Below, in pieces: positions 1-64,000 of a stretch of DNA of 64,000 bases; position 1 is the stretch's first letter; each line of letters opens with the position of its first letter. This stretch comes from Bradyrhizobium erythrophlei (lineage in GTDB: Bacteria; Pseudomonadota; Alphaproteobacteria; Rhizobiales; Xanthobacteraceae), in contig NZ_LT670849.1 in the NCBI RefSeq assembly GCF_900142985.1, forward strand, positions 1,674,001 to 1,738,000, in the 5' to 3' direction. The notes beneath the pieces were generated by a model that was given only the letters and a program-made list of their open reading frames with translations, had not been told where the DNA came from and ran no database searches. A program made the position numbers and the translations under genes.

Positions 1-213
1 GCGTTGCCGGCCGCGGCGTCCTTTTGGCGTTTCGCAGCGCGCGATGTTTTTACTCCTGATTTCCTCTTCATGCTGTTCCTTAAAACCGCGCGCAAATCCG
101 GCCCGAAGCTCATTTTTTCCCCGCTCGCGTTAACGCCGGCCGCGAGTTCTGGCTCAAGAGAGCTTGCCTGTTCGTACCAAGACAGGATAGTCCATTGTCG
201 ATCCCTTGCCAGC

Positions 214-241
214 TTGCCGAAGAAAGGGCCGATCCTATAAT
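214..241 (+). promoter_or_regulatory. putative purE promoter
   Basis: TTGCCG at 214-219 and a perfect TATAAT at 236-241 are separated by 16 bases, which fits a housekeeping sigma-70 promoter 41 bases before the purE start. The rest of 1-281 holds no convincing gene: the short open frames on both strands have no family signature. No transcript data support the call. Confidence 0.45.
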
Positions 242-281
242 CGGGCCCTGGTTTTGGATTCCTTGAGTAAGAATTAACGAT

Positions 282-770
282 ATGCCCGCGCCAGTCGCCA
301 TCATCATGGGAAGCCAGTCCGACTGGGAGACCATGCGCCACGCCGCCGAAACGCTCGGCGCGCTTGGCGTCGCGTGCGAGAAACGCATCGTGTCGGCGCA
401 TCGCACGCCGGAGCGGCTTTATGCATTCGCCAAGGGCGCCAAGGCAGCCGGCTTCAAGGTCATCATTGCCGGGGCAGGCGGCGCCGCGCACCTGCCCGGT
501 ATGGCCGCAAGCTTAACGGAACTTCCGGTGCTCGGCGTACCGGTCGAGTCCAAGGCCTTGGCAGGCGTCGATTCGCTCTACTCTATCGTGCAGATGCCGG
601 CCGGCGTTCCCGTTGGAACGCTCGCCATCGGCAAGGCGGGCGCGATCAATGCGGCGCTGTTCGCAGCCAGCATCCTGGCGCTGAACGACAAGGCGCTGGC
701 GGAGCGCCTCGCCGCTTGGCGCAAGCAACGTACCGACGCGGTCGCCGAGGGCCCGGAGGAGTCCGCGTGA
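282..770 (+). CDS. purE: N5-carboxyaminoimidazole ribonucleotide mutase PurE
   Basis: Cytosolic class I PurE of 162 residues, the usual length, which converts N5-CAIR to CAIR in de novo purine synthesis. The phosphate-binding GSQSDW is at residues 10-15, the catalytic loop SAHRTP with its histidine at 38-43, and the glycine-rich [11 protein letters not shown] at 64-74. The next gene, purK, starts inside the purE stop codon (GTGA overlap), so the two are translationally coupled and supply the two halves of the bacterial AIR to CAIR route. The ATG at 282 is chosen because the conserved beta strand begins within a few residues of it. Confidence 0.97.
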
Positions 771-1870
771 CCGACCAGGCGCGGGTGAAGCTCAAGCCGG
801 GCGACACCATCGGAATTGTCGGCGGCGGACAGCTCGGCCGGATGCTGGCAATGGCCGCCGCGCGGCTCGGCCTGCGTTGCCGGGTGTTTTCGCCGGATCC
901 GGATTCGCCGGCCTTCGACGTCGTCGCCAACGCCACCTGCGCCGAATATGCCGATGTCGAGGCGCTCGAACTGTTCGCAAGCGACGTCGACGTCATCACC
1001 TACGAGTTCGAGAATGTGCCGGCGGCGTCCGCCATGATCCTGGCGGCGCGGCGGAGCGTGCTGCCTGATCGCCAGATTCTCGAGACGACGCAGGATCGCC
1101 TGATCGAGAAGGATTTCGTTACGAAGCTCGGCATCCAGACCGCCGACTACGCCGACGTTTCATCGCCGCAAACGCTACGGGCCGCGATCGCCAGGATCGG
1201 TTTGCCGGCGGTGCTGAAGACCCGCCGCTTCGGCTATGACGGCAAGGGCCAGACCTTGATCCGCGCAGGCGACGATCCGGATCGCGTCTGGGAAGACCTC
1301 GGCACCAAATCGGCGATCCTCGAAGCCTTTGTGCCGTTCGAGCGCGAAATCTCGGTCATCGCCGCCCGCTCCGCCGACGGCAACGTCGAATGCTTTGATG
1401 TCACGGAAAACGAGCACCGCGATCACATCCTCAAAGTGTCGCGCGTACCGGCTGCCATATCGGACGCCCTGGCCGCGCAGGCGCGCGACATCGCGCGGCG
1501 GATTGCGGACGCGCTCGACTATGTCGGCGTGCTGGCGGTCGAACTGTTCGTGGTGCCGGGCGATGGCGGGTCGAAGATCCTGGTCAATGAGGTCGCCCCG
1601 CGCGTGCATAATTCGGGGCACTGGACGCTCGACGGCGCCTCGATTTCGCAATTCGAGCAGCACATCCGGGCGATCGCCGGATGGCAACTCGGCAAGCCCG
1701 TCCGCTATGGCGACGTCACCATGACCAACCTGATCGGCGACGAGATCAACAGCTATGCGGACTGGCTCGGCGTTCCCGGCGCAACCGTTCATCTCTATGG
1801 CAAGGGAGCGCCCCGGCCCGGACGCAAGATGGGTCACGTCACCCAGGTCGCGCCGGCCGGTCAAAAGTAA
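767..1870 (+). CDS. purK: N5-carboxyaminoimidazole ribonucleotide synthase PurK
   Basis: ATP-grasp enzyme of 367 residues that carboxylates AIR with bicarbonate and ATP to give N5-CAIR, the substrate of PurE. The N-terminal nucleotide-binding motif GGGQLGRM is at about residues 19-26, and the C-terminal [14 protein letters not shown] typical of PurK is intact. The reading frame stays open further upstream, but that part is only the shadow of purE; the GTG at 767 overlaps the purE TGA and gives the normal length. It ends 22 bases before the convergent aquaporin gene. Confidence 0.96.
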
Positions 1871-1892
1871 CCCGCTTCGTCAGAGCTGACCG

Positions 1893-2615
1893 TTACGCCC
1901 GCTTGACGCCTTCCACGATGCCGGTCGGTTCTTCGCTCAGCCAGCGATAGACCACGCCCCCGAGCACACCGCCGATCAGCGGCGCCACCCAGAACAGCCA
2001 GAGCTGGCCGAGCGCCCACCCGCCCACGAACAAAGCTGGGCCGGTGCTGCGCGCCGGGTTCACCGAGGTGTTGGTGACGGGAATGCTGACGAGATGGATC
2101 ATCGTCAGCGTCAAACCAATCGCCAACGGCGCAAAGCCCGCGGGCGCCTTGCCATGGGTCGCGCCCATGATGATGAACAGGAACATCGCCGTCATCACGA
2201 CCTCGGTGATGAAGCAGACGACCATGTCGTATTGGCCCGGCGAATGCGCGCCATAGCCGTTGGACGCAAAACCCTTGCCGAGGTCGAAACCGGGAGCTCC
2301 GCTCGCGATCACATAAAGCAGCGCCGCGGCGGCGACAGCGCCGACGACCTGCGCGATCACATAGGGCAGGACCTGACCGGCCGGAAAACGGCGGCCGGCG
2401 GTAAGGCCGACCGTCACGGCCGGATTGAGATGGCAACCGGATATATGGCCGATCGCATAGGCCATGGTCACAACGCTCAGGCCGAATGTCAGCGACACCC
2501 CGAGCAACCCGATACCGACCTGGGGAAAAGCCGCGGCAATGACGGCGCTGCCGCATCCCGCAAAGGTAAGCCAAAATGTACCAATCAATTCAGCGGCATA
2601 TTTTTTCGCTTCCAT
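1893..2615 (-). CDS. aqpZ: aquaporin Z-type water channel
   Basis: MIP-family inner-membrane channel of 240 residues with six predicted helices. Both pore motifs are present: [10 protein letters not shown] in the first half and [10 protein letters not shown] in the second, the second followed by Arg, as expected of a water-selective AqpZ. The start at 2615 (MEAKKYAAE) is chosen over an upstream in-frame codon because GGGAGG sits just before it and it matches the family N-terminus. It is convergent with purK. A glycerol-facilitator role is less likely from the NPA context but not excluded. Confidence 0.93.
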
Positions 2616-2874
2616 GGGAGCCTCCCGGATACACCCTCCGCGATCCTCCTCGCGAAATTCGTCCAAAAAGTTGCAGATTCCCTAAATCGGGATATTTACT
2701 CACCGGATGCCACGCGATCCGAGCCCCCCCTGCCCGAACCGAATTTCCGGTTCCCAGGTAGACATTCCACCTTTTGTCTGATACATCCGCGCGCTCAAAG
2801 GTCGGGAGCAAGGCTTTTTGCCAGCCCTTGGACCTTGTCAGAATCCAAGCCGATCAATTGAAAGAGGATGCCGC

Positions 2875-3180
2875 GTGCAGGTTCTCGTCCGCGATAACAA
2901 CGTCGATCAAGCTCTCAAGGCGCTGAAAAAGAAGATGCAGCGCGAGGGTATCTTCCGCGAGATGAAGCTCCGCGGTCACTACGAAAAGCCCTCCGAGAAA
3001 AAGGCCCGCGAAAAGGCCGAAGCCGTGCGCCGCGCGCGCAAGCTCGCCCGCAAGAAGTTGCAGCGTGAAGGCCTGTTGCCGATGAAGCCGAAGCCGGTGT
3101 TCGGCGCCGGTCCCGGCGCCGAGCGTGGTGGCCCGGGTGGCGGCCGCGGCGGTGCGGGCGGACCTCGCGGCCCGCGCTAA
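2875..3180 (+). CDS. rpsU: 30S ribosomal protein S21
   Basis: Small-subunit protein bS21, 101 residues, starting at a GTG ([18 protein letters not shown]). The first 65 or so residues carry the Lys/Arg-rich bS21 core, including the [16 protein letters not shown] block. The C-terminus is extended by a Gly/Arg/Pro-rich tail of about 25 residues ([13 protein letters not shown]), common in Bradyrhizobium-like S21 and absent from the 71-residue E. coli protein. GAGG lies 8 bases upstream of the GTG. A strong hairpin follows the gene. The 259 bases before it contain no gene. Confidence 0.95.
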
Positions 3181-3212
3181 GCGAAGTTATTTTTCAGATA
3201 TGAATTGATCGA

Positions 3213-3236
3213 CGCGGGCCCTTCGGCCCGCGTTTC
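3213..3236 (+). terminator. rho-independent terminator after rpsU
   Basis: An 8-bp perfect stem CGCGGGCC/GGCCCGCG with a CTTC tetraloop is followed by GTTTCTGT. It starts 33 bases after the rpsU stop codon. Confidence 0.8.
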
Positions 3237-3349
3237 TGTCTATGTCGGGACGTATCCGTAAAGCTACCGGCGATTCGCCCGATGCATTTCAAAGCGGAGC
3301 GCGCTACCACTGGTGTCCCGAAGTCGTGAGCGCGTGAGTATCCCGCACG

Positions 3350-4234
3350 ATGACCGCCCCGGCCTCTTCCGGAAATTTACGCGACCGCCAGCGTGTGACC
3401 GCCGCAATTGCATTGACAGCGATCGCGCTCGGCGGCTGCTCGATGTCGCTGGGATCGCTGACGTCTTCGTCGGAGCTCAAGGAAGAGCCCGCGCTGATCA
3501 CCTCGCAGGCCAACATCGCCTCGCTCAGCGAGACCATCAAGAACAACCCCGATAACCCGCAGGCCTACAACATGCGCGGATCGGTGCTGGCGCAGGCCGG
3601 AAGAACCGACGAAGCGCTCGCCGACTTCAACAAGGCGATCAGCCTCGATCCCAATTACGGGCAGGCCTTCGCCAATCGCGGCCAGATCTACCGCAAGACC
3701 AAACGGCTCGACCAGGCGATGTCGGATTATGAACGGGCGCTCGCGCTCGACGCGAACTATGCGCCGGCCTGGCTTGGCCGCGGCCTGGTGCACAAGGCGC
3801 GCGGCGAGGCCACACAGGCGCTCGAGGATTTCAACAAGGCCATTGCGTTACATCCGGACGATGCCGAGGCCTACTACAACCGCGGCCAGCTCTATCAGGG
3901 CGAAAAGCAGCACCAGTTCGCGATCGAGGACTTCACGGCAGCCAATGGCCTCGCGCCCCAACAGCTCGAGCCCCTGCTCGGCCGCGCGTTGAGCTATCTG
4001 GCGCTTGGCAAAGCCAAGGAAGCCGCCAACGATCTCGACGAAGCGGTACAGGACGATCCGCAAAACCCGCAAGTCTGGATGACCCGCGGGCTCGCTTATG
4101 AACGTCTGGGTGACAAGAGCAAGGCTGCCGGCTCGTATGGCCGTGCCATCAACCTGCGCCCGAAAGACGAAGCCGCACGTCAGGCTTTCGCCCGCGTCGG
4201 CGGCCGGCCCGGACAGAGCTACGAAACATTCTAG
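3350..4234 (+). CDS. TPR-repeat outer-membrane lipoprotein
   Basis: A 294-residue protein with a basic N-terminus, a hydrophobic stretch and the lipobox LGGC ending at Cys30, so it is probably lipidated. Residues from about 65 to 285 are tandem 34-residue tetratricopeptide repeats with the usual signatures (AYNMRGSVL, AFANRGQIY, AWLGRGLVH, AYYNRGQLY). This resembles NlpI-type scaffolds, which hold peptidoglycan hydrolases or proteases, but the partner cannot be read from the sequence. The neighbours are unrelated. The start is not backed by a strong ribosome-binding site. Confidence 0.85.
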   Translation: MTAPASSGNLRDRQRVTAAIALTAIALGGCSMSLGSLTSSSELKEEPALITSQANIASLSETIKNNPDNPQAYNMRGSVLAQAGRTDEALADFNKAISLDPNYGQAFANRGQIYRKTKRLDQAMSDYERALALDANYAPAWLGRGLVHKARGEATQALEDFNKAIALHPDDAEAYYNRGQLYQGEKQHQFAIEDFTAANGLAPQQLEPLLGRALSYLALGKAKEAANDLDEAVQDDPQNPQVWMTRGLAYERLGDKSKAAGSYGRAINLRPKDEAARQAFARVGGRPGQSYETF

Positions 4235-4275
4235 AATGATTTTTCAAGCCGCGCCGGTGCGCGTAGCCCGCCGAC

Positions 4276-5217
4276 TTACTTCGGCAGCACTGAATTGAAC
4301 AGCTTCTTGGTGGCTGAGAGCATGTCTTCAGCAACGTTAGGGCGCTTGGCCGCCGGCGGTGGCTGATCGGTCGCATCGGCCCGCAGATCCAGGGGCGCGC
4401 CGGCGGGATCGGGAATGTCGGCCGGCGGGGTCGGGTGCAGCGGATCATTGGCCCGCACGGCGGTCGGCTTGTTGTCGACCTGAGGGGTCGACACCATGAT
4501 CGGCGGCGGCAACGGCTGGAGCGACGGGGCGGCAGCCACCGGCGCAGGTGCAGGGATCACGGGCGCTGCTACGACAGGAGCCGGCTCCGCAGCCTTCGGC
4601 TCCGTAGCCTTGGATTCAAAAGACTTGGATTCAAGAGCTTTGGGCCGTTCCGGCGTACGGGCGCTTTCCTGCACGCGCGGTTCGCTGCCGCGCAGGCGCT
4701 CGATGGCCGCCCGCGCCAGATCATTGGCATCAGGCCCGGCTGCCGGCTCGGCCGCAGGGGCGGTAACGGGCGCTGCCACGACCGGCTCGGCGGCGGGTGC
4801 CGGAGCGGGCTTGGAAGCGGCCTTTTCGCGCGGCGGCGGCGCGTGACGGCGTGTGTCCGCGGGCGTCGTCGGCGGAATGCTGGCGGTTTCCGCCGGCCGG
4901 TCCGCCTTGTCGGCGGGCTTTTCAGCCGGCTTTTCGAACGTCGCCTTGTCAGCCGCTTTGTCGCTGATCGACTTCTCGGAAATACCTTTTGCCCGGACAC
5001 CCGGCTCGGGAATGCTACCCAAGTCAGCCGAGCGCTCGGACGGCTTCGAATCGGCCTTTGAGGCCGCCTTTTTCGGGTCAGCCGTGGACACAGCCGCGGC
5101 GGGATCGGCGGCCGGCGTCTTGGCGTTAATGTAGTGATTAACGATGTAAGCGCCGAGAATGGTCGCAATCACCGACGGAAAGATGTCCATCGCAAATTTT
5201 GAGGCCAATTTCAGCAT
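4276..5217 (-). CDS. Pro/Ala-rich single-anchor membrane protein, unknown function
   Basis: About 313 residues. After MLKLASKFAMDIFPS there is one hydrophobic segment (roughly residues 10-27), then a long low-complexity region rich in Ala, Pro, Lys and Glu with short repeats of the type ESK and EPKA, and a short conserved-looking C-terminus (NVAEDMLSATKKLFNSVLP). This suggests a membrane-anchored periplasmic or cytoplasmic tether. No enzymatic motif is visible. The start at 5217 is preferred over 5262 because GGGAG precedes it and the membrane segment follows directly. Expression as a protein is likely from codon use; the function is unknown. Confidence 0.7.
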   Translation of the reverse strand: MLKLASKFAMDIFPSVIATILGAYIVNHYINAKTPAADPAAAVSTADPKKAASKADSKPSERSADLGSIPEPGVRAKGISEKSISDKAADKATFEKPAEKPADKADRPAETASIPPTTPADTRRHAPPPREKAASKPAPAPAAEPVVAAPVTAPAAEPAAGPDANDLARAAIERLRGSEPRVQESARTPERPKALESKSFESKATEPKAAEPAPVVAAPVIPAPAPVAAAPSLQPLPPPIMVSTPQVDNKPTAVRANDPLHPTPPADIPDPAGAPLDLRADATDQPPPAAKRPNVAEDMLSATKKLFNSVLPK

Positions 5218-5290
5218 GCCGACCACTCCCACGCGGGTTCTGATGCCGAAGCTTTGAGGCATATCGGTGGCAATTCGGTAAACGGCGGGG

Positions 5291-5575
5291 TTATGGCTTC
5301 AGCTCCACTTCCAAAAATACGATTTCGCTCGCGGTTTCGTTACGAACGTCGTGTTCCACCCCGGCCTTGCGGAAATAGGATTGGCCGACCCCCAGCTGGG
5401 CCTTGGAGCGCTCCCCGTTGGGCGCCACGATGGTCATCTCGCCCGCGGTCACGGGCACGATAACATAATCCATCTCATGAATGTGATGTCCGGTGGCTGA
5501 TCCCGGGGCCAGCCGCCACCGGGTCACGCGCACCTCCGGGGTGTCGACCTGCACGTCGGATGTGGCGCTTATCAT
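5291..5575 (-). CDS. small cupin-domain protein
   Basis: A 94-residue single cupin barrel. The metal-binding motif is partly visible: GHHIHEMDYV gives two His and a Glu (residues about 29-34), and the second motif GVEHDVRNET supplies another His near the C-terminus. Such minimal cupins include binding proteins and isomerases, so the substrate cannot be named. It starts 19 bases after the upstream antiporter stop and is probably in one operon with it. Confidence 0.75.
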   Translation of the reverse strand: MISATSDVQVDTPEVRVTRWRLAPGSATGHHIHEMDYVIVPVTAGEMTIVAPNGERSKAQLGVGQSYFRKAGVEHDVRNETASEIVFLEVELKP

Positions 5576-5594
5576 TTTTCAGCTCTTCTCCCGT

Positions 5595-6689
5595 TCAGGG
5601 AACGAACACCAGGAACATGAATATTGCAAATACCACAAGGTGGACCAGCCCGAAAAGGATGTTGGTTCGGCCGCTGCCCAGCGTGAGCATGGCAAGCAGC
5701 AGCGTGAGGGCCAAAAGCACCATCTCCTGGGGCGGAAGGCCCAGGACGAGTTGCCTGTCGAGTTCGTAGGCAGCGATCGCGACGGCGGGGACTGTCAACC
5801 CGATGGTCGCAATCGATGATCCAAGCGCGAGGTTGATGCTCTTTTGCAGGTTGTTCCGCCGTGCGGCGGCGATCGCCGCTACGCCCTCCGGCATCAGGAT
5901 CAGCAGCGCGACCAGAATGCCGGCAAAAGCCGGCGGCGCACCGATCTGCGCCGCACTGGCATCGACCACCTGCGAGAACTTTTTCGCCAGCAGCACCACC
6001 GCCAGGAGCGAGATCAGAAGCAGCGCGGTGCTGAGCATGATGGTCTTGTTCGACGCCTGCGGACCGTCATGGTCGACGTTCGCGTCTGCGACGAAATAAT
6101 CGCGGTGCCGCACCGTCTGCGTGTAGAGAAAGACGCCGTAGAGCAGGATGGTCGCAACACTGACGAAACCAAGCTGGCCTGCCGAATAGATTGGCCCCGG
6201 CGTCGTCAGCGTGTAGTTCGGCATGATCAGCGTAATGGTGGCCAGCACCAGGAGAACACTGAGGTACAGACTGGACCCGCTCGCCTGGATGTCCTGCTCA
6301 CGGTAACGCAAGCCGCCGACCAGGATGCAGAGGCCGACCAGCCCGTTGCAGACGATCATGACCACCGCAAACACCGTGTCGCGCGCAAGCGTGGTAACGG
6401 CCTTTTCGCCGAGCATGATGGTGGCGATCAACGCGACCTCGATGATGGTGACGGAGAGCGTCAGCAACAACGTGCCGAAGGGCTCGCCGATCCGTTCGGC
6501 GACGACTTCGGCGTGATGAACGGCCGCGAACACCGTGCCGAACAGGATCACCAGCAGGGCTGCTGCGAACAACCAGCCGAACACCGACGGCACGAAAGTG
6601 TAGTGAAGCGCCGTGACGCCGACGAACAGCAGCACCGAGAGCAGAGGGAAAACCCACGATGAACGCGGCATCGGTCCGTGCGTGCTCAT
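5595..6689 (-). CDS. Ca2+/H+ (ionic) antiporter, ChaA type
   Basis: About 364 residues, with roughly eleven hydrophobic segments and the two inverted CaCA-type repeats. The first carries SVTIIEVALIATIMLGE and the second carries LLILMPEGVAAIAAARRN, both with the acidic residue that binds cation in this superfamily. The protein is therefore an inner-membrane cation/proton exchanger like E. coli ChaA. The start at 6689 (MSTHGPMPRSS) is used because the upstream in-frame extension is hydrophilic and non-conserved. The cupin gene follows by 19 bases. Confidence 0.85.
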   Translation of the reverse strand: MSTHGPMPRSSWVFPLLSVLLFVGVTALHYTFVPSVFGWLFAAALLVILFGTVFAAVHHAEVVAERIGEPFGTLLLTLSVTIIEVALIATIMLGEKAVTTLARDTVFAVVMIVCNGLVGLCILVGGLRYREQDIQASGSSLYLSVLLVLATITLIMPNYTLTTPGPIYSAGQLGFVSVATILLYGVFLYTQTVRHRDYFVADANVDHDGPQASNKTIMLSTALLLISLLAVVLLAKKFSQVVDASAAQIGAPPAFAGILVALLILMPEGVAAIAAARRNNLQKSINLALGSSIATIGLTVPAVAIAAYELDRQLVLGLPPQEMVLLALTLLLAMLTLGSGRTNILFGLVHLVVFAIFMFLVFVP

Positions 6690-6756
6690 GCGACAATATC
6701 CTGAAATCGTTGCGACGAAGGCAAGGTGAACCACCGAAATCCAGCCGATACGCCGG

Positions 6757-6924
6757 TTATTTTTTTCGCTGTTTGAGAAGCTTCTCGACGTCGGACCTGA
6801 TGCTGTCAGGAATTTCGCGGCAAGCACAGACGCGGGCGTGCATGACGTGCCATCTGATGCGCTGTTCGCGCGTGGCCCGGAGCGGCATGCGATTTGATCG
6901 ATGCCACTCCTTGTTCAGGGCCAC
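6757..6924 (-). CDS. small CACR-motif protein (55 residues)
   Basis: A short gene directly after pntB (10-base gap). It starts at GTG with GAGG 8 bases upstream and reads MALNKEWHRSNRMPL and onward, with a core of WHVMHARVCACREIP and a basic, helical C-terminus ending KLLKQRKK. The KEWH ... RMP ... QRI.WH..HA..C.CR.IP pattern is one I associate with small conserved proteins of Bradyrhizobium; the His/Cys spacing could bind metal. An internal ATG at 6888 would give 43 residues. The function is unknown. Confidence 0.7.
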   Translation of the reverse strand: MALNKEWHRSNRMPLRATREQRIRWHVMHARVCACREIPDSIRSDVEKLLKQRKK

Positions 6925-6934
6925 GGGGTCCGCC

Positions 6935-8332
6935 TCACATCGCCTTGACGATGTTCTCGGTAACCTTCTTGGCGTCGCCGAGCAGCATCATGGTGTTGTC
7001 GCGATAGAACAGCGGATTGTCGATGCCGGCGTAACCCGACGCCAGCGAGCGCTTGATGAACATCACCGTGCCGGCCTTCCACACCTGCAACACCGGCATG
7101 CCGTAGATCGGCGAGGTCTTGTCGTCTTCGGCCGCAGGATTGGTCACGTCGTTGGCGCCGATCACAAAGGCGATGTCGGCCTGGGCAAATTCGGAGTTGA
7201 TGTCCTCAAGCTCGAACACCTCGTCATAGGGCACATTGGCTTCGGCGAGCAGCACGTTCATATGGCCCGGCATGCGCCCCGCGACCGGGTGGATGGCGTA
7301 TTTCACCTCGACGCCCTCTTTCTTGAGGATGTCGCCCATTTCGCGCAGCGCGTGCTGGGCCTGCGCCACCGCCATGCCGTAGCCGGGCACGATGATGACC
7401 TTCGAGGCATTCTTCATGATGAAGGCGGCGTCATCTGCCGAGCCGAGCTTGGCCGGCTTCTGTTCGCCGCTGCCGCCGCCGGCGGCTGCCGTCTCGCCGC
7501 CGAAGCCGCCGAGGATCACCGAGATGAACGAGCGGTTCATCGCATGGCACATGATGTAGGACAGGATCGCGCCGGATGAGCCGACCAGCGCGCCGGTGAT
7601 GATCAGCGCCGAGTTGCCGAGCGTAAATCCGATGCCGGCCGCAGCCCAGCCGGAATACGAGTTCAGCATCGAGATCACGACCGGCATATCAGCGCCGCCG
7701 ATCGGAATGATCATGAGTACGCCGAGGGCCAGCGCAATGATGGTGATCAGCCAGAAGTCAAGCGCACTGCCACTCACCACGAGGCCGACGATGAAGAATA
7801 CCAGCGCCAGCGCCAGCGCAATGTTGATGACGTGACGGAACGGCAGGATGATCGGCGCCCCGCTCATCCGCGCCGACAGTTTCAGGAACGCGATCACCGA
7901 TCCGGTGAAGGTCAAGGCGCCGATCGCAACGCCGAGCGACATCTCGACCAGGCTTTGCGGATGGATGTGACCGGGCGTTCCGATGTCGAAGGCTTCGGGC
8001 GCATAGAAAGCGCCGGCCGCCACCAGCACCGCGGCCATGCCGACGAGCGAGTGGAACGCGGCGACCAATTCCGGCATCGAGGTCATCGGAACGCGGCGCG
8101 CGATCACCGCGCCGATACCGCCGCCAATGGCCACCGCTACAATGACGAGTACCCAGGCGATGCCGTCAGCAGGCGGATGAGCCGCCAGCGTCGTGCCGAC
8201 CGCAATCGCCATGCCGATCATGCCGAACAGATTGCCCTGCCGCGATGTCGCCGGGCTCGACAGCCCACGCAACGCCAGGATGAACAGCACGCCTGCCACG
8301 AGATACAACAGTGCGGAAAGATTGGCGCTCAT
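6935..8332 (-). CDS. pntB: NAD(P) transhydrogenase subunit beta
   Basis: Inner-membrane subunit of the proton-translocating transhydrogenase, 465 residues. The N-terminal part (about residues 1-270) is a bundle of membrane helices. The C-terminal domain III binds NADP(H), with the signature VPGYGMAVAQAQHALREM and the later GANDVTNPAA. It acts with the two alpha subunits encoded just upstream to couple the proton gradient to NADPH formation. The stop overlaps no other gene; a small CACR gene follows at 10 bases. Confidence 0.97.
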   Translation of the reverse strand: MSANLSALLYLVAGVLFILALRGLSSPATSRQGNLFGMIGMAIAVGTTLAAHPPADGIAWVLVIVAVAIGGGIGAVIARRVPMTSMPELVAAFHSLVGMAAVLVAAGAFYAPEAFDIGTPGHIHPQSLVEMSLGVAIGALTFTGSVIAFLKLSARMSGAPIILPFRHVINIALALALVFFIVGLVVSGSALDFWLITIIALALGVLMIIPIGGADMPVVISMLNSYSGWAAAGIGFTLGNSALIITGALVGSSGAILSYIMCHAMNRSFISVILGGFGGETAAAGGGSGEQKPAKLGSADDAAFIMKNASKVIIVPGYGMAVAQAQHALREMGDILKKEGVEVKYAIHPVAGRMPGHMNVLLAEANVPYDEVFELEDINSEFAQADIAFVIGANDVTNPAAEDDKTSPIYGMPVLQVWKAGTVMFIKRSLASGYAGIDNPLFYRDNTMMLLGDAKKVTENIVKAM

Positions 8333-8374
8333 CTCAGGTCCCCCATTTCCTTCTCACCCCGAGGTGGTTGCCGA

Positions 8375-8692
8375 TCACTTCGATTTCTTCTTGTACATGG
8401 CGAGCATGCGCTGGGTGACCAGGAAGCCGCCGAAGATGTTCACGCAGGCAAAGGTCAGCGCGACAAAGCCGAAGCCACGCGCCCAGCCCGAGCCGCTCGA
8501 GATCATGCCGACGCCGACCGCGAGCAGCGCGCCGACCACGATCACCGAGGAGATCGCATTCGTCACCGACATCAGCGGCGTGTGCAGCGCCGGCGTCACC
8601 GACCACACCACGAAATAGCCGACGAATACGGCGAGCACGAAAATCGACAGCCGGAACACGAAGGGATCGACGGCCTGCGCGAGCTGCTCCAT
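8375..8692 (-). CDS. pntA2: NAD(P) transhydrogenase subunit alpha part 2 (membrane)
   Basis: A 105-residue membrane subunit with three hydrophobic segments, matching the C-terminal membrane part of E. coli PntA ([20 protein letters not shown]). In alphaproteobacteria the alpha chain is split in two, as here. It starts 11 bases after pntA1 and ends 42 bases before pntB, so the three genes form one operon. Confidence 0.95.
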
Positions 8693-8703
8693 GGTGTCTG
8701 CTC

Positions 8704-9828
8704 CTATTTCGGCTGGAAGTTCGGGTGGATGACGGCGCCGTCTTTGGTCAGCGCGGTGGCCTTGACCAGTTCGTCGTCCCAGTTCACGGCGAGCGCCTTG
8801 TTGGCCTTGTCGATCATGGTCTCGATGAACGAGAACAGGTTGCGCGCGTAAAGGCTCGAGGCCGATGCCGCCACGCGGCCGGCGACGTTGGTGTAGCCGA
8901 CGATCTTGACGCCATCGACCTCGGCAACCTCGCCGGCTTTGGCGCCCTCGACATTGCCGCCGCGCTCGACCGCGAGATCGACCAGGACGGAGCCCGGCCG
9001 CATCGACTTGACCATCTCGCCCGACACCAGCTTCGGGGCCGGACGGCCGGGAATCAGCGCAGTCGTGATCACGATGTCCTGCTTCTTGATGTGCTCGGCG
9101 GTGAGCGCGGCCTGCTTGGCCTGGTACTCCTTCGACATTTCCTTGGCGTAGCCGCCCGCGGTCTGCGCGTTCTTGAACTCCTCGTCTTCGACCGCGAGAA
9201 ACTTCGCGCCGAGCGATTCAACCTGCTCCTTCGTCGCCGGGCGCACATCGGTTGCTGTGACGATGGCGCCAAGACGCCGCGCCGTCGCAATCGCCTGAAG
9301 GCCCGCGACGCCAACGCCCATCACGAATACTTTGGCCGCCGGCACGGTGCCGGCCGCCGTCATCATCATCGGGAAAGCGCGGCCGAAGGCTTCGGCGCCC
9401 TCGATCACGGCGCGGTAACCCGCGAGGTTTGCCTGCGAGGACAATACGTCCATCACCTGCGCGCGGGTGATGCGCGGCATCAGTTCCATCGCAAACGCGG
9501 CGACGCCTGCATCCGCCATCGCCTTCAGCGCGGCATCGTTGCCGTAAGGATCCATGATCGCGACGACCAGCGCGCCGCGCCTGTAGCTGGAAAGCTCGGA
9601 AGCCTCGGGCCGCTTCACCTTGATGATGATATCGGCATCCTTCAACGCATCGGCGCTGACGGTGGCGCCGGCCGCGGTGAAGTCCGAGTCGAGCAAACCG
9701 GACTTGATCCCGGCGCCCGGCTCGATTGCAACCTCGGCGCCCAGCGCCTTGAATTTTTTCACGGTGTCGGGCGAGGCGGCGACCCGTGGCTCGGACGGAT
9801 CAATTTCCTTGGCGACGGCAATCTTCAT
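8704..9828 (-). CDS. pntA1: NAD(P) transhydrogenase subunit alpha part 1
   Basis: Soluble NAD(H)-binding domain I, 374 residues, related to alanine dehydrogenase. The N-terminal [17 protein letters not shown] and the Rossmann motif [18 protein letters not shown] are clear, as is the mobile-loop region with [19 protein letters not shown]. It is first in the pntA1-pntA2-pntB operon. The start ATG at 9828 is preceded by GGAGGCCCC. Confidence 0.97.
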
Positions 9829-9964
9829 GGGGCCTCCGGCGGCGCGGAAAACTCGCAGGCGTCATTCCGGCCAGATTGGCAAATCCGGCGCCGGCCTGGC
9901 AACCGGGCAGGGTAAGCTTTCGCAAAGCTACGCCGCTAGCGGGGGCGGCGCAAACGTCAGGAAA

Positions 9965-10117
9965 TCAGACGAGGAAAATCGCCATCAAAACGAGGATCAC
10001 GATCACGGCCGCGGAGCCATACTTCACCAGCTTGATGAAGCCCTCATAGGTCCGCTCATGGGCCACGTAATCGTTGCCGTCGGCCGTCGTGTAAGCCACT
10101 TCGCTATGGTCTGCCAT
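9965..10117 (-). CDS. aa3-type cytochrome c oxidase subunit IV
   Basis: A 50-residue peptide: a short soluble N-terminus (MADHSEVAYTTADGNDYVAH) followed by one membrane helix (YGSAAVIVILVLMAIFLV). This is the pattern of the alphaproteobacterial CoxIV-like small subunit that sits next to the aa3 oxidase core in the inner membrane. It is separated from the cox genes here and lies 136 bases upstream of pntA1, so it may be transcribed separately. The start at 10117 drops a non-conserved 21-residue extension. Confidence 0.85.
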   Translation of the reverse strand: MADHSEVAYTTADGNDYVAHERTYEGFIKLVKYGSAAVIVILVLMAIFLV

Positions 10118-10247
10118 CTCTAGTCCCCAGTGAATGTCGATATCTCGCGTGGGATTACCGCAAACCGGAAGGCAGGGCAACGCCGCGAAACCTATCGGGT
10201 CATTCGAAAGGCCAATTATCCCGATCGCAGTGGCGCTTCGGGTCCCC

Positions 10248-12128
10248 TCAGCCCATTTCCTCGAGCTCGTCGATCATGCCCGAGATGACCGAAAGGCCAC
10301 CATTCCAGAACTGGGGATCCTTGGCGTCCAGCCCGAAGGGCTTGAGCAGTTCGGAATAGTGCTTGGTGCCGCCGGCCGCCAGCATCGCTAGGTAGCGCTC
10401 GGCAAAGCCTGATTGCGCATGCTCGTAGGCGCCGTAGAGCGAGTTCACCAGGCAATCGCCGAAGGCATAGGCGTAGACGTAGAACGGCGAGTGGATGAAG
10501 TGCGGGATGTACATCCAGAAATTCTCGTAGCCCGGACGGATGTCGATCGCCGGCCCCAGGCTTTCGCCCTGGACGCTGAGCCAGATCTCGCCGATCCGCG
10601 CGGCGGTGAGTTCGCCGTTTTTGCGCTCGGTGTGGACGGCGCGCTCGAACGTATAGAACGCAATCTGCCGCACCACCGTGTTGATCATGTCCTCGACCTT
10701 GCCGGCGAGCAGCGCCTGGCGCTGTTTGGCGCTGCTGGTTTCGCCGAGCAGCCGGCGAAACGTCAGCATCTCGCCGAACACGCTCGCGGTCTCCGCCAAT
10801 GTCAGCGGTGTCGGCGCCATCAGCGCGCCGTTCCTGGCCGCGAGCACCTGATGCACGCCGTGGCCGAGCTCGTGGGCGAGCGTCATCACATCGCGCGGCT
10901 TGCCCTGATAATTCATCAGCACATACGGATGCGCCGATGGCGTCGTCGGATGCGAAAACGCGCCCGGCGCCTTGCCCGGCCGCACCGGCGCATCGATCCA
11001 GCGATCCGTGAAAAAGCGCTCGGCAATGGCGGCCATGTCCGGCGAGAAGCTGCGATAGGCCGACAGCACCATGTGCTTTGCATCGCCCCAGCCGATCGCA
11101 CCTGTCGCGGCAAAAGGCAGCGGCGCATTGCGGTCCCAATGCGGCAGCTTCTTCTTTTTGAACCAGCCGGCTTTCAGCCGGTAGTAGCGATGCGAGAGTG
11201 TCGGATAGGCCGCGCGCACCGCGCTCACCAGCGCATCGACCACCTCGCGCTCGACGCGGTTATTCAGATGACGGGAATCCGCGACATCCTGGAAGCCACG
11301 CCAGCGATCGGAAATTTCCTTGTCCTTGGCGAGCGTGTTGGTGACCAGCGCAAAGGTCCGCTCGTTGGCCTTGAAGGTCCTGGCGAGCGCCTCGGCCGCG
11401 GCCTTGCGCCGGGCGCCGTCGCGATCCTGCAACAGGTTGAGCGTCGGCTCGATTGCAAGCTCCTTGCCCGACACCTTGAAACGCAATGCGGAGATGGTCT
11501 GGTCGAACAGCCGGTTCCAGGCGGCGTACCCGCTCTGGGATTTTTCGTGGAACAATTGTTCGACGCGGTCTTCCAGTTGGTACGGCTTGTCCTTGCGCAG
11601 ATCCTCGATCCAGGGACGATAATGCGCCAGCTCTGCGTTGCGCAGCGCCCCTTCGATCACGGCATCGTCGATGCGGTTGAGTTCGAGCGCGAAGAACAAC
11701 AGATGCACCGAAGCATTGGTCAGCCGCTCGGAAACATCGCCGTAGAATTTCGAGATGACGGGATCGACGCTGTCGCCGGCATGCACCAGTCCCGCATAGG
11801 ACGACAGGCGGCCGGCAAGATCGTCGATCGCCTCATAGCGCTTGACGGCTCCGGCGAGCCAGAGGCCGCCGCCATCCGACGCCGTCCGCTCGGCGAGCTT
11901 GCCTTTGTAATCGTTCTCAAACGCGACACATTCGGAATCCAGCCTGTCGAGGTCGCGCCTGACCTCCGGCGCGCCGGTCGCGGGATAGAGATCGGACAGA
12001 TTCCACTCCGGGAGCTTGTCCGCCCTGGTCGCGGACGCTTTGGCCGAGGAGGCCTTCTTAAGACTGGCCTTGGGGCTGGTCTTGCGTTGGGTCGATTTGC
12101 GGAGGGAGGACGTGGCGCGCGAGGTCAT
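10248..12128 (-). CDS. pepF: M3 family oligoendopeptidase F
   Basis: A cytosolic zinc metallopeptidase of about 626 residues. The HEXXH motif is HELGH at residues about 419-423, within TLAHELGHGVHQVLA, and the downstream Glu region LAETASVFGEML is present. The N-terminal 40 residues are Lys/Ser/Ala-rich and look like an extra tail. The ATG at 12128 is chosen because the frame upstream of it offers only a TTG. It is divergent from the response-regulator gene, with a CtrA-type box between them. Confidence 0.93.
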   Translation of the reverse strand: MTSRATSSLRKSTQRKTSPKASLKKASSAKASATRADKLPEWNLSDLYPATGAPEVRRDLDRLDSECVAFENDYKGKLAERTASDGGGLWLAGAVKRYEAIDDLAGRLSSYAGLVHAGDSVDPVISKFYGDVSERLTNASVHLLFFALELNRIDDAVIEGALRNAELAHYRPWIEDLRKDKPYQLEDRVEQLFHEKSQSGYAAWNRLFDQTISALRFKVSGKELAIEPTLNLLQDRDGARRKAAAEALARTFKANERTFALVTNTLAKDKEISDRWRGFQDVADSRHLNNRVEREVVDALVSAVRAAYPTLSHRYYRLKAGWFKKKKLPHWDRNAPLPFAATGAIGWGDAKHMVLSAYRSFSPDMAAIAERFFTDRWIDAPVRPGKAPGAFSHPTTPSAHPYVLMNYQGKPRDVMTLAHELGHGVHQVLAARNGALMAPTPLTLAETASVFGEMLTFRRLLGETSSAKQRQALLAGKVEDMINTVVRQIAFYTFERAVHTERKNGELTAARIGEIWLSVQGESLGPAIDIRPGYENFWMYIPHFIHSPFYVYAYAFGDCLVNSLYGAYEHAQSGFAERYLAMLAAGGTKHYSELLKPFGLDAKDPQFWNGGLSVISGMIDELEEMG

Positions 12129-12170
12129 CTTGTTCGAAACCTGTATTCCATCAGAACGGCGAGGCAAGGT

Positions 12171-12185
12171 TTAAGCAGGCGTTAA
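12171..12185. promoter_or_regulatory. CtrA-type box TTAA-N7-TTAA
   Basis: A perfect match to the CtrA consensus: TTAA at 12171-12174, seven bases, TTAA at 12182-12185. It lies between divergent pepF (start 12128) and the NtrC-type regulator gene (start 12245), where it could act on either. Assigned from the motif alone. Confidence 0.5.
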
Positions 12186-12244
12186 TCGACGTCCGCCAGA
12201 GTGCCCCGATTCGAGACAGATAGTTGTTGCGTATGAGGAACACC

Positions 12245-13744
12245 ATGCCTGCCACCATTTTGATCGCCGACGACGATGCGGTGCAACGCCGCCTGGTTGA
12301 GAATATGGTGCAAAAGTGCGGCTATGAGACGGTCACGGTCGATTCCGGCGATGCCGCGATTGCGATGTTGACCGCTCCCGACACGCCGCCAATCGACGCG
12401 CTGGTGCTGGACCTCGTGATGCCCGGCCTCGACGGCATGGGTGTCCTGGCCAAAATCCGCGAAGCCGGTCTTGCCGTTCCTGTCGTGGTGCAGACCGCGC
12501 ATGGCGGCATCGACAATGTGGTGTCGGCGATGCGCGCCGGGGCCCAGGACTTTGTCGTCAAGCCGGTCGGGATGGAGCGGCTGCAGGTCAGCCTGCACAA
12601 TGCGCTCACCACCAGCGCCCTGAAAGGCGAATTGCAGCGCATCCGCCACAGCCGCGAAGGCCGGCTGACATTTGCCGACATCATCACCCGCAGCGAGGCG
12701 ATGACCGGCGCAATGCGCACGGCGAACAAGGCATCGGCCTCGACCATCCCGGTGCTGATCGAAGGCGAGTCCGGCGTCGGCAAGGAACTGTTCGCGCGCG
12801 CCATTCACGGCTCAAGCGAGCGCAAGTCGAAGCCGTTCGTCGCGGTCAATTGCGGCGCGATCCCTGACAATCTGGTCGAGTCGATCCTGTTCGGCCACGA
12901 GAAGGGAGCCTTCACCGGCGCAACCGAGCGACACGCCGGCAAGTTCGTCGAAGCCTCCGGCGGCACGCTGTTTCTCGACGAAGTGTCGGAACTGCCGCTG
13001 TCCGCGCAGGTCAAGCTGCTGCGCGCGCTTCAGGAAGGCACGGTGGAAGCGGTCGGCGCGCGCAAGCCGGTGAAGGTCGATGTGCGGATCGTTTCCGCCA
13101 CCAATCGGCAATTGCTCGACCGCGTGAAGAGCGGCCATTTCCGCGAAGACCTGTTCTACCGGCTTCACGTGCTGCCGCTCACCGTCCCGCCCTTGCGGAT
13201 GCGCCGCGAAGACATTCCGCATCTGGTGCGGCATTTCCTCGCCCGCTTCTCGGCTGAAGAAAATCGCCACATCACCGGGGTCAGCGGCGAAGCCATGGCG
13301 CATCTTTCTCAACTGGATTGGCCGGGTAACATCCGCCAGCTCGAAAATGCGGTCTACCGCGCCGTGGTGATGAGCGAAGGCGATCAGCTTGCTCTTTCCG
13401 ACTTCCCGCTGAGCGCCGGGGTCGCGTCGCCGCCGACCGCGGCTGTCCATAGTGAGCCATTGATCATCGAGCCGGGCTTTCACGCAGGCGTCGTTAATGG
13501 TAATGAAATACCTATCGCTCCCTTCCCGGCCGCGGGCACGCTGGTGATGCTGACCGATGGTGGCGACGTCCGGCCACTGGAAGAACTGGAAAGCGAGATC
13601 ATCCGCTTTGCGATTTCGCACTATCGCGGGCAGATGTCCGAAGTAGCGCGGCGTCTGAAGATCGGCCGCTCGACGCTGTACCGAAAGCTTGATGAGACCC
13701 TCGGCCAATCGGGGGATAGCGCTGGAACGGATCAGGCGGGATAA
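12245..13744 (+). CDS. sigma-54-dependent response regulator, NtrC family
   Basis: About 499 residues in the order receiver, AAA+, Fis-type HTH. The receiver has the acidic patch ADDDAV and the phospho-acceptor in VLDLVMPG (Asp56). The AAA+ domain has Walker A GESGVGKE and the sigma-54 contact loop GAFTGA, both intact, so it should activate RpoN promoters. The C-terminal helix-turn-helix reads [18 protein letters not shown]. No histidine kinase is adjacent, so its signal is unknown. The ATG at 12245 has GAGGAA 5-6 bases before it; nearby upstream TTG/ATG codons are less well placed. Confidence 0.92.
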
Positions 13745-14121
13745 CGCTCGATACGATCGCGGCGCCCATAACACGCGGACGAAGCATCTGAAATTGCAGG
13801 GCGGCAGAACATTTGAACCGTTGCCTTGGGGTGACAGACAAATGCCGACCTGCATGGCAAGACTTGCGGCAAAGCGATGCAACAGGACGCTTTGCGGTCA
13901 GTTTGTCGTGAGTTGCCTTGGCCGCTGCTGGTCGCTTGTGAGGTGCCCGTGTATCGTCTGCGTATGAATCGTTGCGGCAGCCATGCCAAGCGCGGGTATC
14001 TGGGGCACAATTTCAACCGAAATGAGCTTCAAAATCCGACCACGGTGGCGCTTTCGCGAAGGCTTTGACGGACAAACCACAGCTGCCTCGGAACGGGTCA
14101 GCTCACCCAAGGGGTGTGATA
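13745..14121. other. intergenic region without a recognisable gene
   Basis: 377 bases between the response regulator and the L,D-transpeptidase. Short open frames on both strands lack start signals and family signatures. No clear hairpin with a T-tract was seen. AAGGGG at 14109-14114 is the ribosome-binding site of the next gene; a promoter must lie here but none stands out. Confidence 0.6.
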
Positions 14122-16338
14122 ATGCGTGACTGTTGGAAGAACCGTGCTGGATACGACCGCGTCTTGATGACGGTCGCGGCAACGTTTCTCACGGTGTCGG
14201 CGAGCTCGGCATTGGCGCAAAACGATGCGCCGCGCTCTTCCGCCGCGGAACTCGCGATCGACGCCGCGGTGCCGCGCCCGGAACCGGCCAACGTCCCGCC
14301 GCCCACCGCCGCCGATTTCAAGCTCGACACGCCTTCGGCCGCGCCCACAACAACCGCCGCCGTTCCGATTTCCGAACCGACCAGGATCGAGCCTGCCAAG
14401 CCCGAAACCGCGCAGCCCGAAACGGCGAAGTCCGAACCTGCGAAGGAAGAGGCGAGCAAGACCGAAGCCGCCAAGACCGATGCCGCCAAGTTCGATACGC
14501 CGAAGAGCGATGCGCCCAAGAGCGACACTGCAACCGCAACCCCTGCGCAAACGCCCGCGCCCGCCACGGCCTCAACGCCCGAGCCGGCCAAGGAGCCCGT
14601 CAAGGCCGCGAGCAATGTTGCGCCCGAAGATCAGCCGGTTGCCGACAAGCTGCGCGACGTGTTCGGAGCCAAGGCTCAGCGCTATTTCGACCGCAAGGTC
14701 GAGCGCGCCGCAGTCGAGAAATTCTACACTGCGCGCGACTTTGCGCCGATCTGGACGCAAGGCGGCAAGCTGACCGAGAGCGGCAAGGGCGTCGTGGCCC
14801 GCTTGAAGGACGCCGCTTCCGACGGATTGAATCCGGCGGATTATCCGATTCCCGAATTCGCCGCCGCGGCCAATCCCGATGCGCTGGCCGATGCGGACCT
14901 CAAGCTCACCGCCAGCATGCTCGACTACGCGCGCCACGCGCAGAGCGGCCGGATGCACTGGTCACAGGTGTCGGGCGATATTCAATACCCGGAACATCCG
15001 ACCGATCCGAACGAGGTGCTCACCAACATTACGTCGGCCAAGGACGCTTCGGCTGCCCTCGACAGCTATAACCCGCCGCACAAGCTCTATCAGGCGCTCA
15101 AGAAGAAGCTCGCCGAACTGCGCGGCCAGGGCGATGGACCGGTGAGCCAGATCGCCGACGGTCCGACGCTGCGCTACATGCCTGCCCGCGGCAAGCAGCC
15201 TGCGATCGAAGTCGAAGATGACCGCGTGCCGCAACTGCGCGCCAAGTTCGGTGTCGAAAATCCGGACGACCGTCATTACGACGGCAAGGTCGCTGACGCC
15301 GTGCGCAGGTTCCAGGCGACCGTCGATCTGAAGGCGACCGGCATTCTCGACGACCGCACCATCAGGGCGCTCAACAGCCCGAAGCACGACCGACAGATCG
15401 ACACGGTCATCGTCAACATGGAGCGCTGGCGCTGGCTGCCGCGCGAACTCGGCGCGCCCGCGATCGGCAACGCCTATGTCATCCTCAACATCCCGGATTA
15501 CACGCTCAAGGTAATGCAGAACGGCGCGCAGGTCTGGACCACGCGCGTGGTGACGGGCCAGCCCGGCGTTCATGCCACGCCGCTTCTGACGGAGACGATG
15601 AAGTTCATCACCGTCAACCCGACCTGGAACGTGCCGCCGTCGATCATCTACAACGAATACCTGCCGGCGCTTCAGCAGGACCCGACGGTACTGGAGCGGA
15701 TGGGATTGAAACTCGAACATAACCGCGACGGCAGCATCCACATCTCGCAGCCGCCCGGCGAGCGAAATGCGCTCGGCCGCATCCGCTTCAATTTCCCGAA
15801 TAAGTTCCTAGTGTACCAGCACGACACCCCGGACAAGAACCTGTTCGCCAGGGAAGACCGCGCCTTCAGCCACGGCTGCATGCGGGTGCAGAATCCGGAC
15901 CAGTACGCCTCGGTGCTGCTGAATATCACCGAACCGAACGCCCACTACACCCCCGAAAAAATCAAGAGCATGTACGGCTCGAGCGAGATCAACCTGAATT
16001 TCCCGACGCCGATCCCGGTCAACATCACCTACCAGACCGCCTTCGTGGATGACGCGGGCAATCTTCAATTCCGTAAGGACGTCTATGGTCGCGACGCGAA
16101 CATGCTGTCGCTGTTGCGTTCGGGCAAGAACAAGGACCTGGAGAACGTGGTCGCCCACTCCCAGCCGAACTATGTGAAGCCGGTCGGCGATCTGCGGATC
16201 GCCAGCGACAACTCGGTCTCGTCGGGCGGCCCCTCCTTCTTCGAGCGGCTGTTCGGCGGTCCGACCCAGTACCCGCCTGCCCCGGTCGGCCGCCGCCGCG
16301 GCGCTCCTCCGGCCGGCCAGTCCTACTACCAGCGCTAA
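14122..16338 (+). CDS. murein L,D-transpeptidase, YcbB type
   Basis: A periplasmic cell-wall enzyme of about 738 residues. A signal peptide ends near SASSALAQ. Residues about 30-165 are a low-complexity Ala/Pro/Lys/Glu linker with repeated AKTEA-like units. Then come an alpha-helical YcbB-like domain, a peptidoglycan-binding domain (about 370-435, with FQATVDLKATGILDDRTI) and the YkuD catalytic domain with the motif SHGCMRV; the nucleophile is Cys586. It should form 3-3 crosslinks. A strong terminator follows. The next gene is another murein-type peptidase, so both probably remodel the envelope. Confidence 0.92.
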   Translation: MRDCWKNRAGYDRVLMTVAATFLTVSASSALAQNDAPRSSAAELAIDAAVPRPEPANVPPPTAADFKLDTPSAAPTTTAAVPISEPTRIEPAKPETAQPETAKSEPAKEEASKTEAAKTDAAKFDTPKSDAPKSDTATATPAQTPAPATASTPEPAKEPVKAASNVAPEDQPVADKLRDVFGAKAQRYFDRKVERAAVEKFYTARDFAPIWTQGGKLTESGKGVVARLKDAASDGLNPADYPIPEFAAAANPDALADADLKLTASMLDYARHAQSGRMHWSQVSGDIQYPEHPTDPNEVLTNITSAKDASAALDSYNPPHKLYQALKKKLAELRGQGDGPVSQIADGPTLRYMPARGKQPAIEVEDDRVPQLRAKFGVENPDDRHYDGKVADAVRRFQATVDLKATGILDDRTIRALNSPKHDRQIDTVIVNMERWRWLPRELGAPAIGNAYVILNIPDYTLKVMQNGAQVWTTRVVTGQPGVHATPLLTETMKFITVNPTWNVPPSIIYNEYLPALQQDPTVLERMGLKLEHNRDGSIHISQPPGERNALGRIRFNFPNKFLVYQHDTPDKNLFAREDRAFSHGCMRVQNPDQYASVLLNITEPNAHYTPEKIKSMYGSSEINLNFPTPIPVNITYQTAFVDDAGNLQFRKDVYGRDANMLSLLRSGKNKDLENVVAHSQPNYVKPVGDLRIASDNSVSSGGPSFFERLFGGPTQYPPAPVGRRRGAPPAGQSYYQR

Positions 16339-16385
16339 CGCCACCCAGGGCGGGCTAGCGCCAGAGATTGTCGAGCTAAATCAAG

Positions 16386-16413
16386 GGCCCCGCCATCTGG
16401 CGGGGCCTTTTTT
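16386..16413 (+). terminator. rho-independent terminator
   Basis: A perfect 9-bp stem GGCCCCGCC/GGCGGGGCC with loop ATCT is followed directly by TTTTTT. It closes the L,D-transpeptidase transcript. Confidence 0.9.
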
Positions 16414-16504
16414 CGTTAACCATTGTCCACTCGGATCTAGCCAGCGGGCTAGTTTTCGCCACACTCGATGGGTTAACTTTACCCTTCGGATTTGGGGGGA
16501 AGGG

Positions 16505-16519
16505 TTAAGTCCCGCTTAA
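16505..16519. promoter_or_regulatory. CtrA-type box TTAA-N7-TTAA
   Basis: TTAA at 16505-16508 and 16516-16519 with a 7-base spacer is a perfect CtrA consensus. It sits inside a 9-bp inverted repeat (AGGGTTAAG at 16501-16509, CTTAACCCT at 16515-16523), 78 bases before the DUF882 start. Further TTAA motifs flank it (around 16473 and 16530). Assigned from the motif; no binding data. Confidence 0.6.
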
Positions 16520-16596
16520 CCCTCCCGCGTTAAGAGTACATTTACCCTATTCGCCACACGGGGTCGCGAAAGGGTCTAACGCGTAAGTCTGTTGGG

Positions 16597-18210
16597 GTGG
16601 CTCATCACGTGCTGACCGGTTTCGCACGCCAATTCAATTTGCCGTCTCTGCCGAAGGCCGGATATCAGCTCGGGTTAACCTCGGTGCTGCTCCTGGCGGG
16701 ACTTGGCGTGGTCCACGACGCCAGCGCCCTGAACGAAACCCGCACCCTGTCGTTCCATCACACCCATTCCGGCGAAGACCTCACCGTCACCTTCAAGCGC
16801 GAAGGCCGCTACGATGAGGAAGCGCTGAAGCAGCTGAACCATTTCCTGCGTGACTGGCGAAGCCAGGAACAGACCACGATGGATCGGCACCTGTTCGATA
16901 TCCTCTGGGAAGTCTACCGCGACGTCGACGGCAAGAAGCCGATCCAGATCATCTCCGCTTACCGTTCCCCCGAAACCAACGCCATGCTCCGCCGCCGCTC
17001 CGCCCACACCGGCGTGGCGCGTTTCAGCCAGCACATGCTTGGCCATGCGATGGACTTCTACATCCCGGAAGTGCCGCTCGAGCAGATCCGTTTCGCAGGC
17101 CTGCGGCTCCAGCGTGGCGGCGTCGGCTTCTATCCCACCTCGGGATCGCCATTCGTACATCTCGACACCGGCAACATCCGCCACTGGCCGCGGATGACCC
17201 ACGACCAGCTCGCGCGCGTATTCCCCGACGGGCGCACGGTCCACGTCCCCACCGACGGTACGCCGCTGAAGGGATATGAACTCGCCCGCGCCGAGATCGA
17301 GCGGCGCGGCAGCGGTGACGATGCGGCAACGATCGCCAAGCCGGCGAACGTGCTGGCCCGCTTGTTTGGCGGCAAGTCGAACGACGAGGACGAAGAAAGC
17401 GCCGCGCCTGCCGTTCAAGCCAAGCCCGTTGCGGTCACGCAGGTTGCCGTCGCCAGCAAGCCGGCAGAGCCGTCGGCGCCGCGTGCCAAGCCCGCAGGTG
17501 CGACCTTGCAACTGGCTGCGGCCGACATGCAGGTCGTTCAGCCCGTCAAGCCGAAGCCGCCGGCTGCATCGGACAAGGCTGAGGCCAAGCCGCAAACGCC
17601 GGCTGATATCATCAACGCACGCGGTTTCTGGGACGACATGCCGGCGACGCCGAACCAGGCAACGCCGGCGCAGGTCGCCGCCCTCAATGCCCGCAAGGCG
17701 CTCGCATCGACCACCGATCCGCAGTCGACATCAAGCGTTCCGGCTGCCTATCAGGCGATGGCCTACGCGCCGGAAGCGTCCGCGCCGGTTGACCGCACCC
17801 ATGTCGTCGCCGCCAGCGCGCCGGTCCCCCGCAGCACGCGCCCTGCTTCATCCAGCCGCAATTCGATGGCGGCCAACGACGTCACGACCGTCGTCGCCAA
17901 GGGCCAAAATCAGGGTCAGGACGGCGTGGTCGCGACCGCTACGCGGATCGTAGCCTCGTCGCCATCCAGCGACCTATGGATGCGCATCATGATGCTGGCG
18001 CCGAGCGCGAGCACGTCGATGTCGGTCACCATGCTTGGCGACGCCAACTTGACCTTGCTGAGCAGGCTGTTCGTCAAGCCGCAGGCGACGATCGTGATGG
18101 GCTTCTCGGACGATCCGCTGATGGGCCTGACCATCGACCATTTCAGCGGCCCGGCCACCGCACCGCTGACGACGCAATCGTTCGGATTGCGGACGGCGTC
18201 GCTGCGCTAA
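16597..18210 (+). CDS. DUF882 / M15-type murein peptidase with long C-terminal tail
   Basis: A 537-residue exported protein. After a hydrophobic segment (about residues 25-43) comes the DUF882/YcbK domain, a zinc D,D-carboxypeptidase-like fold. Visible ligand-type motifs are SAYRSPETN, SQHMLGHAMDFYIP and SPFVHLDTG, the last holding the C-terminal His. Residues from about 230 to the end form an Ala/Pro/Lys-rich low-complexity tail. The family trims peptidoglycan peptides; E. coli YcbK has little shown activity, so the substrate is uncertain. It starts at GTG after a CtrA-type box, suggesting cell-cycle control. Confidence 0.85.
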   Translation: MAHHVLTGFARQFNLPSLPKAGYQLGLTSVLLLAGLGVVHDASALNETRTLSFHHTHSGEDLTVTFKREGRYDEEALKQLNHFLRDWRSQEQTTMDRHLFDILWEVYRDVDGKKPIQIISAYRSPETNAMLRRRSAHTGVARFSQHMLGHAMDFYIPEVPLEQIRFAGLRLQRGGVGFYPTSGSPFVHLDTGNIRHWPRMTHDQLARVFPDGRTVHVPTDGTPLKGYELARAEIERRGSGDDAATIAKPANVLARLFGGKSNDEDEESAAPAVQAKPVAVTQVAVASKPAEPSAPRAKPAGATLQLAAADMQVVQPVKPKPPAASDKAEAKPQTPADIINARGFWDDMPATPNQATPAQVAALNARKALASTTDPQSTSSVPAAYQAMAYAPEASAPVDRTHVVAASAPVPRSTRPASSSRNSMAANDVTTVVAKGQNQGQDGVVATATRIVASSPSSDLWMRIMMLAPSASTSMSVTMLGDANLTLLSRLFVKPQATIVMGFSDDPLMGLTIDHFSGPATAPLTTQSFGLRTASLR

Positions 18211-18214
18211 ACCT

Positions 18215-18237
18215 CCCGGTCGCGCGAGGCGACCGGG
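18215..18237. terminator. bidirectional hairpin between convergent genes
   Basis: A 9-bp perfect stem CCCGGTCGC/GCGACCGGG with a 5-base loop lies between the stop codons of the DUF882 gene and gapR. It lacks a T-run, so it may act as a weak or factor-aided terminator for both. Confidence 0.5.
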
Positions 18238-18243
18238 AACGCC

Positions 18244-18519
18244 TCACAGCATCCCCAACGCCTGTAGATAGGTCTCCAGGATGGTTTCCTGTTCCGCGCG
18301 CTCGTTGGCGTCCTGCTTGCGCATCCGGACGATGGTGCGCAGCGCCTTGACATCGAAGCCGTTGCCTTTCGCCTCCGCATAGACGTCGCGGATATCGTCG
18401 GAGATGGTCTTCTTTTCTTCCTCCAGCCGCTCGATGCGCTCGATAATGGCCTTGAGCTGATCCTTGGCGAAGCGCGTCGCGGGGGCTTCGTCTTCCTGGA
18501 CGGCAGCAGACGTGGCCAT
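18244..18519 (-). CDS. gapR: GapR family nucleoid-associated protein (DUF2312)
   Basis: A 91-residue helical protein with the conserved GapR core [24 protein letters not shown] followed by [17 protein letters not shown]. In Caulobacter, GapR binds AT-rich or overtwisted DNA and aids replication and the cell cycle. The length, coiled-coil start and charged residues match the family. It is convergent with the DUF882 gene. Upstream lies a palindromic repeat copy. Confidence 0.92.
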
Positions 18520-18685
18520 TGGTTACTCCTGAAATAGACTGACGGTTGGATGGAAAAGAAAACGCTGCACGGCGGAAGCGTGCGCCATTTTCAAAATGAA
18601 CCCTCAAGAGTATGGCTGCTCGCGTCAAGCCGGCATGCTGGCTCATCCACAGCCGCCCACAGAAAGCCGCCGATCGGCGCGCATC

Positions 18686-18750
18686 CTAGTGGAGTCGATT
18701 TGACATTCGCTCCCCTCTGACCACGCATTCACAGATGCGAATGTCAAAGC
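18686..18750. repeat. palindromic repeat, copy 1 (degenerate)
   Basis: The left arm CTAGTGGAGTCGATTTGACA continues TTCGC and ends at 18710. The right arm GCGAATGTCAAA starts at 18737 and then degenerates, abutting the stop codon of the DUF1244 gene. The inner arms TTTGACATTCGC/GCGAATGTCAAA pair perfectly. Same element as at 42084, 42176 and 56203. Confidence 0.85.
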
Positions 18751-18752
18751 GG

Positions 18753-19055
18753 TCAGTGTCCAGGACCGGCCTTCTTCATCGCGGCCACCTGCTCTTTCGT
18801 GGCCGTTCCCTGAAATTTTTCCTTCCAGGTCTCGTAAGGCATGCCGTAGACGGCCTCGCGGCTCTCATCCTTGCTGATCGCCACGCCCTTGGCGTCGGCC
18901 TCTTCTTTGAGCCAGTTGGAAAGGCAGTTGCGGCAGAAGCCGGCGAGATTCATCAGGTCGATATTCTGAACATCGGTGCGTTCGCGTAAGTGCCCCACGA
19001 GCCGCCGAAACGCCGCCGCTTCAAGTTCTGTTCTGGTTTTGTCGTCGATCGCCAT
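18753..19055 (-). CDS. DUF1244 domain protein
   Basis: 100 residues of a conserved proteobacterial family of unknown role. The typical helical core is NIDLMNLAGFCRNCLSNWL with two closely spaced Cys (FCRNC, about residues 41-44), followed by MPYETWKEKFQ. The Cys pair suggests metal binding or a redox role but none is established. The stop codon lies against a palindromic repeat. Confidence 0.85.
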   Translation of the reverse strand: MAIDDKTRTELEAAAFRRLVGHLRERTDVQNIDLMNLAGFCRNCLSNWLKEEADAKGVAISKDESREAVYGMPYETWKEKFQGTATKEQVAAMKKAGPGH

Positions 19056-19278
19056 GATCGGTTCCGTTCTTCTCGCGCATGACCGGAGGTCCTGCTTGTC
19101 ATTCTAGGTAAGAAACTGTCACATATTTTTCCACATCGCGACGCAAACATTCGGCCCGTTTCGCGGGCCCGAACGGTGCCCTTGAGACGGAAATGTCAGC
19201 GAAATTCCGCTTGATTCCGCTTGACCGTCGGCGGCCCTTCACGCGAAACCGTCAATATCCTGCTATAACTTGGCCTAG

Positions 19279-19878
19279 ATGACTGCAAAAGATTCGCTTT
19301 TTCCGGCCCACACTGCAAAACGCCTCCGCGCCGCCCTAGCACCAGCTTTGCTGTTGGTGCTGGTCTGCCTGTGGAACGGATCGGCAGCCGCGGACTTTCG
19401 TCTCTGCAACAACACATCGAGCCGGGTCGGTATCGCGCTCGGTTACAAGGACGCCGAGGGCTGGACCACCGAAGGCTGGTGGAACGTGTCCTCGCGAAGC
19501 TGTGAAACGCTGCTGCGCGGCACGCTGGTGGCGCGGTTCTATTATATCTACGCGCTCGATTACGATCGTGGCGGCGAGTGGTCGGGGCAGGCTTTCATGT
19601 GCTCGCGCGACAAGGAATTCACCATCCGCGGCGCGGATAATTGTCTGGCGCGCGGCTTCGACCGGACTGGCTTCTTCGAAGTAGACACCGGCGACCAGAG
19701 GGCCTGGACCGTGCAACTCACCGATTCCAACGAACAACAGCCGGCGCAGCGCGTGCCGGGAATTCCCGGTACGATTGGTCCGGGTGGTCCCGGAAATATT
19801 CCGGGCATCTCCAATCCGCCTGGCGGATTGCCGCCGGGTACGCTGCCACCAGCGCCGGCGCCTGGGACCAAGCCATGA
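19279..19878 (+). CDS. DUF1036 secreted protein
   Basis: 199 residues: a signal peptide ending near GSAAA, then a DUF1036 domain with paired cysteines (RLCNNTSSRVGIALGYKD, SRSCETLL, FMCSRDKEF, NCLARGFDRTGFFEVD) that probably form disulfides in the periplasm. The last 45 residues are a Pro/Gly linker (IPGTIGPGGPG). The stop overlaps the pyk start by ATGA, so the two are translationally coupled. TATAAC about 15 bases before the start could be a -10 box. The function is unknown. Confidence 0.85.
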   Translation: MTAKDSLFPAHTAKRLRAALAPALLLVLVCLWNGSAAADFRLCNNTSSRVGIALGYKDAEGWTTEGWWNVSSRSCETLLRGTLVARFYYIYALDYDRGGEWSGQAFMCSRDKEFTIRGADNCLARGFDRTGFFEVDTGDQRAWTVQLTDSNEQQPAQRVPGIPGTIGPGGPGNIPGISNPPGGLPPGTLPPAPAPGTKP

Positions 19879-21311
19879 GGCGTATGCGCCGGATCAAGAT
19901 TCTTGCAACGCTCGGCCCCGCCTCTTCCGACAGCAGTGTCATCCGGAAGTTGTTCGAGGCGGGCGCCGACGTTTTCCGCATCAACATGAGCCACACCCCG
20001 CACGACAAGATGCGGGAGCTGGTCAAGAACATCCGTAACGTCGAAAGCAGTTATGGGCGGCCGATCGGCATTCTGGTCGACCTGCAAGGCCCGAAGCTCC
20101 GGCTTGGCTCGTTCGCCGACGGCGCGGTGCAGCTCCACAACGGCCAGAGCTTTGTGCTCGATTCCGACAAGGCTCCGGGCGACGGCACCCGCGTTCAACT
20201 GCCCCATCCGGAAATTCTCGCAGCCCTCAAGCCCGGCCATGCGCTTCTGCTCGATGACGGCAAGGTACGCCTGATCGCCGAGGAAACCTCGCCCGATCGC
20301 GCCGTCACCCGCGTCGTGATCGGCGGGAAGATGTCGGACCGCAAGGGCGTCAGCCTGCCGGACACGGATCTTCCGGTCTCCGCGATGACGCCGAAAGACC
20401 GCGCTGATCTCGAGGCGGCGCTGGTGACCGGCGTCGACTGGATCGCGCTTTCGTTCGTGCAGCGCGCCGAGGACGTCATCGAGGCCAAGAAACTGATCCG
20501 AGGCCGCGCCGCGGTGATGGCCAAGATCGAGAAGCCGCAAGCGATCGATCGGCTGCCCGAAATCATCGAAGCCTCCGATGCGCTGATGGTGGCGCGCGGC
20601 GATCTCGGCGTCGAATTGCCGCTGGAGCGCGTACCGGGCCTGCAAAAGCAGATGACGCGGATGGCGCGGCGCGCCGGCAAGCCGGTGGTGGTCGCAACGC
20701 AAATGCTGGAATCGATGATCCAGTCGCCGGTGCCGACGCGCGCGGAAGTGTCCGACGTCGCGACCGCCGTCTACGAAGGCGCCGATGCCATCATGCTGTC
20801 AGCGGAATCGGCGGCCGGCAAATTTCCGGTCGAGGCGGTCTCGACCATGAATCGCATCGGCGAGGAAGTCGAGCGCGACCCGACCTATCGCGGCGTGGTC
20901 AATGCGCAACGCGCCGAACCCGAACCGACCGTGGGCGATGCGATTGCGGATGCGGCGCGGCAGATCGCCGAGACGCTCGATCTTTCCGCGATCATCTGCT
21001 GGACCAGTTCGGGATCGACCGCGCTGCGGGTCGCGCGCGAGCGGCCCAAGCCACCGGTCGTGGCGATCACACCGAACCTCGTCACGGGGCGAAAACTGTC
21101 GGCGGTGTGGGGCGTGCATTGCGTCGTCGCCGAGGACGCCAAGAATCTCGACGACATGGTGAACCGCGCCGGCAGCATCGCCTTCCGTGACGGTTTCGCA
21201 CGCGCCGGCCAGCGCATCATCATCGTGGCCGGCGTACCGCTGCGTTCGCCCGGCACCACCAACATGCTGCGCATCGCCTCCGTCGGACCTGACGAAGAGG
21301 CGGATGTGTAA
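19875..21311 (+). CDS. pyk: pyruvate kinase
   Basis: Glycolytic enzyme of 478 residues that makes pyruvate and ATP from phosphoenolpyruvate and ADP. The N-terminal RIKILATLGPASSD, the substrate loop FRINMSHTPHDKM, the catalytic-Lys region AVMAKIEKPQAI, and MVARGDLGVELPLE are all present. The frame is open upstream, but the ATG at 19875 overlapping the DUF1036 stop gives the family N-terminus. It is convergent with the OsmC gene. Confidence 0.97.
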   Translation: MRRMRRIKILATLGPASSDSSVIRKLFEAGADVFRINMSHTPHDKMRELVKNIRNVESSYGRPIGILVDLQGPKLRLGSFADGAVQLHNGQSFVLDSDKAPGDGTRVQLPHPEILAALKPGHALLLDDGKVRLIAEETSPDRAVTRVVIGGKMSDRKGVSLPDTDLPVSAMTPKDRADLEAALVTGVDWIALSFVQRAEDVIEAKKLIRGRAAVMAKIEKPQAIDRLPEIIEASDALMVARGDLGVELPLERVPGLQKQMTRMARRAGKPVVVATQMLESMIQSPVPTRAEVSDVATAVYEGADAIMLSAESAAGKFPVEAVSTMNRIGEEVERDPTYRGVVNAQRAEPEPTVGDAIADAARQIAETLDLSAIICWTSSGSTALRVARERPKPPVVAITPNLVTGRKLSAVWGVHCVVAEDAKNLDDMVNRAGSIAFRDGFARAGQRIIIVAGVPLRSPGTTNMLRIASVGPDEEADV

Positions 21312-21332
21312 GCGCGCGACGAAGAGCCTTCG

Positions 21333-21758
21333 TCAGACCAGTTTTGCGTCCAGCGTGATCTTGGTGTTGAGCAGTTTCGACACCGGACAACCGGCCTTGG
21401 CCATGCCGGCGAGTTCCTGAAACTTCGCGTTGTCCGCGCCCGGGACTTTGGCATTCAGTGAAAGATGCACCGCGGTGATGGCAAAGCCGTCGCCGACTTT
21501 TTCAAGCGTGACATCGGCCTTGGTTTCCATTTGCTCGGCGGTGAGCTTGGCCTCGCCGAGGATCAGCGACAGCGCCATGGTGAAACAGGCCGCATGCGCG
21601 GCGCCGATCAGTTCTTCCGGGTTGGAGCCGGGCTTGCCTTCGAAGCGGCTGGCGAAGCCATAGGGATATTCACTTAAGGCGCCGCTCTTGGTCGAAATCG
21701 CGCCCTTGCCGTCCTTGATGCCGCCTCGCCATTTCGCCGATCCCGATGTGGTGGTCAT
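21333..21758 (-). CDS. OsmC family peroxiredoxin
   Basis: 141 residues of the OsmC/Ohr fold. The two redox cysteines are seen in AAHAACFTMALS (about residue 58) and KAGCPVSKLL (about 127). The spacing and the ending fit the OsmC branch, which reduces organic hydroperoxides in the cytosol. A 7-bp hairpin (21318-21334) lies between it and convergent pyk. Confidence 0.92.
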   Translation of the reverse strand: MTTTSGSAKWRGGIKDGKGAISTKSGALSEYPYGFASRFEGKPGSNPEELIGAAHAACFTMALSLILGEAKLTAEQMETKADVTLEKVGDGFAITAVHLSLNAKVPGADNAKFQELAGMAKAGCPVSKLLNTKITLDAKLV

Positions 21759-22106
21759 GAGAGCTCCTTACAGACGTTGGGGTGAACCGCGGACATATCC
21801 TGCACCGTCAATGCGGCAGAATTTCTCGGCTGGCCAATGGCACTTCCCTGCCCTTTTCCGGAATGAGAGGCGCGTTCGGTTTGCGACTTCACGACTGGCA
21901 ACACGTTACCATTGGTTAGGGTTGCCAGGTTCCACGCAGGCATTCGTTAACCAGCGGAATGCTTCAGCGCGCGGCCGTCCAGATGCCCCGCCGACTTTTA
22001 CCCCGCTTTAGACCGGCTGCCGTAAAGCGGTTGATGTTTGCATCTTCCGATACAAGCTCAAAAGCGCCTTGAAGCGGGCTCGGTCGGTTTCTTCAGGGAG
22101 CCCGTT
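21759..22106. other. intergenic region without a recognisable gene
   Basis: 348 bases between the divergent OsmC gene and the GT-C-like membrane gene. Open frames here have no family signature. CAGGGAG at 22094-22100 is the ribosome-binding site of the following gene. Confidence 0.6.
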
Positions 22107-23600
22107 ATGTACGCGCTGGAGACGTGGCGCGGTCCCAGGTTCGGCCAGGGACCCGGGACGATCGGGACGTCCTTTCAGACGTTCGGCGTTTACGTCTTCC
22201 TGATCTCGTTTGCGTGCCTCTACTACCTTTCAAACGCTTCACTGCTGCTTGGTCATTTTGACCTCGGATGGCATCTGGCCGCGGGCGACCTGATCAGGGA
22301 ACGGGGCAGCGTTCCATTTCAGGATCCGTGGGCTTTCACGCTGGGCGACAGGCAGTGGTATAACCTCTCCTGGCTCTGGGACGTGGCTGCCAGCGTTGTG
22401 TTTCAATACACTGGCTTTAGCGGGCTCACGCTACTCGTCGTTGCGTGCGGCGCGATCATCGTCGGGTATCTGACGTCGGGCTGCCTCGGCAGCGGAGCTT
22501 CGGTGCTTGCCGTCTGCATTTCCGTTTTCTCCGTATCCGTGCTGTACCCCGCCTTCGCCACGCCGCCGAACACCTATCTCGCCGCTTCGCCGAACACCTC
22601 GACGATGCTGTTCTGCGTGATCTTCTACGTCGAATGCCTGAACAAGACGCGGCGATTCCTGCTGCCGGCGATGATGGCGCTGTGGGCCAATCTGCACGGC
22701 GGCTTCGTGCTCGGGTTTCTGATCATCGGGCTTTTCGGCGGCGTAGCCCTGCTCCGGCGGGATTGGGCGAACTTCAAGATCTACTGTTTCACTGGCGCGG
22801 CGTGCCTCGTCGCGATCCTCATCAACCCGCTTGGCTGGCACATCTACGACGGCGTCATGGCGACGCTTGGCCATTTCGTACAGGCCTATATCACCGAGTG
22901 GATGTCCTACTACAAGAACATCATGCTGCCCGGAAGCATCCCCGGGATGGTCTACATCGTGATCTTCGTTGCGCTCGAACTCCGCGACGCGGGCTCCAAT
23001 CGTGCCCCGCTGGAGTCGCGGCTATTGACCTGGCTCTTCCTGTGCCTGGGATTCTATCAATACCGGTATATGTCGTTCTTTTTCCTGTTCTCGACCGTTC
23101 CGATGGCGCATCACATCGAGCGGCTTCTGCCGAGCGGACTGAATCTGGGTGCGGTCCACAAATCGCTGCTGGCTGCCGGCATCATCGGCGCGTGCGCGCT
23201 GCCGTTGACCTTCATGCGGGTAGAACCGGCTCTGACGCTTTCCGATGAACTCCTCTCGGAGCAGGACGCGCGTTATCTAGAGGCCAACGCATCACACATG
23301 CGCATTCTGAATCACTGGAACGTCGGCGGATCCCTGATCTTCCGCACCCATGGCGCCGTGCAGATATTCATCGATGGCCGGGCCGCGACCGCTTATCCCG
23401 ACGCGCTGCTGCGCGACTATTTCACGCTGGGAGGATGGCAGATCGACGAGGCCGCCTGGAAAGCCGTGCTTGAAAAATACAAGATCGAAGCGGTGTTCTG
23501 GCCAAAGGACCATGACGTGCTGAGGCACTTTCTCGTCGACGAATCCGGCTGGAAAGAGCAATACACAGGCTCCCACGAGAGCCTTTACGTCAAACCATAA
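22107..23600 (+). CDS. polytopic membrane protein, GT-C-like
   Basis: About 497 residues with some ten membrane segments and a soluble C-terminal part of about 110 residues. The first periplasmic loop has HFDLGWHLAAGDLI followed by PFQDPWAFTLGDRQW, a motif pattern of membrane glycosyltransferase-like proteins (acidic residue after the first helix). The C-terminus (WNVGGSLIFRTHGAVQIFIDGR) resembles the same Bradyrhizobium-type family. The substrate is unknown. The start at 22107 has a good ribosome-binding site, and earlier in-frame codons do not. Confidence 0.7.
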   Translation: MYALETWRGPRFGQGPGTIGTSFQTFGVYVFLISFACLYYLSNASLLLGHFDLGWHLAAGDLIRERGSVPFQDPWAFTLGDRQWYNLSWLWDVAASVVFQYTGFSGLTLLVVACGAIIVGYLTSGCLGSGASVLAVCISVFSVSVLYPAFATPPNTYLAASPNTSTMLFCVIFYVECLNKTRRFLLPAMMALWANLHGGFVLGFLIIGLFGGVALLRRDWANFKIYCFTGAACLVAILINPLGWHIYDGVMATLGHFVQAYITEWMSYYKNIMLPGSIPGMVYIVIFVALELRDAGSNRAPLESRLLTWLFLCLGFYQYRYMSFFFLFSTVPMAHHIERLLPSGLNLGAVHKSLLAAGIIGACALPLTFMRVEPALTLSDELLSEQDARYLEANASHMRILNHWNVGGSLIFRTHGAVQIFIDGRAATAYPDALLRDYFTLGGWQIDEAAWKAVLEKYKIEAVFWPKDHDVLRHFLVDESGWKEQYTGSHESLYVKP

Positions 23601-23632
23601 GGCTCGCGCGGCTTGAATCGTCGGACGCGCGC

Positions 23633-24307
23633 TTACGCGCCGACCAGCGCCTTGGCGGGCAAAACCGCCTGCACCACGAGGCCACGGGCGCGGGCATCCA
23701 TCACCCCAACCGCGCGCAGCGCCAACAGCGTCACGGTTTGCACCGCATCGCGGAGCTTTCCCGGATCTTCCATGTTCTCCGCTGCGAGCGGTCCGACCAG
23801 CGCCTCGTTCAACGCGCCGAGCAGCGCGGTTGCGGCAAGGCTCGTATCCTGCGCCGGCAGATGACCGGCGCGAACGGCCGCATCGATCCGGCCTGCGATT
23901 TCGGCAACCACCGCACGGCGGCTCGCGAGCCGCGACACGCTGACATCGACATCGACCGGTTCGGCCAGGATGCCCCAAGCGAGCTTGCGTTGCGACAGCG
24001 CATGCACGGCAACCGTGGTAACGGCCGCGGCCAGCGCCGATGACGGACCGGGCGCGGCATCCGCGGCGCGGCGGATCGCCGCCAGTTCGTCGCGCGAGAC
24101 GTCCGCGATCAATTCGGAAATCAATTCGGCCTTCGAAGGGAAGTAGCGATAGACGGTGCCAGCCGCGACATTGGCGCGAACCGCGATCGGCGCGATCTGG
24201 ACTGCGGCCATCCCGCCTTCCGACGCGGCGTTGCGCGCTGCGGTCATGATGGCGCTGCGGCGCGCCGCGAGGCGCTTTACGACCTGATGGGTCCGCCGAT
24301 AGACCAT
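23633..24307 (-). CDS. TetR family transcriptional regulator
   Basis: About 224 residues with an N-terminal HTH (about residues 20-65: QIAPIAVRANVAAGTVYRYF, then PSKAELI) and a variable C-terminal ligand domain. The start at 24307 (MVYRRTHQ) is preferred because AAAGG precedes it; an in-frame ATG at 24349 would add 14 residues. The target is unknown; no clear palindrome was found at its start. It is convergent with the GT-C-like gene. Confidence 0.85.
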   Translation of the reverse strand: MVYRRTHQVVKRLAARRSAIMTAARNAASEGGMAAVQIAPIAVRANVAAGTVYRYFPSKAELISELIADVSRDELAAIRRAADAAPGPSSALAAAVTTVAVHALSQRKLAWGILAEPVDVDVSVSRLASRRAVVAEIAGRIDAAVRAGHLPAQDTSLAATALLGALNEALVGPLAAENMEDPGKLRDAVQTVTLLALRAVGVMDARARGLVVQAVLPAKALVGA

Positions 24308-24445
24308 TTGCCTTTCGTGCTCCCCGGCGCGCTCTGGCCTGCTAGCCATGCAAGGCGCCTGTTCAGTTCTTGGCGGCCAGAGATGTGCCGCTTCAAGAAG
24401 TGAACAATAATTCAGACTGAATGACAAGCGTCTTGGATGATGGCC

Positions 24446-25675
24446 CTAGATTGCGGCAGCGGCGGCCGGAACAGGCGCCCCTTGCCCGCGCCACCACGGT
24501 CCGACGCGATAGGCGATGAGGACGGTGACCACCACCGTCGCCGCGAAGCCTGTCGGCGCGCCCAGAAGCGAAAACATCATTAGCAACACGGCGACAAGAC
24601 CGAACGCCGGCAGTTCGTGCCGCTCAAATCCCTCGTCCAGCCCGACGCGAACGAGAAAGGCCACGGCGATCGCGAGCACCATCTCGTCGTAAAGGAACAG
24701 ATACGGCGTCACCAGCAGCGCGCCGGCGGCGAGCGCCGCGGCTTTCAGCTCATGCCGGACGTTGCGGCTGCGCCATATCAGCGCCAGCACAACCGCGACG
24801 GTGGCGCTCAAGATCCATTGCAATGTCCAGGCTAGCGATTCAGGCCCGCCGAAATAGCGGGTCAGTCCGAAGATGCTTTGCAGCTTGCCCCACGGCGCGC
24901 GCCCCTCGACCAGGAAAGCCTGGTTGAACATCGGCACCCAGTGAACGAAGGCCTGCCAGCTCTCGGTGCCGAAGGCGAGCCAGGAAACCGCGGCGAGCGA
25001 CACCGCAACGACGCCGGCGGTGAAGAACACGCGCCACTGCGAGGCTGCGATCAGCACCAGCGGCAACAGCAAACCATATTGCGGCTTGTAGCTCAAAAGC
25101 CCGAGGCAGATGCCCGACAGGGTCGGCCAGCGCGGCATGGCGACCAGTGTGCCGCCGATCAGCGCTGCCGTGAGAAATCCGTTTTGCCCGACCAGCGTAT
25201 TGGTGAACACCACCGGAAAGGCGGCGGCGAGCAGAAAGCCGAAGGAGCGGCCGATGATCGCGCGCATGACCGCGAGATACGGCAGGAAGCTCACCGCAGC
25301 CCAGCCGACAAAAGCCACGCCGTAGGGGAAATGCGCCAGCACCGACGCCACGAACAGGAACGGCGGCGGATAATGCCAGGCGAAATTGCCGGGATAGCTC
25401 TGGCCGAGAACCGCGACCTGAACCTCTTTCTGGATGCCCCAGTCATAAGCGAGCGCTGGATGACCGTCGAGCACCAGACGGCCGGCGGACCAGACGTTGA
25501 CGAAATCGGTCGGGATGCCGAGCCCGTTTTCGTCGAACAGCCACCAATGGGCGGTGGACCCGTTTTGCAGGAGCGCCACGTTGATCATGCACAAGACCAG
25601 GCAGCCGATCGAGAGCGCGGGCGGAATCGCGCTCCTAGCTGTGGGCATGGTGATATCGGACGTCAGCGTCGCCAT
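24446..25675 (-). CDS. GT87/DUF2029 membrane glycosyltransferase-like protein
   Basis: About 409 residues with around ten membrane helices. The DUF2029 signature region is DFVNVWSAGRLVLDGHPALAYD with the early Asp, followed by WHYPPPFLF. In actinobacteria the family adds mannose from a polyprenyl donor; in rhizobia the substrate is not known. The start at 25675 has GGGAG 7 bases ahead. It is downstream of the NCS1 permease gene by 110 bases on the same strand. Confidence 0.8.
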   Translation of the reverse strand: MATLTSDITMPTARSAIPPALSIGCLVLCMINVALLQNGSTAHWWLFDENGLGIPTDFVNVWSAGRLVLDGHPALAYDWGIQKEVQVAVLGQSYPGNFAWHYPPPFLFVASVLAHFPYGVAFVGWAAVSFLPYLAVMRAIIGRSFGFLLAAAFPVVFTNTLVGQNGFLTAALIGGTLVAMPRWPTLSGICLGLLSYKPQYGLLLPLVLIAASQWRVFFTAGVVAVSLAAVSWLAFGTESWQAFVHWVPMFNQAFLVEGRAPWGKLQSIFGLTRYFGGPESLAWTLQWILSATVAVVLALIWRSRNVRHELKAAALAAGALLVTPYLFLYDEMVLAIAVAFLVRVGLDEGFERHELPAFGLVAVLLMMFSLLGAPTGFAATVVVTVLIAYRVGPWWRGQGAPVPAAAAAI

Positions 25676-25785
25676 GCAGGGGCTCCCGGCGCGTCGGAAC
25701 ACGCGCCACTCGCCCTCAAGCTTTAGGCCGGCCGGCTTGCCGAAATCTTAAGGCGAGCCGGTATCTGGCTGAGGATTTGACCGGT

Positions 25786-27258
25786 TCAGGCCACGGCTCT
25801 CGACGGCGCCCTCACCTCGCGGCCGCGCATCAGCGCCGCGTAGGACAGCGCGCCCAGCGCGGCCCCGATCAGCCAGCCCCAATCACCGACATTGGTGATG
25901 ACGCCATAGGCGCCTGCCAGCGCGAGCCCGATCGAGATCGCAGCCGAACCGGCCAGCGCCAGCAATGCTCTGCTGTTCCAGCCGTTCTCGAAATGCAGCG
26001 AACCGGTTGGCGACATCGAATAGAGATCGTTGAGCACGATCTGCTGGCGTTTCACGAGGTAATAGTCGGCGACCATGATCCCGAACATCGGACCCAACGC
26101 GGCGCCGAAGATGCTGACGAAGATCGTGATCGCCTGCGGGCTCGAGACGAAGATCCACGGACACACGATCACCGAAAGGATCGAAGTGATGAGGCCGCCG
26201 CGACGGAAATCGATCTTGCCGGGATAGAGATTGGAGATGTCGTAGGCCGGCGACACGAAGTTGGCGACGATGTTGATGCCCATGGTGGCGACGATGAAGG
26301 TGATCGAGCCGATGGCAACGACCCAGGGGTTTCCGATGCGTTCGACGATAGCGACGGGGTCCATGATCGCCTCGCCGAACACTTTCACGGTGCCTGCGGT
26401 GACGATCACGGTGATGATGGCGAACACGATGAAGTTGACGGGAAGGCCGAGGAAATTGCCGACCTTCATCGACCGTTCGTCTTTCGCGAAACGCGAGAAG
26501 TCGCCGAAGTTGAGCAGCAGCGCGGCGAAATAAGCCACGATCAGCATCGCTGCATTCGCCATATGCCCGATCGCGGATCCTTCGGCACGCGGGCTCAGTT
26601 GCAATGACAGGCTGGAAACGCCGGTCTGCATCACGATCCAGATCGCCAGCGCAAACATCACGATGTAGACGACCGGTCCGCAGAAATCGATGAACTTGCG
26701 GATCGTTTCCATGCCATTGAGGAAGATCAGGAGTTGGAAGATCCACATGAAAAGGAAGCTGCCCCAGCCCAGGAGCGTAAGCCCGGCAAAGCCCGAATGG
26801 GTCCACGCTTCGGCGGCGGGATAAAACGTCAGCACCAGCGCTTGAACAGCTTTCGAGGCGAAGTAGGTCTGCACGCCGTACCACACGATGCCGACGATGC
26901 CGCGCAGGCCCGCGGCGACATTGGCGCCCATCACGCCAAACGACATCCGTGCCACGACCGGAAACGGCGTGCCGTATTTCAGCGACGGACGCCCGATCAG
27001 GTTCATCAGGAAATACACGATGGTAATGCCGACCACCATCGCCAGCAGCACTTCCCATCCGTTCAAACCGAGGAAGAAAAGGCTCGCGGCGAAGGTGTAG
27101 CCGCCGACCGAATGGACGTCCGACATCCACATCGCGAAGATGCTGAAGATGCCCCACGTGCGTCCCGCCGGAGCAATCGGCGCCAGATCGTGGTTATAAA
27201 GTCTGGAGTTGGCATTCGGGACGGCAATGACGGGTATGTCGTTCGGTGAACCTGACAT
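25786..27258 (-). CDS. NCS1 family nucleobase:cation symporter
   Basis: 490 residues, twelve predicted membrane helices. The N-terminal NHDLAPIAPAGRTWGIFSIF and the motif GRPSLKYGTPFPVVARMSFG are typical of NCS1 permeases (allantoin, uracil or cytosine import with Na+ or H+). The exact substrate cannot be assigned. It starts after GGAGGAG. No catabolic gene is adjacent. Confidence 0.88.
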   Translation of the reverse strand: MSGSPNDIPVIAVPNANSRLYNHDLAPIAPAGRTWGIFSIFAMWMSDVHSVGGYTFAASLFFLGLNGWEVLLAMVVGITIVYFLMNLIGRPSLKYGTPFPVVARMSFGVMGANVAAGLRGIVGIVWYGVQTYFASKAVQALVLTFYPAAEAWTHSGFAGLTLLGWGSFLFMWIFQLLIFLNGMETIRKFIDFCGPVVYIVMFALAIWIVMQTGVSSLSLQLSPRAEGSAIGHMANAAMLIVAYFAALLLNFGDFSRFAKDERSMKVGNFLGLPVNFIVFAIITVIVTAGTVKVFGEAIMDPVAIVERIGNPWVVAIGSITFIVATMGINIVANFVSPAYDISNLYPGKIDFRRGGLITSILSVIVCPWIFVSSPQAITIFVSIFGAALGPMFGIMVADYYLVKRQQIVLNDLYSMSPTGSLHFENGWNSRALLALAGSAAISIGLALAGAYGVITNVGDWGWLIGAALGALSYAALMRGREVRAPSRAVA

Positions 27259-27341
27259 CGGGCACTCCTCCACGCGGCGGCGAAGATGACGGATTAATTA
27301 AAGCAAGTCCCGCGCCAAGGGGGTAGCGTGCGAGCCCCGCG

Positions 27342-27770
27342 TCATCGCGTCTCTTTCGCGCGGTGCGGCCGCTGGTCTTTCGGGATCACGAACTTCAAGC
27401 CGGACCAGGTGTCGTCGATCGCGCACACCTTGATATCGACGAGGCCAAGGGGAAGCGCCGTGTCGCGCACCACGACGTCGCTCAGATCGCTTTCGACACC
27501 GGAAGACTTTTTCGGCCACGACACCCAGATCATGCCGTCGGGTGCGATCGCCTTGCGGTAACGCCGTAGCTTTGCGACGAGGCCCGTCGTGCGCGTTGCG
27601 AACAGGTGCACCATGTCGAGGGACGGTTTCGGTTCGGCCTTGATCGTGACCTCGGCCGGCAACGGGCCGACCATGGCGCCATAGGCCGAGGGCGCGCCAT
27701 CGACAAAAATACAAAAGCCCGGCTTGATGCCGAGCTTTTGCGCAACTGGTTTGCTTGTGTAGCCGGCCAT
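27342..27770 (-). CDS. DUF3052 domain protein
   Basis: 142 residues starting MAGYTSKPVAQKLGIKPG, with the conserved block GMIWVSWPKKSSG (about residues 83-95) and a C-terminal CAIDDTWSGLKFVIPK. The family is widespread and has no known reaction. It lies 16 bases after ftsH and is probably cotranscribed with it. Confidence 0.85.
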   Translation of the reverse strand: MAGYTSKPVAQKLGIKPGFCIFVDGAPSAYGAMVGPLPAEVTIKAEPKPSLDMVHLFATRTTGLVAKLRRYRKAIAPDGMIWVSWPKKSSGVESDLSDVVVRDTALPLGLVDIKVCAIDDTWSGLKFVIPKDQRPHRAKETR

Positions 27771-27786
27771 GGCCACGGGGCGTGAT

Positions 27787-29709
<1,923 letters not shown>

Positions 29710-29946
29710 TGACTTTCCTTCGTGGTCGCGCGGATCGCGGCCTTGTTCCCTGGGGTAAGCGCGAGAGAATCCCTACGGCGACTGCGAATTACAATTTAGG
29801 TGCCAAGGCGCTCCCTGCCAAGGGAACCAGATGAGACTATTTAGCCTATCCCGGGACAATTGCGGCTCAATTCATGTCGCGGAAATACGGTGTTTTCGGG
29901 GGTGGTTAAGGCCCGCAAAACACGAAAGGTCTCGCAGAAGGCCGGT

Positions 29947-31014
29947 CTAACTCCCCCGCCGCCGGCGTGGCGGGGCCGGTTCGATGACAATTCGCCCCCG
30001 AGCGAGGCTGATGACCGCGCCGGCGAGGGTCTGTTTCAGCTTCACCGGCCGCCCTTTGCCGGCCTTTCGCAACGTATGATCGAAAGCGGCCAGCAGAGCC
30101 TCTACCTTGCCCAGTTCCGCCGGCCCCTCATGACCGAACCGTTCGATCGCGCGCAGCAGAAGCCGCAGCCGAATCTCTTCGGCCAGAGTGGCGAAGCTGG
30201 CCGCATCGAAACTGACACCGTTGGACGGGCGAAGCGCTGCCGGTTGCGATGTCGCCGCGGCGTCCTTTAACGCCAGATAGCGCGCGGCGCCGTCGACGAG
30301 GACTTCGATCGCGGCATTGGCGCGCGCCAGCCGCGATGCCAGCCTGGCGAGGTTGCGCGCATCGCCGCCTTCGACGGCAAGACCTTCGATCACCTTGCGG
30401 ATACGCGGCCTGGTGAAGCTGGGATCGCGGTTGGTCGGATCATCGGCAAAGCCGATCCCGGCCCTTTCAAGCGTTGCGATCAGCTGCGATTTCGAAATGT
30501 TCAGAAACGGGCGGCCGATGAACACGCCCTCGCGCTCGCTCTCGCGGGCCATCGCCGCCAGACCGCCGATGCCGCTGCCGCGCAAGAGCCGCATCAGCAA
30601 GGTTTCGGCCTGGTCGTCGCGGGTGTGAGCGGTGAGGATGTGGCTGGCGCCGCTGCTCCGCGCGACGCCGGTGAGCAGCCGATAACGCGCCAGTCGCGCC
30701 GCCGCCGGAATGCCTGTTTTCGGTTTGACGGCGGTCCAGCGCATCGTGCGATGCGCCACGCCAAGCGTGCGCGCCAAGCGCTTGACATCGCGCGCCTCAC
30801 GCGCGGCCTCTTGCCTCAGGCCGTGATCGACCGTCACCGCCAGCAGTCGTGGCCCGCGCGAGAGCGCATTTCGCCAACGCGCCGCGAGCCACATCAAGGC
30901 GACGGAATCCGGACCGCCGGAAACCGCCAGCACCAGCGCTTGCGCGTTCTTCCAGTCCGCAAACAGGCTTTTGGCCTGCCGCGCCGAGATCGGGGATTTG
31001 TCGTCCTCAGGCAT
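29947..31014 (-). CDS. tilS: tRNA(Ile)-lysidine synthase
   Basis: 355 residues; the N-type ATP pyrophosphatase loop is SGGPDS at about residues 34-39, followed by the conserved HGLR and AHTRDDQAET blocks. It attaches lysine to C34 of the minor tRNA-Ile. The C-terminal domain is shorter than in E. coli, as is common in alphaproteobacteria. It lies between ybgF and ftsH on the same strand, the usual order. Confidence 0.93.
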   Translation of the reverse strand: MPEDDKSPISARQAKSLFADWKNAQALVLAVSGGPDSVALMWLAARWRNALSRGPRLLAVTVDHGLRQEAAREARDVKRLARTLGVAHRTMRWTAVKPKTGIPAAARLARYRLLTGVARSSGASHILTAHTRDDQAETLLMRLLRGSGIGGLAAMARESEREGVFIGRPFLNISKSQLIATLERAGIGFADDPTNRDPSFTRPRIRKVIEGLAVEGGDARNLARLASRLARANAAIEVLVDGAARYLALKDAAATSQPAALRPSNGVSFDAASFATLAEEIRLRLLLRAIERFGHEGPAELGKVEALLAAFDHTLRKAGKGRPVKLKQTLAGAVISLARGRIVIEPAPPRRRRGS

Positions 31015-31072
31015 GACGTCGCCGGCTGATCGATTAAGGCCGTGAAGCGGACCTTAACCTATGTGCGACGCA

Positions 31073-32119
31073 CTAGCACTTCGAGCGTTTCTGCTCGCGA
31101 TCGACGGCCTGCTTGATGGTGCCCGCGGCGCGCGGATACTTCCGCGCCACCTCACCGAAGGCGGCACAGGCGGCTTCCTTTTCCTTCAACGCGGCCAGCG
31201 ACTGGCCGAGCCGCAGCAACGCATCAGGGGCTTTCGCCGAGCGGTCGAACTTGGTCGTCACGCCGAGAAAGGCTTCGGCCGCCTCGCGGTATTGCTGGCG
31301 CTGGAAGAAGCTCTCGCCGAGCCAGAACTGGGCTTCCGCCATCATCGGATCGCTCGGATATTTGCGCTGGAAGTTGCGCATGGTTTCTTCGGCCAGCGCA
31401 TAGTCCTTGCGCTGGATATAGCCGACGCCGAGATCGAACTCGTCGCGCGGCGTTGCCGAGGGCGGCAGGGTGGTGAGCGCGCCGGTGCCGTTGGTGTTAC
31501 GCGGCGGCGGAGGCGGCAATGCGCCGGCGGGCGCCCCGCCCGTGTTGGCGAGGTCGAGTGGGTCACCGGCCCCTCGCCCGCCCGGTGCGCCGATTGGCGC
31601 CTCTGCGGGCATGGGCAACTGGCCACCGCCAAGCGCGCGCGGCGCGCCGGGCGCGTTGGGATTTTGCGTGGGGTCGAAGGCGTCGCCGCGGCGACCACTG
31701 CGCGGCCCTGCGGGCTCCTGAGCGATCGGCGCGGGGGCTGCGACCTGCGACTGATAACCTCCGGGCGGCGTCTGATAGGCCGGGGGCTGCTGCGGATAGG
31801 ACGGCGCCTGTTGCACCGGAGGCATCGCGGCCGTGTTCGTCATCGGAGCGCCCGGCTGGCCGGGCGTCCCACCTTGCGGCGATCCCGGCGCACCGCTTTG
31901 GAGCGCCCTCAACCGCTCTTCGAGCTGCCGGTTGCGATATTGCAGTTCCTCGTTTTGCCCGGTGAGCTGCCGCAGCTGATTTTCGAGCTGCTGGATCCGG
32001 ACTTCCGGATCGACGTCGTCGGATTGAGCGAGCGCCGGGGCTTGCCCTGCGAAAGCGCACAGCACAAGCGCCGCTGCCAACGCGGCAGCGCAGGTGGTTT
32101 TATGAATCCTGAATGACAT
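31073..32119 (-). CDS. ybgF: Tol-Pal system protein YbgF/CpoB
   Basis: 348 residues with a signal peptide (to about 32, QAPALAQ). A coiled coil follows (DPEVRIQQLENQLRQL through ERLRALQ, about 37-75), then a Pro/Gly/Gln-rich linker, and a C-terminal TPR domain from about residue 225 (FDLGVGYIQRKDYALAEETM). In E. coli CpoB couples Tol-Pal to peptidoglycan synthesis at division. It is downstream of pal in the conserved order. Confidence 0.93.
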   Translation of the reverse strand: MSFRIHKTTCAAALAAALVLCAFAGQAPALAQSDDVDPEVRIQQLENQLRQLTGQNEELQYRNRQLEERLRALQSGAPGSPQGGTPGQPGAPMTNTAAMPPVQQAPSYPQQPPAYQTPPGGYQSQVAAPAPIAQEPAGPRSGRRGDAFDPTQNPNAPGAPRALGGGQLPMPAEAPIGAPGGRGAGDPLDLANTGGAPAGALPPPPPRNTNGTGALTTLPPSATPRDEFDLGVGYIQRKDYALAEETMRNFQRKYPSDPMMAEAQFWLGESFFQRQQYREAAEAFLGVTTKFDRSAKAPDALLRLGQSLAALKEKEAACAAFGEVARKYPRAAGTIKQAVDREQKRSKC

Positions 32120-32221
32120 TTGGGCGTTACGGCCAGTGAGCGCGACGGTGGATCAGCTTGAGAGAGGGAGTACGCCAAAAATGTGACTGAGACAAATCAC
32201 GGCCATTGCCGGGCACTAGTC

Positions 32222-32261
32222 CAAAAGCACAACCGGCGCCGCTCGTTTCCGAGGGCGCCGG
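32222..32261 (-). terminator. rho-independent terminator after pal
   Basis: The hairpin arms lie at 32233-32245 and 32250-32261 (CCGGCGCC paired with GGCGCCGG plus an inner CTCG/CGAG) with a 4-base loop. On the minus strand it is followed by TTGTGCTTTT. It may end or attenuate the transcript between pal and ybgF. Confidence 0.65.
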
Positions 32262-32285
32262 CAAAACTTTTCCAGTCAAGCGCTT

Positions 32286-32774
32286 TTAAGAGTTCGCGTT
32301 CAGCACCGTGACGGCGCGGCGATTCTGCGACCAGCAGGAGATGTCGTTACAGACCGCGACCGGACGCTCCTTGCCGTAGGAGATGGTGCGCATCCGCGAT
32401 GCATCGATGCCGCGCGAGGCGAGGAACGAGCGCACCGACTGTGCACGCCGTGCGCCGAGCGCAATGTTGTACTCGCGGGTGCCGCGTTCGTCGGCATGGC
32501 CTTCAATCGTGAAGCTATAGCGCGGATAGCTCTGCAACCACTGTGCCTGCTTCTCCAGCGTCGCGATCGCCTGCGGCGACAGATCGGTCTGGTCGCTCTC
32601 AAAGAAGACGCGATCGCCGACATTGACAACGAAGTCCTGCTGACTGCCGGGCGTCGCCGCGCTCGCCATCGCACCATCGGTCAACGAATTCTTGGCGCAG
32701 GCACCCATCGACAGCGCAATTGCAAGCGCTGCAGCCAGCTTCAAACCCTGGAGGATACGCATAGGTTGTTTCAT
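32286..32774 (-). CDS. pal: peptidoglycan-associated lipoprotein Pal
   Basis: 162 residues. The lipobox is SMGAC (Cys near 26). The OmpA-like domain carries YSFTIEGHADERGTREYN (DAP binding) and LGARRAQSVRSFL. Pal anchors the outer membrane to peptidoglycan and partners TolB. The start is preceded by GGAGGCTCCCGA. It is separated from tolB by two inserted genes. Confidence 0.97.
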   Translation of the reverse strand: MKQPMRILQGLKLAAALAIALSMGACAKNSLTDGAMASAATPGSQQDFVVNVGDRVFFESDQTDLSPQAIATLEKQAQWLQSYPRYSFTIEGHADERGTREYNIALGARRAQSVRSFLASRGIDASRMRTISYGKERPVAVCNDISCWSQNRRAVTVLNANS

Positions 32775-33105
32775 TCGGGAGCCTCCACGCTCACGTTTTC
32801 GACTTCTATCCGGTCTACAGGGCGATGGTTAAGCGAACGTTCCGTCAACCTTGATGGGGTGTTGCCGAACCCGTTCAAATGCCCCCAAACGGCGAAAAGC
32901 GACCGAGATGGTTAATGGGTTGTAAATGTGGCACGAGGGTGAAGGCAAGGGCGTTCCCCCAAATATATCGTTTTTTCAAGGTGATCGGCGGGGTTTTGCC
33001 CGCAAAAACCCCGCTCCGGCATAGCAAGTCCGATCGGGAGGTCTCCCCCGCTTGCAGGAGCGGCGACCGATGCTGAATGAGGCTGTCTAGCGCTCCCTGG
33101 CCGGA
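32775..33105. other. pal upstream region
   Basis: 331 bases without a gene. It should carry the promoter for pal; TTGACG at about 32847 (minus strand) may be a -35 box. A 10-bp inverted repeat GCGGGGTTTT/AAAACCCCGC (32988-33014) lies downstream of the acyltransferase gene and could end its transcript, though no T-run follows. Confidence 0.45.
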
Positions 33106-33849
33106 CTAGCCGGTCGGTGAAATCGGGGCCTGCCCGAGCGGAAGTTCCGGCAGGTCGAGCACCGGGGATATCGGACTACGGCTTCGCCCGAACAGCATCT
33201 GCCGCTCCGCCTCGGTTGAACGGAACAGCGGATAACGCCGAAATACCTTGTCGCGCAGTTTCGGATAATCGACGGCCATCAGGCAGAGCGGCTTGGTGAG
33301 CGTCGGATAGGGACGCGGCAGGCACAGCGGCTGGTGCAGGAACACCCGGCGGTAGAACGCCTGATGCTCCTTGCGAACGGTCGCGGTGCCGATATCGGCA
33401 TTGAAATGCTCGCACGCGACGTAAGCGAGCCGCAGCGTCACGTAAGGCAGCTGCGGATATTTGGTCCGACGGACAGGATCGGCGACGAACCGGTTGGGGT
33501 CGACGATTACTTTTCCTCTGGCCAGTTCCGGCTCGAGTAGGTCGGGAAATGCGTCAACCGCCGGCGTGTCACTATGATGAGGTGCCGCGACGCTGATACG
33601 GACTGAGCTGGTCAGCTCGCCGCCGAGATAGATACCGAAAGTCCATGAATTCGGCAGCTCGTCGAAACGATCGGCAAGTCGTCGCTCGGCGCACGGCTCG
33701 ATTGCACCTTCGTTCAGATAGGCGCGGTATCTTAAGTTGTAGATTTCTTCCTTTTCAACTTCTGTTTCTGCCAGCCGGTACTCGACTTGGTCCAGAAGTT
33801 CGATTTGGCTCTGGAGGGGGCCGCTTCGCGTCTCTTGCACTAAACTCAA
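33106..33849 (-). CDS. FeeM/LuxI-like N-acyl synthase (GNAT fold)
   Basis: 247 residues that read as an autoinducer-synthase-like acyltransferase: EKEEIYNLRYRAYLNEGAI near residues 32-50, the substrate-side block GKVIVDPNRFVADP, and VRKEHQAFYRRVF near 160. This resembles the FeeM-type N-acyl amino acid synthase family, which uses acyl-ACP; LuxI is a more distant relative. The start is a TTG placed 4 bases after AGGAGGT; a GTG nine bases later is the alternative. No luxR-type gene is adjacent. The gene lies between a GGDEF-EAL gene and pal. Confidence 0.7.
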   Translation of the reverse strand: MSLVQETRSGPLQSQIELLDQVEYRLAETEVEKEEIYNLRYRAYLNEGAIEPCAERRLADRFDELPNSWTFGIYLGGELTSSVRISVAAPHHSDTPAVDAFPDLLEPELARGKVIVDPNRFVADPVRRTKYPQLPYVTLRLAYVACEHFNADIGTATVRKEHQAFYRRVFLHQPLCLPRPYPTLTKPLCLMAVDYPKLRDKVFRRYPLFRSTEAERQMLFGRSRSPISPVLDLPELPLGQAPISPTG

Positions 33850-34020
33850 TCAGACCTCCTGCAGCAGCCGCCTTGCCGCATACAACCGAAGGTTAATTCT
33901 TTCTTACCGCAAGTGCAAACAGATCGGCCGAACACGGTTAACCCGGCGGTCGCAAAAAACCTTTCGCGGACGGGAATAATAATCCCGCTCGACCGGTGCC
34001 CGGCGGCGCAAGAATATTTC

Positions 34021-36366
34021 TTAAGCGATTGATCGCGAGGGGATGATTTCGCCGTCCGCCCGGCGGCCGTGGGAGGCGTCCAGAAGCTGGCGGACCCGCA
34101 TCGCGGGCACCGGCCGGCTGAACAGATAGCCCTGGGCTTCGCTGACGGTGCCGTCAGCATTGACGAGCTCCAGCTGTTCGTTGGTCTCGATGCCCTCGAC
34201 CACGACCGACATGCCGAGGTCTGCGCTCAGACGCGCAACGCCGCGCAGCAGCCGCAGCGGCCGGTCGGTGTCGATGCCTTCCAGGAACGACCGGTCGATC
34301 TTGACCTTCTGCAATGGGAAACTGTGCAGATAGCTGAGGCTCGAATAGCCGGTGCCGAAATCGTCCAGCGAAATCCGCACGCCGAGTTCGCGCAACTGCG
34401 AGAGCAACTCGTGGGTGAGCTGGGTGTTGCGCAACAGCGAGGATTCGGTGATTTCGATTTCGAGCCGACGCGGCGGCAATCCCGAGACGTCGAGCGCGTA
34501 ACGGACTTCGCTCAAGAGATCGCGCTGGTGGAACTGCTGCGGCGAGAAGTTCACCGCAACGCTGACCGCCTCTGGCCACTGCATGCATTCCAGGCACGCC
34601 TTGCGCAGGATCCAGCGGCCGAGGTCGACGATCATGCCCATATCCTCGGCGACCGGAATGATATCGGCCGGCGACACGGTGCCGCGAAGCGGATGATTCC
34701 AGCGCAGCAACGCTTCGCAGGTCGAAATCTTGCCACTCTGGAGATTGACCAGCGGCTGATAGAACAGCTCGAACTCCTCGTTGGCCAGCGCCCGGCGCAG
34801 GTCGAGCTCGAGGATGCGGCGCGCCTCGACGGTCTGCGCCATTTCCTCGCGGAAGAAACAGAAGGTGCCGCGGCCGTCCGCCTTGGCGCGGTAGAGCGCC
34901 ATGTCCGCGTTCTTCAGAAGCGTATCGGCGCCGACGCCCGACGTCATCGCGATGCCGATGCTGGCGCCGATCTCGACCAGATGATTGTCGATCTTGTAGC
35001 GCTCGCTCAAATGATCGACGACCCGGCGGGCGAGTGCCGCGGCCTCATCGGGCGAGTGGATGTTTTGCTGGAAGACCACGAACTCGTCGCCGCCGAACCG
35101 CGCCACGAAATCCTCAGGCCGCAGCATCGCGCGCAAGCGGTCGGCAACCGCGCACAACAGCTGATCGCCACAGGGATGGCCGAGCGTGTCGTTGACCTGC
35201 TTGAACTGATCGAGATCGATGAACAGCAGCGCCGACATTTCATCGCTGCCGTGCGGATTTGCCAGCAGGTGGCCGATTTCGTCGCGGAAATTGACCCGGT
35301 TCGGCAGTCCCGTCAGTTCGTCGTAACGAGCCAGATGCGTGATCCTGGCTTCCGCGTTGCGCCGTTCGGTGACGTCTTCCAGGAGAACGACGGCGCCGCC
35401 GTCGGCCATCGGCTGGAACGCCCACGACAGCGAGCGGCCGCGCGCCACGTCCGGATCGGTCGTGATGATGCCCTTTGCCTGCGGGTTCTCGATTTCGGCG
35501 AGGATCATGTTGGCGTTCGCTTCCGAGATCGACCCGGCATCGACGCAGGCCGCAAGGATGCCGGATGCGCTGGGACGCAAATGCGCCAGATCAGCCGGCA
35601 GGTCCATCATCTCGCCGAAGCGATGGTTCATCACCGCCAGGTGCCCGTCGCTCGTGAACATGCACAGGCCGTGCGGCATGTTGTTCAGCGCGGTATCGAA
35701 ACGCGTGGCGAGCGCGGCCTCCCGCATGCTGGAGGTCAGCGCATCGACGAAGATCGCATTGAGGCTGAGGTTGATGTATTTCAGGCCGACGAAGAACAGC
35801 GCCAGCAGCAGCCCGAGCCCGGTGTAGTAGACGTCGCCGTGCAGGATCAGCGCCAGCGCCAGCGGCGCGCAGGAGAACACGATGTGGCGCTGGATGATCC
35901 AGGGGCGTGCGTAGTTGCGTCCGGCGCTGGCAGCCGTGTATCCGATGGTGACGGCGGTGCACAGCATGTGCGCGATCGCGTCGTCGCTGCCGAGCACCAC
36001 GACAAAGCACCACAGGCCGAGCGAACTCGCGTAGAGGTCGGCCAGATTCTTGTAATTGTTTTCCCACCAGGGCGCGCGCTCCGGCGTCAGCGGAGATACC
36101 CGCCGCTCCAGTTCGTATTCGCGCATCTGCATCGCACGCGCCACGCCGACGATCGAAATCCAGATCGCACACGGCCAGATCATGTGATTGCCGGTCTTCA
36201 GCGCCGTCATGACCGCGACAATGGTCGTGCAGAAGGTCCCGGCCAAAGTCGCCGTGAAATTCTGAAACAGCGAATCGACCAGCGCCGCATAGATGGAGGG
36301 CGGCAGCTCTTCTCGATTGCCTTGCTTTTTCTCGTCGACCAATTGCATGCGGACCGCAGACGTCAT
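34021..36366 (-). CDS. membrane-bound GGDEF-EAL cyclic-di-GMP enzyme
   Basis: About 781 residues. An N-terminal membrane region of 5-6 helices (about 30-215) is followed by a PAS-like segment (NNMPHGLCMFTSDGHLAVMN), a GGDEF domain with intact RFGGDEF, and an EAL domain with STCEALLRWNHP, DDFGTGYSSLSYL, KIDRSFLEG and VVEGIET. Both catalytic sets look intact, so it could make and degrade c-di-GMP. The start is uncertain: 36366 is used, with 36348 also possible. It lies on the tol strand between tolB and the acyltransferase gene. Confidence 0.9.
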   Translation of the reverse strand: MTSAVRMQLVDEKKQGNREELPPSIYAALVDSLFQNFTATLAGTFCTTIVAVMTALKTGNHMIWPCAIWISIVGVARAMQMREYELERRVSPLTPERAPWWENNYKNLADLYASSLGLWCFVVVLGSDDAIAHMLCTAVTIGYTAASAGRNYARPWIIQRHIVFSCAPLALALILHGDVYYTGLGLLLALFFVGLKYINLSLNAIFVDALTSSMREAALATRFDTALNNMPHGLCMFTSDGHLAVMNHRFGEMMDLPADLAHLRPSASGILAACVDAGSISEANANMILAEIENPQAKGIITTDPDVARGRSLSWAFQPMADGGAVVLLEDVTERRNAEARITHLARYDELTGLPNRVNFRDEIGHLLANPHGSDEMSALLFIDLDQFKQVNDTLGHPCGDQLLCAVADRLRAMLRPEDFVARFGGDEFVVFQQNIHSPDEAAALARRVVDHLSERYKIDNHLVEIGASIGIAMTSGVGADTLLKNADMALYRAKADGRGTFCFFREEMAQTVEARRILELDLRRALANEEFELFYQPLVNLQSGKISTCEALLRWNHPLRGTVSPADIIPVAEDMGMIVDLGRWILRKACLECMQWPEAVSVAVNFSPQQFHQRDLLSEVRYALDVSGLPPRRLEIEITESSLLRNTQLTHELLSQLRELGVRISLDDFGTGYSSLSYLHSFPLQKVKIDRSFLEGIDTDRPLRLLRGVARLSADLGMSVVVEGIETNEQLELVNADGTVSEAQGYLFSRPVPAMRVRQLLDASHGRRADGEIIPSRSIA

Positions 36367-36534
36367 TTGCCGGCGCAGTCTTACCTGCCGGGGGTGAAGT
36401 CTTTCTGAGGGAACATCGTTACCGGGACGTTGTTTTTTGCCCCAATATTCCAAATCTGCCCACGGAATCAGCAGGCTAAGCACGGTTTGCCGTCCATCGA
36501 ACCGATGGCTCCGGCAATTTCCGCATTAACCCTG

Positions 36535-37893
36535 TCAGGACAGCAGTGGCGACCAGGCCGGATCGGAGGCGAAGCCCGGCGTCGGGACGCGCTGTTCGAA
36601 GCGTCCGGAAATATCGACCGAAAACAGCGACGGCCCACCATTACCACCGGGATCACGGAAGAACATCAGCACCCGGCCGTTCGGCGCGAATGTCGGCCCT
36701 TCATTGTGGAAGCCCGACGTGAGAATCCGTTCCCCCGAACCATCGGGCTTGATGATACCGATGGAGAACTGACCGCCGCCCTGTTTGGTAAACGCAATGT
36801 AATCACCGCGAGGCGACCAAACCGGCGTCGAATAGTTGCCCTCGCCGAACGAAATGCGCTGCGCCTGGCCGCCGCTCGCGCCCATCACGTAGATCTGCGG
36901 CTTTCCGCCGCGGTCGGATTCGAAACAGATGCGGGAGCCGTCGGGCGAATAGGACGGAGACGTGTCGATCGCCGGCGTATCGGTGAGGCGCGTGGTCGAC
37001 TTCGACCGCAGGTCCATCGCGAACAGGTTCGAATTGCCGCCCTGTTGCAGGCTCATGATCACGCGCTGTCCATCCGGCGAAAAGCGCGGCGAGAAGGTCA
37101 TGCCTGGAAAGTTGCCGACGATTTCGCGCTGTCCGGTTTCGATATTGAGGAGATAGACGCGCGGGTCGCCCTGCCCGAATTCCATGTAGGTGATTTCCTG
37201 GGTCGAGGGCGAGAAGCGCGGCGTCAGCACCAGATCGCTGCCGCGGGTCAGGTAGCGAACGTTGGCGCCGTCCTGATCCATCAGCGCGAGCCGCTTGACG
37301 CGCCGCTCCTTGGAGCCCGTCTCGTCGACGAACACCACGCGGCTGTCGAAGTAACCCTTCTCGCCGGTCATTCGCTCGTAGATCTGGTCGGAGATGATGT
37401 GGGAAATCCGCCGCCAGTTTTCCGGCTGGGTGAAATATTGCTGACCGGCGAGCGGCTGACCGGTCGCGACGTCCCACAAACGGAACTCCGCCTTCAACCT
37501 TCCGTCCGGCTGGCGCGTCATGCGGCCGGTCACCAGCGCCTGCGCGTTGATGGTCTTCCAGTTGTTGAACTGCGGCACCGCGTCGAAGTTGACGGCCTTG
37601 TCGAGGTAGGCCGCCTGATCGATCGGCGCGAACAAGCCGCTGCGCCTGAGGTTGTTGGTAATGACCTGGGTGACACCGGCGCCGACATCGCCATCTGACG
37701 GTGTGCCGGCGGCGAAGTTCGGAATCGCGATCGGGACCGGCTGGAAATCGCCCTCCTGGACGGTGATGCGCTTTTGCGCGGCGGCCTGACGAGCGGGGAC
37801 GCTTGCGAGCAGGCCGATCGAGGCCATGCCGGAAACGAGCTGACGGCGGTTGAAGCGAAACGGCATCGGGCGCGATCGGTCTTTGTCAGTCAT
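36535..37893 (-). CDS. tolB: Tol-Pal system beta-propeller protein TolB
   Basis: 452 residues. A signal sequence with an Arg-rich start ([18 protein letters not shown]) ends near residue 38. An N-terminal alpha/beta domain follows, then a six-bladed propeller with repeated [23 protein letters not shown] blades. In the periplasm it binds Pal and TolA. It starts 63 bases after tolA. The Arg-Arg in the signal region is notable for possible Tat export. Confidence 0.97.
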
Positions 37894-37956
37894 TGGCAGG
37901 GTTTCATTTCATATACGCGGAACGTAACGCCCACGTTTCAGCTTCTTCGTCACGTT

Positions 37957-38934
37957 TCAGCCTCTTCGTTCCGTGAACACCGGCGCGAAGAATTTCCATT
38001 CCTCGAAATAGGCCGCCGGAAGGTTATACGGCTGGCATTCGATGATCGCGCGCAGCGCGCTCTCCTGATAGACCTTGAGATAGGGGGTCGCGGGCGCGCC
38101 ATCAGGCACCGGCATCGCTTCCAGCGTACCGTCGCGCTTCAGCCGGATCGAGAAAGCGGCTTCCGGATTCTGGCTTTCGATTCCGCCATAAGGTTTTTTC
38201 CAGCAGCGTTCGACCTGTTGGCGGAACATCGCGCCCCAGGTGGCGGAATTGTCGGCGGCTGAGCCCTTCGCCGTGCCGAGCGCGGCGTTGGAATTGATCG
38301 TATCGCCGGTGACGGCCTGACGCGACGGTTCACGCTTGTCGAGAAGGGCCGCGATCTTGGTCTGATCGAAGGTGCGTTCCTTCGGCTTTGGCGGTTGCGG
38401 CGGCGGTGGCTTTGCCGCCTCGACCTGCGGCTTCGGCGGCTTCTTCTCTTCCTTCTTGATCGCGTCCGCGATCGGGTCGGGAGTTTCCGGCTTCTTCTCG
38501 ACCGGCTTCGGCTCTTCCTTCGGCTTGGCTTCGGCCACGGGCTTGGGCGGATCGGGCTTTTTCTCGACCGGCTTTTCGATCGGCTTCGGTTGCGGCGGCG
38601 GCGTGGTGTCGGTAACGACCGGCGGCTTCTCGGTGATCTTACCCACGGCGTCGTCGACCGGCGGCTTGGCCTCGGCGACCTTCTCCACCAGCGGCTTGGG
38701 ATTCTTCTTATCGCCTGTCTTCATGCCGGCCATGGCCTTCGAGAGCTGATCGGCGGAGACGACGTCGACGGCGACAGTGTCCTCTTCCGGCATGACGTAG
38801 GCCTTGGTCGAAAACGAAAACAGTCCCCACCCGAACACGAGGACGTGCAGGAGAATCGACGCAATAATTGTCTTGTCGACCTTGCCCTTCAAACCAGGCC
38901 TTCCGTTCGATCCAGGCGTCGCTTCGTCGGTCAC
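37957..38934 (-). CDS. tolA: TolA envelope-spanning protein
   Basis: 325 residues. One membrane helix near the N-terminus (about 22-40, TIIASILLHVLVFGWGLFSF) is followed by a long Lys/Pro/Glu-rich rod (about 75-195) and a C-terminal globular domain with QVERCWKKPYGG. It links the inner-membrane TolQR motor to TolB and Pal. It starts at GTG three bases after the tolR stop. Confidence 0.95.
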   Translation of the reverse strand: MTDEATPGSNGRPGLKGKVDKTIIASILLHVLVFGWGLFSFSTKAYVMPEEDTVAVDVVSADQLSKAMAGMKTGDKKNPKPLVEKVAEAKPPVDDAVGKITEKPPVVTDTTPPPQPKPIEKPVEKKPDPPKPVAEAKPKEEPKPVEKKPETPDPIADAIKKEEKKPPKPQVEAAKPPPPQPPKPKERTFDQTKIAALLDKREPSRQAVTGDTINSNAALGTAKGSAADNSATWGAMFRQQVERCWKKPYGGIESQNPEAAFSIRLKRDGTLEAMPVPDGAPATPYLKVYQESALRAIIECQPYNLPAAYFEEWKFFAPVFTERRG

Positions 38935-38937
38935 TCT

Positions 38938-39408
38938 CTACGAGCCCTGCTCCGGGATGATGACAATATTAGCCTTGAAGCCAGCGGTCCGGATCTGCCC
39001 GAGCAATTTCATCATATCCGTGTAGCAGACATCCTTGTCGCCGCGCAGATAAACCACGCTTTCGGCCTCCGACCGCGTCTCGCGGATCGCCTTGATTTTA
39101 GTCAACAAATCGGCCGCCGCAACCGGCGCATCCCCAAGATAAAGCTCGACACTGGAGTTGCAGCTGCCGTTGGTCCGCTTCACCGACAAGGTCAGCGGCG
39201 GGGTGTTGTTGGCGATCGATTTGCCGCCGGAGGCGACCGGCAGATCGATATCGATATTCGAGGTCATCAGCGGAGCCGCCACCATGAAGATGATGAGCAG
39301 CACCAGCATCACGTCGACCATCGGCGTGACGTTGATTTCCGCCATGACGGCGGCACGCCGGCCGCCGCGACGTCCGCTGCCGGACGAGCCTGCCATGTTC
39401 ATCGCCAT
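38938..39408 (-). CDS. tolR: TolR proton-channel protein
   Basis: 156 residues with one helix (MVDVMLVLLIIFMVAAPLM, about 30-48) whose leading Asp is the conserved proton-carrying residue. The periplasmic domain (FKANIVIIPEQGS end) matches ExbD/TolR. It contains a Cys-bearing insert (KRTNGSCNSSVEL) not in E. coli TolR. It lies between tolQ and tolA. Confidence 0.95.
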   Translation of the reverse strand: MAMNMAGSSGSGRRGGRRAAVMAEINVTPMVDVMLVLLIIFMVAAPLMTSNIDIDLPVASGGKSIANNTPPLTLSVKRTNGSCNSSVELYLGDAPVAAADLLTKIKAIRETRSEAESVVYLRGDKDVCYTDMMKLLGQIRTAGFKANIVIIPEQGS

Positions 39409-39462
39409 GTTTCGGTGCTCACGATGGACTCACGATCGGTTCACATGATTTGGGTTCGGGCG

Positions 39463-40176
39463 TCACCCGCGCTCGTCGATCTGACGCGACAGGATGGCCG
39501 AGAATTCGTCCGCAAACCCTTCCAGCCGTTGGGCTTGCCGGTTCACCTCGGAAGTGAACTTGTTATAGAAAATAGTCGCCGGGATGGCGGCGATAAGGCC
39601 GATCGCCGTGGCAAAAAGCGCTTCCGCGATACCGGGCGCCACCACCGCCAGCGAGGTGTTTTTCGAAGCCGCGATCGACTGGAAGCTCGACATGATGCCC
39701 CAGACGGTGCCGAACAGGCCGACAAACGGTCCCGCCGAACCGACGGTCGCAAGCACCAGAAGCCTTCGCTCCAGCCGCTCGATTTCGCGCGCGATCGAGA
39801 CGTTCATGACCTTTTCGATCCGCATCTGAAGACCGGCAAAGGACCGCGCCTGGCTCTCGAAGGAGCGCTTCCATTCGCGCATCGCCGCGACGAAACAAGC
39901 CGCCATCGACTGCGTCGGTTTGGCGGCGAGCGTGCGGTAAAGCTCCTCGATCGACTGGCCCGACCAGAACGCCTGCTCGAAGCGATCCATCGCACGACGG
40001 GTGCGCGAGTAGAGAATGAGCTTGTCGATCGCGATCGCCCACACCCAGACCGAGCAGGACAACAGTCCGAGCATCACGCATTTGACGATCCAGTGCGCCT
40101 GCCAGAACAGGGCAATCAGCGAGACGTCAGCGGATGGCAGCGGCAAGGCGGACTGTGCCACGTCAGCCGGATTCAT
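39463..40176 (-). CDS. tolQ: TolQ motor protein
   Basis: 237 residues with three membrane helices (about 20-40, 135-160 and 170-195), typical of the MotA/TolQ/ExbB family. The motif GSAGPFVGLFGTVWGIMSSF is complete. It works with TolR to energise TolA at the inner membrane. It is first in tolQRAB; its promoter must lie in the 412 bases upstream. Confidence 0.96.
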   Translation of the reverse strand: MNPADVAQSALPLPSADVSLIALFWQAHWIVKCVMLGLLSCSVWVWAIAIDKLILYSRTRRAMDRFEQAFWSGQSIEELYRTLAAKPTQSMAACFVAAMREWKRSFESQARSFAGLQMRIEKVMNVSIAREIERLERRLLVLATVGSAGPFVGLFGTVWGIMSSFQSIAASKNTSLAVVAPGIAEALFATAIGLIAAIPATIFYNKFTSEVNRQAQRLEGFADEFSAILSRQIDERG

Positions 40177-40588
40177 AAGCGATGTCCTCTCAAAGCGAGT
40201 TTCCCAATTCTTCGGCTGACAGAAATGCAGTGGCTTCCGATTCCTACGGCCGCGTGAAAAGCGCGGGCAATCTACGCCGGCGCGAAAAGCCGTGATGAGT
40301 CACATGGGAGGCCCGTCCAAAGCCGGGGCTGGCTTCCCCTGCCAACGTGTCAAAACAAGGGCTTTCCGCGCGTCCTTTCGTCTCCCACCAGACGACAATC
40401 GTGGTTAACGTCCGGTTACCAAAGGAGATTTCGGCCAGGGGAAATACCGGCCCGCCAAAGACTTAAAACCGCCTGCAAGCAGCCGTTTCGACGGCAAAAA
40501 GCAAGCCGCCCGTCTGCTTTCGCAGGCGGGCGGCTCGAGGGCCTCAAGGCGGTAAGGGGCGGTTACGCCTTAAGTCCTGGTTCCGGTC
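40177..40588. other. tolQ upstream region, no gene
   Basis: 412 bases between tolQ and the DUF2852 gene. It contains the terminator of DUF2852 at one end and presumably the tolQ promoter. A near-match to the CtrA consensus (TTAA-N7-TTAC, 40405-40419) is present. No open frame has a family signature. Confidence 0.5.
40492..40534 (-). terminator. rho-independent terminator after the DUF2852 gene
   Basis: A 13-bp hairpin: GCCGCCCGTCTGC (40505-40517) pairs with GCAGGCGGGCGGC (40522-40534) around TTTC with one G-T pair. On the minus strand TTGCTTTTTGCC follows. It sits 55 bases after the DUF2852 stop. Confidence 0.85.
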
Positions 40589-41080
40589 TCAGTTCTGGGG
40601 CTGATCGTCGGACGGCGGCGTCGGACGGGTGCGGTGCTGCGCCATGAACGCATCGAACTCTTCCTTGTCCTTGGCGTGACGCAAACGGTCGAGGAAGTTC
40701 TTGAATTCGACCTGCTCCTCTTCGAGCCGCTTCAGCGTATCGGCACGGTATTCGTCGAAAGCGCGGTTGCCGCTCGAGCGCGGGCCGAAGCCGAAACCGC
40801 GCTGATAAGCTTGCCAGGTTTCCATGTGGTTGCGCATCCGCTCCATCTTGTACTGCATCCGCTCCATCTTGTGCGCCCAGCGATCTTGATGACTCCAGCA
40901 ACCCATTTTTCTGCTCCCGAGTGTGAAAAAGAGAAGGGCAAGGCCGATCGGCCACCAGATGAAGAAGCCGAGAATCGTCACGGCGATCCAGCCGGGATGC
41001 CAAGGCGTCTCGAGCATGCGGGGGCGGTGGTACTCTTCGGTCGGGCCGCGCCATCGATTGACATCTGCGGTGTAGGCCAT
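40589..41080 (-). CDS. DUF2852 membrane protein
   Basis: About 163 residues. One hydrophobic stretch (WIAVTILGFFIWWPIGLALLFF, about 27-48 in full) is followed by a helical, Met/Arg-rich part (MERMQYKMERMRNHMETWQ) and a charged C-terminus. The family has no known function. The ATG at 41080 is directly after GGAGAGGGAA. A TetR operator (41111-41129) lies 31 bases upstream, matching one at the adjacent TetR gene, so it is probably repressed by that regulator. Confidence 0.85.
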   Translation of the reverse strand: MAYTADVNRWRGPTEEYHRPRMLETPWHPGWIAVTILGFFIWWPIGLALLFFTLGSRKMGCWSHQDRWAHKMERMQYKMERMRNHMETWQAYQRGFGFGPRSSGNRAFDEYRADTLKRLEEEQVEFKNFLDRLRHAKDKEEFDAFMAQHRTRPTPPSDDQPQN

Positions 41081-41110
41081 TTCCCTCTCCATCGGCGAAT
41101 GCCGTTGTGA

Positions 41111-41129
41111 ATGTAAATAACATTTACAT
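41111..41129. promoter_or_regulatory. TetR-type operator ATGTAAA-N5-TTTACAT
   Basis: The palindrome ATGTAAATAACATTTACAT lies 31 bases before the DUF2852 start. The same arms with the same spacing recur at 41967-41985, at the start of the TetR gene. Confidence 0.75.
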
Positions 41130-41182
41130 ACGTAAACCGTTCCAGTTTTTTGTCAAGCTGGGCGGACGCGCGCCCGGCTAAA

Positions 41183-41968
41183 TTATTTTGGGCGGCCCCA
41201 GGGACCCGATGAAGGCCCCTGTGGAGGATCGGGTGGCAAGGGCGGCGGCCCCGGAGGCGCTTTCCCCTGATTTTTCGCCTGATCTTTCCCTTGATCTTTG
41301 CCGTGGGCTTCCTGCGCCGCTGACCGGCGGTCGGTCATAAAACCGAGGCCGCGCAAATAGATCAGCACTTCGGCTTCCAGAAGTTCCTCGGCCGACATCG
41401 GCAGCTTGCGCCGCGCCGCATCCCCACGGGCAAACAGCGACGCCACGCCGTGTGACATCGACCATATGTGAAGCGCCATCATCAGCGCCGGCGGCCGCGG
41501 CGAACCGGGTGGCGCCAGCGCGGCGAGGCGCTCGGCAGCAGCACGGATCACGGCAAAGGCGCGCTCGGCCGCAGCGTGCAAGCCCGCGCTGACGTCGGCC
41601 GCCAGCCCGGATTCGAACATCGCGGAATAGAACGCCGGCTTCTCGCGCGCGAAAGCGAGATAGGCTTTGCCGACCCGCTCGAACGCCGACACGGTATCGG
41701 GCCGCCCATCATCCCAGGCTTCCGACAGAGCGGATTCGAACTGCTCGAAACCGCGTTGCGCGATGTTCGACAGCAATTCGTCCCGGTCGCGAAAATGCCG
41801 GTACGGAGCCGCCGGACTGACACCGGCGATCCGCGCGGCGTCGGCAAAGGTGAAGCCGGCCGCACCTTTCGTGGCAATGAGGTCGAGCGCCGCTTGCAGC
41901 AGCGCCTCCTTGAGATTGCCGTGGTGATAGCCGCGCTCGGTGCGGCCGGGGTCTTTGCGCCAGCTCAT
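41183..41968 (-). CDS. TetR regulator with WHG-type C-terminal domain
   Basis: About 261 residues. The HTH (FTFADAARIAGVSPAAPYRHF) is within residues 25-75. The C-terminal region ALMMALHIWSMSHGVASLF is typical of the WHG (TetR_C_33) type. The C-terminal tail is Pro/Lys-rich (APPGPPPLPPDPP). The ATG at 41968 overlaps a copy of the operator and has no good ribosome-binding site, so the transcript could be leaderless. It is predicted to repress itself and the DUF2852 gene. Confidence 0.85.
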   Translation of the reverse strand: MSWRKDPGRTERGYHHGNLKEALLQAALDLIATKGAAGFTFADAARIAGVSPAAPYRHFRDRDELLSNIAQRGFEQFESALSEAWDDGRPDTVSAFERVGKAYLAFAREKPAFYSAMFESGLAADVSAGLHAAAERAFAVIRAAAERLAALAPPGSPRPPALMMALHIWSMSHGVASLFARGDAARRKLPMSAEELLEAEVLIYLRGLGFMTDRRSAAQEAHGKDQGKDQAKNQGKAPPGPPPLPPDPPQGPSSGPWGRPK

Positions 41969-41985
41969 GTAAATAGCTTTTACAT
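41967..41985. promoter_or_regulatory. TetR-type operator at its own start
   Basis: ATGTAAATAGCTTTTACAT covers the TetR start codon (41966-41968) and the bases ahead of it. The arms and the 5-base spacer equal those at 41111-41129, which predicts autorepression. Confidence 0.75.
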
Positions 41986-42083
41986 GAAGCCAGCCACGAT
42001 TAGAAGCCCGTGCGCCGCCAGCAAGCGGACCCACGGACTTCAAACCAGAACGCGGTTAGCGGACTTCTCGCCCCGAAGGCGAC

Positions 42084-42161
42084 CTAGTGGAGCGGATTTG
42101 ACATTCGCTACCCCATAGCCGCGCATTCGCAATGCGAATGTCAAATCCGAAACTCCACTAG
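42084..42161. repeat. palindromic repeat, copy 2
   Basis: 78 bases. The left arm CTAGTGGAG plus GGATTTGACATTCGC (with one C between) pairs with the right arm GCGAATGTCAAATCC ... CTCCACTAG. The loop holds ATAGCCGCGCATTCGCAAT. It lies between the TetR gene and the YCII pair. Confidence 0.92.
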
Positions 42162-42175
42162 AAACCTATATTTGG

Positions 42176-42244
42176 TAGTGGTCCTCTGATTCTAACATTC
42201 GCAAAAGTGGCCGCCGAGAAGGGATGCGAATGTTCGGACCACTA
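42176..42244. repeat. palindromic repeat, variant copy 3
   Basis: 69 bases with outer arms TAGTGGTCC/GGACCACTA and inner arms AACATTCGC/GCGAATGTT. The final CTA of the right arm is the stop codon (TAG on the minus strand) of the gene ending at 42242. It lies 14 bases from copy 2. Confidence 0.88.
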
Positions 42245-42607
42245 GCCGCCCGGGATCGGGAGCACCGGCATGACTTCCACGGACTCGCCGGGGAAGATCG
42301 AGAAATGCGGATGGTCCTCGAACATCTTCGCCGCCGCTTCATGCGAGGCCGCACGGACCACCGTGAAGGCGCCCATCGCGTTGGTGACGTCGGCAATGCC
42401 CTGGGCATCGACTTTCTTGGTCTTGCCGAGAGGCCCGCCCATCTGGACGAGGGACGCCTGATGCTTCTCGACCCAGGCCTTCCACGCGGCCATCCCGCGT
42501 ATCTCGCGCGCTTTTCGCTCGGTCTCGGACAGCGCGTTCCACGCCGTCCACTTCGCACTGTTCTTGCTGCCAAGGAAGACAGCGAGGAAGGTGTCGTTCG
42601 TGCTCAT
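42242..42607 (-). CDS. YCII-like small protein
   Basis: 121 residues of a compact alpha/beta (ferredoxin-like) protein: FLAVFLGSKNSAKWTAWN at the start and the block GAFTVVRAASHEAAAKMFEDHP near 75-96, like YCII/DGPF relatives. Its start lies 36 bases after the stop of the DGPF gene, with AGGAG upstream, so it should be in one operon. It probably belongs to the ECF42 regulon. Its stop codon lies inside a palindromic repeat arm. The function is unknown. Confidence 0.8.
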   Translation of the reverse strand: MSTNDTFLAVFLGSKNSAKWTAWNALSETERKAREIRGMAAWKAWVEKHQASLVQMGGPLGKTKKVDAQGIADVTNAMGAFTVVRAASHEAAAKMFEDHPHFSIFPGESVEVMPVLPIPGG

Positions 42608-42643
42608 CTGATTTCTCCTGGTTTGCGGTGATAAAAAATCGTT

Positions 42644-43054
42644 TCAGCACTTGGCCTGCATTTCGGTGAACCCGGCGGCGGCCTTCTGGACGTCGGGCGG
42701 GAAGTCCGTCATCTCGAAAACCTGTCGAATCTCGATGGTCTCGTTGTTGGCGGCCGGGCAACGTTTGGCCCAGGCGATCGCTTCCTCGCGCGACTTCACG
42801 TCGATCATCCAGTAGCCGCCGATCACCTCTTTCGACTCGGTGAAGGGACCATCGATGACGACCGGCTTGCCGCTCTCGAACGAGACCCGTACGCCCGAGG
42901 ACGGCGGGTGCAAACCGTCGAGGGTGATCAGGACGCCGGCTTCCTTCAGCGCCTCGTTGTATTTCATCATTGCAGCGACGGCTTCTGCCGGCGGCGTGGC
43001 GCCCGGCGCCGCGGTCTCATAGCCCCGCGGGATCATCAGCATCATAAAACGCAT
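42644..43054 (-). CDS. YCII family (DGPF) protein
   Basis: 136 residues with the signature DGPFTESKEVIGGYWMIDV near residues 67-85 and a start MRFMMLMIPRGYE. YCII/DGPF proteins are partners of ECF42 sigma factors. Upstream at 43111-43137 lies TGTCGG-N17-CGTC, the same promoter as at the sigma factor operon. The start has GGAGAA ahead. It is followed by a second YCII-like gene. Confidence 0.9.
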   Translation of the reverse strand: MRFMMLMIPRGYETAAPGATPPAEAVAAMMKYNEALKEAGVLITLDGLHPPSSGVRVSFESGKPVVIDGPFTESKEVIGGYWMIDVKSREEAIAWAKRCPAANNETIEIRQVFEMTDFPPDVQKAAAGFTEMQAKC

Positions 43055-43110
43055 CTTGTTCTCCGTTTTCGAGATCGGGAAGCCCCGGACAGGCCGGCGC
43101 TCCCCCATAT

Positions 43111-43137
43111 GACGATTGACGCCGGGCACTCCCGACA
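43111..43137 (-). promoter_or_regulatory. ECF42-type promoter (YCII pair)
   Basis: On the minus strand TGTCGG (43137-43132) is followed after 17 bases by CGTC (43114-43111). The same two boxes with the same spacing occur at 47972-47998 and 49675-49701. It is 57 bases ahead of the YCII start codon. Confidence 0.75.
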
Positions 43138-43193
43138 TGGGCCGAGGAATTATTTCAAACGACTTGGCGGCCCGGCGGGTCGCCATAGACGTC

Positions 43194-44393
43194 TCATTTC
43201 GCGGCGATCTCGCCGACCGTGGTCCAGAAATCCGAAAATACTGCCGGCGGCGTCGGCGAATCCATTACCCGCTGGGTCAAGAGAATGCCGGTGAGCTGTG
43301 CGTTCCGATCGGAATACCAGGTCGTGCCATAGCCACCGTCCCAGCCGAAGCGGCCGGGCGCGGCGTTCGGATCGTCGATCCCGGTGAAAACGGACAGGCC
43401 AAATCCCCAGCCCCGGGCGCTACCGAGGAACAATTGCGACTCGCGCTTCTCGTCCGGCACGATGGTGTTGGTCGTCATCAAACTGATGGATTCGCGCGAC
43501 AGCACGCGCGGGCTGCCCGCACCGCCAGCATCGAGCATCATCCGGGCGAAGGCGTTGAAGTCGTCCGCGGTCGAGACGAGGCCGGCTGCGCCGTTTTCAA
43601 ACACAGGCGGATTTGAAAATCGGCCCGTCACCGGAGGGTCGAAGACCTTCAACTGCCGCGCCGCGGAATCGTACATATAGGCGCTGGTGAATCGATAGTG
43701 TTTGTCTTTGGGCGCGTAGAAGGCGGTATCCTTCATGCCGAGCGGCGCAAAAATTCGCTCGTTCAGGAATTCGCCGAACGTCTTGCCTGCAACCCGCGCG
43801 ATCAGCACGCCGAGAATTTCACTGCCGGCGTTGTAGAGCCAGCGCTCGCCCGGCTGATAGACCAGCGGCAGGCTGCCGTAACGCCGCATCAGATCGTCGG
43901 GCGGAAACGACGGGAACACCGGTCCCGGCGCGAGACCCGCTTCCGCATAGGCCCGCTGAATCGGAAGACGTTCGGGGAAAACCGGAATCATGCCGTAGCC
44001 GCAATGGAAGTTAAGCAGATCGCGCAACGTGATCGCGCGGCGCGCCGGCACGGTTTGATGCACCAGCGCATCGGACCTGAGCAGCACCTTGCGATTGGCC
44101 AATTCCGGCAGCCATGGATCGACGGGGTCGTCGAGCTTCAAGCGGCCCTCCTCGACCAGCACCATCGCGGCCGCCGCCGTCACAGGCTTGGTCATCGAGG
44201 TGATGCGAAAAAGCGAATCGCGCAGCATCGAGGAACCTTCGAAGGCAAGCCGCCCGATTCCCTCGGCGTGGACTTCGCCGTGATGGCTGACCAGCATCAC
44301 GAGGCCCGGCACATCGCCGCGCTCGACGTGACCGGCCATCACACCCCGGAGCCGATCAAATCCCGCTTTCGAAATCCTGCCCTCACTCGTCAT
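43194..44393 (-). CDS. serine hydrolase, class C beta-lactamase fold
   Basis: About 399 residues. The nucleophile motif SMTK (in FRITSMTKPVTAAAAM, near residue 66) and the second motif YNAG (in GERWLYNAGSEILG) are present. Such EstB-type proteins are esterases or peptidases more often than true beta-lactamases. There is no signal peptide at the chosen start (44393), so it is likely cytosolic. It is divergent from the SDR gene. Confidence 0.88.
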   Translation of the reverse strand: MTSEGRISKAGFDRLRGVMAGHVERGDVPGLVMLVSHHGEVHAEGIGRLAFEGSSMLRDSLFRITSMTKPVTAAAAMVLVEEGRLKLDDPVDPWLPELANRKVLLRSDALVHQTVPARRAITLRDLLNFHCGYGMIPVFPERLPIQRAYAEAGLAPGPVFPSFPPDDLMRRYGSLPLVYQPGERWLYNAGSEILGVLIARVAGKTFGEFLNERIFAPLGMKDTAFYAPKDKHYRFTSAYMYDSAARQLKVFDPPVTGRFSNPPVFENGAAGLVSTADDFNAFARMMLDAGGAGSPRVLSRESISLMTTNTIVPDEKRESQLFLGSARGWGFGLSVFTGIDDPNAAPGRFGWDGGYGTTWYSDRNAQLTGILLTQRVMDSPTPPAVFSDFWTTVGEIAAK

Positions 44394-44519
44394 TCCGCCG
44401 TTTCCTTCCCGGTGATCTCTCTCTGGCGTCGGGTTCAAGGTCCTTTGCCGGGGCGCAACAAAGCAGAGCTGGGCCTTCCATGCTAGAGAGAAGGTAATGC
44501 AAGTCAGGATGGAACAGGC

Positions 44520-45308
44520 ATGACCGCTTCCTCGCAAAAAGTCGCATTGGTCACGGGCGCCGCTCGCGGCATCGGGCTTGCCGTGGCCAAACGCTTTCTC
44601 GCCGATGGCTGGCGCGTCGCACTGCTCGATGTCCTCGGTGAGCCCCTGGCAAAAAGCGTGGCCGCGCTGGCCAGGCCCGACGACACGCTAGCCCTGACTT
44701 GCGACGTTTCCGACGCCGGCGCGGTCGCTCTCGCATGTGCGGAGATCGAGCGCCGTTTCGAACGGCTTGACGCGTTGATCAACAACGCCGGCGTCGCGGT
44801 ATTCGAGCCGCTGATGGAAACCTCGGACGCGGACTGGAGCCGTGTGCTCGCGGTCAACCTCACCGGGCCATTCCTGTGCACCAAGGCCACGGTGCCCTTG
44901 ATGCGCCATCACGGCGGCGGCGCGATCGTCAACATTACTTCCATTTCGGGATTGCGCGCCTCGACGCTGCGCTCGGCCTACGGCACCAGCAAGGCGGGGC
45001 TCGCGCATCTGACCAAGCAGCTTGCGGTCGAACTCGCCGAACTCGGCATTCGTGTCAACGGCGTGGCGCCGGGACCGGTCGACACTGCGATGGCGAAGGC
45101 GGTTCACAGCGCGGAGATCCGCGCCGACTACCACGACGCGATCCCGCTTAACCGCTACGGTCTCGAGGAGGAACTGGCGGAGGCCGTGTATTTTCTTTGC
45201 AGCGACCGGGCAAGCTACATCACGGGCCAGATTCTTGCCGTCGACGGCGGCTTCGATGCGGCCGGCATCGGCCTACCGACGCTGCGCGGCGCGAGACGAA
45301 ACGGATAG
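44520..45308 (+). CDS. short-chain dehydrogenase/reductase
   Basis: 262 residues of a classical SDR. The NAD(P)-binding motif is TGAARGIG (about residues 12-19), the NNAG motif follows near 88, and the catalytic Ser-Tyr-Lys is visible as SISGLR...SAYGTSKAGL. The C-terminus DGGFDAAG is standard. The substrate is unknown. It is divergent from the serine hydrolase, 127 bases apart. Confidence 0.93.
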   Translation: MTASSQKVALVTGAARGIGLAVAKRFLADGWRVALLDVLGEPLAKSVAALARPDDTLALTCDVSDAGAVALACAEIERRFERLDALINNAGVAVFEPLMETSDADWSRVLAVNLTGPFLCTKATVPLMRHHGGGAIVNITSISGLRASTLRSAYGTSKAGLAHLTKQLAVELAELGIRVNGVAPGPVDTAMAKAVHSAEIRADYHDAIPLNRYGLEEELAEAVYFLCSDRASYITGQILAVDGGFDAAGIGLPTLRGARRNG

Positions 45309-45469
45309 AAGCCCGTCTCTCCAGCGAGCGAACTTGCTTATTTTTCGATTTCCTTCGCTGGCGCAGCGTGACCTTCGCGGCCTAACCACCTAAGATTGAT
45401 AAGCGCGGCGATGGTCCGGCGCCGTTGACAACGCTGAAACCGAACACCGGATCGGGGGAGTTTCGCGTC

Positions 45470-45759
45470 ATGTCGGGAATGCTCATCAGCCTTATCATCC
45501 AGATCATCAGTGGTGCAATCGGAGGCAACGTCGCCGCAGGCGCCGCCAAGAACATCGACCTCGGAACAATCGGAAACACCATCGCAGGCGCGATCGGCGG
45601 CGGCGCGGGGGCCAGCTTCTCGGTATGCTGATTCCGCTGCTTGCCAATTCCGCCTCGACGCCGGATATCGGCAGCATCATCGGCCAGGCAGCCGGTGGCG
45701 GAGTTGCAGGCGCTGTCCTCACCGCGATTGTCGGCGCACTGAAGAACCGCACCGCCTGA
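45470..45759 (+). pseudogene. glycine-rich small protein interrupted by a frameshift
   Basis: Starts MSGMLISLIIQIISGAIGG at 45470 with GGGGGAG upstream and continues as NIDLGTIGNTIAGAIGGGAG. At a run of five G (45607-45611) the frame shifts and stops at 45631. In the other frame the expected continuation reads GQLLGMLIPLLANSASTPDI and then GSIIGQAAGGGVAGAVLTAI up to a TGA at 45757. One extra G would join the halves into about 96 residues with tandem GG-rich segments. It could be a true mutation, phase variation, or a base-calling error in the homopolymer. Confidence 0.75.
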
Positions 45760-46020
45760 CTTGGCTGATCTACTGATCGGCTGGCATGGCTCGATCGATG
45801 CCAGAGCGCGCGCCCGGTTGGGCGCGCGAGCTGTGAATGCCTGCGCCGCGTTGCCAGGACCGCGTGGAGTCGGGCGGAACACGGTGCGGCCTTTTTCTGG
45901 CCGCATCTCTCGGCAGATCGTCGAATACACCGGAACCTTGGCGCAGGTCTTGCAATTGCCTACCCATCCTGGAGACTTTGCCCCCGAAAGACTTGGCAGT
46001 CTCGGCAAGATGGAGGGTTG

Positions 46021-46461
46021 ATGCGGAAACTTTTCGTCGGAATTTGCTCCGTCACTCTGACTTTGTGTGCGCTCGCGACATCGCCGGCTTACGCTGAAGT
46101 TCGAATCCTGGCGAGCCCGGGCGGACAGGTCGGCCCCTTTCTCGACCTGTTCGAAAAGGTGCGCGAGTCCGGTGAGCGCGTCGTCATCGACGGCCCCTGT
46201 CTTTCCGCGTGCACACTGGTGCTGAGCATGGTGCCGAGTTCGCGCATCTGCGTCACGCGCCGTGCGGTGCTCGGATTCCATGCCGCAAAGTCGATGGACC
46301 GGCGCGGCCGGATGTATACGGAGCCGGAGGCCTCAGCACTGGTGCTCCAGGCCTATCCGTCCGGCGTTCGCGACTGGATCGTTCATCGCGGCGGATTGAC
46401 CTCGCGGCTTTTGCTGTTGCGCGGCCGTGAACTCGCCGCGCTCTATCCGAGATGCCGCTGA
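46021..46461 (+). CDS. small secreted protein with a ClpP-like serine motif
   Basis: 146 residues: a signal peptide ending at about ATSPAYA, then VRILASPGGQVGPFLDLFE, and GPCLSACTLVLSMVPSSRIC, resembling the nucleophile elbow of Clp/SDH-type serine proteases. A later AVLGFHAAK could supply the His. The Cys pair may form a disulfide. This is a conserved-looking Bradyrhizobium-type family; activity is unproven. The ATG at 46021 overlaps an upstream TGA. Confidence 0.75.
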   Translation: MRKLFVGICSVTLTLCALATSPAYAEVRILASPGGQVGPFLDLFEKVRESGERVVIDGPCLSACTLVLSMVPSSRICVTRRAVLGFHAAKSMDRRGRMYTEPEASALVLQAYPSGVRDWIVHRGGLTSRLLLLRGRELAALYPRCR

Positions 46462-46483
46462 CCAATCCGTTTCGCGGAACGCC

Positions 46484-46894
46484 CTACATCCCTTGCAGCG
46501 GCGAGTTCACCATCCAGGGGATGCCGAACTGGTCGATGCACATGCCAAAGCCCTTGGAGAAGAAGGTCTTGCCGAACGGCATGTTGAGGCTGCCGCCTTC
46601 GGCCAGTGCATTGAACTTGCGCTCGGCTTCGATGGGATCGTTGATCGTTAGCGAGACCGCAAAACCCTGCGGCTTGTGAAAATGCTCCGGCGGAGAATCC
46701 GAGGCCATCAGCACCTGGCTGCCGATCGACATGCGCGCATGCATGATCAGTTTCTCCCGGCCCGGCCCTGGCTTCATATCTTCGGGCCCTTCATCGGCAC
46801 GCAACATCATTTCGATTTTGCCGCCGAGCACCTTTTCGTAAAACTTGAAGGCGGCCTCGCAATTGTCGTTGTAAAACAGATAGGGATTGAGCAT
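46484..46894 (-). CDS. PhnB-like VOC family protein
   Basis: 136 residues of the glyoxalase/VOC fold: NPYLFYNDNCEAAFKFYEKV at the start and GKTFFSKGFGMCIDQFGIPW near the end. PhnB-type proteins often accompany ECF42/DGPF sets. It lies 19 bases after the SRPBCC gene with AAGGAGG ahead, third in the DoxX-SRPBCC-VOC operon. The substrate is unknown. Confidence 0.9.
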   Translation of the reverse strand: MLNPYLFYNDNCEAAFKFYEKVLGGKIEMMLRADEGPEDMKPGPGREKLIMHARMSIGSQVLMASDSPPEHFHKPQGFAVSLTINDPIEAERKFNALAEGGSLNMPFGKTFFSKGFGMCIDQFGIPWMVNSPLQGM

Positions 46895-46913
46895 CGCGTC
46901 CTCCTTGGGTTTC

Positions 46914-47462
46914 TCAGGCCTTCTTTTCAGCGAGCGTTTTCAGGTTGGCGAGACCGGTTTCGAAATCCCTGCCGATCATCTTGTCGAAGTCCATGAACAC
47001 CTGCATCACCTTGGACATGAACGATGACGGGCCTCGCATCACCCAGATGACGTTGGTTGCGCCGGCCTCACGCTCCGGTACGAAGGTGAACTCGGCCGTA
47101 TTGTGAGCTTCGAACGGCTTGAGGAAGTCGAGCTTGATCGTGATTTTTGACGGCGATGAGGCGTCGAGAATTTCCATGCGGCCGGAACCGACATTCTTGT
47201 TCCCGTCCCACGCATAGACGGCGCCCTTGCCACTCTCGGCGCCACCGTAAGTGCGCTTCAGCGCGGGATCCCGGTTCTCCCACGGCGACCACTTCGTCCA
47301 CTGATGAAAATTATTGATCAGCGGGAAAACCGCTTCCGCCGGGGCCTGCATTACTGCCGACCGCTGGATAGCGAACGTAGCCGGCTTGGTCGAAGCGAGG
47401 ATCAGAACGATCGCAATCGCGATCGCCAGGATGACGGCGATGATGGCAATGATCTCAAGCAT
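46914..47462 (-). CDS. SRPBCC family protein with N-terminal membrane anchor
   Basis: 182 residues. The first 25 form a membrane helix (IIAIIAVILAIAIAIVLIL). The SRPBCC hydrophobic-pocket domain follows: FPLINNFHQWTKWSPWEN, then AYAWDGNKNVGSG-like and EFTFVPEREAGATNVIWVM. It may bind lipophilic ligands. Second gene of the putative ECF42-controlled operon, 27 bases after DoxX. Confidence 0.85.
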   Translation of the reverse strand: MLEIIAIIAVILAIAIAIVLILASTKPATFAIQRSAVMQAPAEAVFPLINNFHQWTKWSPWENRDPALKRTYGGAESGKGAVYAWDGNKNVGSGRMEILDASSPSKITIKLDFLKPFEAHNTAEFTFVPEREAGATNVIWVMRGPSSFMSKVMQVFMDFDKMIGRDFETGLANLKTLAEKKA

Positions 47463-47489
47463 GGAGTGCTCCCATTTCAGTCAACGAAA

Positions 47490-47936
47490 TTAGCGTACGA
47501 ACGGCAACAGCGAGCGCAGTCGCCCATCGCGCAACCACAGGCCGCCCCACACCATCACACCAAGATAGAACCCGAAGAGAATGTGGGTGAACAACGGACT
47601 TCCGATCCTCACATGCGAGGCCATCGCGCCACCGAGATAGCCGGTCATCAGGATCGCCCCGACGAATGCAGTCGGCGGAAAAGCGTAGAGCGCTGTGCAG
47701 ATCAGGCTGATCGCACCCAGGCATCGCGCGAGGCTTTCGCTCGAACCATAGCCCATCCTGTCCATCGTCTCCGTGACAATTGGCCACGGCACGAGCTTGA
47801 TCGCGCCATCCAGCAGCATGAACAGAATGACGAGGCCGCTTGTTGCACGGCCCAGCCAGATCGCCGGCCTCGACACCGCGGGCGTGGGCGTTCCAGGCAT
47901 GGCATTCCCGGTATAACCGACATCTTGCGTCTTCAT
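47490..47936 (-). CDS. DoxX-like membrane protein
   Basis: 148 residues with four hydrophobic segments (first: ATSGLVILFMLLDGAIKL; second: ISLICTALYAFP). The DoxX family contributes to redox or electron-transport roles in several bacteria. The start at 47936 has GGGGA ahead. Its own ECF42-type promoter (47972-47998) lies between the sigma factor stop and this gene. Confidence 0.85.
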   Translation of the reverse strand: MKTQDVGYTGNAMPGTPTPAVSRPAIWLGRATSGLVILFMLLDGAIKLVPWPIVTETMDRMGYGSSESLARCLGAISLICTALYAFPPTAFVGAILMTGYLGGAMASHVRIGSPLFTHILFGFYLGVMVWGGLWLRDGRLRSLLPFVR

Positions 47937-47971
47937 GGTCGCGTCCCCTATCGCGCATCTCATGACCTCAA

Positions 47972-47998
47972 GACGAACGGAGGAACGGCGGGCCGACA
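47972..47998 (-). promoter_or_regulatory. ECF42-type promoter (DoxX operon)
   Basis: TGTCGG (47998-47993) and CGTC (47975-47972) with a 17-base spacer on the minus strand, just after the sigma factor stop and 36 bases before the DoxX start. Confidence 0.75.
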
Positions 47999-48009
47999 GA
48001 CCCCTCAAA

Positions 48010-49284
48010 TTATTTTTTATTTTTTGCGGCCGCCGCACCCTGGCTGTCGCGGATCAGCCGGTCCAGGTGCATGCGGATGTGGGCGGCCTCGGCCGAGGTA
48101 TTGGCCAGCGCAATGGCGCGATCGAAGGCCACGCGCGCCTCTTCGTTGCGGCCAAGCTGCATCAGGAAGGCGCCGCGGACGCCGAAATAATGAAAATAGT
48201 TCGACAGCCGCTCACCGAGCGGTTCGATCATTTGCAAGGCAGCTTCCGGCCCGCGCACCTTGGACGCAGCCACCGCGCGGTTGAGCGTGATGACCGGCGA
48301 TGGCTGCATGATCTCCAGCGTGCCGTAGAGCAGATCGATCTGAGCCCAGTCGGTGTTTTCAGGCTTTGTCGCGTGCGAATGCAACGCCGCAATCGCCGCC
48401 TGCACCTGATACGGCCCGGAGCGGCGATGCCGCATCGCCTTGTCGATCAAGGCCTGGCCCTCGTTGATCAGCTTCTCGTTCCACAGCGTGCGATCCTGAT
48501 CCTCGAGCAGGACCAGTTCGCCGTTGGTATCGAACCGCGCCGGGGCGCGCGAATGCTGCAACAGCAACAGCGCGGTCAGACCCATGATCTCGGGCTCGCT
48601 CTGGAACAGGCGGAGCAACAGCCGCGCCAGCCGGATCGCTTCCTCGCACAGCGGCATGCGAATCTCGCAAGTTTCGCCGCTCGCCGAATAACCCTCGTTG
48701 AAGATCAGGTAAATCATCGCAGCGACCGCAGCGAGCCGCTCGCTGCGTTCGACCGCGCCGGGCGTTTCAAAGGCCACGCCGGCGCTGGCGACCTTTGCCT
48801 TGGCGCGGGTGATGCGCTGCTCCATCGCCGGTTCCGTTACCAGGAAGGCGCGTGCGATCTGCTTCACCGAAAGGCCGGAAACGATGCGTAACGCGAGCGC
48901 AATCTGCTGAGTCGCCGGCAGGTCAGGATGGCAGCAGATGAACAACAGGCGAAGGATATCGTCACGGTAGTGCGAACCGTCGAGCCGCTCGGCAATCTCT
49001 TCCTCGGCGTCGTCGAGATCGGAGATGGCCACGTCGTCGGGCAACGCTTCCTGCTTATGCGACCGGCGGACCTCGTCGATCGCAGCATTACGTCCGACCA
49101 TGATCAGCCAGGCCGCGGGATCGCGCGGCGGCCCGTTTTGCGGCCAGCTTTTCAGGGCGCGCAGGCAGGCGTTCTGGAACGCCTCTTCCGCGGTATCGAG
49201 ATTGCGAAAATAGCGCAGCAATGCGCCAACGGCCTGGGGACGCGCCGAAGTCAGGGCTGCATCGATCCAGGCGGTATCGGTCAT
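48010..49284 (-). CDS. ECF42 group RNA polymerase sigma factor
   Basis: 424 residues. Sigma region 2 is in the first 80 residues (DTAEEAFQNACLRALKSW, then VGRNAAIDEVRR), region 4 near 110-165 (SGLSVKQIARAFLVTEPAME), and the long C-terminal part (DUF6596 and TPR-like, with TLNRAVAASKVRGPEAAL) is the hallmark of ECF42. The upstream YCII gene overlaps by ATGA. No anti-sigma gene is present, as usual for the group; control may pass through the C-terminal domain. Three matching promoters nearby suggest its regulon. Confidence 0.92.
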   Translation of the reverse strand: MTDTAWIDAALTSARPQAVGALLRYFRNLDTAEEAFQNACLRALKSWPQNGPPRDPAAWLIMVGRNAAIDEVRRSHKQEALPDDVAISDLDDAEEEIAERLDGSHYRDDILRLLFICCHPDLPATQQIALALRIVSGLSVKQIARAFLVTEPAMEQRITRAKAKVASAGVAFETPGAVERSERLAAVAAMIYLIFNEGYSASGETCEIRMPLCEEAIRLARLLLRLFQSEPEIMGLTALLLLQHSRAPARFDTNGELVLLEDQDRTLWNEKLINEGQALIDKAMRHRRSGPYQVQAAIAALHSHATKPENTDWAQIDLLYGTLEIMQPSPVITLNRAVAASKVRGPEAALQMIEPLGERLSNYFHYFGVRGAFLMQLGRNEEARVAFDRAIALANTSAEAAHIRMHLDRLIRDSQGAAAAKNKK

Positions 49285-49649
49285 TTCGCGCCTGCGCCGG
49301 GTTCGTAAAATCCGACCGGGCGAATTTCATAGGCACCACCCGGATTGGCCGCACCAAGTTCGCGCGCCACGTCGACAGCCGCATCGAGATTTTCGCAGTC
49401 GATGATGTAGAAGCCGAGCAGCTGCTCCTTGGTCTCGGCATAGGGGCCGTCCAGCACCAGCGGCGGATCGTCCTTGCGCAGCGTCGTCGCTGCCGTGGTC
49501 GGCAGCAGGCGGGCGACCGGGCCCAGCCGCCCCTCCTTCTTCAACTTGTCCTGGACGACGATGAGCTTCGACATGACGTTCGCATCATGTTCGCGGGTCC
49601 ACGAGCCGACCAAATCCTCATCATGATAGCAAAGTATGGCATACAGCAT
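49281..49649 (-). CDS. YCII family (DGPF-type) protein
   Basis: 122 residues. The start is MLYAILCYHDEDLV and the signature reads LDGPYAETKEQLLGFYIID (about residues 66-84). It precedes and overlaps the ECF42 sigma factor gene. The ECF42-type promoter at 49675-49701 lies 26 bases upstream, so the sigma factor probably autoactivates. The long upstream in-frame extension is not protein-like. The function is unknown. Confidence 0.9.
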   Translation of the reverse strand: MLYAILCYHDEDLVGSWTREHDANVMSKLIVVQDKLKKEGRLGPVARLLPTTAATTLRKDDPPLVLDGPYAETKEQLLGFYIIDCENLDAAVDVARELGAANPGGAYEIRPVGFYEPGAGAK

Positions 49650-49674
49650 GGGAAAAGCTCCTTTGTGGCCCAAG

Positions 49675-49701
49675 GACGCTTGGGAAGACTTCATTCCGAC
49701 A
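49675..49701 (-). promoter_or_regulatory. ECF42-type promoter (YCII-sigma operon)
   Basis: TGTCGG (49701-49696) and CGTC (49678-49675) with 17 bases between on the minus strand. The spacing and both boxes equal those at 43111 and 47972. Confidence 0.78.
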
Positions 49702-49762
49702 TGCTTACGGAAAAAATTTTGCACTGAAAACAGGCCCCGGTAATGTTTCCGGGCGAGAGGTA

Positions 49763-50731
49763 ATGATGAAAAAAGGAACGCTGGCGCTGCTGATCCATGG
49801 CGGCACCGAGAACTGGTCGCTGGAACGCTGGGAGCGCCGATTCCACGACGTCTGTGGGGACCGTCCACTGCGGTTGGCAACGGAAAAAGGCGGCGATCCG
49901 GCCGACGTCCGCTATGCAGCGGTCTGGAAGCCGGTGCCGGGCGAATTGGCATCGTTTCCGAACCTGAAGGTGATCTTCAACCTAGGGGCCGGCGTCGATG
50001 CGCTGATGGCCGACAAGACCTTGCCCAAGGTGCCGCTGGTGCGCGTCTCCGTCGGCGATCTCACCGGCCGGATGACCGAATATGTCGTGCTGCACGTGCT
50101 GATGCATCACCGGCAGGAACTTTACCTGCGCCAGAGCCAGCGCGAGAAGCGCTGGGCGCCCAGGCATCAATGGGCAGCCGGCGCGCTCACCGTCGGCGTC
50201 ATGGGTCTCGGCACGTTAGGTGCGGACGCGGCGGAAGTTCTGGTGCGGCTCGGCTTTCAGGTCGTCGGATGGAGCAACAGCCCGAAGACGATCAAGGGCG
50301 TCGAATGCTTCCACGGCAAAACGCAACTCGATGCGTTCCTGCGACGCACCGACATTCTGGTCAGCCTGTTGCCGCTGACGCCAGATACGCATGGCATCCT
50401 CAACCGCGAACTATTCTCCAAACTGAACCGGTCAAGCCCGCTTGGCGCGCCGGTTCTGATCAATGCCGGGCGCGGCGGCTTGCAGAATGAGGCCGATATT
50501 CTGTCGTGCCTTGACGACGGCACGTTAGGCGCGGTCTCGCTCGACGTCTATCAGGTCGAACCGCAGCCCGCAGATAGCCCGTTCTGGACCCATCCGAAGG
50601 TCGTGCTGACGCCGCACAACGCCGCCGACACCGACGCCGACGAGATTTCGAAATATGTCGCGCGTCAGATCGACCGATTTGAAGGCGGCCAAGCGCTGGA
50701 AAACCTCGTCGATCCGGACCGGGGATATTGA
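49763..50731 (+). CDS. ghrA: glyoxylate/hydroxypyruvate reductase A
   Basis: 322 residues of the D-2-hydroxyacid dehydrogenase superfamily. The Rossmann motif is GVMGLGTLGADAAEVL and the catalytic region is LLPLTPDTHGILN ... INAGRGG ... LTPHNAADTD. It resembles GhrA and reduces glyoxylate or hydroxypyruvate with NADPH. It is divergent from the YCII-sigma operon and convergent with a TetR gene. Confidence 0.88.
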   Translation: MMKKGTLALLIHGGTENWSLERWERRFHDVCGDRPLRLATEKGGDPADVRYAAVWKPVPGELASFPNLKVIFNLGAGVDALMADKTLPKVPLVRVSVGDLTGRMTEYVVLHVLMHHRQELYLRQSQREKRWAPRHQWAAGALTVGVMGLGTLGADAAEVLVRLGFQVVGWSNSPKTIKGVECFHGKTQLDAFLRRTDILVSLLPLTPDTHGILNRELFSKLNRSSPLGAPVLINAGRGGLQNEADILSCLDDGTLGAVSLDVYQVEPQPADSPFWTHPKVVLTPHNAADTDADEISKYVARQIDRFEGGQALENLVDPDRGY

Positions 50732-50759
50732 AAGGCCCGCTAGCCTTCTCGCCGCGGCC

Positions 50760-51407
50760 TCATCCGCACATCACGGCGATCGCGCCGTTCGCGATCGCCT
50801 CGAGTTCCTTGCGAGGTACGCGCGCCCGCGACCGGATCGCGATGGTATGGATCGTGGCCGACGCAAGTTGCGCCAAAACGGCCGGATCGGCCGACGGCGG
50901 CAATTCGCCCTGCTCCTTGGCGCGGCGGAAGCAGGACGCGAACGCCCTGTCGAGCTCGGCAAATCCGTCCAGCACCATCGCGCGGATCTCGGAATCAGCG
51001 ACCGCTTCGGAGGCGGCCGTCATGACCGTGAAACAGCCCTGCGGCTCTGAGACATCGGCAACATAGATATCGAGCGCCGCGGCATAGATGCGCGCAAGCC
51101 GCTCGCGGATTGGCAACTCGCCTCTGAAAATCTCGACCATCGCCGCGCGCGCATCGGCGCGATAGCGCGCATAACTCTTGATATAGAGCTCGCGCTTGTC
51201 GCCGAACGCTGCATAGAGGCTCGGCCGGTTCATCCCCGTCGCCGCGCTGAGCTCGTCGAGCGAGGTCGCGGCGAAACCGTCTTTCCGAAACAGATCGAGC
51301 GCCTTGCCGAGGGCAACTTCGGGCTCATAGGCGCGCGGCCGCCCGCGGCGCTTCGGCGCAACCGCTTCAGGTCTGATTTCCGGCGACTTTTTCGTTTTTT
51401 GTACCAT
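50760..51407 (-). CDS. TetR family regulator (AefR-like)
   Basis: About 215 residues. A basic N-terminus (PKRRGRPRAYEPEVALGKAL) is followed by the HTH TSLDELSAATGMNRPSLYAAF. The C-terminal domain resembles AefR-like regulators. It is divergent from a GST gene. GTACAAAAA-type elements at 51396-51404 (inverted) and 51450-51458 may be operator parts. The start at 51407 lies close to the first element. Confidence 0.85.
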   Translation of the reverse strand: MVQKTKKSPEIRPEAVAPKRRGRPRAYEPEVALGKALDLFRKDGFAATSLDELSAATGMNRPSLYAAFGDKRELYIKSYARYRADARAAMVEIFRGELPIRERLARIYAAALDIYVADVSEPQGCFTVMTAASEAVADSEIRAMVLDGFAELDRAFASCFRRAKEQGELPPSADPAVLAQLASATIHTIAIRSRARVPRKELEAIANGAIAVMCG

Positions 51408-51503
51408 TTTGCAAAAAATTCCTTGACCCAATTTATATTATGCGAGACAGTACAAAAAGCAAGACCGACTTGGAAACCCAAATCCAAACCCGCGAGGAAC
51501 GCC

Positions 51504-52148
51504 ATGGATCTCTACTTCTCACCGCTTGCCTGTTCGCTGGCGACCCGGATTGCATTCTACGAAGCTGGCTACGAGGCGACCTATTTCGAGGTCGACCCGA
51601 AAAACAAGGTGGTGCAGAACGACGGATCGGATTTTCGCACGATCAATCCACTTGGGCTGGTGCCGACGTTGCGCACCGATGACGGGCAGGTGCTGACCGA
51701 GAACGCGGCCATCCTGCAATACGTGGCCGATCGCTTATCCGAAGCGCATCTCGGTACTTCACCGGGCATGGACCGAAGCAGGCTGCATCAATGGCTCTGC
51801 TTTATCGGCACCGAATTGCACAAGGGATTATTCGTACCGCTGCTCGACAGGAAAGCGCCGGCGGAAATCAAGTCCTACATCCTCGGCCGGGGCCTCTCGC
51901 GCCTCGACCATCTCGAAAACTATCTGAAGGACCGCGAATTCCTGCTCGACCATTTCACGGTGGCGGATGCCTATCTTGTCACCGTCATCAACTGGACCAT
52001 GGCAACGCCGCCGATCGAGCTCGCGAAATGGCCGACCGTGAAAGCCTATTACGAGCGGCTGCGCGCGCGGCCCAGCATCGCGAAAGCGATCGCGGAAGAG
52101 TTCGAGCTGTACAAGGCCGAGATCGCCCGCCACAAGGCCGCGGCCTGA
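51504..52148 (+). CDS. glutathione S-transferase
   Basis: 214 residues: the N-terminal thioredoxin-like domain (MDLYFSPLACSLATRIAFYE) with SPLACS where the beta-class Cys/Ser sits, NPLGLVPTL for cis-Pro, and ENAAILQYVAD for glutathione binding. The C-terminal domain is all-helical. It is likely under the divergent TetR regulator and may detoxify electrophiles. Confidence 0.92.
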   Translation: MDLYFSPLACSLATRIAFYEAGYEATYFEVDPKNKVVQNDGSDFRTINPLGLVPTLRTDDGQVLTENAAILQYVADRLSEAHLGTSPGMDRSRLHQWLCFIGTELHKGLFVPLLDRKAPAEIKSYILGRGLSRLDHLENYLKDREFLLDHFTVADAYLVTVINWTMATPPIELAKWPTVKAYYERLRARPSIAKAIAEEFELYKAEIARHKAAA

Positions 52149-52160
52149 GCGAACGCCATT

Positions 52161-52186
52161 GCCTCTCCCCACACGCGGGGAGAGGC
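52161..52186. terminator. bidirectional terminator
   Basis: A perfect 10-bp stem GCCTCTCCCC/GGGGAGAGGC with a 6-base loop between the convergent GST and DUF1348 genes, followed by TGTTTG on the plus strand. Confidence 0.65.
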
Positions 52187-52198
52187 TGTTTGAATATC

Positions 52199-52666
52199 TC
52201 AGAACGGACTGTCGCCCAGACCCGGCACGTCTTGCGGCCGGGGTCCGGGCGCCGGCCAGTGGAAGCGCCGATCTTTCTCGTCAATCGTGATGTCATTGAT
52301 GCTGGCCTCGCGCCGGCGCATCAGGCCGTGCTCGTCGAACTCCCACTGCTCATTGCCATAGGAGCGGTGCCACTGGCCGCTCGCATCACGCCATTCATAC
52401 TGAAAGCGCACCGCGATGCGGTTGTTGTCGAACGCCCAGAGGTCCTTGATCAGGCGATAGTCGAGCTCCTTCGCCCATTTGCGCGTGAGGAATGCGACGA
52501 TCGCCGCACGCCCCTCGAAGACTTCAGAGCGGTTACGCCAGCGGCTGTCCTCGGTATAGGCAAGCGACACGCGTTCGGGATCGCGCGAATTCCAGGCGTC
52601 TTCCGCCATGCGCGCCTTCTGCGCGGCGGTTTCACGGGTGAACGGCGGTAGTGGCGGACGCGACAT
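52199..52666 (-). CDS. DUF1348 NTF2-like protein
   Basis: 155 residues of the SnoaL/NTF2 fold. Conserved blocks are [38 protein letters not shown] and [19 protein letters not shown]. The family is widespread and has no fixed reaction. It lies just before ybgC on the same strand. Confidence 0.88.
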
Positions 52667-52772
52667 CTTGACCTCCCGGCTTCTGCATGGCGGCCGAGAC
52701 TATCGCGTGAATCAAGAGAGTCGATGGCCGTGTTTCTATCGCTCGATTGCAAGAGCCAATCGAGGGCTTCAA

Positions 52773-53222
52773 CTACTCGAGATCGGCCTTCATCAGCATG
52801 CGGATCGATTTCGGAATAGGCTGCGCCCTGCCCTCGCTGATGAAGGCGACGCGCACCTCGGCGGTGACCAATACGTCCGAATCACGCCGTACCTCCTGCG
52901 CCAGAACGATGGAGGCGCCTTTCACCGCGACCGGCCAGGTCACGATATCCAGCACATCGTCCATCCGCGCAGGTCTCAGAAAATCGAGTTTCATCGAGCG
53001 CACCACAAAGGCAAAGCCTGATATCTCGGTCTCCACTTCCGTGAACAGCGCGTGCTGCTCGGCGCCCATCAACCGCAAATGATTGGTGCGGCCACGCTCC
53101 ATGAAGCGCAGATAGTTGGCGTGATAGACGATGCCGGAGAAATCCGTGTCCTCGTAATAGACGCGGATTTGCATGTGATGGCGGCCGTCGCGGATTTCGC
53201 CATCAAGGTAGGGTTGTGTCAC
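52773..53222 (-). CDS. ybgC: acyl-CoA thioesterase YbgC
   Basis: 149 residues of hotdog fold. The YbgC/4HBT motif is VYYEDTDFSGIVYHANYLRF (about residues 21-40). Usually it is the first gene of ybgC-tolQRAB-pal; here tolQ lies 12.6 kb away. The start is a GTG at 53222; an ATG at 53174 would drop 16 residues. Confidence 0.92.
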   Translation of the reverse strand: MTQPYLDGEIRDGRHHMQIRVYYEDTDFSGIVYHANYLRFMERGRTNHLRLMGAEQHALFTEVETEISGFAFVVRSMKLDFLRPARMDDVLDIVTWPVAVKGASIVLAQEVRRDSDVLVTAEVRVAFISEGRAQPIPKSIRMLMKADLE

Positions 53223-53297
53223 GTGCGGCCTCGATCGCCTCTTCAGACAATCGTGTTTTGCGAGAATTCACCGTGGCGCGCAAGCGCGGGCTAGACG

Positions 53298-54209
53298 CTA
53301 GGATACGATGAGGCCCGGCTTTCCCAGCGTCACCTGCACGATTTCCGGGGGAACACCGATCCGGAACGGCAGCAGGCTGCAACCCAGACCGCCGGAGACG
53401 ACGATATCGCAGTTCAAGCGGATATGACCGTAGGTCAAGAGTTGTCCGGAAGGCGCTACCGGCGACCAGCCCATCAGCCGCACCTGACCGCCATGGGTGT
53501 GACCGGAGAGCTGGAGCGCGACGCGGGACGGCACGCGGTGTGCGACATCCGGCTCATGCGCCAGCAGGATGACCGGCGCATCGTCCGTTACCTTGTTGAG
53601 CGTCGCGCTGAGATCGTCGACGCCAATTCGTTTGATCGGACGAAAGCGCCGCGCCGGAGCGTATGCCAGTTGATCGCCGAGGCCTGCGAGCCAGAACGGG
53701 CGGCCGCCCTTGCTCAGGCGCTGGACGTCATTTTCGTAGACCGGAATGCCAGCGGCCTCTAACGCGCGGCGGGCAGCGGTCGCGCCCTGCCCGCTGCGCT
53801 GAACCGTCCGGTCATCCCAATAATCATGATTGCCGAGAATGGCGTGCACGCCGAGCGGCGCCTTGAGACCGGCGAGCGCGGACGCCCATTCATCGGCCGG
53901 AATAAATCGCGTCACATGCCGGTGGCCGGCGACATAGTCGCCGAGCAACACGGTGATGTCGGGCTGAAGCGCATTGGTGTGTTCGACGATTTCCTGGATA
54001 CGATCGAGCGACATCCAGGGATCGCAGGCGTGAACGTCGGCGACGACCGCGATCTTGAGGTTGAGATCAGCCGGCCATTGCGGCGGCGAAATCTGATACC
54101 GCGTGACCTGAAGCTGAAGCTCGGGTTCGCTGACCCCATAGGCAGCCGTCGAGACTCCGGCGACGCCGAGGCCCGAAAATCCACGCAGAAGATGACGACG
54201 CGAAATCAT
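53298..54209 (-). CDS. Tat-type metallophosphoesterase
   Basis: About 303 residues. The twin-arginine signal is SRRHLLRGFSGLGVAG at residues 3-18. The calcineurin-like motifs are VVADVHACDPW, LLGDYVAGHRH, LGNHDYW and LSGHTHGGQVRL, so it is a periplasmic dimetal phosphoesterase. It resembles YaeI-type enzymes. The substrate is unknown. The ATG at 54209 places the RR motif at the very N-terminus. Confidence 0.9.
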   Translation of the reverse strand: MISRRHLLRGFSGLGVAGVSTAAYGVSEPELQLQVTRYQISPPQWPADLNLKIAVVADVHACDPWMSLDRIQEIVEHTNALQPDITVLLGDYVAGHRHVTRFIPADEWASALAGLKAPLGVHAILGNHDYWDDRTVQRSGQGATAARRALEAAGIPVYENDVQRLSKGGRPFWLAGLGDQLAYAPARRFRPIKRIGVDDLSATLNKVTDDAPVILLAHEPDVAHRVPSRVALQLSGHTHGGQVRLMGWSPVAPSGQLLTYGHIRLNCDIVVSGGLGCSLLPFRIGVPPEIVQVTLGKPGLIVS

Positions 54210-54304
54210 GGAAAGCGATTGTGATGCACTTTCCTCTATGATCAGCAAATGCAGCGGAATTGGGAGAGGCTTGCGCCAATACCGCGCAGTAACCTTACCT
54301 AGCG

Positions 54305-54709
54305 CTAACCCTGCACGGCGAGCGGCAAAACGTGGTCGCGCGTCAGCGGCGCCAGATGAATATCGGGCGGTGACGCCGGATCGATCCAGATCGCTTCATC
54401 AATCTCCCGGCTCGGCGCGATCGCACCCATCACATCGACGTGATAGAGACTGGCCGCCACGCGAAAGCCCGGCTCATTGGCGGCGACCGCATCGAACGCC
54501 TCGAGCGGGCGGACCGAAGCCGGAACGACAAGGCAGCCGAGCTCTTCCGATATTTCGCGGGACAGCGCGGCGATGTCATCTTCGCCGGCATCGAGCTTTC
54601 CGCCCGGCTGCATGAAGGCGCTCGTGCCGCGCTTGCGCACCAACAACACCCGCCCGGCGTCGTCGCGGATCAAGGCAGCGACGATCTTGATGGTGCGTGA
54701 AGCCGTCAT
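54305..54709 (-). CDS. NUDIX hydrolase
   Basis: 134 residues. The Nudix box reads [20 protein letters not shown] with EELG following. The start at 54709 overlaps the ruvB stop (ATGA). It may clean oxidised nucleotides, which fits its DNA-repair operon. Confidence 0.9.
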
Positions 54710-55755
54710 TCGTCCTCGTCGCCGTTGCCGAATAATCCGAACTGCGACGGATCGCGCGTGGGCTCGCTCAGACCGAGATGGCGGAAGGCGTGCGAGGTCA
54801 ACAAGCGCCCGCGCGGGGTGCGTTGCAGATAGCCGCACTGGATCAGATAAGGCTCGATGATGTCCTCGATGGCATCGCGCGGCTCGGACAGAGCGGCGGC
54901 GAGCGTCTCGACGCCGACCGGGCCGCCGCCATAGTTTATCGCGATCGTCGTGAGATAACGCCGGTCCATCGCGTCAAGCCCGACGGCATCGACTTCCAGC
55001 GCGCCCAGCGCGTTGTCGGCGATCTTGCGATCGATCGAATCCGCATCCGCGGCGGACGCAAAATCCCGCACGCGGCGCAGCAGCCGCCCGGCGATACGCG
55101 GCGTGCCGCGGGCGCGGCGGGCAATTTCGTTGGCGCCGTCGCTGGTCATGCCAACGTTGAGCACGCGCGCGCCGCGGGTGACGATCTTTTCCAGTTCGTC
55201 CTCGGTGTAGAAATTCAGCCGCACCGGAATGCCAAAACGGTCGCGCAGCGGATTGGTCAAAAGCCCCGCGCGCGTCGTGGCGCCGACCAGGGTGAATTTC
55301 GCGAGCTCGATTTTGACCGAGCGCGCCGCCGGCCCCTCGCCGATGATCAGGTCGAGCTGAAAATCCTCCATCGCGGGATAGAGCACTTCCTCGACCGCCG
55401 GGCTCAAGCGGTGAATTTCGTCGATGAAGAGCACGTCGCGCTCTTCGAGATTGGTCAAGAGCGCGGCGAGATCGCCAGCCTTGGCGATCACCGGACCGGA
55501 CGTGGCGCGAAAGCCGACGCCGAGCTCGCGCGCGACGATCTGCGCCAGCGTGGTCTTGCCCAATCCAGGCGGGCCGACGAACAACACGTGATCGAGCGCC
55601 TCGCCGCGCTTGCGCGCGGCCTCGATGAAGATCGAGAGATTCTTGCGCGCCTGCGCCTGGCCGACAAATTCGGATAGCGATTGCGGCCGCATCGCGGTAT
55701 CGCCCACATCGTCGGTGCGGCGATCAGGCGTGACTATGCGCGGGGGCGGGTTCAT
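54706..55755 (-). CDS. ruvB: Holliday junction helicase RuvB
   Basis: 349 residues, AAA+ motor. Walker A is [11 protein letters not shown], Walker [12 protein letters not shown], sensor 1 [18 protein letters not shown], and the C-terminal winged helix contains [14 protein letters not shown]. It drives branch migration with RuvA. It overlaps the cytidine deaminase upstream and the NUDIX gene downstream by ATGA. Confidence 0.98.
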
Positions 55756-56171
55756 TCGTTGCCCCGCCGGTATTTGTTCGGCAACAGTTCGCCAATTTTC
55801 ACGACCTTGGGCGTGCGGCCGCTATTGGGCACGATGACACGCGCCTTGGCGTCATAATCGTGGATCAGTTCGCGGCAAATGCCGCACGGCGAGACCACCG
55901 CAATCTTGCCCGGCTCGTCCGGCTTCGGATGACGCACGGCCACGATGGTCTCGATGCCGTGATCGCCGCTCTCGGTGATGGCGCGGCCGATCGCAATGGC
56001 TTCGGCGCAGACCGCGATCCGGCCGATATAGGCGTCGATGTTCACTCCGGTGATGACGCGGCCGTCGCGGGTGCGCATCGCGGCGCCCACTTCCTGCCAG
56101 TCGTTGCGATAGCGCTGGCTGATCGCCTCGGTGGCGGCGGCGATCAGTTCCTTGTCCTTCTTGCTCAGCAT
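55752..56171 (-). CDS. cytidine/blasticidin-type deaminase
   Basis: 139 residues of the zinc cytidine deaminase fold: the catalytic [11 protein letters not shown] (with Cys in place of the usual His before Ala-Glu) and the zinc pair [10 protein letters not shown]. The C-terminus fits blasticidin-S-deaminase-like members as well. It sits between ruvA and ruvB, which is unusual, and overlaps the ruvB start. Confidence 0.88.
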
Positions 56172-56202
56172 GGTCGACGATGCATTCCTTCGGAGGCGGG
56201 AG

Positions 56203-56281
56203 CTAGTAGAGTTTAGGATTTGACATTCGCCTTCCGAGTTTGCGGCTAGACAGGTGGCGAATGTCAAATCCACTCCACTAG
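56203..56281. repeat. palindromic repeat, copy 4
   Basis: 79 bases: CTAGTAGAG ... GGATTTGACATTCGC on the left and GCGAATGTCAAATCC ACTCCACTAG on the right. It lies between the cytidine deaminase gene and ruvA, two bases from the ruvA stop codon. Confidence 0.92.
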
Positions 56282-56282
56282 C

Positions 56283-56900
56283 CTACTTCGCCAATTCCTT
56301 CAGGCCCAGCCGGATGAGCTGCGCGGTCTCGGCTTTTTCCCCGGCGCTGCGCGAGGCTGCGGCAATTGCGGCTGCCGCCTGCGGCTGGCCGTAGCCGAGA
56401 TTGACCAGCGCGGAAATTGCATCGGTCACCGGGCGCGGCGCGCGAGAATCGTCGATCGCGCCGGAGAGAGACACCACCGCCGGATCGACATTGGCGAAGG
56501 CAGGCGCCTTGTCCTTCAATTCCGTGACGATGCGCTCGGCGACCTTGGGGCCGACGCCGGGCGTGCGGGTCACCGCGGCCTTATCGCGCAGCGCAATTGC
56601 ATTCGCCAGATCCGGCGGCGACAGCGTCCCTAGCACGGCGAGTGCGACCTTGGCGCCGACGCCCTGCACCGTCTGCAACAGCCGAAACCATTCGCGCTCG
56701 ATGTCGCTCTTGAAACCAAACAGCTTGATCTGGTCTTCGCGCACATAGGTTTCGATCGACAGTACCGCCGCCTCGCCCGGCGCGGGCAAGGACTGCAAGG
56801 TACGCGACGAGCAATGCACCTGATAACCGACGCCACCGACATCGAGGATCACGAAATCCTCGCCATAGGAATCGATCAGGCCCTTGAGCTTGCCGATCAT
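56283..56900 (-). CDS. ruvA: Holliday junction protein RuvA
   Basis: 205 residues. The N-terminal OB fold ([20 protein letters not shown]), two HhH motifs ([18 protein letters not shown] and [14 protein letters not shown]) and the flexible C-terminal domain ([18 protein letters not shown]) that contacts RuvB are all present. It overlaps the ruvC stop by ATGA. Confidence 0.97.
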
Positions 56901-57430
56901 AGACCGACCACCTTGAGCCGCATCGCGGCGCTGGTGCGGTGATGCGCGTGCGTGATGGCGATGGCGAGGGCGTCGGCCGCGTCAGCGGATTTCGGCTCGG
57001 CCTTGGGCAACAGCACCTTCAGCATCACCATGATCTGGTTCTTGTCGGCATGGCCGGCGCCGACCACGGTCTTCTTCACCTGGTTGGGCGCATATTCGGA
57101 AACCGAAATTCCGAACATCGCTGGCGCCAGCATGGCGACGCCACGGGCCTGGCCGAGCTTCAGCGTCGCGACGCCATCCTTGTTGACGAAGGTTTGTTCG
57201 ACAGCGGCCTCGAGCGGGCGGAAATTGCCGAGCACTGTGGCGAGCCCCTCGTGAATGGCAAGCAAGCGGCTCGACAGCGGCAGATCTTCCGGCGGCTCGA
57301 CCGAACCGCACCCGATATAAACCAGACGGTTGCCTTCGACTTCGATCACGCCCCAACCGGTGCGGCGCAGGCCGGGGTCGATACCAAGGATGCGAACGGG
57401 GGAACGAATCGGCTGCGAGGACATGGGCAT
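56897..57430 (-). CDS. ruvC: Holliday junction resolvase RuvC
   Basis: 177 residues. The catalytic acids are in [13 protein letters not shown] (first Asp), [10 protein letters not shown] and [17 protein letters not shown]. It cuts junctions that RuvAB migrates. The start may also be the ATG two codons later (57424). Confidence 0.97.
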
Positions 57431-57461
57431 TTATACCGCATGATTCGCGGGTGGAATGAGG

Positions 57462-58208
57462 TTATCCGCCCATCTTGGCCACGAGCGCGTCGGAAACCTC
57501 GAAATTGGCATAGACGTTCTGAACGTCGTCGTGCTCGTTCAAAAGGTCCATCAGCTTCAACAGCTTCTCGCCGGTTTCGTCGTCCACCGCGACGGTATTC
57601 TGCGGCTTCCAGATCACCGCCGCCTTGCGCGCCTCGCCGAACTTCGCCTCCAGCGCCTTGGCAACGTCGCGCAATGTTTCCTGCGAGGCGTAGACCTCGT
57701 GGCCGCTTTCGCTGGACAGCACATCGTCGGCGCCGGCATCGATCGCCGCTTCCAGCATCGCATCGTCGGACGCCACCTTCGCGTCATATTCGATGATGCC
57801 GGTGCGATCGAACATGAAGGACACCGCGCCGGTTTCGCCGAGATTGCCGCCCGACTTGGTGAAATAGGAGCGGATATCGGAGGCCGCGCGGTTGCGGTTG
57901 TCGGTCAGCACCTCGACGATGACCGCGACGCCGCCGGGGCCGTAACCTTCGTAGCGGATTTCGTCGTAGTTCTCGCTCTCGCCGCCCAGCGCCTTCTTGA
58001 TGGCACGCTCGATATTGTCCTTCGGCATGTTTTCCTGCCGCGCGGCGATCACGGCTGCCCGCAGCCGGGGGTTCATCGCCGGATCGGGCGTTCCAAGCTT
58101 GGCAGCGACCGTGATTTCGCGCGCCAGCTTGCCGAACAGCTTCGACTTCTGGGCGTCCTGACGCCCTTTGCGGTGCATGATGTTCTTGAACTGGGAATGT
58201 CCGGCCAT
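57462..58208 (-). CDS. yebC: YebC/PmpR family regulator
   Basis: 248 residues starting [20 protein letters not shown], the family signature, with [10 protein letters not shown] and [14 protein letters not shown]. YebC-type proteins help ribosomes at proline stretches or act as regulators. It is next to ruvC, the usual neighbour. Confidence 0.96.
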
Positions 58209-58406
58209 GCTGATCTTTCGGAAGTCGAAGCGTGATTTGGATGGAAAGCGCGGCCTTATAGGCCTCTAACTCGCTGAAATCAAAGGTTTAGCTGCGTTGC
58301 GGGGCCGAGGGCGGCAGAAACTGCCAACAAATCAGGCATTTGTTAACCATCACTTCACGACGCCGTGGGACCATCGCCGCCGACCACCTGACGTCAGAGA
58401 CACCGA

Positions 58407-60164
58407 ATGGCGATTGGATTGTTCCGGAAAGCCACGCCGCCCTCCCCTGCGCCTGCCGCCGTCTCCGAGGCGAAGCCGGCCCAGGTCGCGGAGGCTGCGG
58501 ACAATTCCGCCGCCGAATCGACCGAGGCCATTCTCGAACTGCTCGAAATCGAACTCGGCGGCATGATTCGCCAGTTGGAGCGCGCGGCAACTTCCGTTGC
58601 CGGCGGCGCGGAGGCGACCGCGACCACGCTTGCCGCCGTCCGCCGGCGCACCGATGCGCTCAGCGTGCGCTCGAGCGAGGCCCAGAGCACGGCCGCGATT
58701 TTTTCGCAGGCGGCCGACAAGTTTTCCGACTCCGCCGAGGGTATCGGATCGCAGGTTCGCGATGCGGGCAAGCTTGCCGACGAAGCGAGCGCCGCCGCTC
58801 ACGATGCGAGTCTCAATGTCGACCGGCTGAAAGAGTCTTCCGCGGCGATCGGCAATGTCGTCAACCTGATCGCACAGATCGCGCGGCAAACGACGCTGCT
58901 GGCGCTCAACTCCACGATCGAAGCCGCCCGCGCGGGCAGTGCCGGACGCGGCTTCGCGGTGGTCGCTTCCGAGGTCAAGGCGCTCGCGGTGCAAACGCAG
59001 GACGCGACCGAGGAGATCAAGAAAAAAATAGACGCGCTGCAACGGGACGCGGCCGGGTCCGTGGAGGCCGTGCACCGGATTTCGCAGGCGATCCAGGCGA
59101 TCCGTCCGGTGTTCGAGAACGTCAACGGCGCGGTGGCCGAGCAGAACGAGACCACCAGCGCGATGACCGAGAACGTCGCGACCGCCTCGAACTTCATCGC
59201 TTCCGTCGGCGACAGCGCGACCGAAATCGACCACGCCGTGAAAGAGGCCGAGACGCATCGCGAACACGTCGCCAATGCCGGCAAGGCCGTCACCATCTTC
59301 GCCCAGAAGCTCAAGACCCGCTGCGCGGTGCTGCTCGGCACCGACATGCGCGCCGACCGCAGAAAAGACGAGCGATTGCCGTGCAACCTGAGGCTCGAGA
59401 TCGACGCCGCGCAAGGCCGCATCGCGGCGCAGGTCTACGAGATTTCGCTTGAGAACATCCTGATCGGCGGAACTGATGCGGCCAGGGTGCCGCTCAACCA
59501 GATGCTCAGCGCCACCATCGAAGGCATCGGCGCCTGCAAGATCCGAAGCGGCGAGCGATCGGCCGCCGGCGTCCAGGCGACCTTCATGACCAACGACGCC
59601 GCTTTGGTCGAAAAAATCGAAGACAAGCTCTGGTCGATCCACGACGAGAACACCGAATTCGTCACCCGCGCCATGGAAGCCGGCGCGCAGCTCAACAAGA
59701 TGTTCGAACACGGCCTCGCAAGCGGCGCGGTCTCGATGGAGGCGCTTTTCGATACGGATTACGTCGAAATCCCCGGCTCCAATCCAGTGCAGCACCGCAC
59801 CCGCATCCTCGACTGGGCCGATCGCGCGCTGCCGCCGTTCCAGGAGGAATTCCTCGCCAAAGACCCGCGCATGGTGTTCTGTGTCGCGATCGATCGCAAC
59901 GGCTACCTGCCGGTGCACAACAAGGTCTATTCGCATCCGCAGCGCGCAGGCGACGTCGCCTGGAACACAGCGCATAGCCGCAATCGCCGCATCTTCAACG
60001 ACACAGCCGGACTTGCCGCAGGCCGCAACCAGCGCACCTACCTGATCCAGAGCTATGCCCGCGACATGGGTAACGGCAACACGGTCATGATGCGCGAGAT
60101 CGACGTGCCGATCCGCGTCAGGGGCAGGCACTGGGGCGGCTTCCGCACCGCCTATAAGCTCTAA
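58407..60164 (+). CDS. soluble methyl-accepting chemotaxis protein with PilZ domain and C-terminal sensor
   Basis: 585 residues with no clear membrane helix. The first 300 residues are a coiled-coil signalling domain whose hairpin tip reads IAQIARQTTLLALNSTIEAA. Next is a PilZ-like domain (about 315-400) with the RxxxR element at Arg319-Arg323 (RKDER); the second motif EISLENILIGG is altered from the usual D/NxSxxG. The C-terminal 160 residues (MVFCVAIDRNGYLPVHNKVY, AHSRNRRIFNDTAGL) look Cache-like. The order signalling domain, then PilZ, then sensor is the reverse of classical receptors. It probably signals in the cytosol. Confidence 0.85.
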   Translation: MAIGLFRKATPPSPAPAAVSEAKPAQVAEAADNSAAESTEAILELLEIELGGMIRQLERAATSVAGGAEATATTLAAVRRRTDALSVRSSEAQSTAAIFSQAADKFSDSAEGIGSQVRDAGKLADEASAAAHDASLNVDRLKESSAAIGNVVNLIAQIARQTTLLALNSTIEAARAGSAGRGFAVVASEVKALAVQTQDATEEIKKKIDALQRDAAGSVEAVHRISQAIQAIRPVFENVNGAVAEQNETTSAMTENVATASNFIASVGDSATEIDHAVKEAETHREHVANAGKAVTIFAQKLKTRCAVLLGTDMRADRRKDERLPCNLRLEIDAAQGRIAAQVYEISLENILIGGTDAARVPLNQMLSATIEGIGACKIRSGERSAAGVQATFMTNDAALVEKIEDKLWSIHDENTEFVTRAMEAGAQLNKMFEHGLASGAVSMEALFDTDYVEIPGSNPVQHRTRILDWADRALPPFQEEFLAKDPRMVFCVAIDRNGYLPVHNKVYSHPQRAGDVAWNTAHSRNRRIFNDTAGLAAGRNQRTYLIQSYARDMGNGNTVMMREIDVPIRVRGRHWGGFRTAYKL

Positions 60165-60283
60165 GGCGAGCCGCACGCACTCCGCTTTCCACATGTGTCG
60201 CCCGATCGGCGGTTCCGCTGTCGTCGTCCGTTCATCTGCGCCTCCTATAAGCCGCCACTCCTGACAAGCGGAGGAAGGCTGCG

Positions 60284-60517
60284 ATGGCCGGAGAGCATCC
60301 CGAACTCGACAAACTGCAAGCTGACTACAAGGCCGCGGTGGAAAACTGGATCGCCGCCATTCGCAAGGAAGAGGCGCTCGCATCGGTCAACCATACGGTC
60401 GCCGAAGTCGACAGTTGGGAGCAGGCGCATTTCGAGGAGGACGAACTGCGCAGCGTCGTCAAGGACGCCAAGGCGAAATACGAGGACGCGCTGCGCGAGG
60501 AATTCTTCGGCTTCTAG
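60284..60517 (+). CDS. small acidic helical protein
   Basis: 77 residues, charged and predicted to be all-helical (ELDKLQADYKAAVENWIAAI, then EDALREEFFGF). GGAGGAAGG lies ahead of the ATG. It looks like a conserved Bradyrhizobium-type small protein, but no domain is recognised. It follows the chemotaxis gene by 119 bases. Confidence 0.7.
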   Translation: MAGEHPELDKLQADYKAAVENWIAAIRKEEALASVNHTVAEVDSWEQAHFEEDELRSVVKDAKAKYEDALREEFFGF

Positions 60518-60572
60518 GCCTGGGCAGCCCGTTCGCTTCTGGTTCACCTGTCAAACAGCTGCGACATCCGGG

Positions 60573-60684
60573 CCTCGTGGTTCGAGACGCGCGGCGTTGC
60601 CGCGCTCCTCACCATGAGGTTCAAGTTTCATCGCTTGTCGCGACCTCATCCTGAGGAGCCGCGAAGCGGCGTCTCGAAGGATGG
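60573..60684. repeat. inverted pair of a short dispersed-type repeat
   Basis: Copy A (60573-60619) runs CCTCGTGGTTCGAGACGC ... GCTCCTCACCATGAGG. Copy B (60644-60684) reads CCTCATCCTGAGGAGC ... GCGTCTCGAAGGATGG. Each is the approximate reverse complement of the other, about 25 bases apart. I recognise the sequence as common between genes in Bradyrhizobium relatives. Confidence 0.7.
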
Positions 60685-60768
60685 CCGCAAACAAAATAAC
60701 GGTCACAGCTGCGCACTCCCGCGACGCCAGCGCGCCCGAGTTTGCATGACCTCTCCCCCAAACAGAGG

Positions 60769-60879
60769 GCGCAGGAAACGCCGGGTGCGCAGCCGCACCC
60801 GCAGCCTCGCGTGCAAAAATAAGAAGCACACGAGCAAGTCACCACAGGTTCGGCCGGGATCACCCGGCGTTTCCTGCGC
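60769..60879. repeat. 19-bp perfect inverted repeat, arms 73 bases apart
   Basis: GCGCAGGAAACGCCGGGTG at 60769-60787 and its exact complement CACCCGGCGTTTCCTGCGC at 60861-60879. The whole block looks like a small non-coding repeat element. Confidence 0.75.
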
Positions 60880-61439
60880 AATGGTTTTAACGGCTTATTC
60901 CGCGCTCTCCCTGGTGAGCCGGGCTTTGTTGTCACCATCCCCGCGTGATGCGCAGCATCATCGCGAGTTGAACGCCAGCGTCGGGGCGTCAGGACCACAC
61001 GGCTTCGCCGTCCGCTTGTTGGCGCATTCGTCTTGCGCGCCAAAAGCGTCCACCGCATCCCGCGCCCAACGTCCGTGACGATCGCGATACGCCCCTGTGG
61101 GCGCGAGACAGCGGAATCAATAGTGCTGCTTCTAGCGATCGGCGAAGCGAATTATTTTTGCTGAAAGGGCTGGACAAGGATTTTGCAAAATTGCCCGACG
61201 GGCAAATCAGCGCAGCTGACTCGGCTGCGTCACGCGCGTTCGGTCGAGGCGTCTATTCATAAATCCATCATCCAAGCTCCGGACGCGGCGATTTCGCGGG
61301 CCGGGCGAAAATGCGAACCTGCTCCGCTGCTTGTGCGCTTGACGGGGTGCGGAATGGCAACGATCCTTGCGGGCTCGGTGCAACGCGCCGTCAAAACAGC
61401 AACTCGGCCAGTCCACGTGCCGGGAGAAAGCGGGGAGGC

Positions 61440-62039
61440 GTGGCGGCTGACAGCGATCCTGATCAGGCGTGCGGTTGTTCGTGCCGTTGCAAGACGGATG
61501 ATGGCGTAACGAGCCGACGCGATGTGTTGCTGCTGGCATCGGCCGTGCTGGCCGCGTCCGCTTTGCCGGCTGCGGCCGAGCCGGCCGACGAGCGGCCTCA
61601 GGAAGGCGACTTTCTGGTTGGCGCCGATGGCCCTCCGACACCCCTCGGACCAGGTGATATCTCGGCTCCGCAGCTGATCGCCTGGCCGATGGATCCGGCC
61701 ACGAAAACAGTCCGCGACGGATCGCGCCTCAACAAGGTGCTGCTGGTCCGCCTCGATCCGGCGACGCTCGAACAGCCGACGCAGGGGCGCGCCGCCGATG
61801 GCGTTGTCGGATATTCGGCGATCTGCCCGCATGCGGGCTGCGAAGTTACCGGCTGGCAGGCGGATCAACTCATGCTCGAGTGTCCGTGCCACAATTCTCG
61901 CTACAATCCGCGCGAGGCGGCAGCGATCGTGGATGGACCGGCCCCGCGCGCACTGGCGTCGCTTCCGCTCAAGATTGTCGATGGCAAGCTTGCCGTGGCC
62001 AAGCCATTCATCGGGAGGCTCGGTGTCGTATCGTCCTGA
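61440..62039 (+). CDS. Tat-exported Rieske 2Fe-2S protein
   Basis: About 199 residues, starting at GTG 61440 (VAADSDPDQ); the start is uncertain because GGGGAGG sits too close. A Cys-rich stretch CGCSCRC precedes the twin-arginine motif SRRDVLLLASAVL, so export with a bound cluster is likely. The Rieske ligands are C129-x-H131 and C148-x2-H151, with C134 and C150 as the disulfide pair (CPHAGC and CPCH). It is directly before the PQQ dehydrogenase gene and could pass its electrons on. Confidence 0.8.
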   Translation: MAADSDPDQACGCSCRCKTDDGVTSRRDVLLLASAVLAASALPAAAEPADERPQEGDFLVGADGPPTPLGPGDISAPQLIAWPMDPATKTVRDGSRLNKVLLVRLDPATLEQPTQGRAADGVVGYSAICPHAGCEVTGWQADQLMLECPCHNSRYNPREAAAIVDGPAPRALASLPLKIVDGKLAVAKPFIGRLGVVSS

Positions 62040-62080
62040 TCGATGAATTCCAAATAAAAATAATTCGCAGGGAGGAGTTC

Positions 62081-63850
62081 ATGTCTCGATGGAAGAGCTG
62101 GCTGCACGGCATTTCAGCCGTTGCGGTGATCACAGCTGCCGGTCTCGCAAACGGATCGGCGCAAGAAATGATGGCATCGCCCCCGGGTCCGGCGCCATTG
62201 CCTCAGGTGCTGCAGAACTATTCGCCGGTCACCGCGGATCGGTTGCGCAAGCCTGAAGATTCGAACTGGCTGCTGTTTCGGCGCACCTATGACGGATGGG
62301 GTTACAGCCCGCTCGCCCAGATCACGCCGGAGAACGCCGGTCGTCTCCAACTCGTGTGGAGTTTCGCCACCGGCCAGGTCGAGGGACACCAGGCGCCGCC
62401 CATCGTCAACAACGGCGTGATGTTCGTCGCAACCCCCGGCAACCAGGTGATCGCCATCGAGGCGAAGACCGGAACGTTGCTGTGGCGCTACAAGCGCCCG
62501 CTGCCGGAAGATCTCGTGAACCTGCACCCGACCAGCCGCGGCGTCGGGCTTTACGGCGACAAGGTCTACTTCGCATCGGCAGACACCACGCTGGTGGCGC
62601 TCGACGCGAAGACCGGCAAGGAAACCTGGACCGCGAAGGTCGCTGACTATCGCAAGGGCTACTACACCTCGATCATGCCGCTCGTCGCCGACGGCAAGGT
62701 CATCATGGGAACGTCGGGCGGTGAACTCGGTATCCGCGGCTTCGTGGCCGCGTACGACGCCGAGACCGGCAAGGAAGCCTGGCGTACCTTCATGGTGCCG
62801 GAGCCCGGTCAGCCCGGTAGCGAGACGTGGCCGAACGGCGATCAGTGGAAGACTGGTGGCGCATCGGTCTGGGTGCCGGCAACCTACGATCCGGAGACCA
62901 ATCTCTCGTACTGGGGCACCGGAAACGGCGGGCCGTGGATGGGCGATCAGCGCCCGGGCGACAATCTCTATACCTCGTCGGTCGTCGCTCTCGACGGCAA
63001 GAGCGGGTCGATCAAGGGACACTTCCAGTATCACCAGAATGACTCTTGGGACTGGGACGAGGTCTCGCCGCCGATCATCGTCGACTACAAGCACGGCGAC
63101 AAGACCGTGAAGGGCCTCGTCGACGTCGCCCGGAATGGCTACCTGTGGCAACTCGAGCGCACGGATGGAAAGATCAACTTCATCACGGCGCAGAATTTCG
63201 TCAGCCACAACGTCTTCAAGGGCGTCGATCCGCAGACCGGGCGGCCCATCGTCGATCCCGAACACAAGCCGGCGACCGGCAGGATGACCTTGTTCTGCCC
63301 CGGCACGTGGGGCGGGAAGGATTGGCCGCCGGCAGCGTACAGTCCGAAGACGCGGCTCTTGTACATCCCGGCGAACGAAAACCTCTGCACCGAGCTGACG
63401 ACGGAAGTGCCGAAATACGTGGTCGGAGAACGCTACACCGGCGTCACCACCAACGTGCTGCGGATACGCGCCGGCGCGGATCACATCGGCGAGGTGCAGG
63501 CATGGGATCTCGACACCGGCAAGCGTGCCTGGACCACCAACCTGCCATCGGAGAACTGGGGGCCGATCCTCGCGACCGGTGGTGACGTGCTGTTCTCCGG
63601 CGGCACCAACGACCGCTTGTTCCGCGCCTTCGACGCGAAGACCGGAAAGATCCTGTGGCAGTATCCCACGATCTCGGGGGTTAACGGCGTTCCCGTGTCG
63701 TTTGAGGTGGACGGCAAGCAGTACATTGCCGTGCAGACGGGCTGGGGCGTCGATGCGGCCCGCATGCAGGGCAGGTTGAACCAGACCTTCCCGGGCAGAT
63801 ATCCGGACGTGCCGCCCGGCGGCGCCATCTATGTCTTCGCGGTGAATTGA
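62081..63850 (+). CDS. PQQ-dependent alcohol dehydrogenase
   Basis: 589 residues: a signal peptide ending near NGSA (about residue 26), then an eight-bladed propeller with repeated DAKTGKxxW blade motifs. The active region NDSWDWDEVSPP places Asp324 (catalytic) and Asp326 two residues later, the position that binds a lanthanide in XoxF/PedH-type enzymes and is Ala or Ser in calcium forms. No adjacent Cys pair (vicinal disulfide) and no cytochrome domain are present. GGAGGAG precedes the ATG. Oxidation of alcohols in the periplasm is the likely role; the substrate is unknown. Confidence 0.93.
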   Translation: MSRWKSWLHGISAVAVITAAGLANGSAQEMMASPPGPAPLPQVLQNYSPVTADRLRKPEDSNWLLFRRTYDGWGYSPLAQITPENAGRLQLVWSFATGQVEGHQAPPIVNNGVMFVATPGNQVIAIEAKTGTLLWRYKRPLPEDLVNLHPTSRGVGLYGDKVYFASADTTLVALDAKTGKETWTAKVADYRKGYYTSIMPLVADGKVIMGTSGGELGIRGFVAAYDAETGKEAWRTFMVPEPGQPGSETWPNGDQWKTGGASVWVPATYDPETNLSYWGTGNGGPWMGDQRPGDNLYTSSVVALDGKSGSIKGHFQYHQNDSWDWDEVSPPIIVDYKHGDKTVKGLVDVARNGYLWQLERTDGKINFITAQNFVSHNVFKGVDPQTGRPIVDPEHKPATGRMTLFCPGTWGGKDWPPAAYSPKTRLLYIPANENLCTELTTEVPKYVVGERYTGVTTNVLRIRAGADHIGEVQAWDLDTGKRAWTTNLPSENWGPILATGGDVLFSGGTNDRLFRAFDAKTGKILWQYPTISGVNGVPVSFEVDGKQYIAVQTGWGVDAARMQGRLNQTFPGRYPDVPPGGAIYVFAVN

Positions 63851-63868
63851 CCTGTCATCAACAACTGG

Positions 63869-63888
63869 CCGCGGGATGCATCCCGCGG
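63869..63888. terminator. perfect 20-base palindrome after the PQQ dehydrogenase
   Basis: CCGCGGGATGCATCCCGCGG forms an 8-bp stem with a TGCA loop, 19 bases after the stop. It lacks a T-run, so a terminator role is only likely. Confidence 0.45.
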
Positions 63889-63914
63889 TCAGAACCCGCC
63901 GACGGTAGCAGCCG

Positions 63915-64000
63915 TCAGGCCACCCAGAACTCTGGCAGCGCCGGCGAAAGCCGTCCGCCCGTTCGAACGGCTGCGACCTTCACCGCGAGCCCCGTCGCAT
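63915..64000 (-). CDS. possible 3' end of a gene cut by the window edge
   Basis: A minus-strand frame open from 64000 to a TGA at 63915, ending RLSPALPEFWVA, with 21 of 27 codons ending in G or C. It is too short to assign. Other frames here score less well but are not excluded. Confidence 0.3.
   Translation of the reverse strand, partial: ATGLAVKVAAVRTGGRLSPALPEFWVA

Follow-up and report, generated by a model that had tools for sequence, protein, structure and literature searches.

ECF42 sigma factors are widespread, and the -35 element reported for those of Streptomyces venezuelae is TGTCGA, which differs from the TGTCGG of the locus analysed here. A YCII partner gene is given as a feature of the group (PMC8999054), and the activity of the S. 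venezuelae factors is reported to need a TPR-rich C-terminal extension (Liu et al. 2018, as cited in PMC8999054 and PMC9023288). The closest described system is RpoE10 of S. meliloti, an ECF42 factor whose regulon was presented by Lang et al. (2018; PMC6180224). As far as that description goes, overexpression of RpoE10 raises the expression of the unit located after the sigma gene and of a unit in trans; the leader operon, as described there, is not induced, and the start mapped for it overlaps with its motif. The promoters of the three units, as printed in that paper, all read TGTCGG-N17-CGTC by our count, and RpoE10 carries Glu155. ECF-10 of Pseudomonas putida is also an ECF42 factor; its gene context is said to resemble that of RpoE10 (PMC6180224), and in the cited accounts it has been tied to antibiotic and oxidative stress and to biofilm (PMC8999054, PMC6180224). 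No phenotype of the Bradyrhizobium factor was found in the literature searched. EcfQ of B. japonicum, considered as a possible relative, was ruled out, as it belongs to ECF33.

The sigma factor and its neighbouring units

The window, a stretch of 64,000 nucleotides from Bradyrhizobium erythrophlei (contig NZ_LT670849.1, positions 1,674,001 to 1,738,000), encodes an ECF42-type sigma factor behind a YCII gene. The relevant features are as follows; the starts predicted for the three boxes derive from the S. meliloti promoter sequences given in PMC6180224.

49675..49701, minus strand: box 1, TGTCGG-N17-CGTC, putative leader promoter of the YCII-sigma operon, predicted start at about 49666
49281..49649, minus strand: YCII (DGPF-type) protein, 122 aa (Pfam PF03795, 72.5 bits)
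48010..49284, minus strand: ECF42 sigma factor, 424 aa, with sigma2, sigma4, DUF6596 and a TPR-like C-terminal region
48820..48822, minus strand: Glu155 codon; the residue lies in the recognition helix of sigma4 (residues 151-167) and is the proposed reader of base 6 of the -35 element
47972..47998, minus strand: box 2, TGTCGG-N17-CGTC, putative promoter directly 3' of the sigma stop codon and ahead of DoxX-SRPBCC-VOC, predicted start at about 47963
47490..47936, minus strand: DoxX-like membrane protein, 148 aa (Pfam DoxX_2, 59.4 bits, cut-off 26.3)
46914..47462, minus strand: SRPBCC (Polyketide_cyc2) protein by Pfam, with an N-terminal hydrophobic segment judged by eye from the translation
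46484..46894, minus strand: VOC or PhnB-like protein (Pfam Glyoxalase/3-dmu-9_3-mt, above cut-off)
43111..43137, minus strand: box 3, TGTCGG-N17-CGTC, putative promoter of the second YCII pair, predicted start at about 43102
42644..43054, minus strand: second YCII protein, 136 aa (Pfam PF03795, 86.8 bits)
42242..42607, minus strand: YCII-like partner, 121 aa (sub-threshold YCII match, 19.3 bits against a cut-off of 24)

The sigma factor has the composition expected of the ECF42 group. Pfam places Sigma70_r2 at residues 15-75 and Sigma70_r4_2 at 114-164, with no match for sigma3, and these domains are followed by a C-terminal extension of about 200 residues that includes DUF6596 (183-284) and TPR-like repeats. 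A profile of the protein compared with the PDB matches ECF sigma factors in its N-terminal part and TPR proteins at positions 372-408; a single-sequence search of solved structures gave no match. The predicted model is mostly helical (mean pLDDT 87.9). Moreover, the YCII gene at 49281-49649 overlaps the sigma start, and box 1 supplies a promoter of the TGTCG / CG(A/T)C type before the factor's own operon. No ECF42 group model was among the Pfam or NCBIfam matches of the sigma factor. No anti-sigma family was matched among the eight proteins scanned with Pfam; the locus also encodes DoxX, a small membrane protein. The VOC protein resembles YjdN (NCBIfam, 75.4 bits, under the cut-off of 122), and the cluster of the YCII-like partner is present in 28 loci, the window included.

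The organization of the locus follows that described for RpoE10: both have a YCII-sigma operon with a leader box, another box immediately 3' of the sigma gene and, in trans, a third unit; the unit after the sigma gene contains in both cases a hydrophobic-ligand (SRPBCC) gene and a glyoxalase-like gene. As in S. meliloti, the leader, post-sigma and further boxes are all TGTCGG-N17-CGTC. In contrast to the S. meliloti unit, DoxX lies ahead of SRPBCC in the window, and the additional unit is a second YCII pair, whereas that of S. meliloti, in the published description, comprises a glyoxalase-like gene and an unknown gene. The arrangement is not new, since RpoE10 precedes it; what the window holds is its counterpart in Bradyrhizobium, which includes DoxX and has a second YCII pair. 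The sequence-only reading took such a regulon as a lead to the function of these proteins; the lead is less new than first thought because the arrangement has already been described in S. meliloti.

Conservation of the boxes and probable extent of the regulon

The three identical boxes noted in the sequence-only reading, with 17-base spacing on the minus strand, were recovered exactly. By themselves, the statistics of the window are weak evidence for them: with spacers of N15-N19 the pattern matches 4 times where 1.61 would be expected, and 8 of 100 shuffles also reached 4. The decisive evidence, which confirms that the boxes are real, is their conservation across related loci. In 80 related Bradyrhizobium loci, the best of 303 found, the sigma strand carries 229 copies of TGTCGG-N17-CGTC and the opposite strand none (1,496,059 bases in these 80 loci). 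Every other spacer from 12 to 23 gives at most 47 matches in these 80 loci, and single-base variants of the motif with N17 give at most 22 each. In the same set, the leader box is exactly TGTCGG-N17-CGTC in 57 loci, a leader box is present in 77 when its -10 element is read as CGT(C/T) (CGTY), and a box lies within 700 nt 3' of the sigma gene in 61.

A genome-wide motif search returned 25 exact N17 matches in 7.5 Mb, compared with 13 for a reversed control pattern. A motif model of the variable box positions, trained on the relatives, scored six of the 25 at 3.8 or above, the next best being -8.4; box 2 reached 16.6, box 3 11.9 and box 1 a low 4.1. The regulon in this genome, for which three units had been proposed, is thus probably larger and, judged by the model, would comprise about six boxes. 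For the GST/MFS boxes in trans, the GST has a match at E <= 1e-60 in one of 60 genus genomes, its own. Across the window and the 80 relatives, candidate targets include YCII, DoxX, SRPBCC, VOC, GST, SnoaL-like, RibD-like and ArsR-AHSA1 proteins.

Covariation of residue 155 with base 6 of the -35 element

The genome encodes two further ECF42 paralogs, whose leader boxes are TGTCGT-N17-CGAC and TGTCGA-N17-CGTC, so that base 6 of the -35 element is G for the window sigma factor and T and A for the other two. Comparison of relatives suggests that one sigma residue may choose this last base. Among 220 distinct sigma factors, 138 have a leader box when bases 5 and 6 are left free (the 82 without a box are uncounted); in these 138, Glu155 goes with G6 at 63 of 63 loci, and Ala, Gly, Ser, Leu or Thr155 with A or T at 70 of 73. 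The exceptions with G6 are L276 (G155), L218 (S155), L261 (A155) and L307 (Q155). A box within 400 nt 3' of the gene also accompanies 54 of 83 E155 sigma factors vs. 13 of 137 others. In a 130-row tree, which took in 10 of the 80 Bradyrhizobium loci and in which 43 rows are untyped, all 47 rows typed as TGTCGG fall within one clade of 56 rows and none outside it. Since E155 and G6 mark a single clade, most rows are not independent. Within this clade, however, E155 has been lost on three separate occasions, each with a changed base 6: Roseibium has R155 and TGTCGC in both boxes, Mesorhizobium INR15 has Q155 with TGTCGT, and L123 has Q155-R156 with TGTCTC.

The position of the residue is consistent with a direct role. 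In an alignment to P. aeruginosa AlgU (6in7), E155 falls at the matching place, and residue 155 corresponds to the residue by which other ECF factors read the same position. In the published descriptions, M181 of M. tuberculosis sigmaH contacts -31/-30 and partly specifies them, and in C. glutamicum R170/M170 makes contact, on the template strand, with base 5 of the -35 element. What is new here is that the leader boxes of the paralogs differ at base 6 and that, we infer, base 6 follows residue 155. A companion rule in which residue 156 sets base 5 (K-C, R-T) is not claimed because K156 also occurs with T (L218), L163 has Q156 with TGTCTA, and a Rhodococcus sigma factor with A156 has TGTCGA at N18. 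For the third base of the -10 element (T or A), no clear residue emerged, the best excess information being 0.28.

Proposed mechanism and alternative explanations

The best-supported reading is that one ECF42 sigma factor would read all three boxes, because box, strand and spacing are identical and conserved across the genus and because leader and post-sigma boxes are also found with S. meliloti RpoE10. The window would thus encode the Bradyrhizobium counterpart of RpoE10, controlled, by analogy with the published group model, through its own TPR-type C-terminal extension without a separate anti-sigma factor. Together with RNA polymerase, it would open promoters with TGTCGG at -35 to -30 and CGTC at -12 to -9, separated by N17, and its targets would be its own YCII-sigma operon, DoxX-SRPBCC-VOC, the second YCII pair and additional units at other places in the genome. 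What would insulate the two other ECF42 factors is chiefly base 6 of the -35 element, and for one of them the -10 element as well, with Glu155 of the recognition helix reading the C opposite G at -30. We regard this explanation as a whole as very probable. The earlier proposal that a single factor serves itself, the DoxX operon and the YCII pair is supported, but control of its own operon is in doubt: autoregulation may fail because, in the S. meliloti account, overexpressing RpoE10 brought no response from the leader operon, whose motif overlaps the start mapped there.

That the boxes are chance matches in a GC-rich genome might be argued from the window's weak statistics and from the background appearance of about half of the genome matches; the strand bias and single spacing in the best 80 of 303 loci already refute it, and the six high-scoring boxes are set apart from the others by their flanking bases, which leaves it scarcely credible. 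The boxes could instead be true ECF promoters read by another factor, such as an ECF42 paralog or one of the ECF41 type, whose -10 element is also CGTC. Three ECF42 factors share the genome, cross-talk over a one-base difference is possible, and PMC6180224 gives TGTCACA and CGTC for the ECF41 promoter of S. meliloti. Nevertheless, the leader box of each paralog differs at base 6, and in the 130-row tree TGTCGG follows the window-type clade; in the 220-sigma set, L276 and L307, which lie outside that clade, also have TGTCGG. We consider recognition by another sigma factor quite improbable.

A third explanation accepts that the sigma factor reads the boxes but assigns base 6 to other residues of the clade (such as 40, 67, 188 or 159), with Glu155 a passenger of shared ancestry. 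Indeed, several positions split the groups fully or nearly so: residues 40, 67 and 188 distinguish the rows typed as G from those typed otherwise no less cleanly than 155 does, and sigma positions 6, 126 and 107 (0.87, 0.84 and 0.84) are as informative about base 6 as 155 (0.86). The three departures from E155 and the contact described at this position in other ECF factors speak against it, and it appears unlikely. The converse and broadest proposal is that residue 155 is a natural one-residue/one-base switch (Glu-G, Arg-C, Gln-T and small residues-A/T at -30) that would insulate duplicated ECF42 factors and allow regulons to be assigned from sequence alone, the Bradyrhizobium Glu type having captured the promoter of ku (DNA end-joining), where it would overlap an older GGAAC-type stress promoter; we put this forward tentatively, leaning slightly against it in its full form. 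If the residue-155 rule is true, the targets of each ECF42 paralog would be predictable in any genome, and the paralogs would be ready-made orthogonal switches. Searches of the same genome for the boxes of the two paralogs gave 24 and 16 matches, with 15 and 12 for the controls.

The three boxes and the precedent of S. meliloti RpoE10

The sequence-only reading had proposed that one ECF42-type sigma factor acts on three minus-strand transcription units through identical TGTCGG-N17-CGTC boxes. All three boxes are found where they had been placed and in exactly this form, with the following layout (window positions).

49701-49675, minus: box 1, putative promoter ending 25 nt before the YCII start codon
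49649-49281, minus: YCII
49284-48010, minus: sigma (ECF42)
47998-47972, minus: box 2, close behind the sigma stop codon, ending 35 nt before the DoxX start codon
47936-47490, minus: DoxX
47462-46914, minus: SRPBCC
46894-46484, minus: VOC
44520-45308, plus: short-chain dehydrogenase-like gene (by eye), one of several genes between VOC and box 3
43194-44393: serine-hydrolase gene (Pfam Beta-lactamase), between VOC and box 3, ending before box 3
43137-43111, minus: box 3, approx. 5 kb after box 2, ending 56 nt before its start codon
43054-42644, minus: second YCII
42607-42242, minus: YCII-like gene, partner of the second YCII

Within the window, motif statistics are borderline against chance, and the genome-wide search that had been suggested as a check returned 25 exact matches versus 13 for the reversed pattern. 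Around the orthologous sigma genes of 80 loci (the best 80 of 303 relatives; sigma orthologs 82-90% identical), the sigma strand carries 229 exact copies of the motif and the opposite strand none. At the same loci, alternative spacings gave at most 47 matches and single-base variants at most 22, and the spacers between -35 and -10 differ while the motif stays. In a logo of these boxes, the sequence 9-12 bases upstream is rich in T, and the -10 is extended to approximately CGTTCGTCTT. The leader box, which precedes the YCII-sigma operon, is present with CGTC in 57 of the 80 loci (77 counting CGTC or CGTT), and 61 loci have a post-sigma box no more than 700 nt past the sigma gene.

According to Lang et al. 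2018 (PMC6180224), overexpression of S. meliloti RpoE10 raised SMc01149-48 and SMb20475-74 but not SMc01151 (YCII), whose motif overlaps the mapped start, an overlap that the authors offer as the reason. Counted here, the promoters printed for the three units are each TGTCGG-N17-CGTC, and the leader and post-sigma boxes of the S. meliloti locus L434 are exactly those printed. Because the RpoE10 units carry the same boxes, and the RpoE10 locus shares both its leader and post-sigma boxes with the window, the window arrangement is a further example of one already known. Two of the printed sequences stop nine bases past CGTC; if they end at the mapped start, CGTC would lie at -12 to -9 and TGTCGG at -35 to -30. 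The L434 record (CP090106.1) is titled S. meliloti pSymB; it looks like a mislabelled chromosome, since dnaA and hemW lie beside the RpoE10-type locus.

Genes behind the boxes

A coding frame begins within 300 nt of 216 of 232 boxes (the three of the window included), at a median distance of 32 nt. The first genes are leader YCII (52), other YCII (38), DoxX (32), SRPBCC (25), GST (22), RibD-like (18), VOC (9), SnoaL-like (9), sigma (6) and others (5); the names GST-, SnoaL-, RibD-, ArsR-, AHSA1- and TetR-like were assigned by reading the sequences. Annotation of the unit that follows sigma on two Roseibium plasmids gives SRPBCC, then DoxX. The recurrent targets DoxX, SRPBCC, VOC, YCII and GST suggest that the regulon deals with small compounds that are reactive or foreign; for P. 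putida ECF-10, an effect on antibiotic and oxidative stress is reported, as cited in PMC8999054. The serine-hydrolase gene upstream of box 3 can be a target as well, since its counterpart comes first behind two boxes of related loci (one of them L052). In 21 related loci, boxes are followed by a TetR-like cluster, and a TetR-like gene (by eye) lies behind the second YCII pair at 41183-42043.

A motif model built on the variable positions in 219 distinct boxes of relatives ranked the 25 genome matches at 16.6 (box 2), 15.0, 12.2, 11.9 (box 3), 4.1 (box 1) and 3.8; the seventh drops to -8.4 and the rest are lower. Three of these first six boxes lie outside the window, before an MFS transporter, a GST cluster and ku. 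The first two share a strand 2.4 kb apart (L029:3487 and L029:5878; C1:7372460-7374877), and the cluster reads GST-ArsR-AHSA1-(unnamed frame)-DUF1801; of 60 genus genomes, 59 lack a match to its GST at E <= 1e-60.

The ku box (L031:1398-1424; C1:5949397-5949423) is TGTCGG-N17-CGTC overlapping GGAAC. In this ku copy 27 codons are followed by an in-frame stop, and the genome has a second ku match at C1:295357. Of 30 Bradyrhizobium loci (L357-L386; one per genome, for 30 of 40 genomes), 24 have the exact motif before ku, likewise overlapping GGAAC. In an alignment of 24 ku loci selected for containing GGAAC and CTT, the TGTC and TCGT columns not forced by that choice are 0.96-1.00 conserved, and the GAATCC that follows also reaches 0.88-0.96; upstream bases reach 0.33-0.75 and the spacer mostly 0.46-0.83. 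The motif was found in none of 27 ku loci outside the genus (16 + 11), at least eight of them from genomes with a window-type sigma; several have GGAAC-type boxes instead, and the Sphingomonas melonis EcfG regulon report lists ku with a GGAAC promoter. TGTC precedes none of 38 generic GGAAC sites in Bradyrhizobium loci. Since the motif is common in the genus, absent from the 27 loci outside it and not a companion of generic GGAAC sites, a composite ku promoter, a candidate ECF42 site, seems to have arisen in Bradyrhizobium.

Sigma paralogs, residue 155 and base 6

The genome encodes three DUF6596 sigmas, each behind a YCII-like gene (the two outside the window by eye). Their leader boxes are TGTCGG-N17-CGTC (window), TGTCGT-N17-CGAC (L033) and TGTCGA-N17-CGTC (L034). 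In a tree of 130 sigmas, which left out two short rows and took in 10 of the 80 Bradyrhizobium loci, all 47 TGTCGG/CGTC rows fall in one clade of 56 (SH-aLRT 100) and none outside, five TGTCGT/CGAC rows form one clade (99), and 35 TGTCGA rows are scattered over the remainder; 43 rows have no typed box. The nine untyped rows of the TGTCGG clade comprise five with TGTCGG-N17-CGTT, one with TGTCTC (L123) and three with nothing clear. One G-type (TGTCGG) operon, L119, has both TGTCGA and TGTCGG boxes upstream, at -731 and -412 relative to the start of sigma; its genome also has an A-type (TGTCGA) ECF42 (L205), and a cascade between the paralogs is possible.

Base 6, the last of the -35 hexamer, follows residue 155 of the sigma4 recognition helix (Glu in the window). 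The leader pattern TGTC-N19-CG(A/T)C, which leaves bases 5 and 6 open, was matched by 138 of 220 distinct sigmas (with 20 of the 80 Bradyrhizobium loci included), a match expected by chance at approximately 0.014 per locus at even base use by our arithmetic; the 82 without a match were left out. Glu155 goes with G in 63 of 63, Ala, Gly, Ser, Leu or Thr with A or T in 70 of 73, and Gln once with C and once with G; the exceptions are L218, L261, L276 and L307. A further test used 22 named loci of a plasmid collection, picked from 250 + 20 records. Glu155 goes with TGTCGG in five of five, Arg155 (two Roseibium, one lineage) with TGTCGC in leader and post-sigma boxes alike, and Gln155 (Mesorhizobium INR15) with TGTCGT approx. 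30 nt before a VOC-YCII-sigma operon. With Ala, Ser or Gly, TGTCGA occurs in the N17-CG(A/T)C form in six loci (L419, L420, L422, L424, L429, L432), over 800 nt upstream from sigma in L419 and L424, and in L420 and L422 on the same strand as a YCII gene that diverges from sigma; it also occurs in L427 (with CGTT) and L425 (N18), and L430 has TGTCAA. Four of the 22 loci have no box. TGTCGC in L433 was taken as spurious, as it sits inside both flanking IS6100 copies.

Common amino acid-base contacts fit Glu with G (template cytosine), Arg with C and Gln with T. Residue 155 is predicted to lie within helix 151-167 and aligns with the first Arg of TVRSRIFR in AlgU structure 6in7, which is R171 in E. 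coli sigmaE. The helix +1/+5 pattern would match sigmaH M181/S182/R186 and C. glutamicum M170/S171/R175. In the respective reports, sigmaH M181 makes contact at -31/-30, both of which are relaxed when it is replaced by alanine, and a model of C. glutamicum R170 has this residue reading the template base of the fifth -35 position, which is base 6 when the invariant G2 is counted first. It is thus plausible that residue 155 reads base 6. Because the Glu group is one clade, with several other positions tracking it equally, independent support for residue 155 comes only from the three departures (R, Q and QR), which lie inside the Glu clade, separate from each other, in a 48-row tree built by a quick method. 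No such rule appears in the listed titles or abstract openings on ECF42, sigma with DGPF/YCII, ECF reclassification or ECF specificity residues, a coverage that takes in few subscription papers and leaves aside the principal work on ECF classification and rewiring, so the rule may already be in print.

In L420 and L422, from Leptolyngbya and Nostoc plasmids, YCII and sigma are divergently oriented, and the YCII strand carries a pair of TGTCGA-N17-CGAC boxes approx. 80 nt apart.
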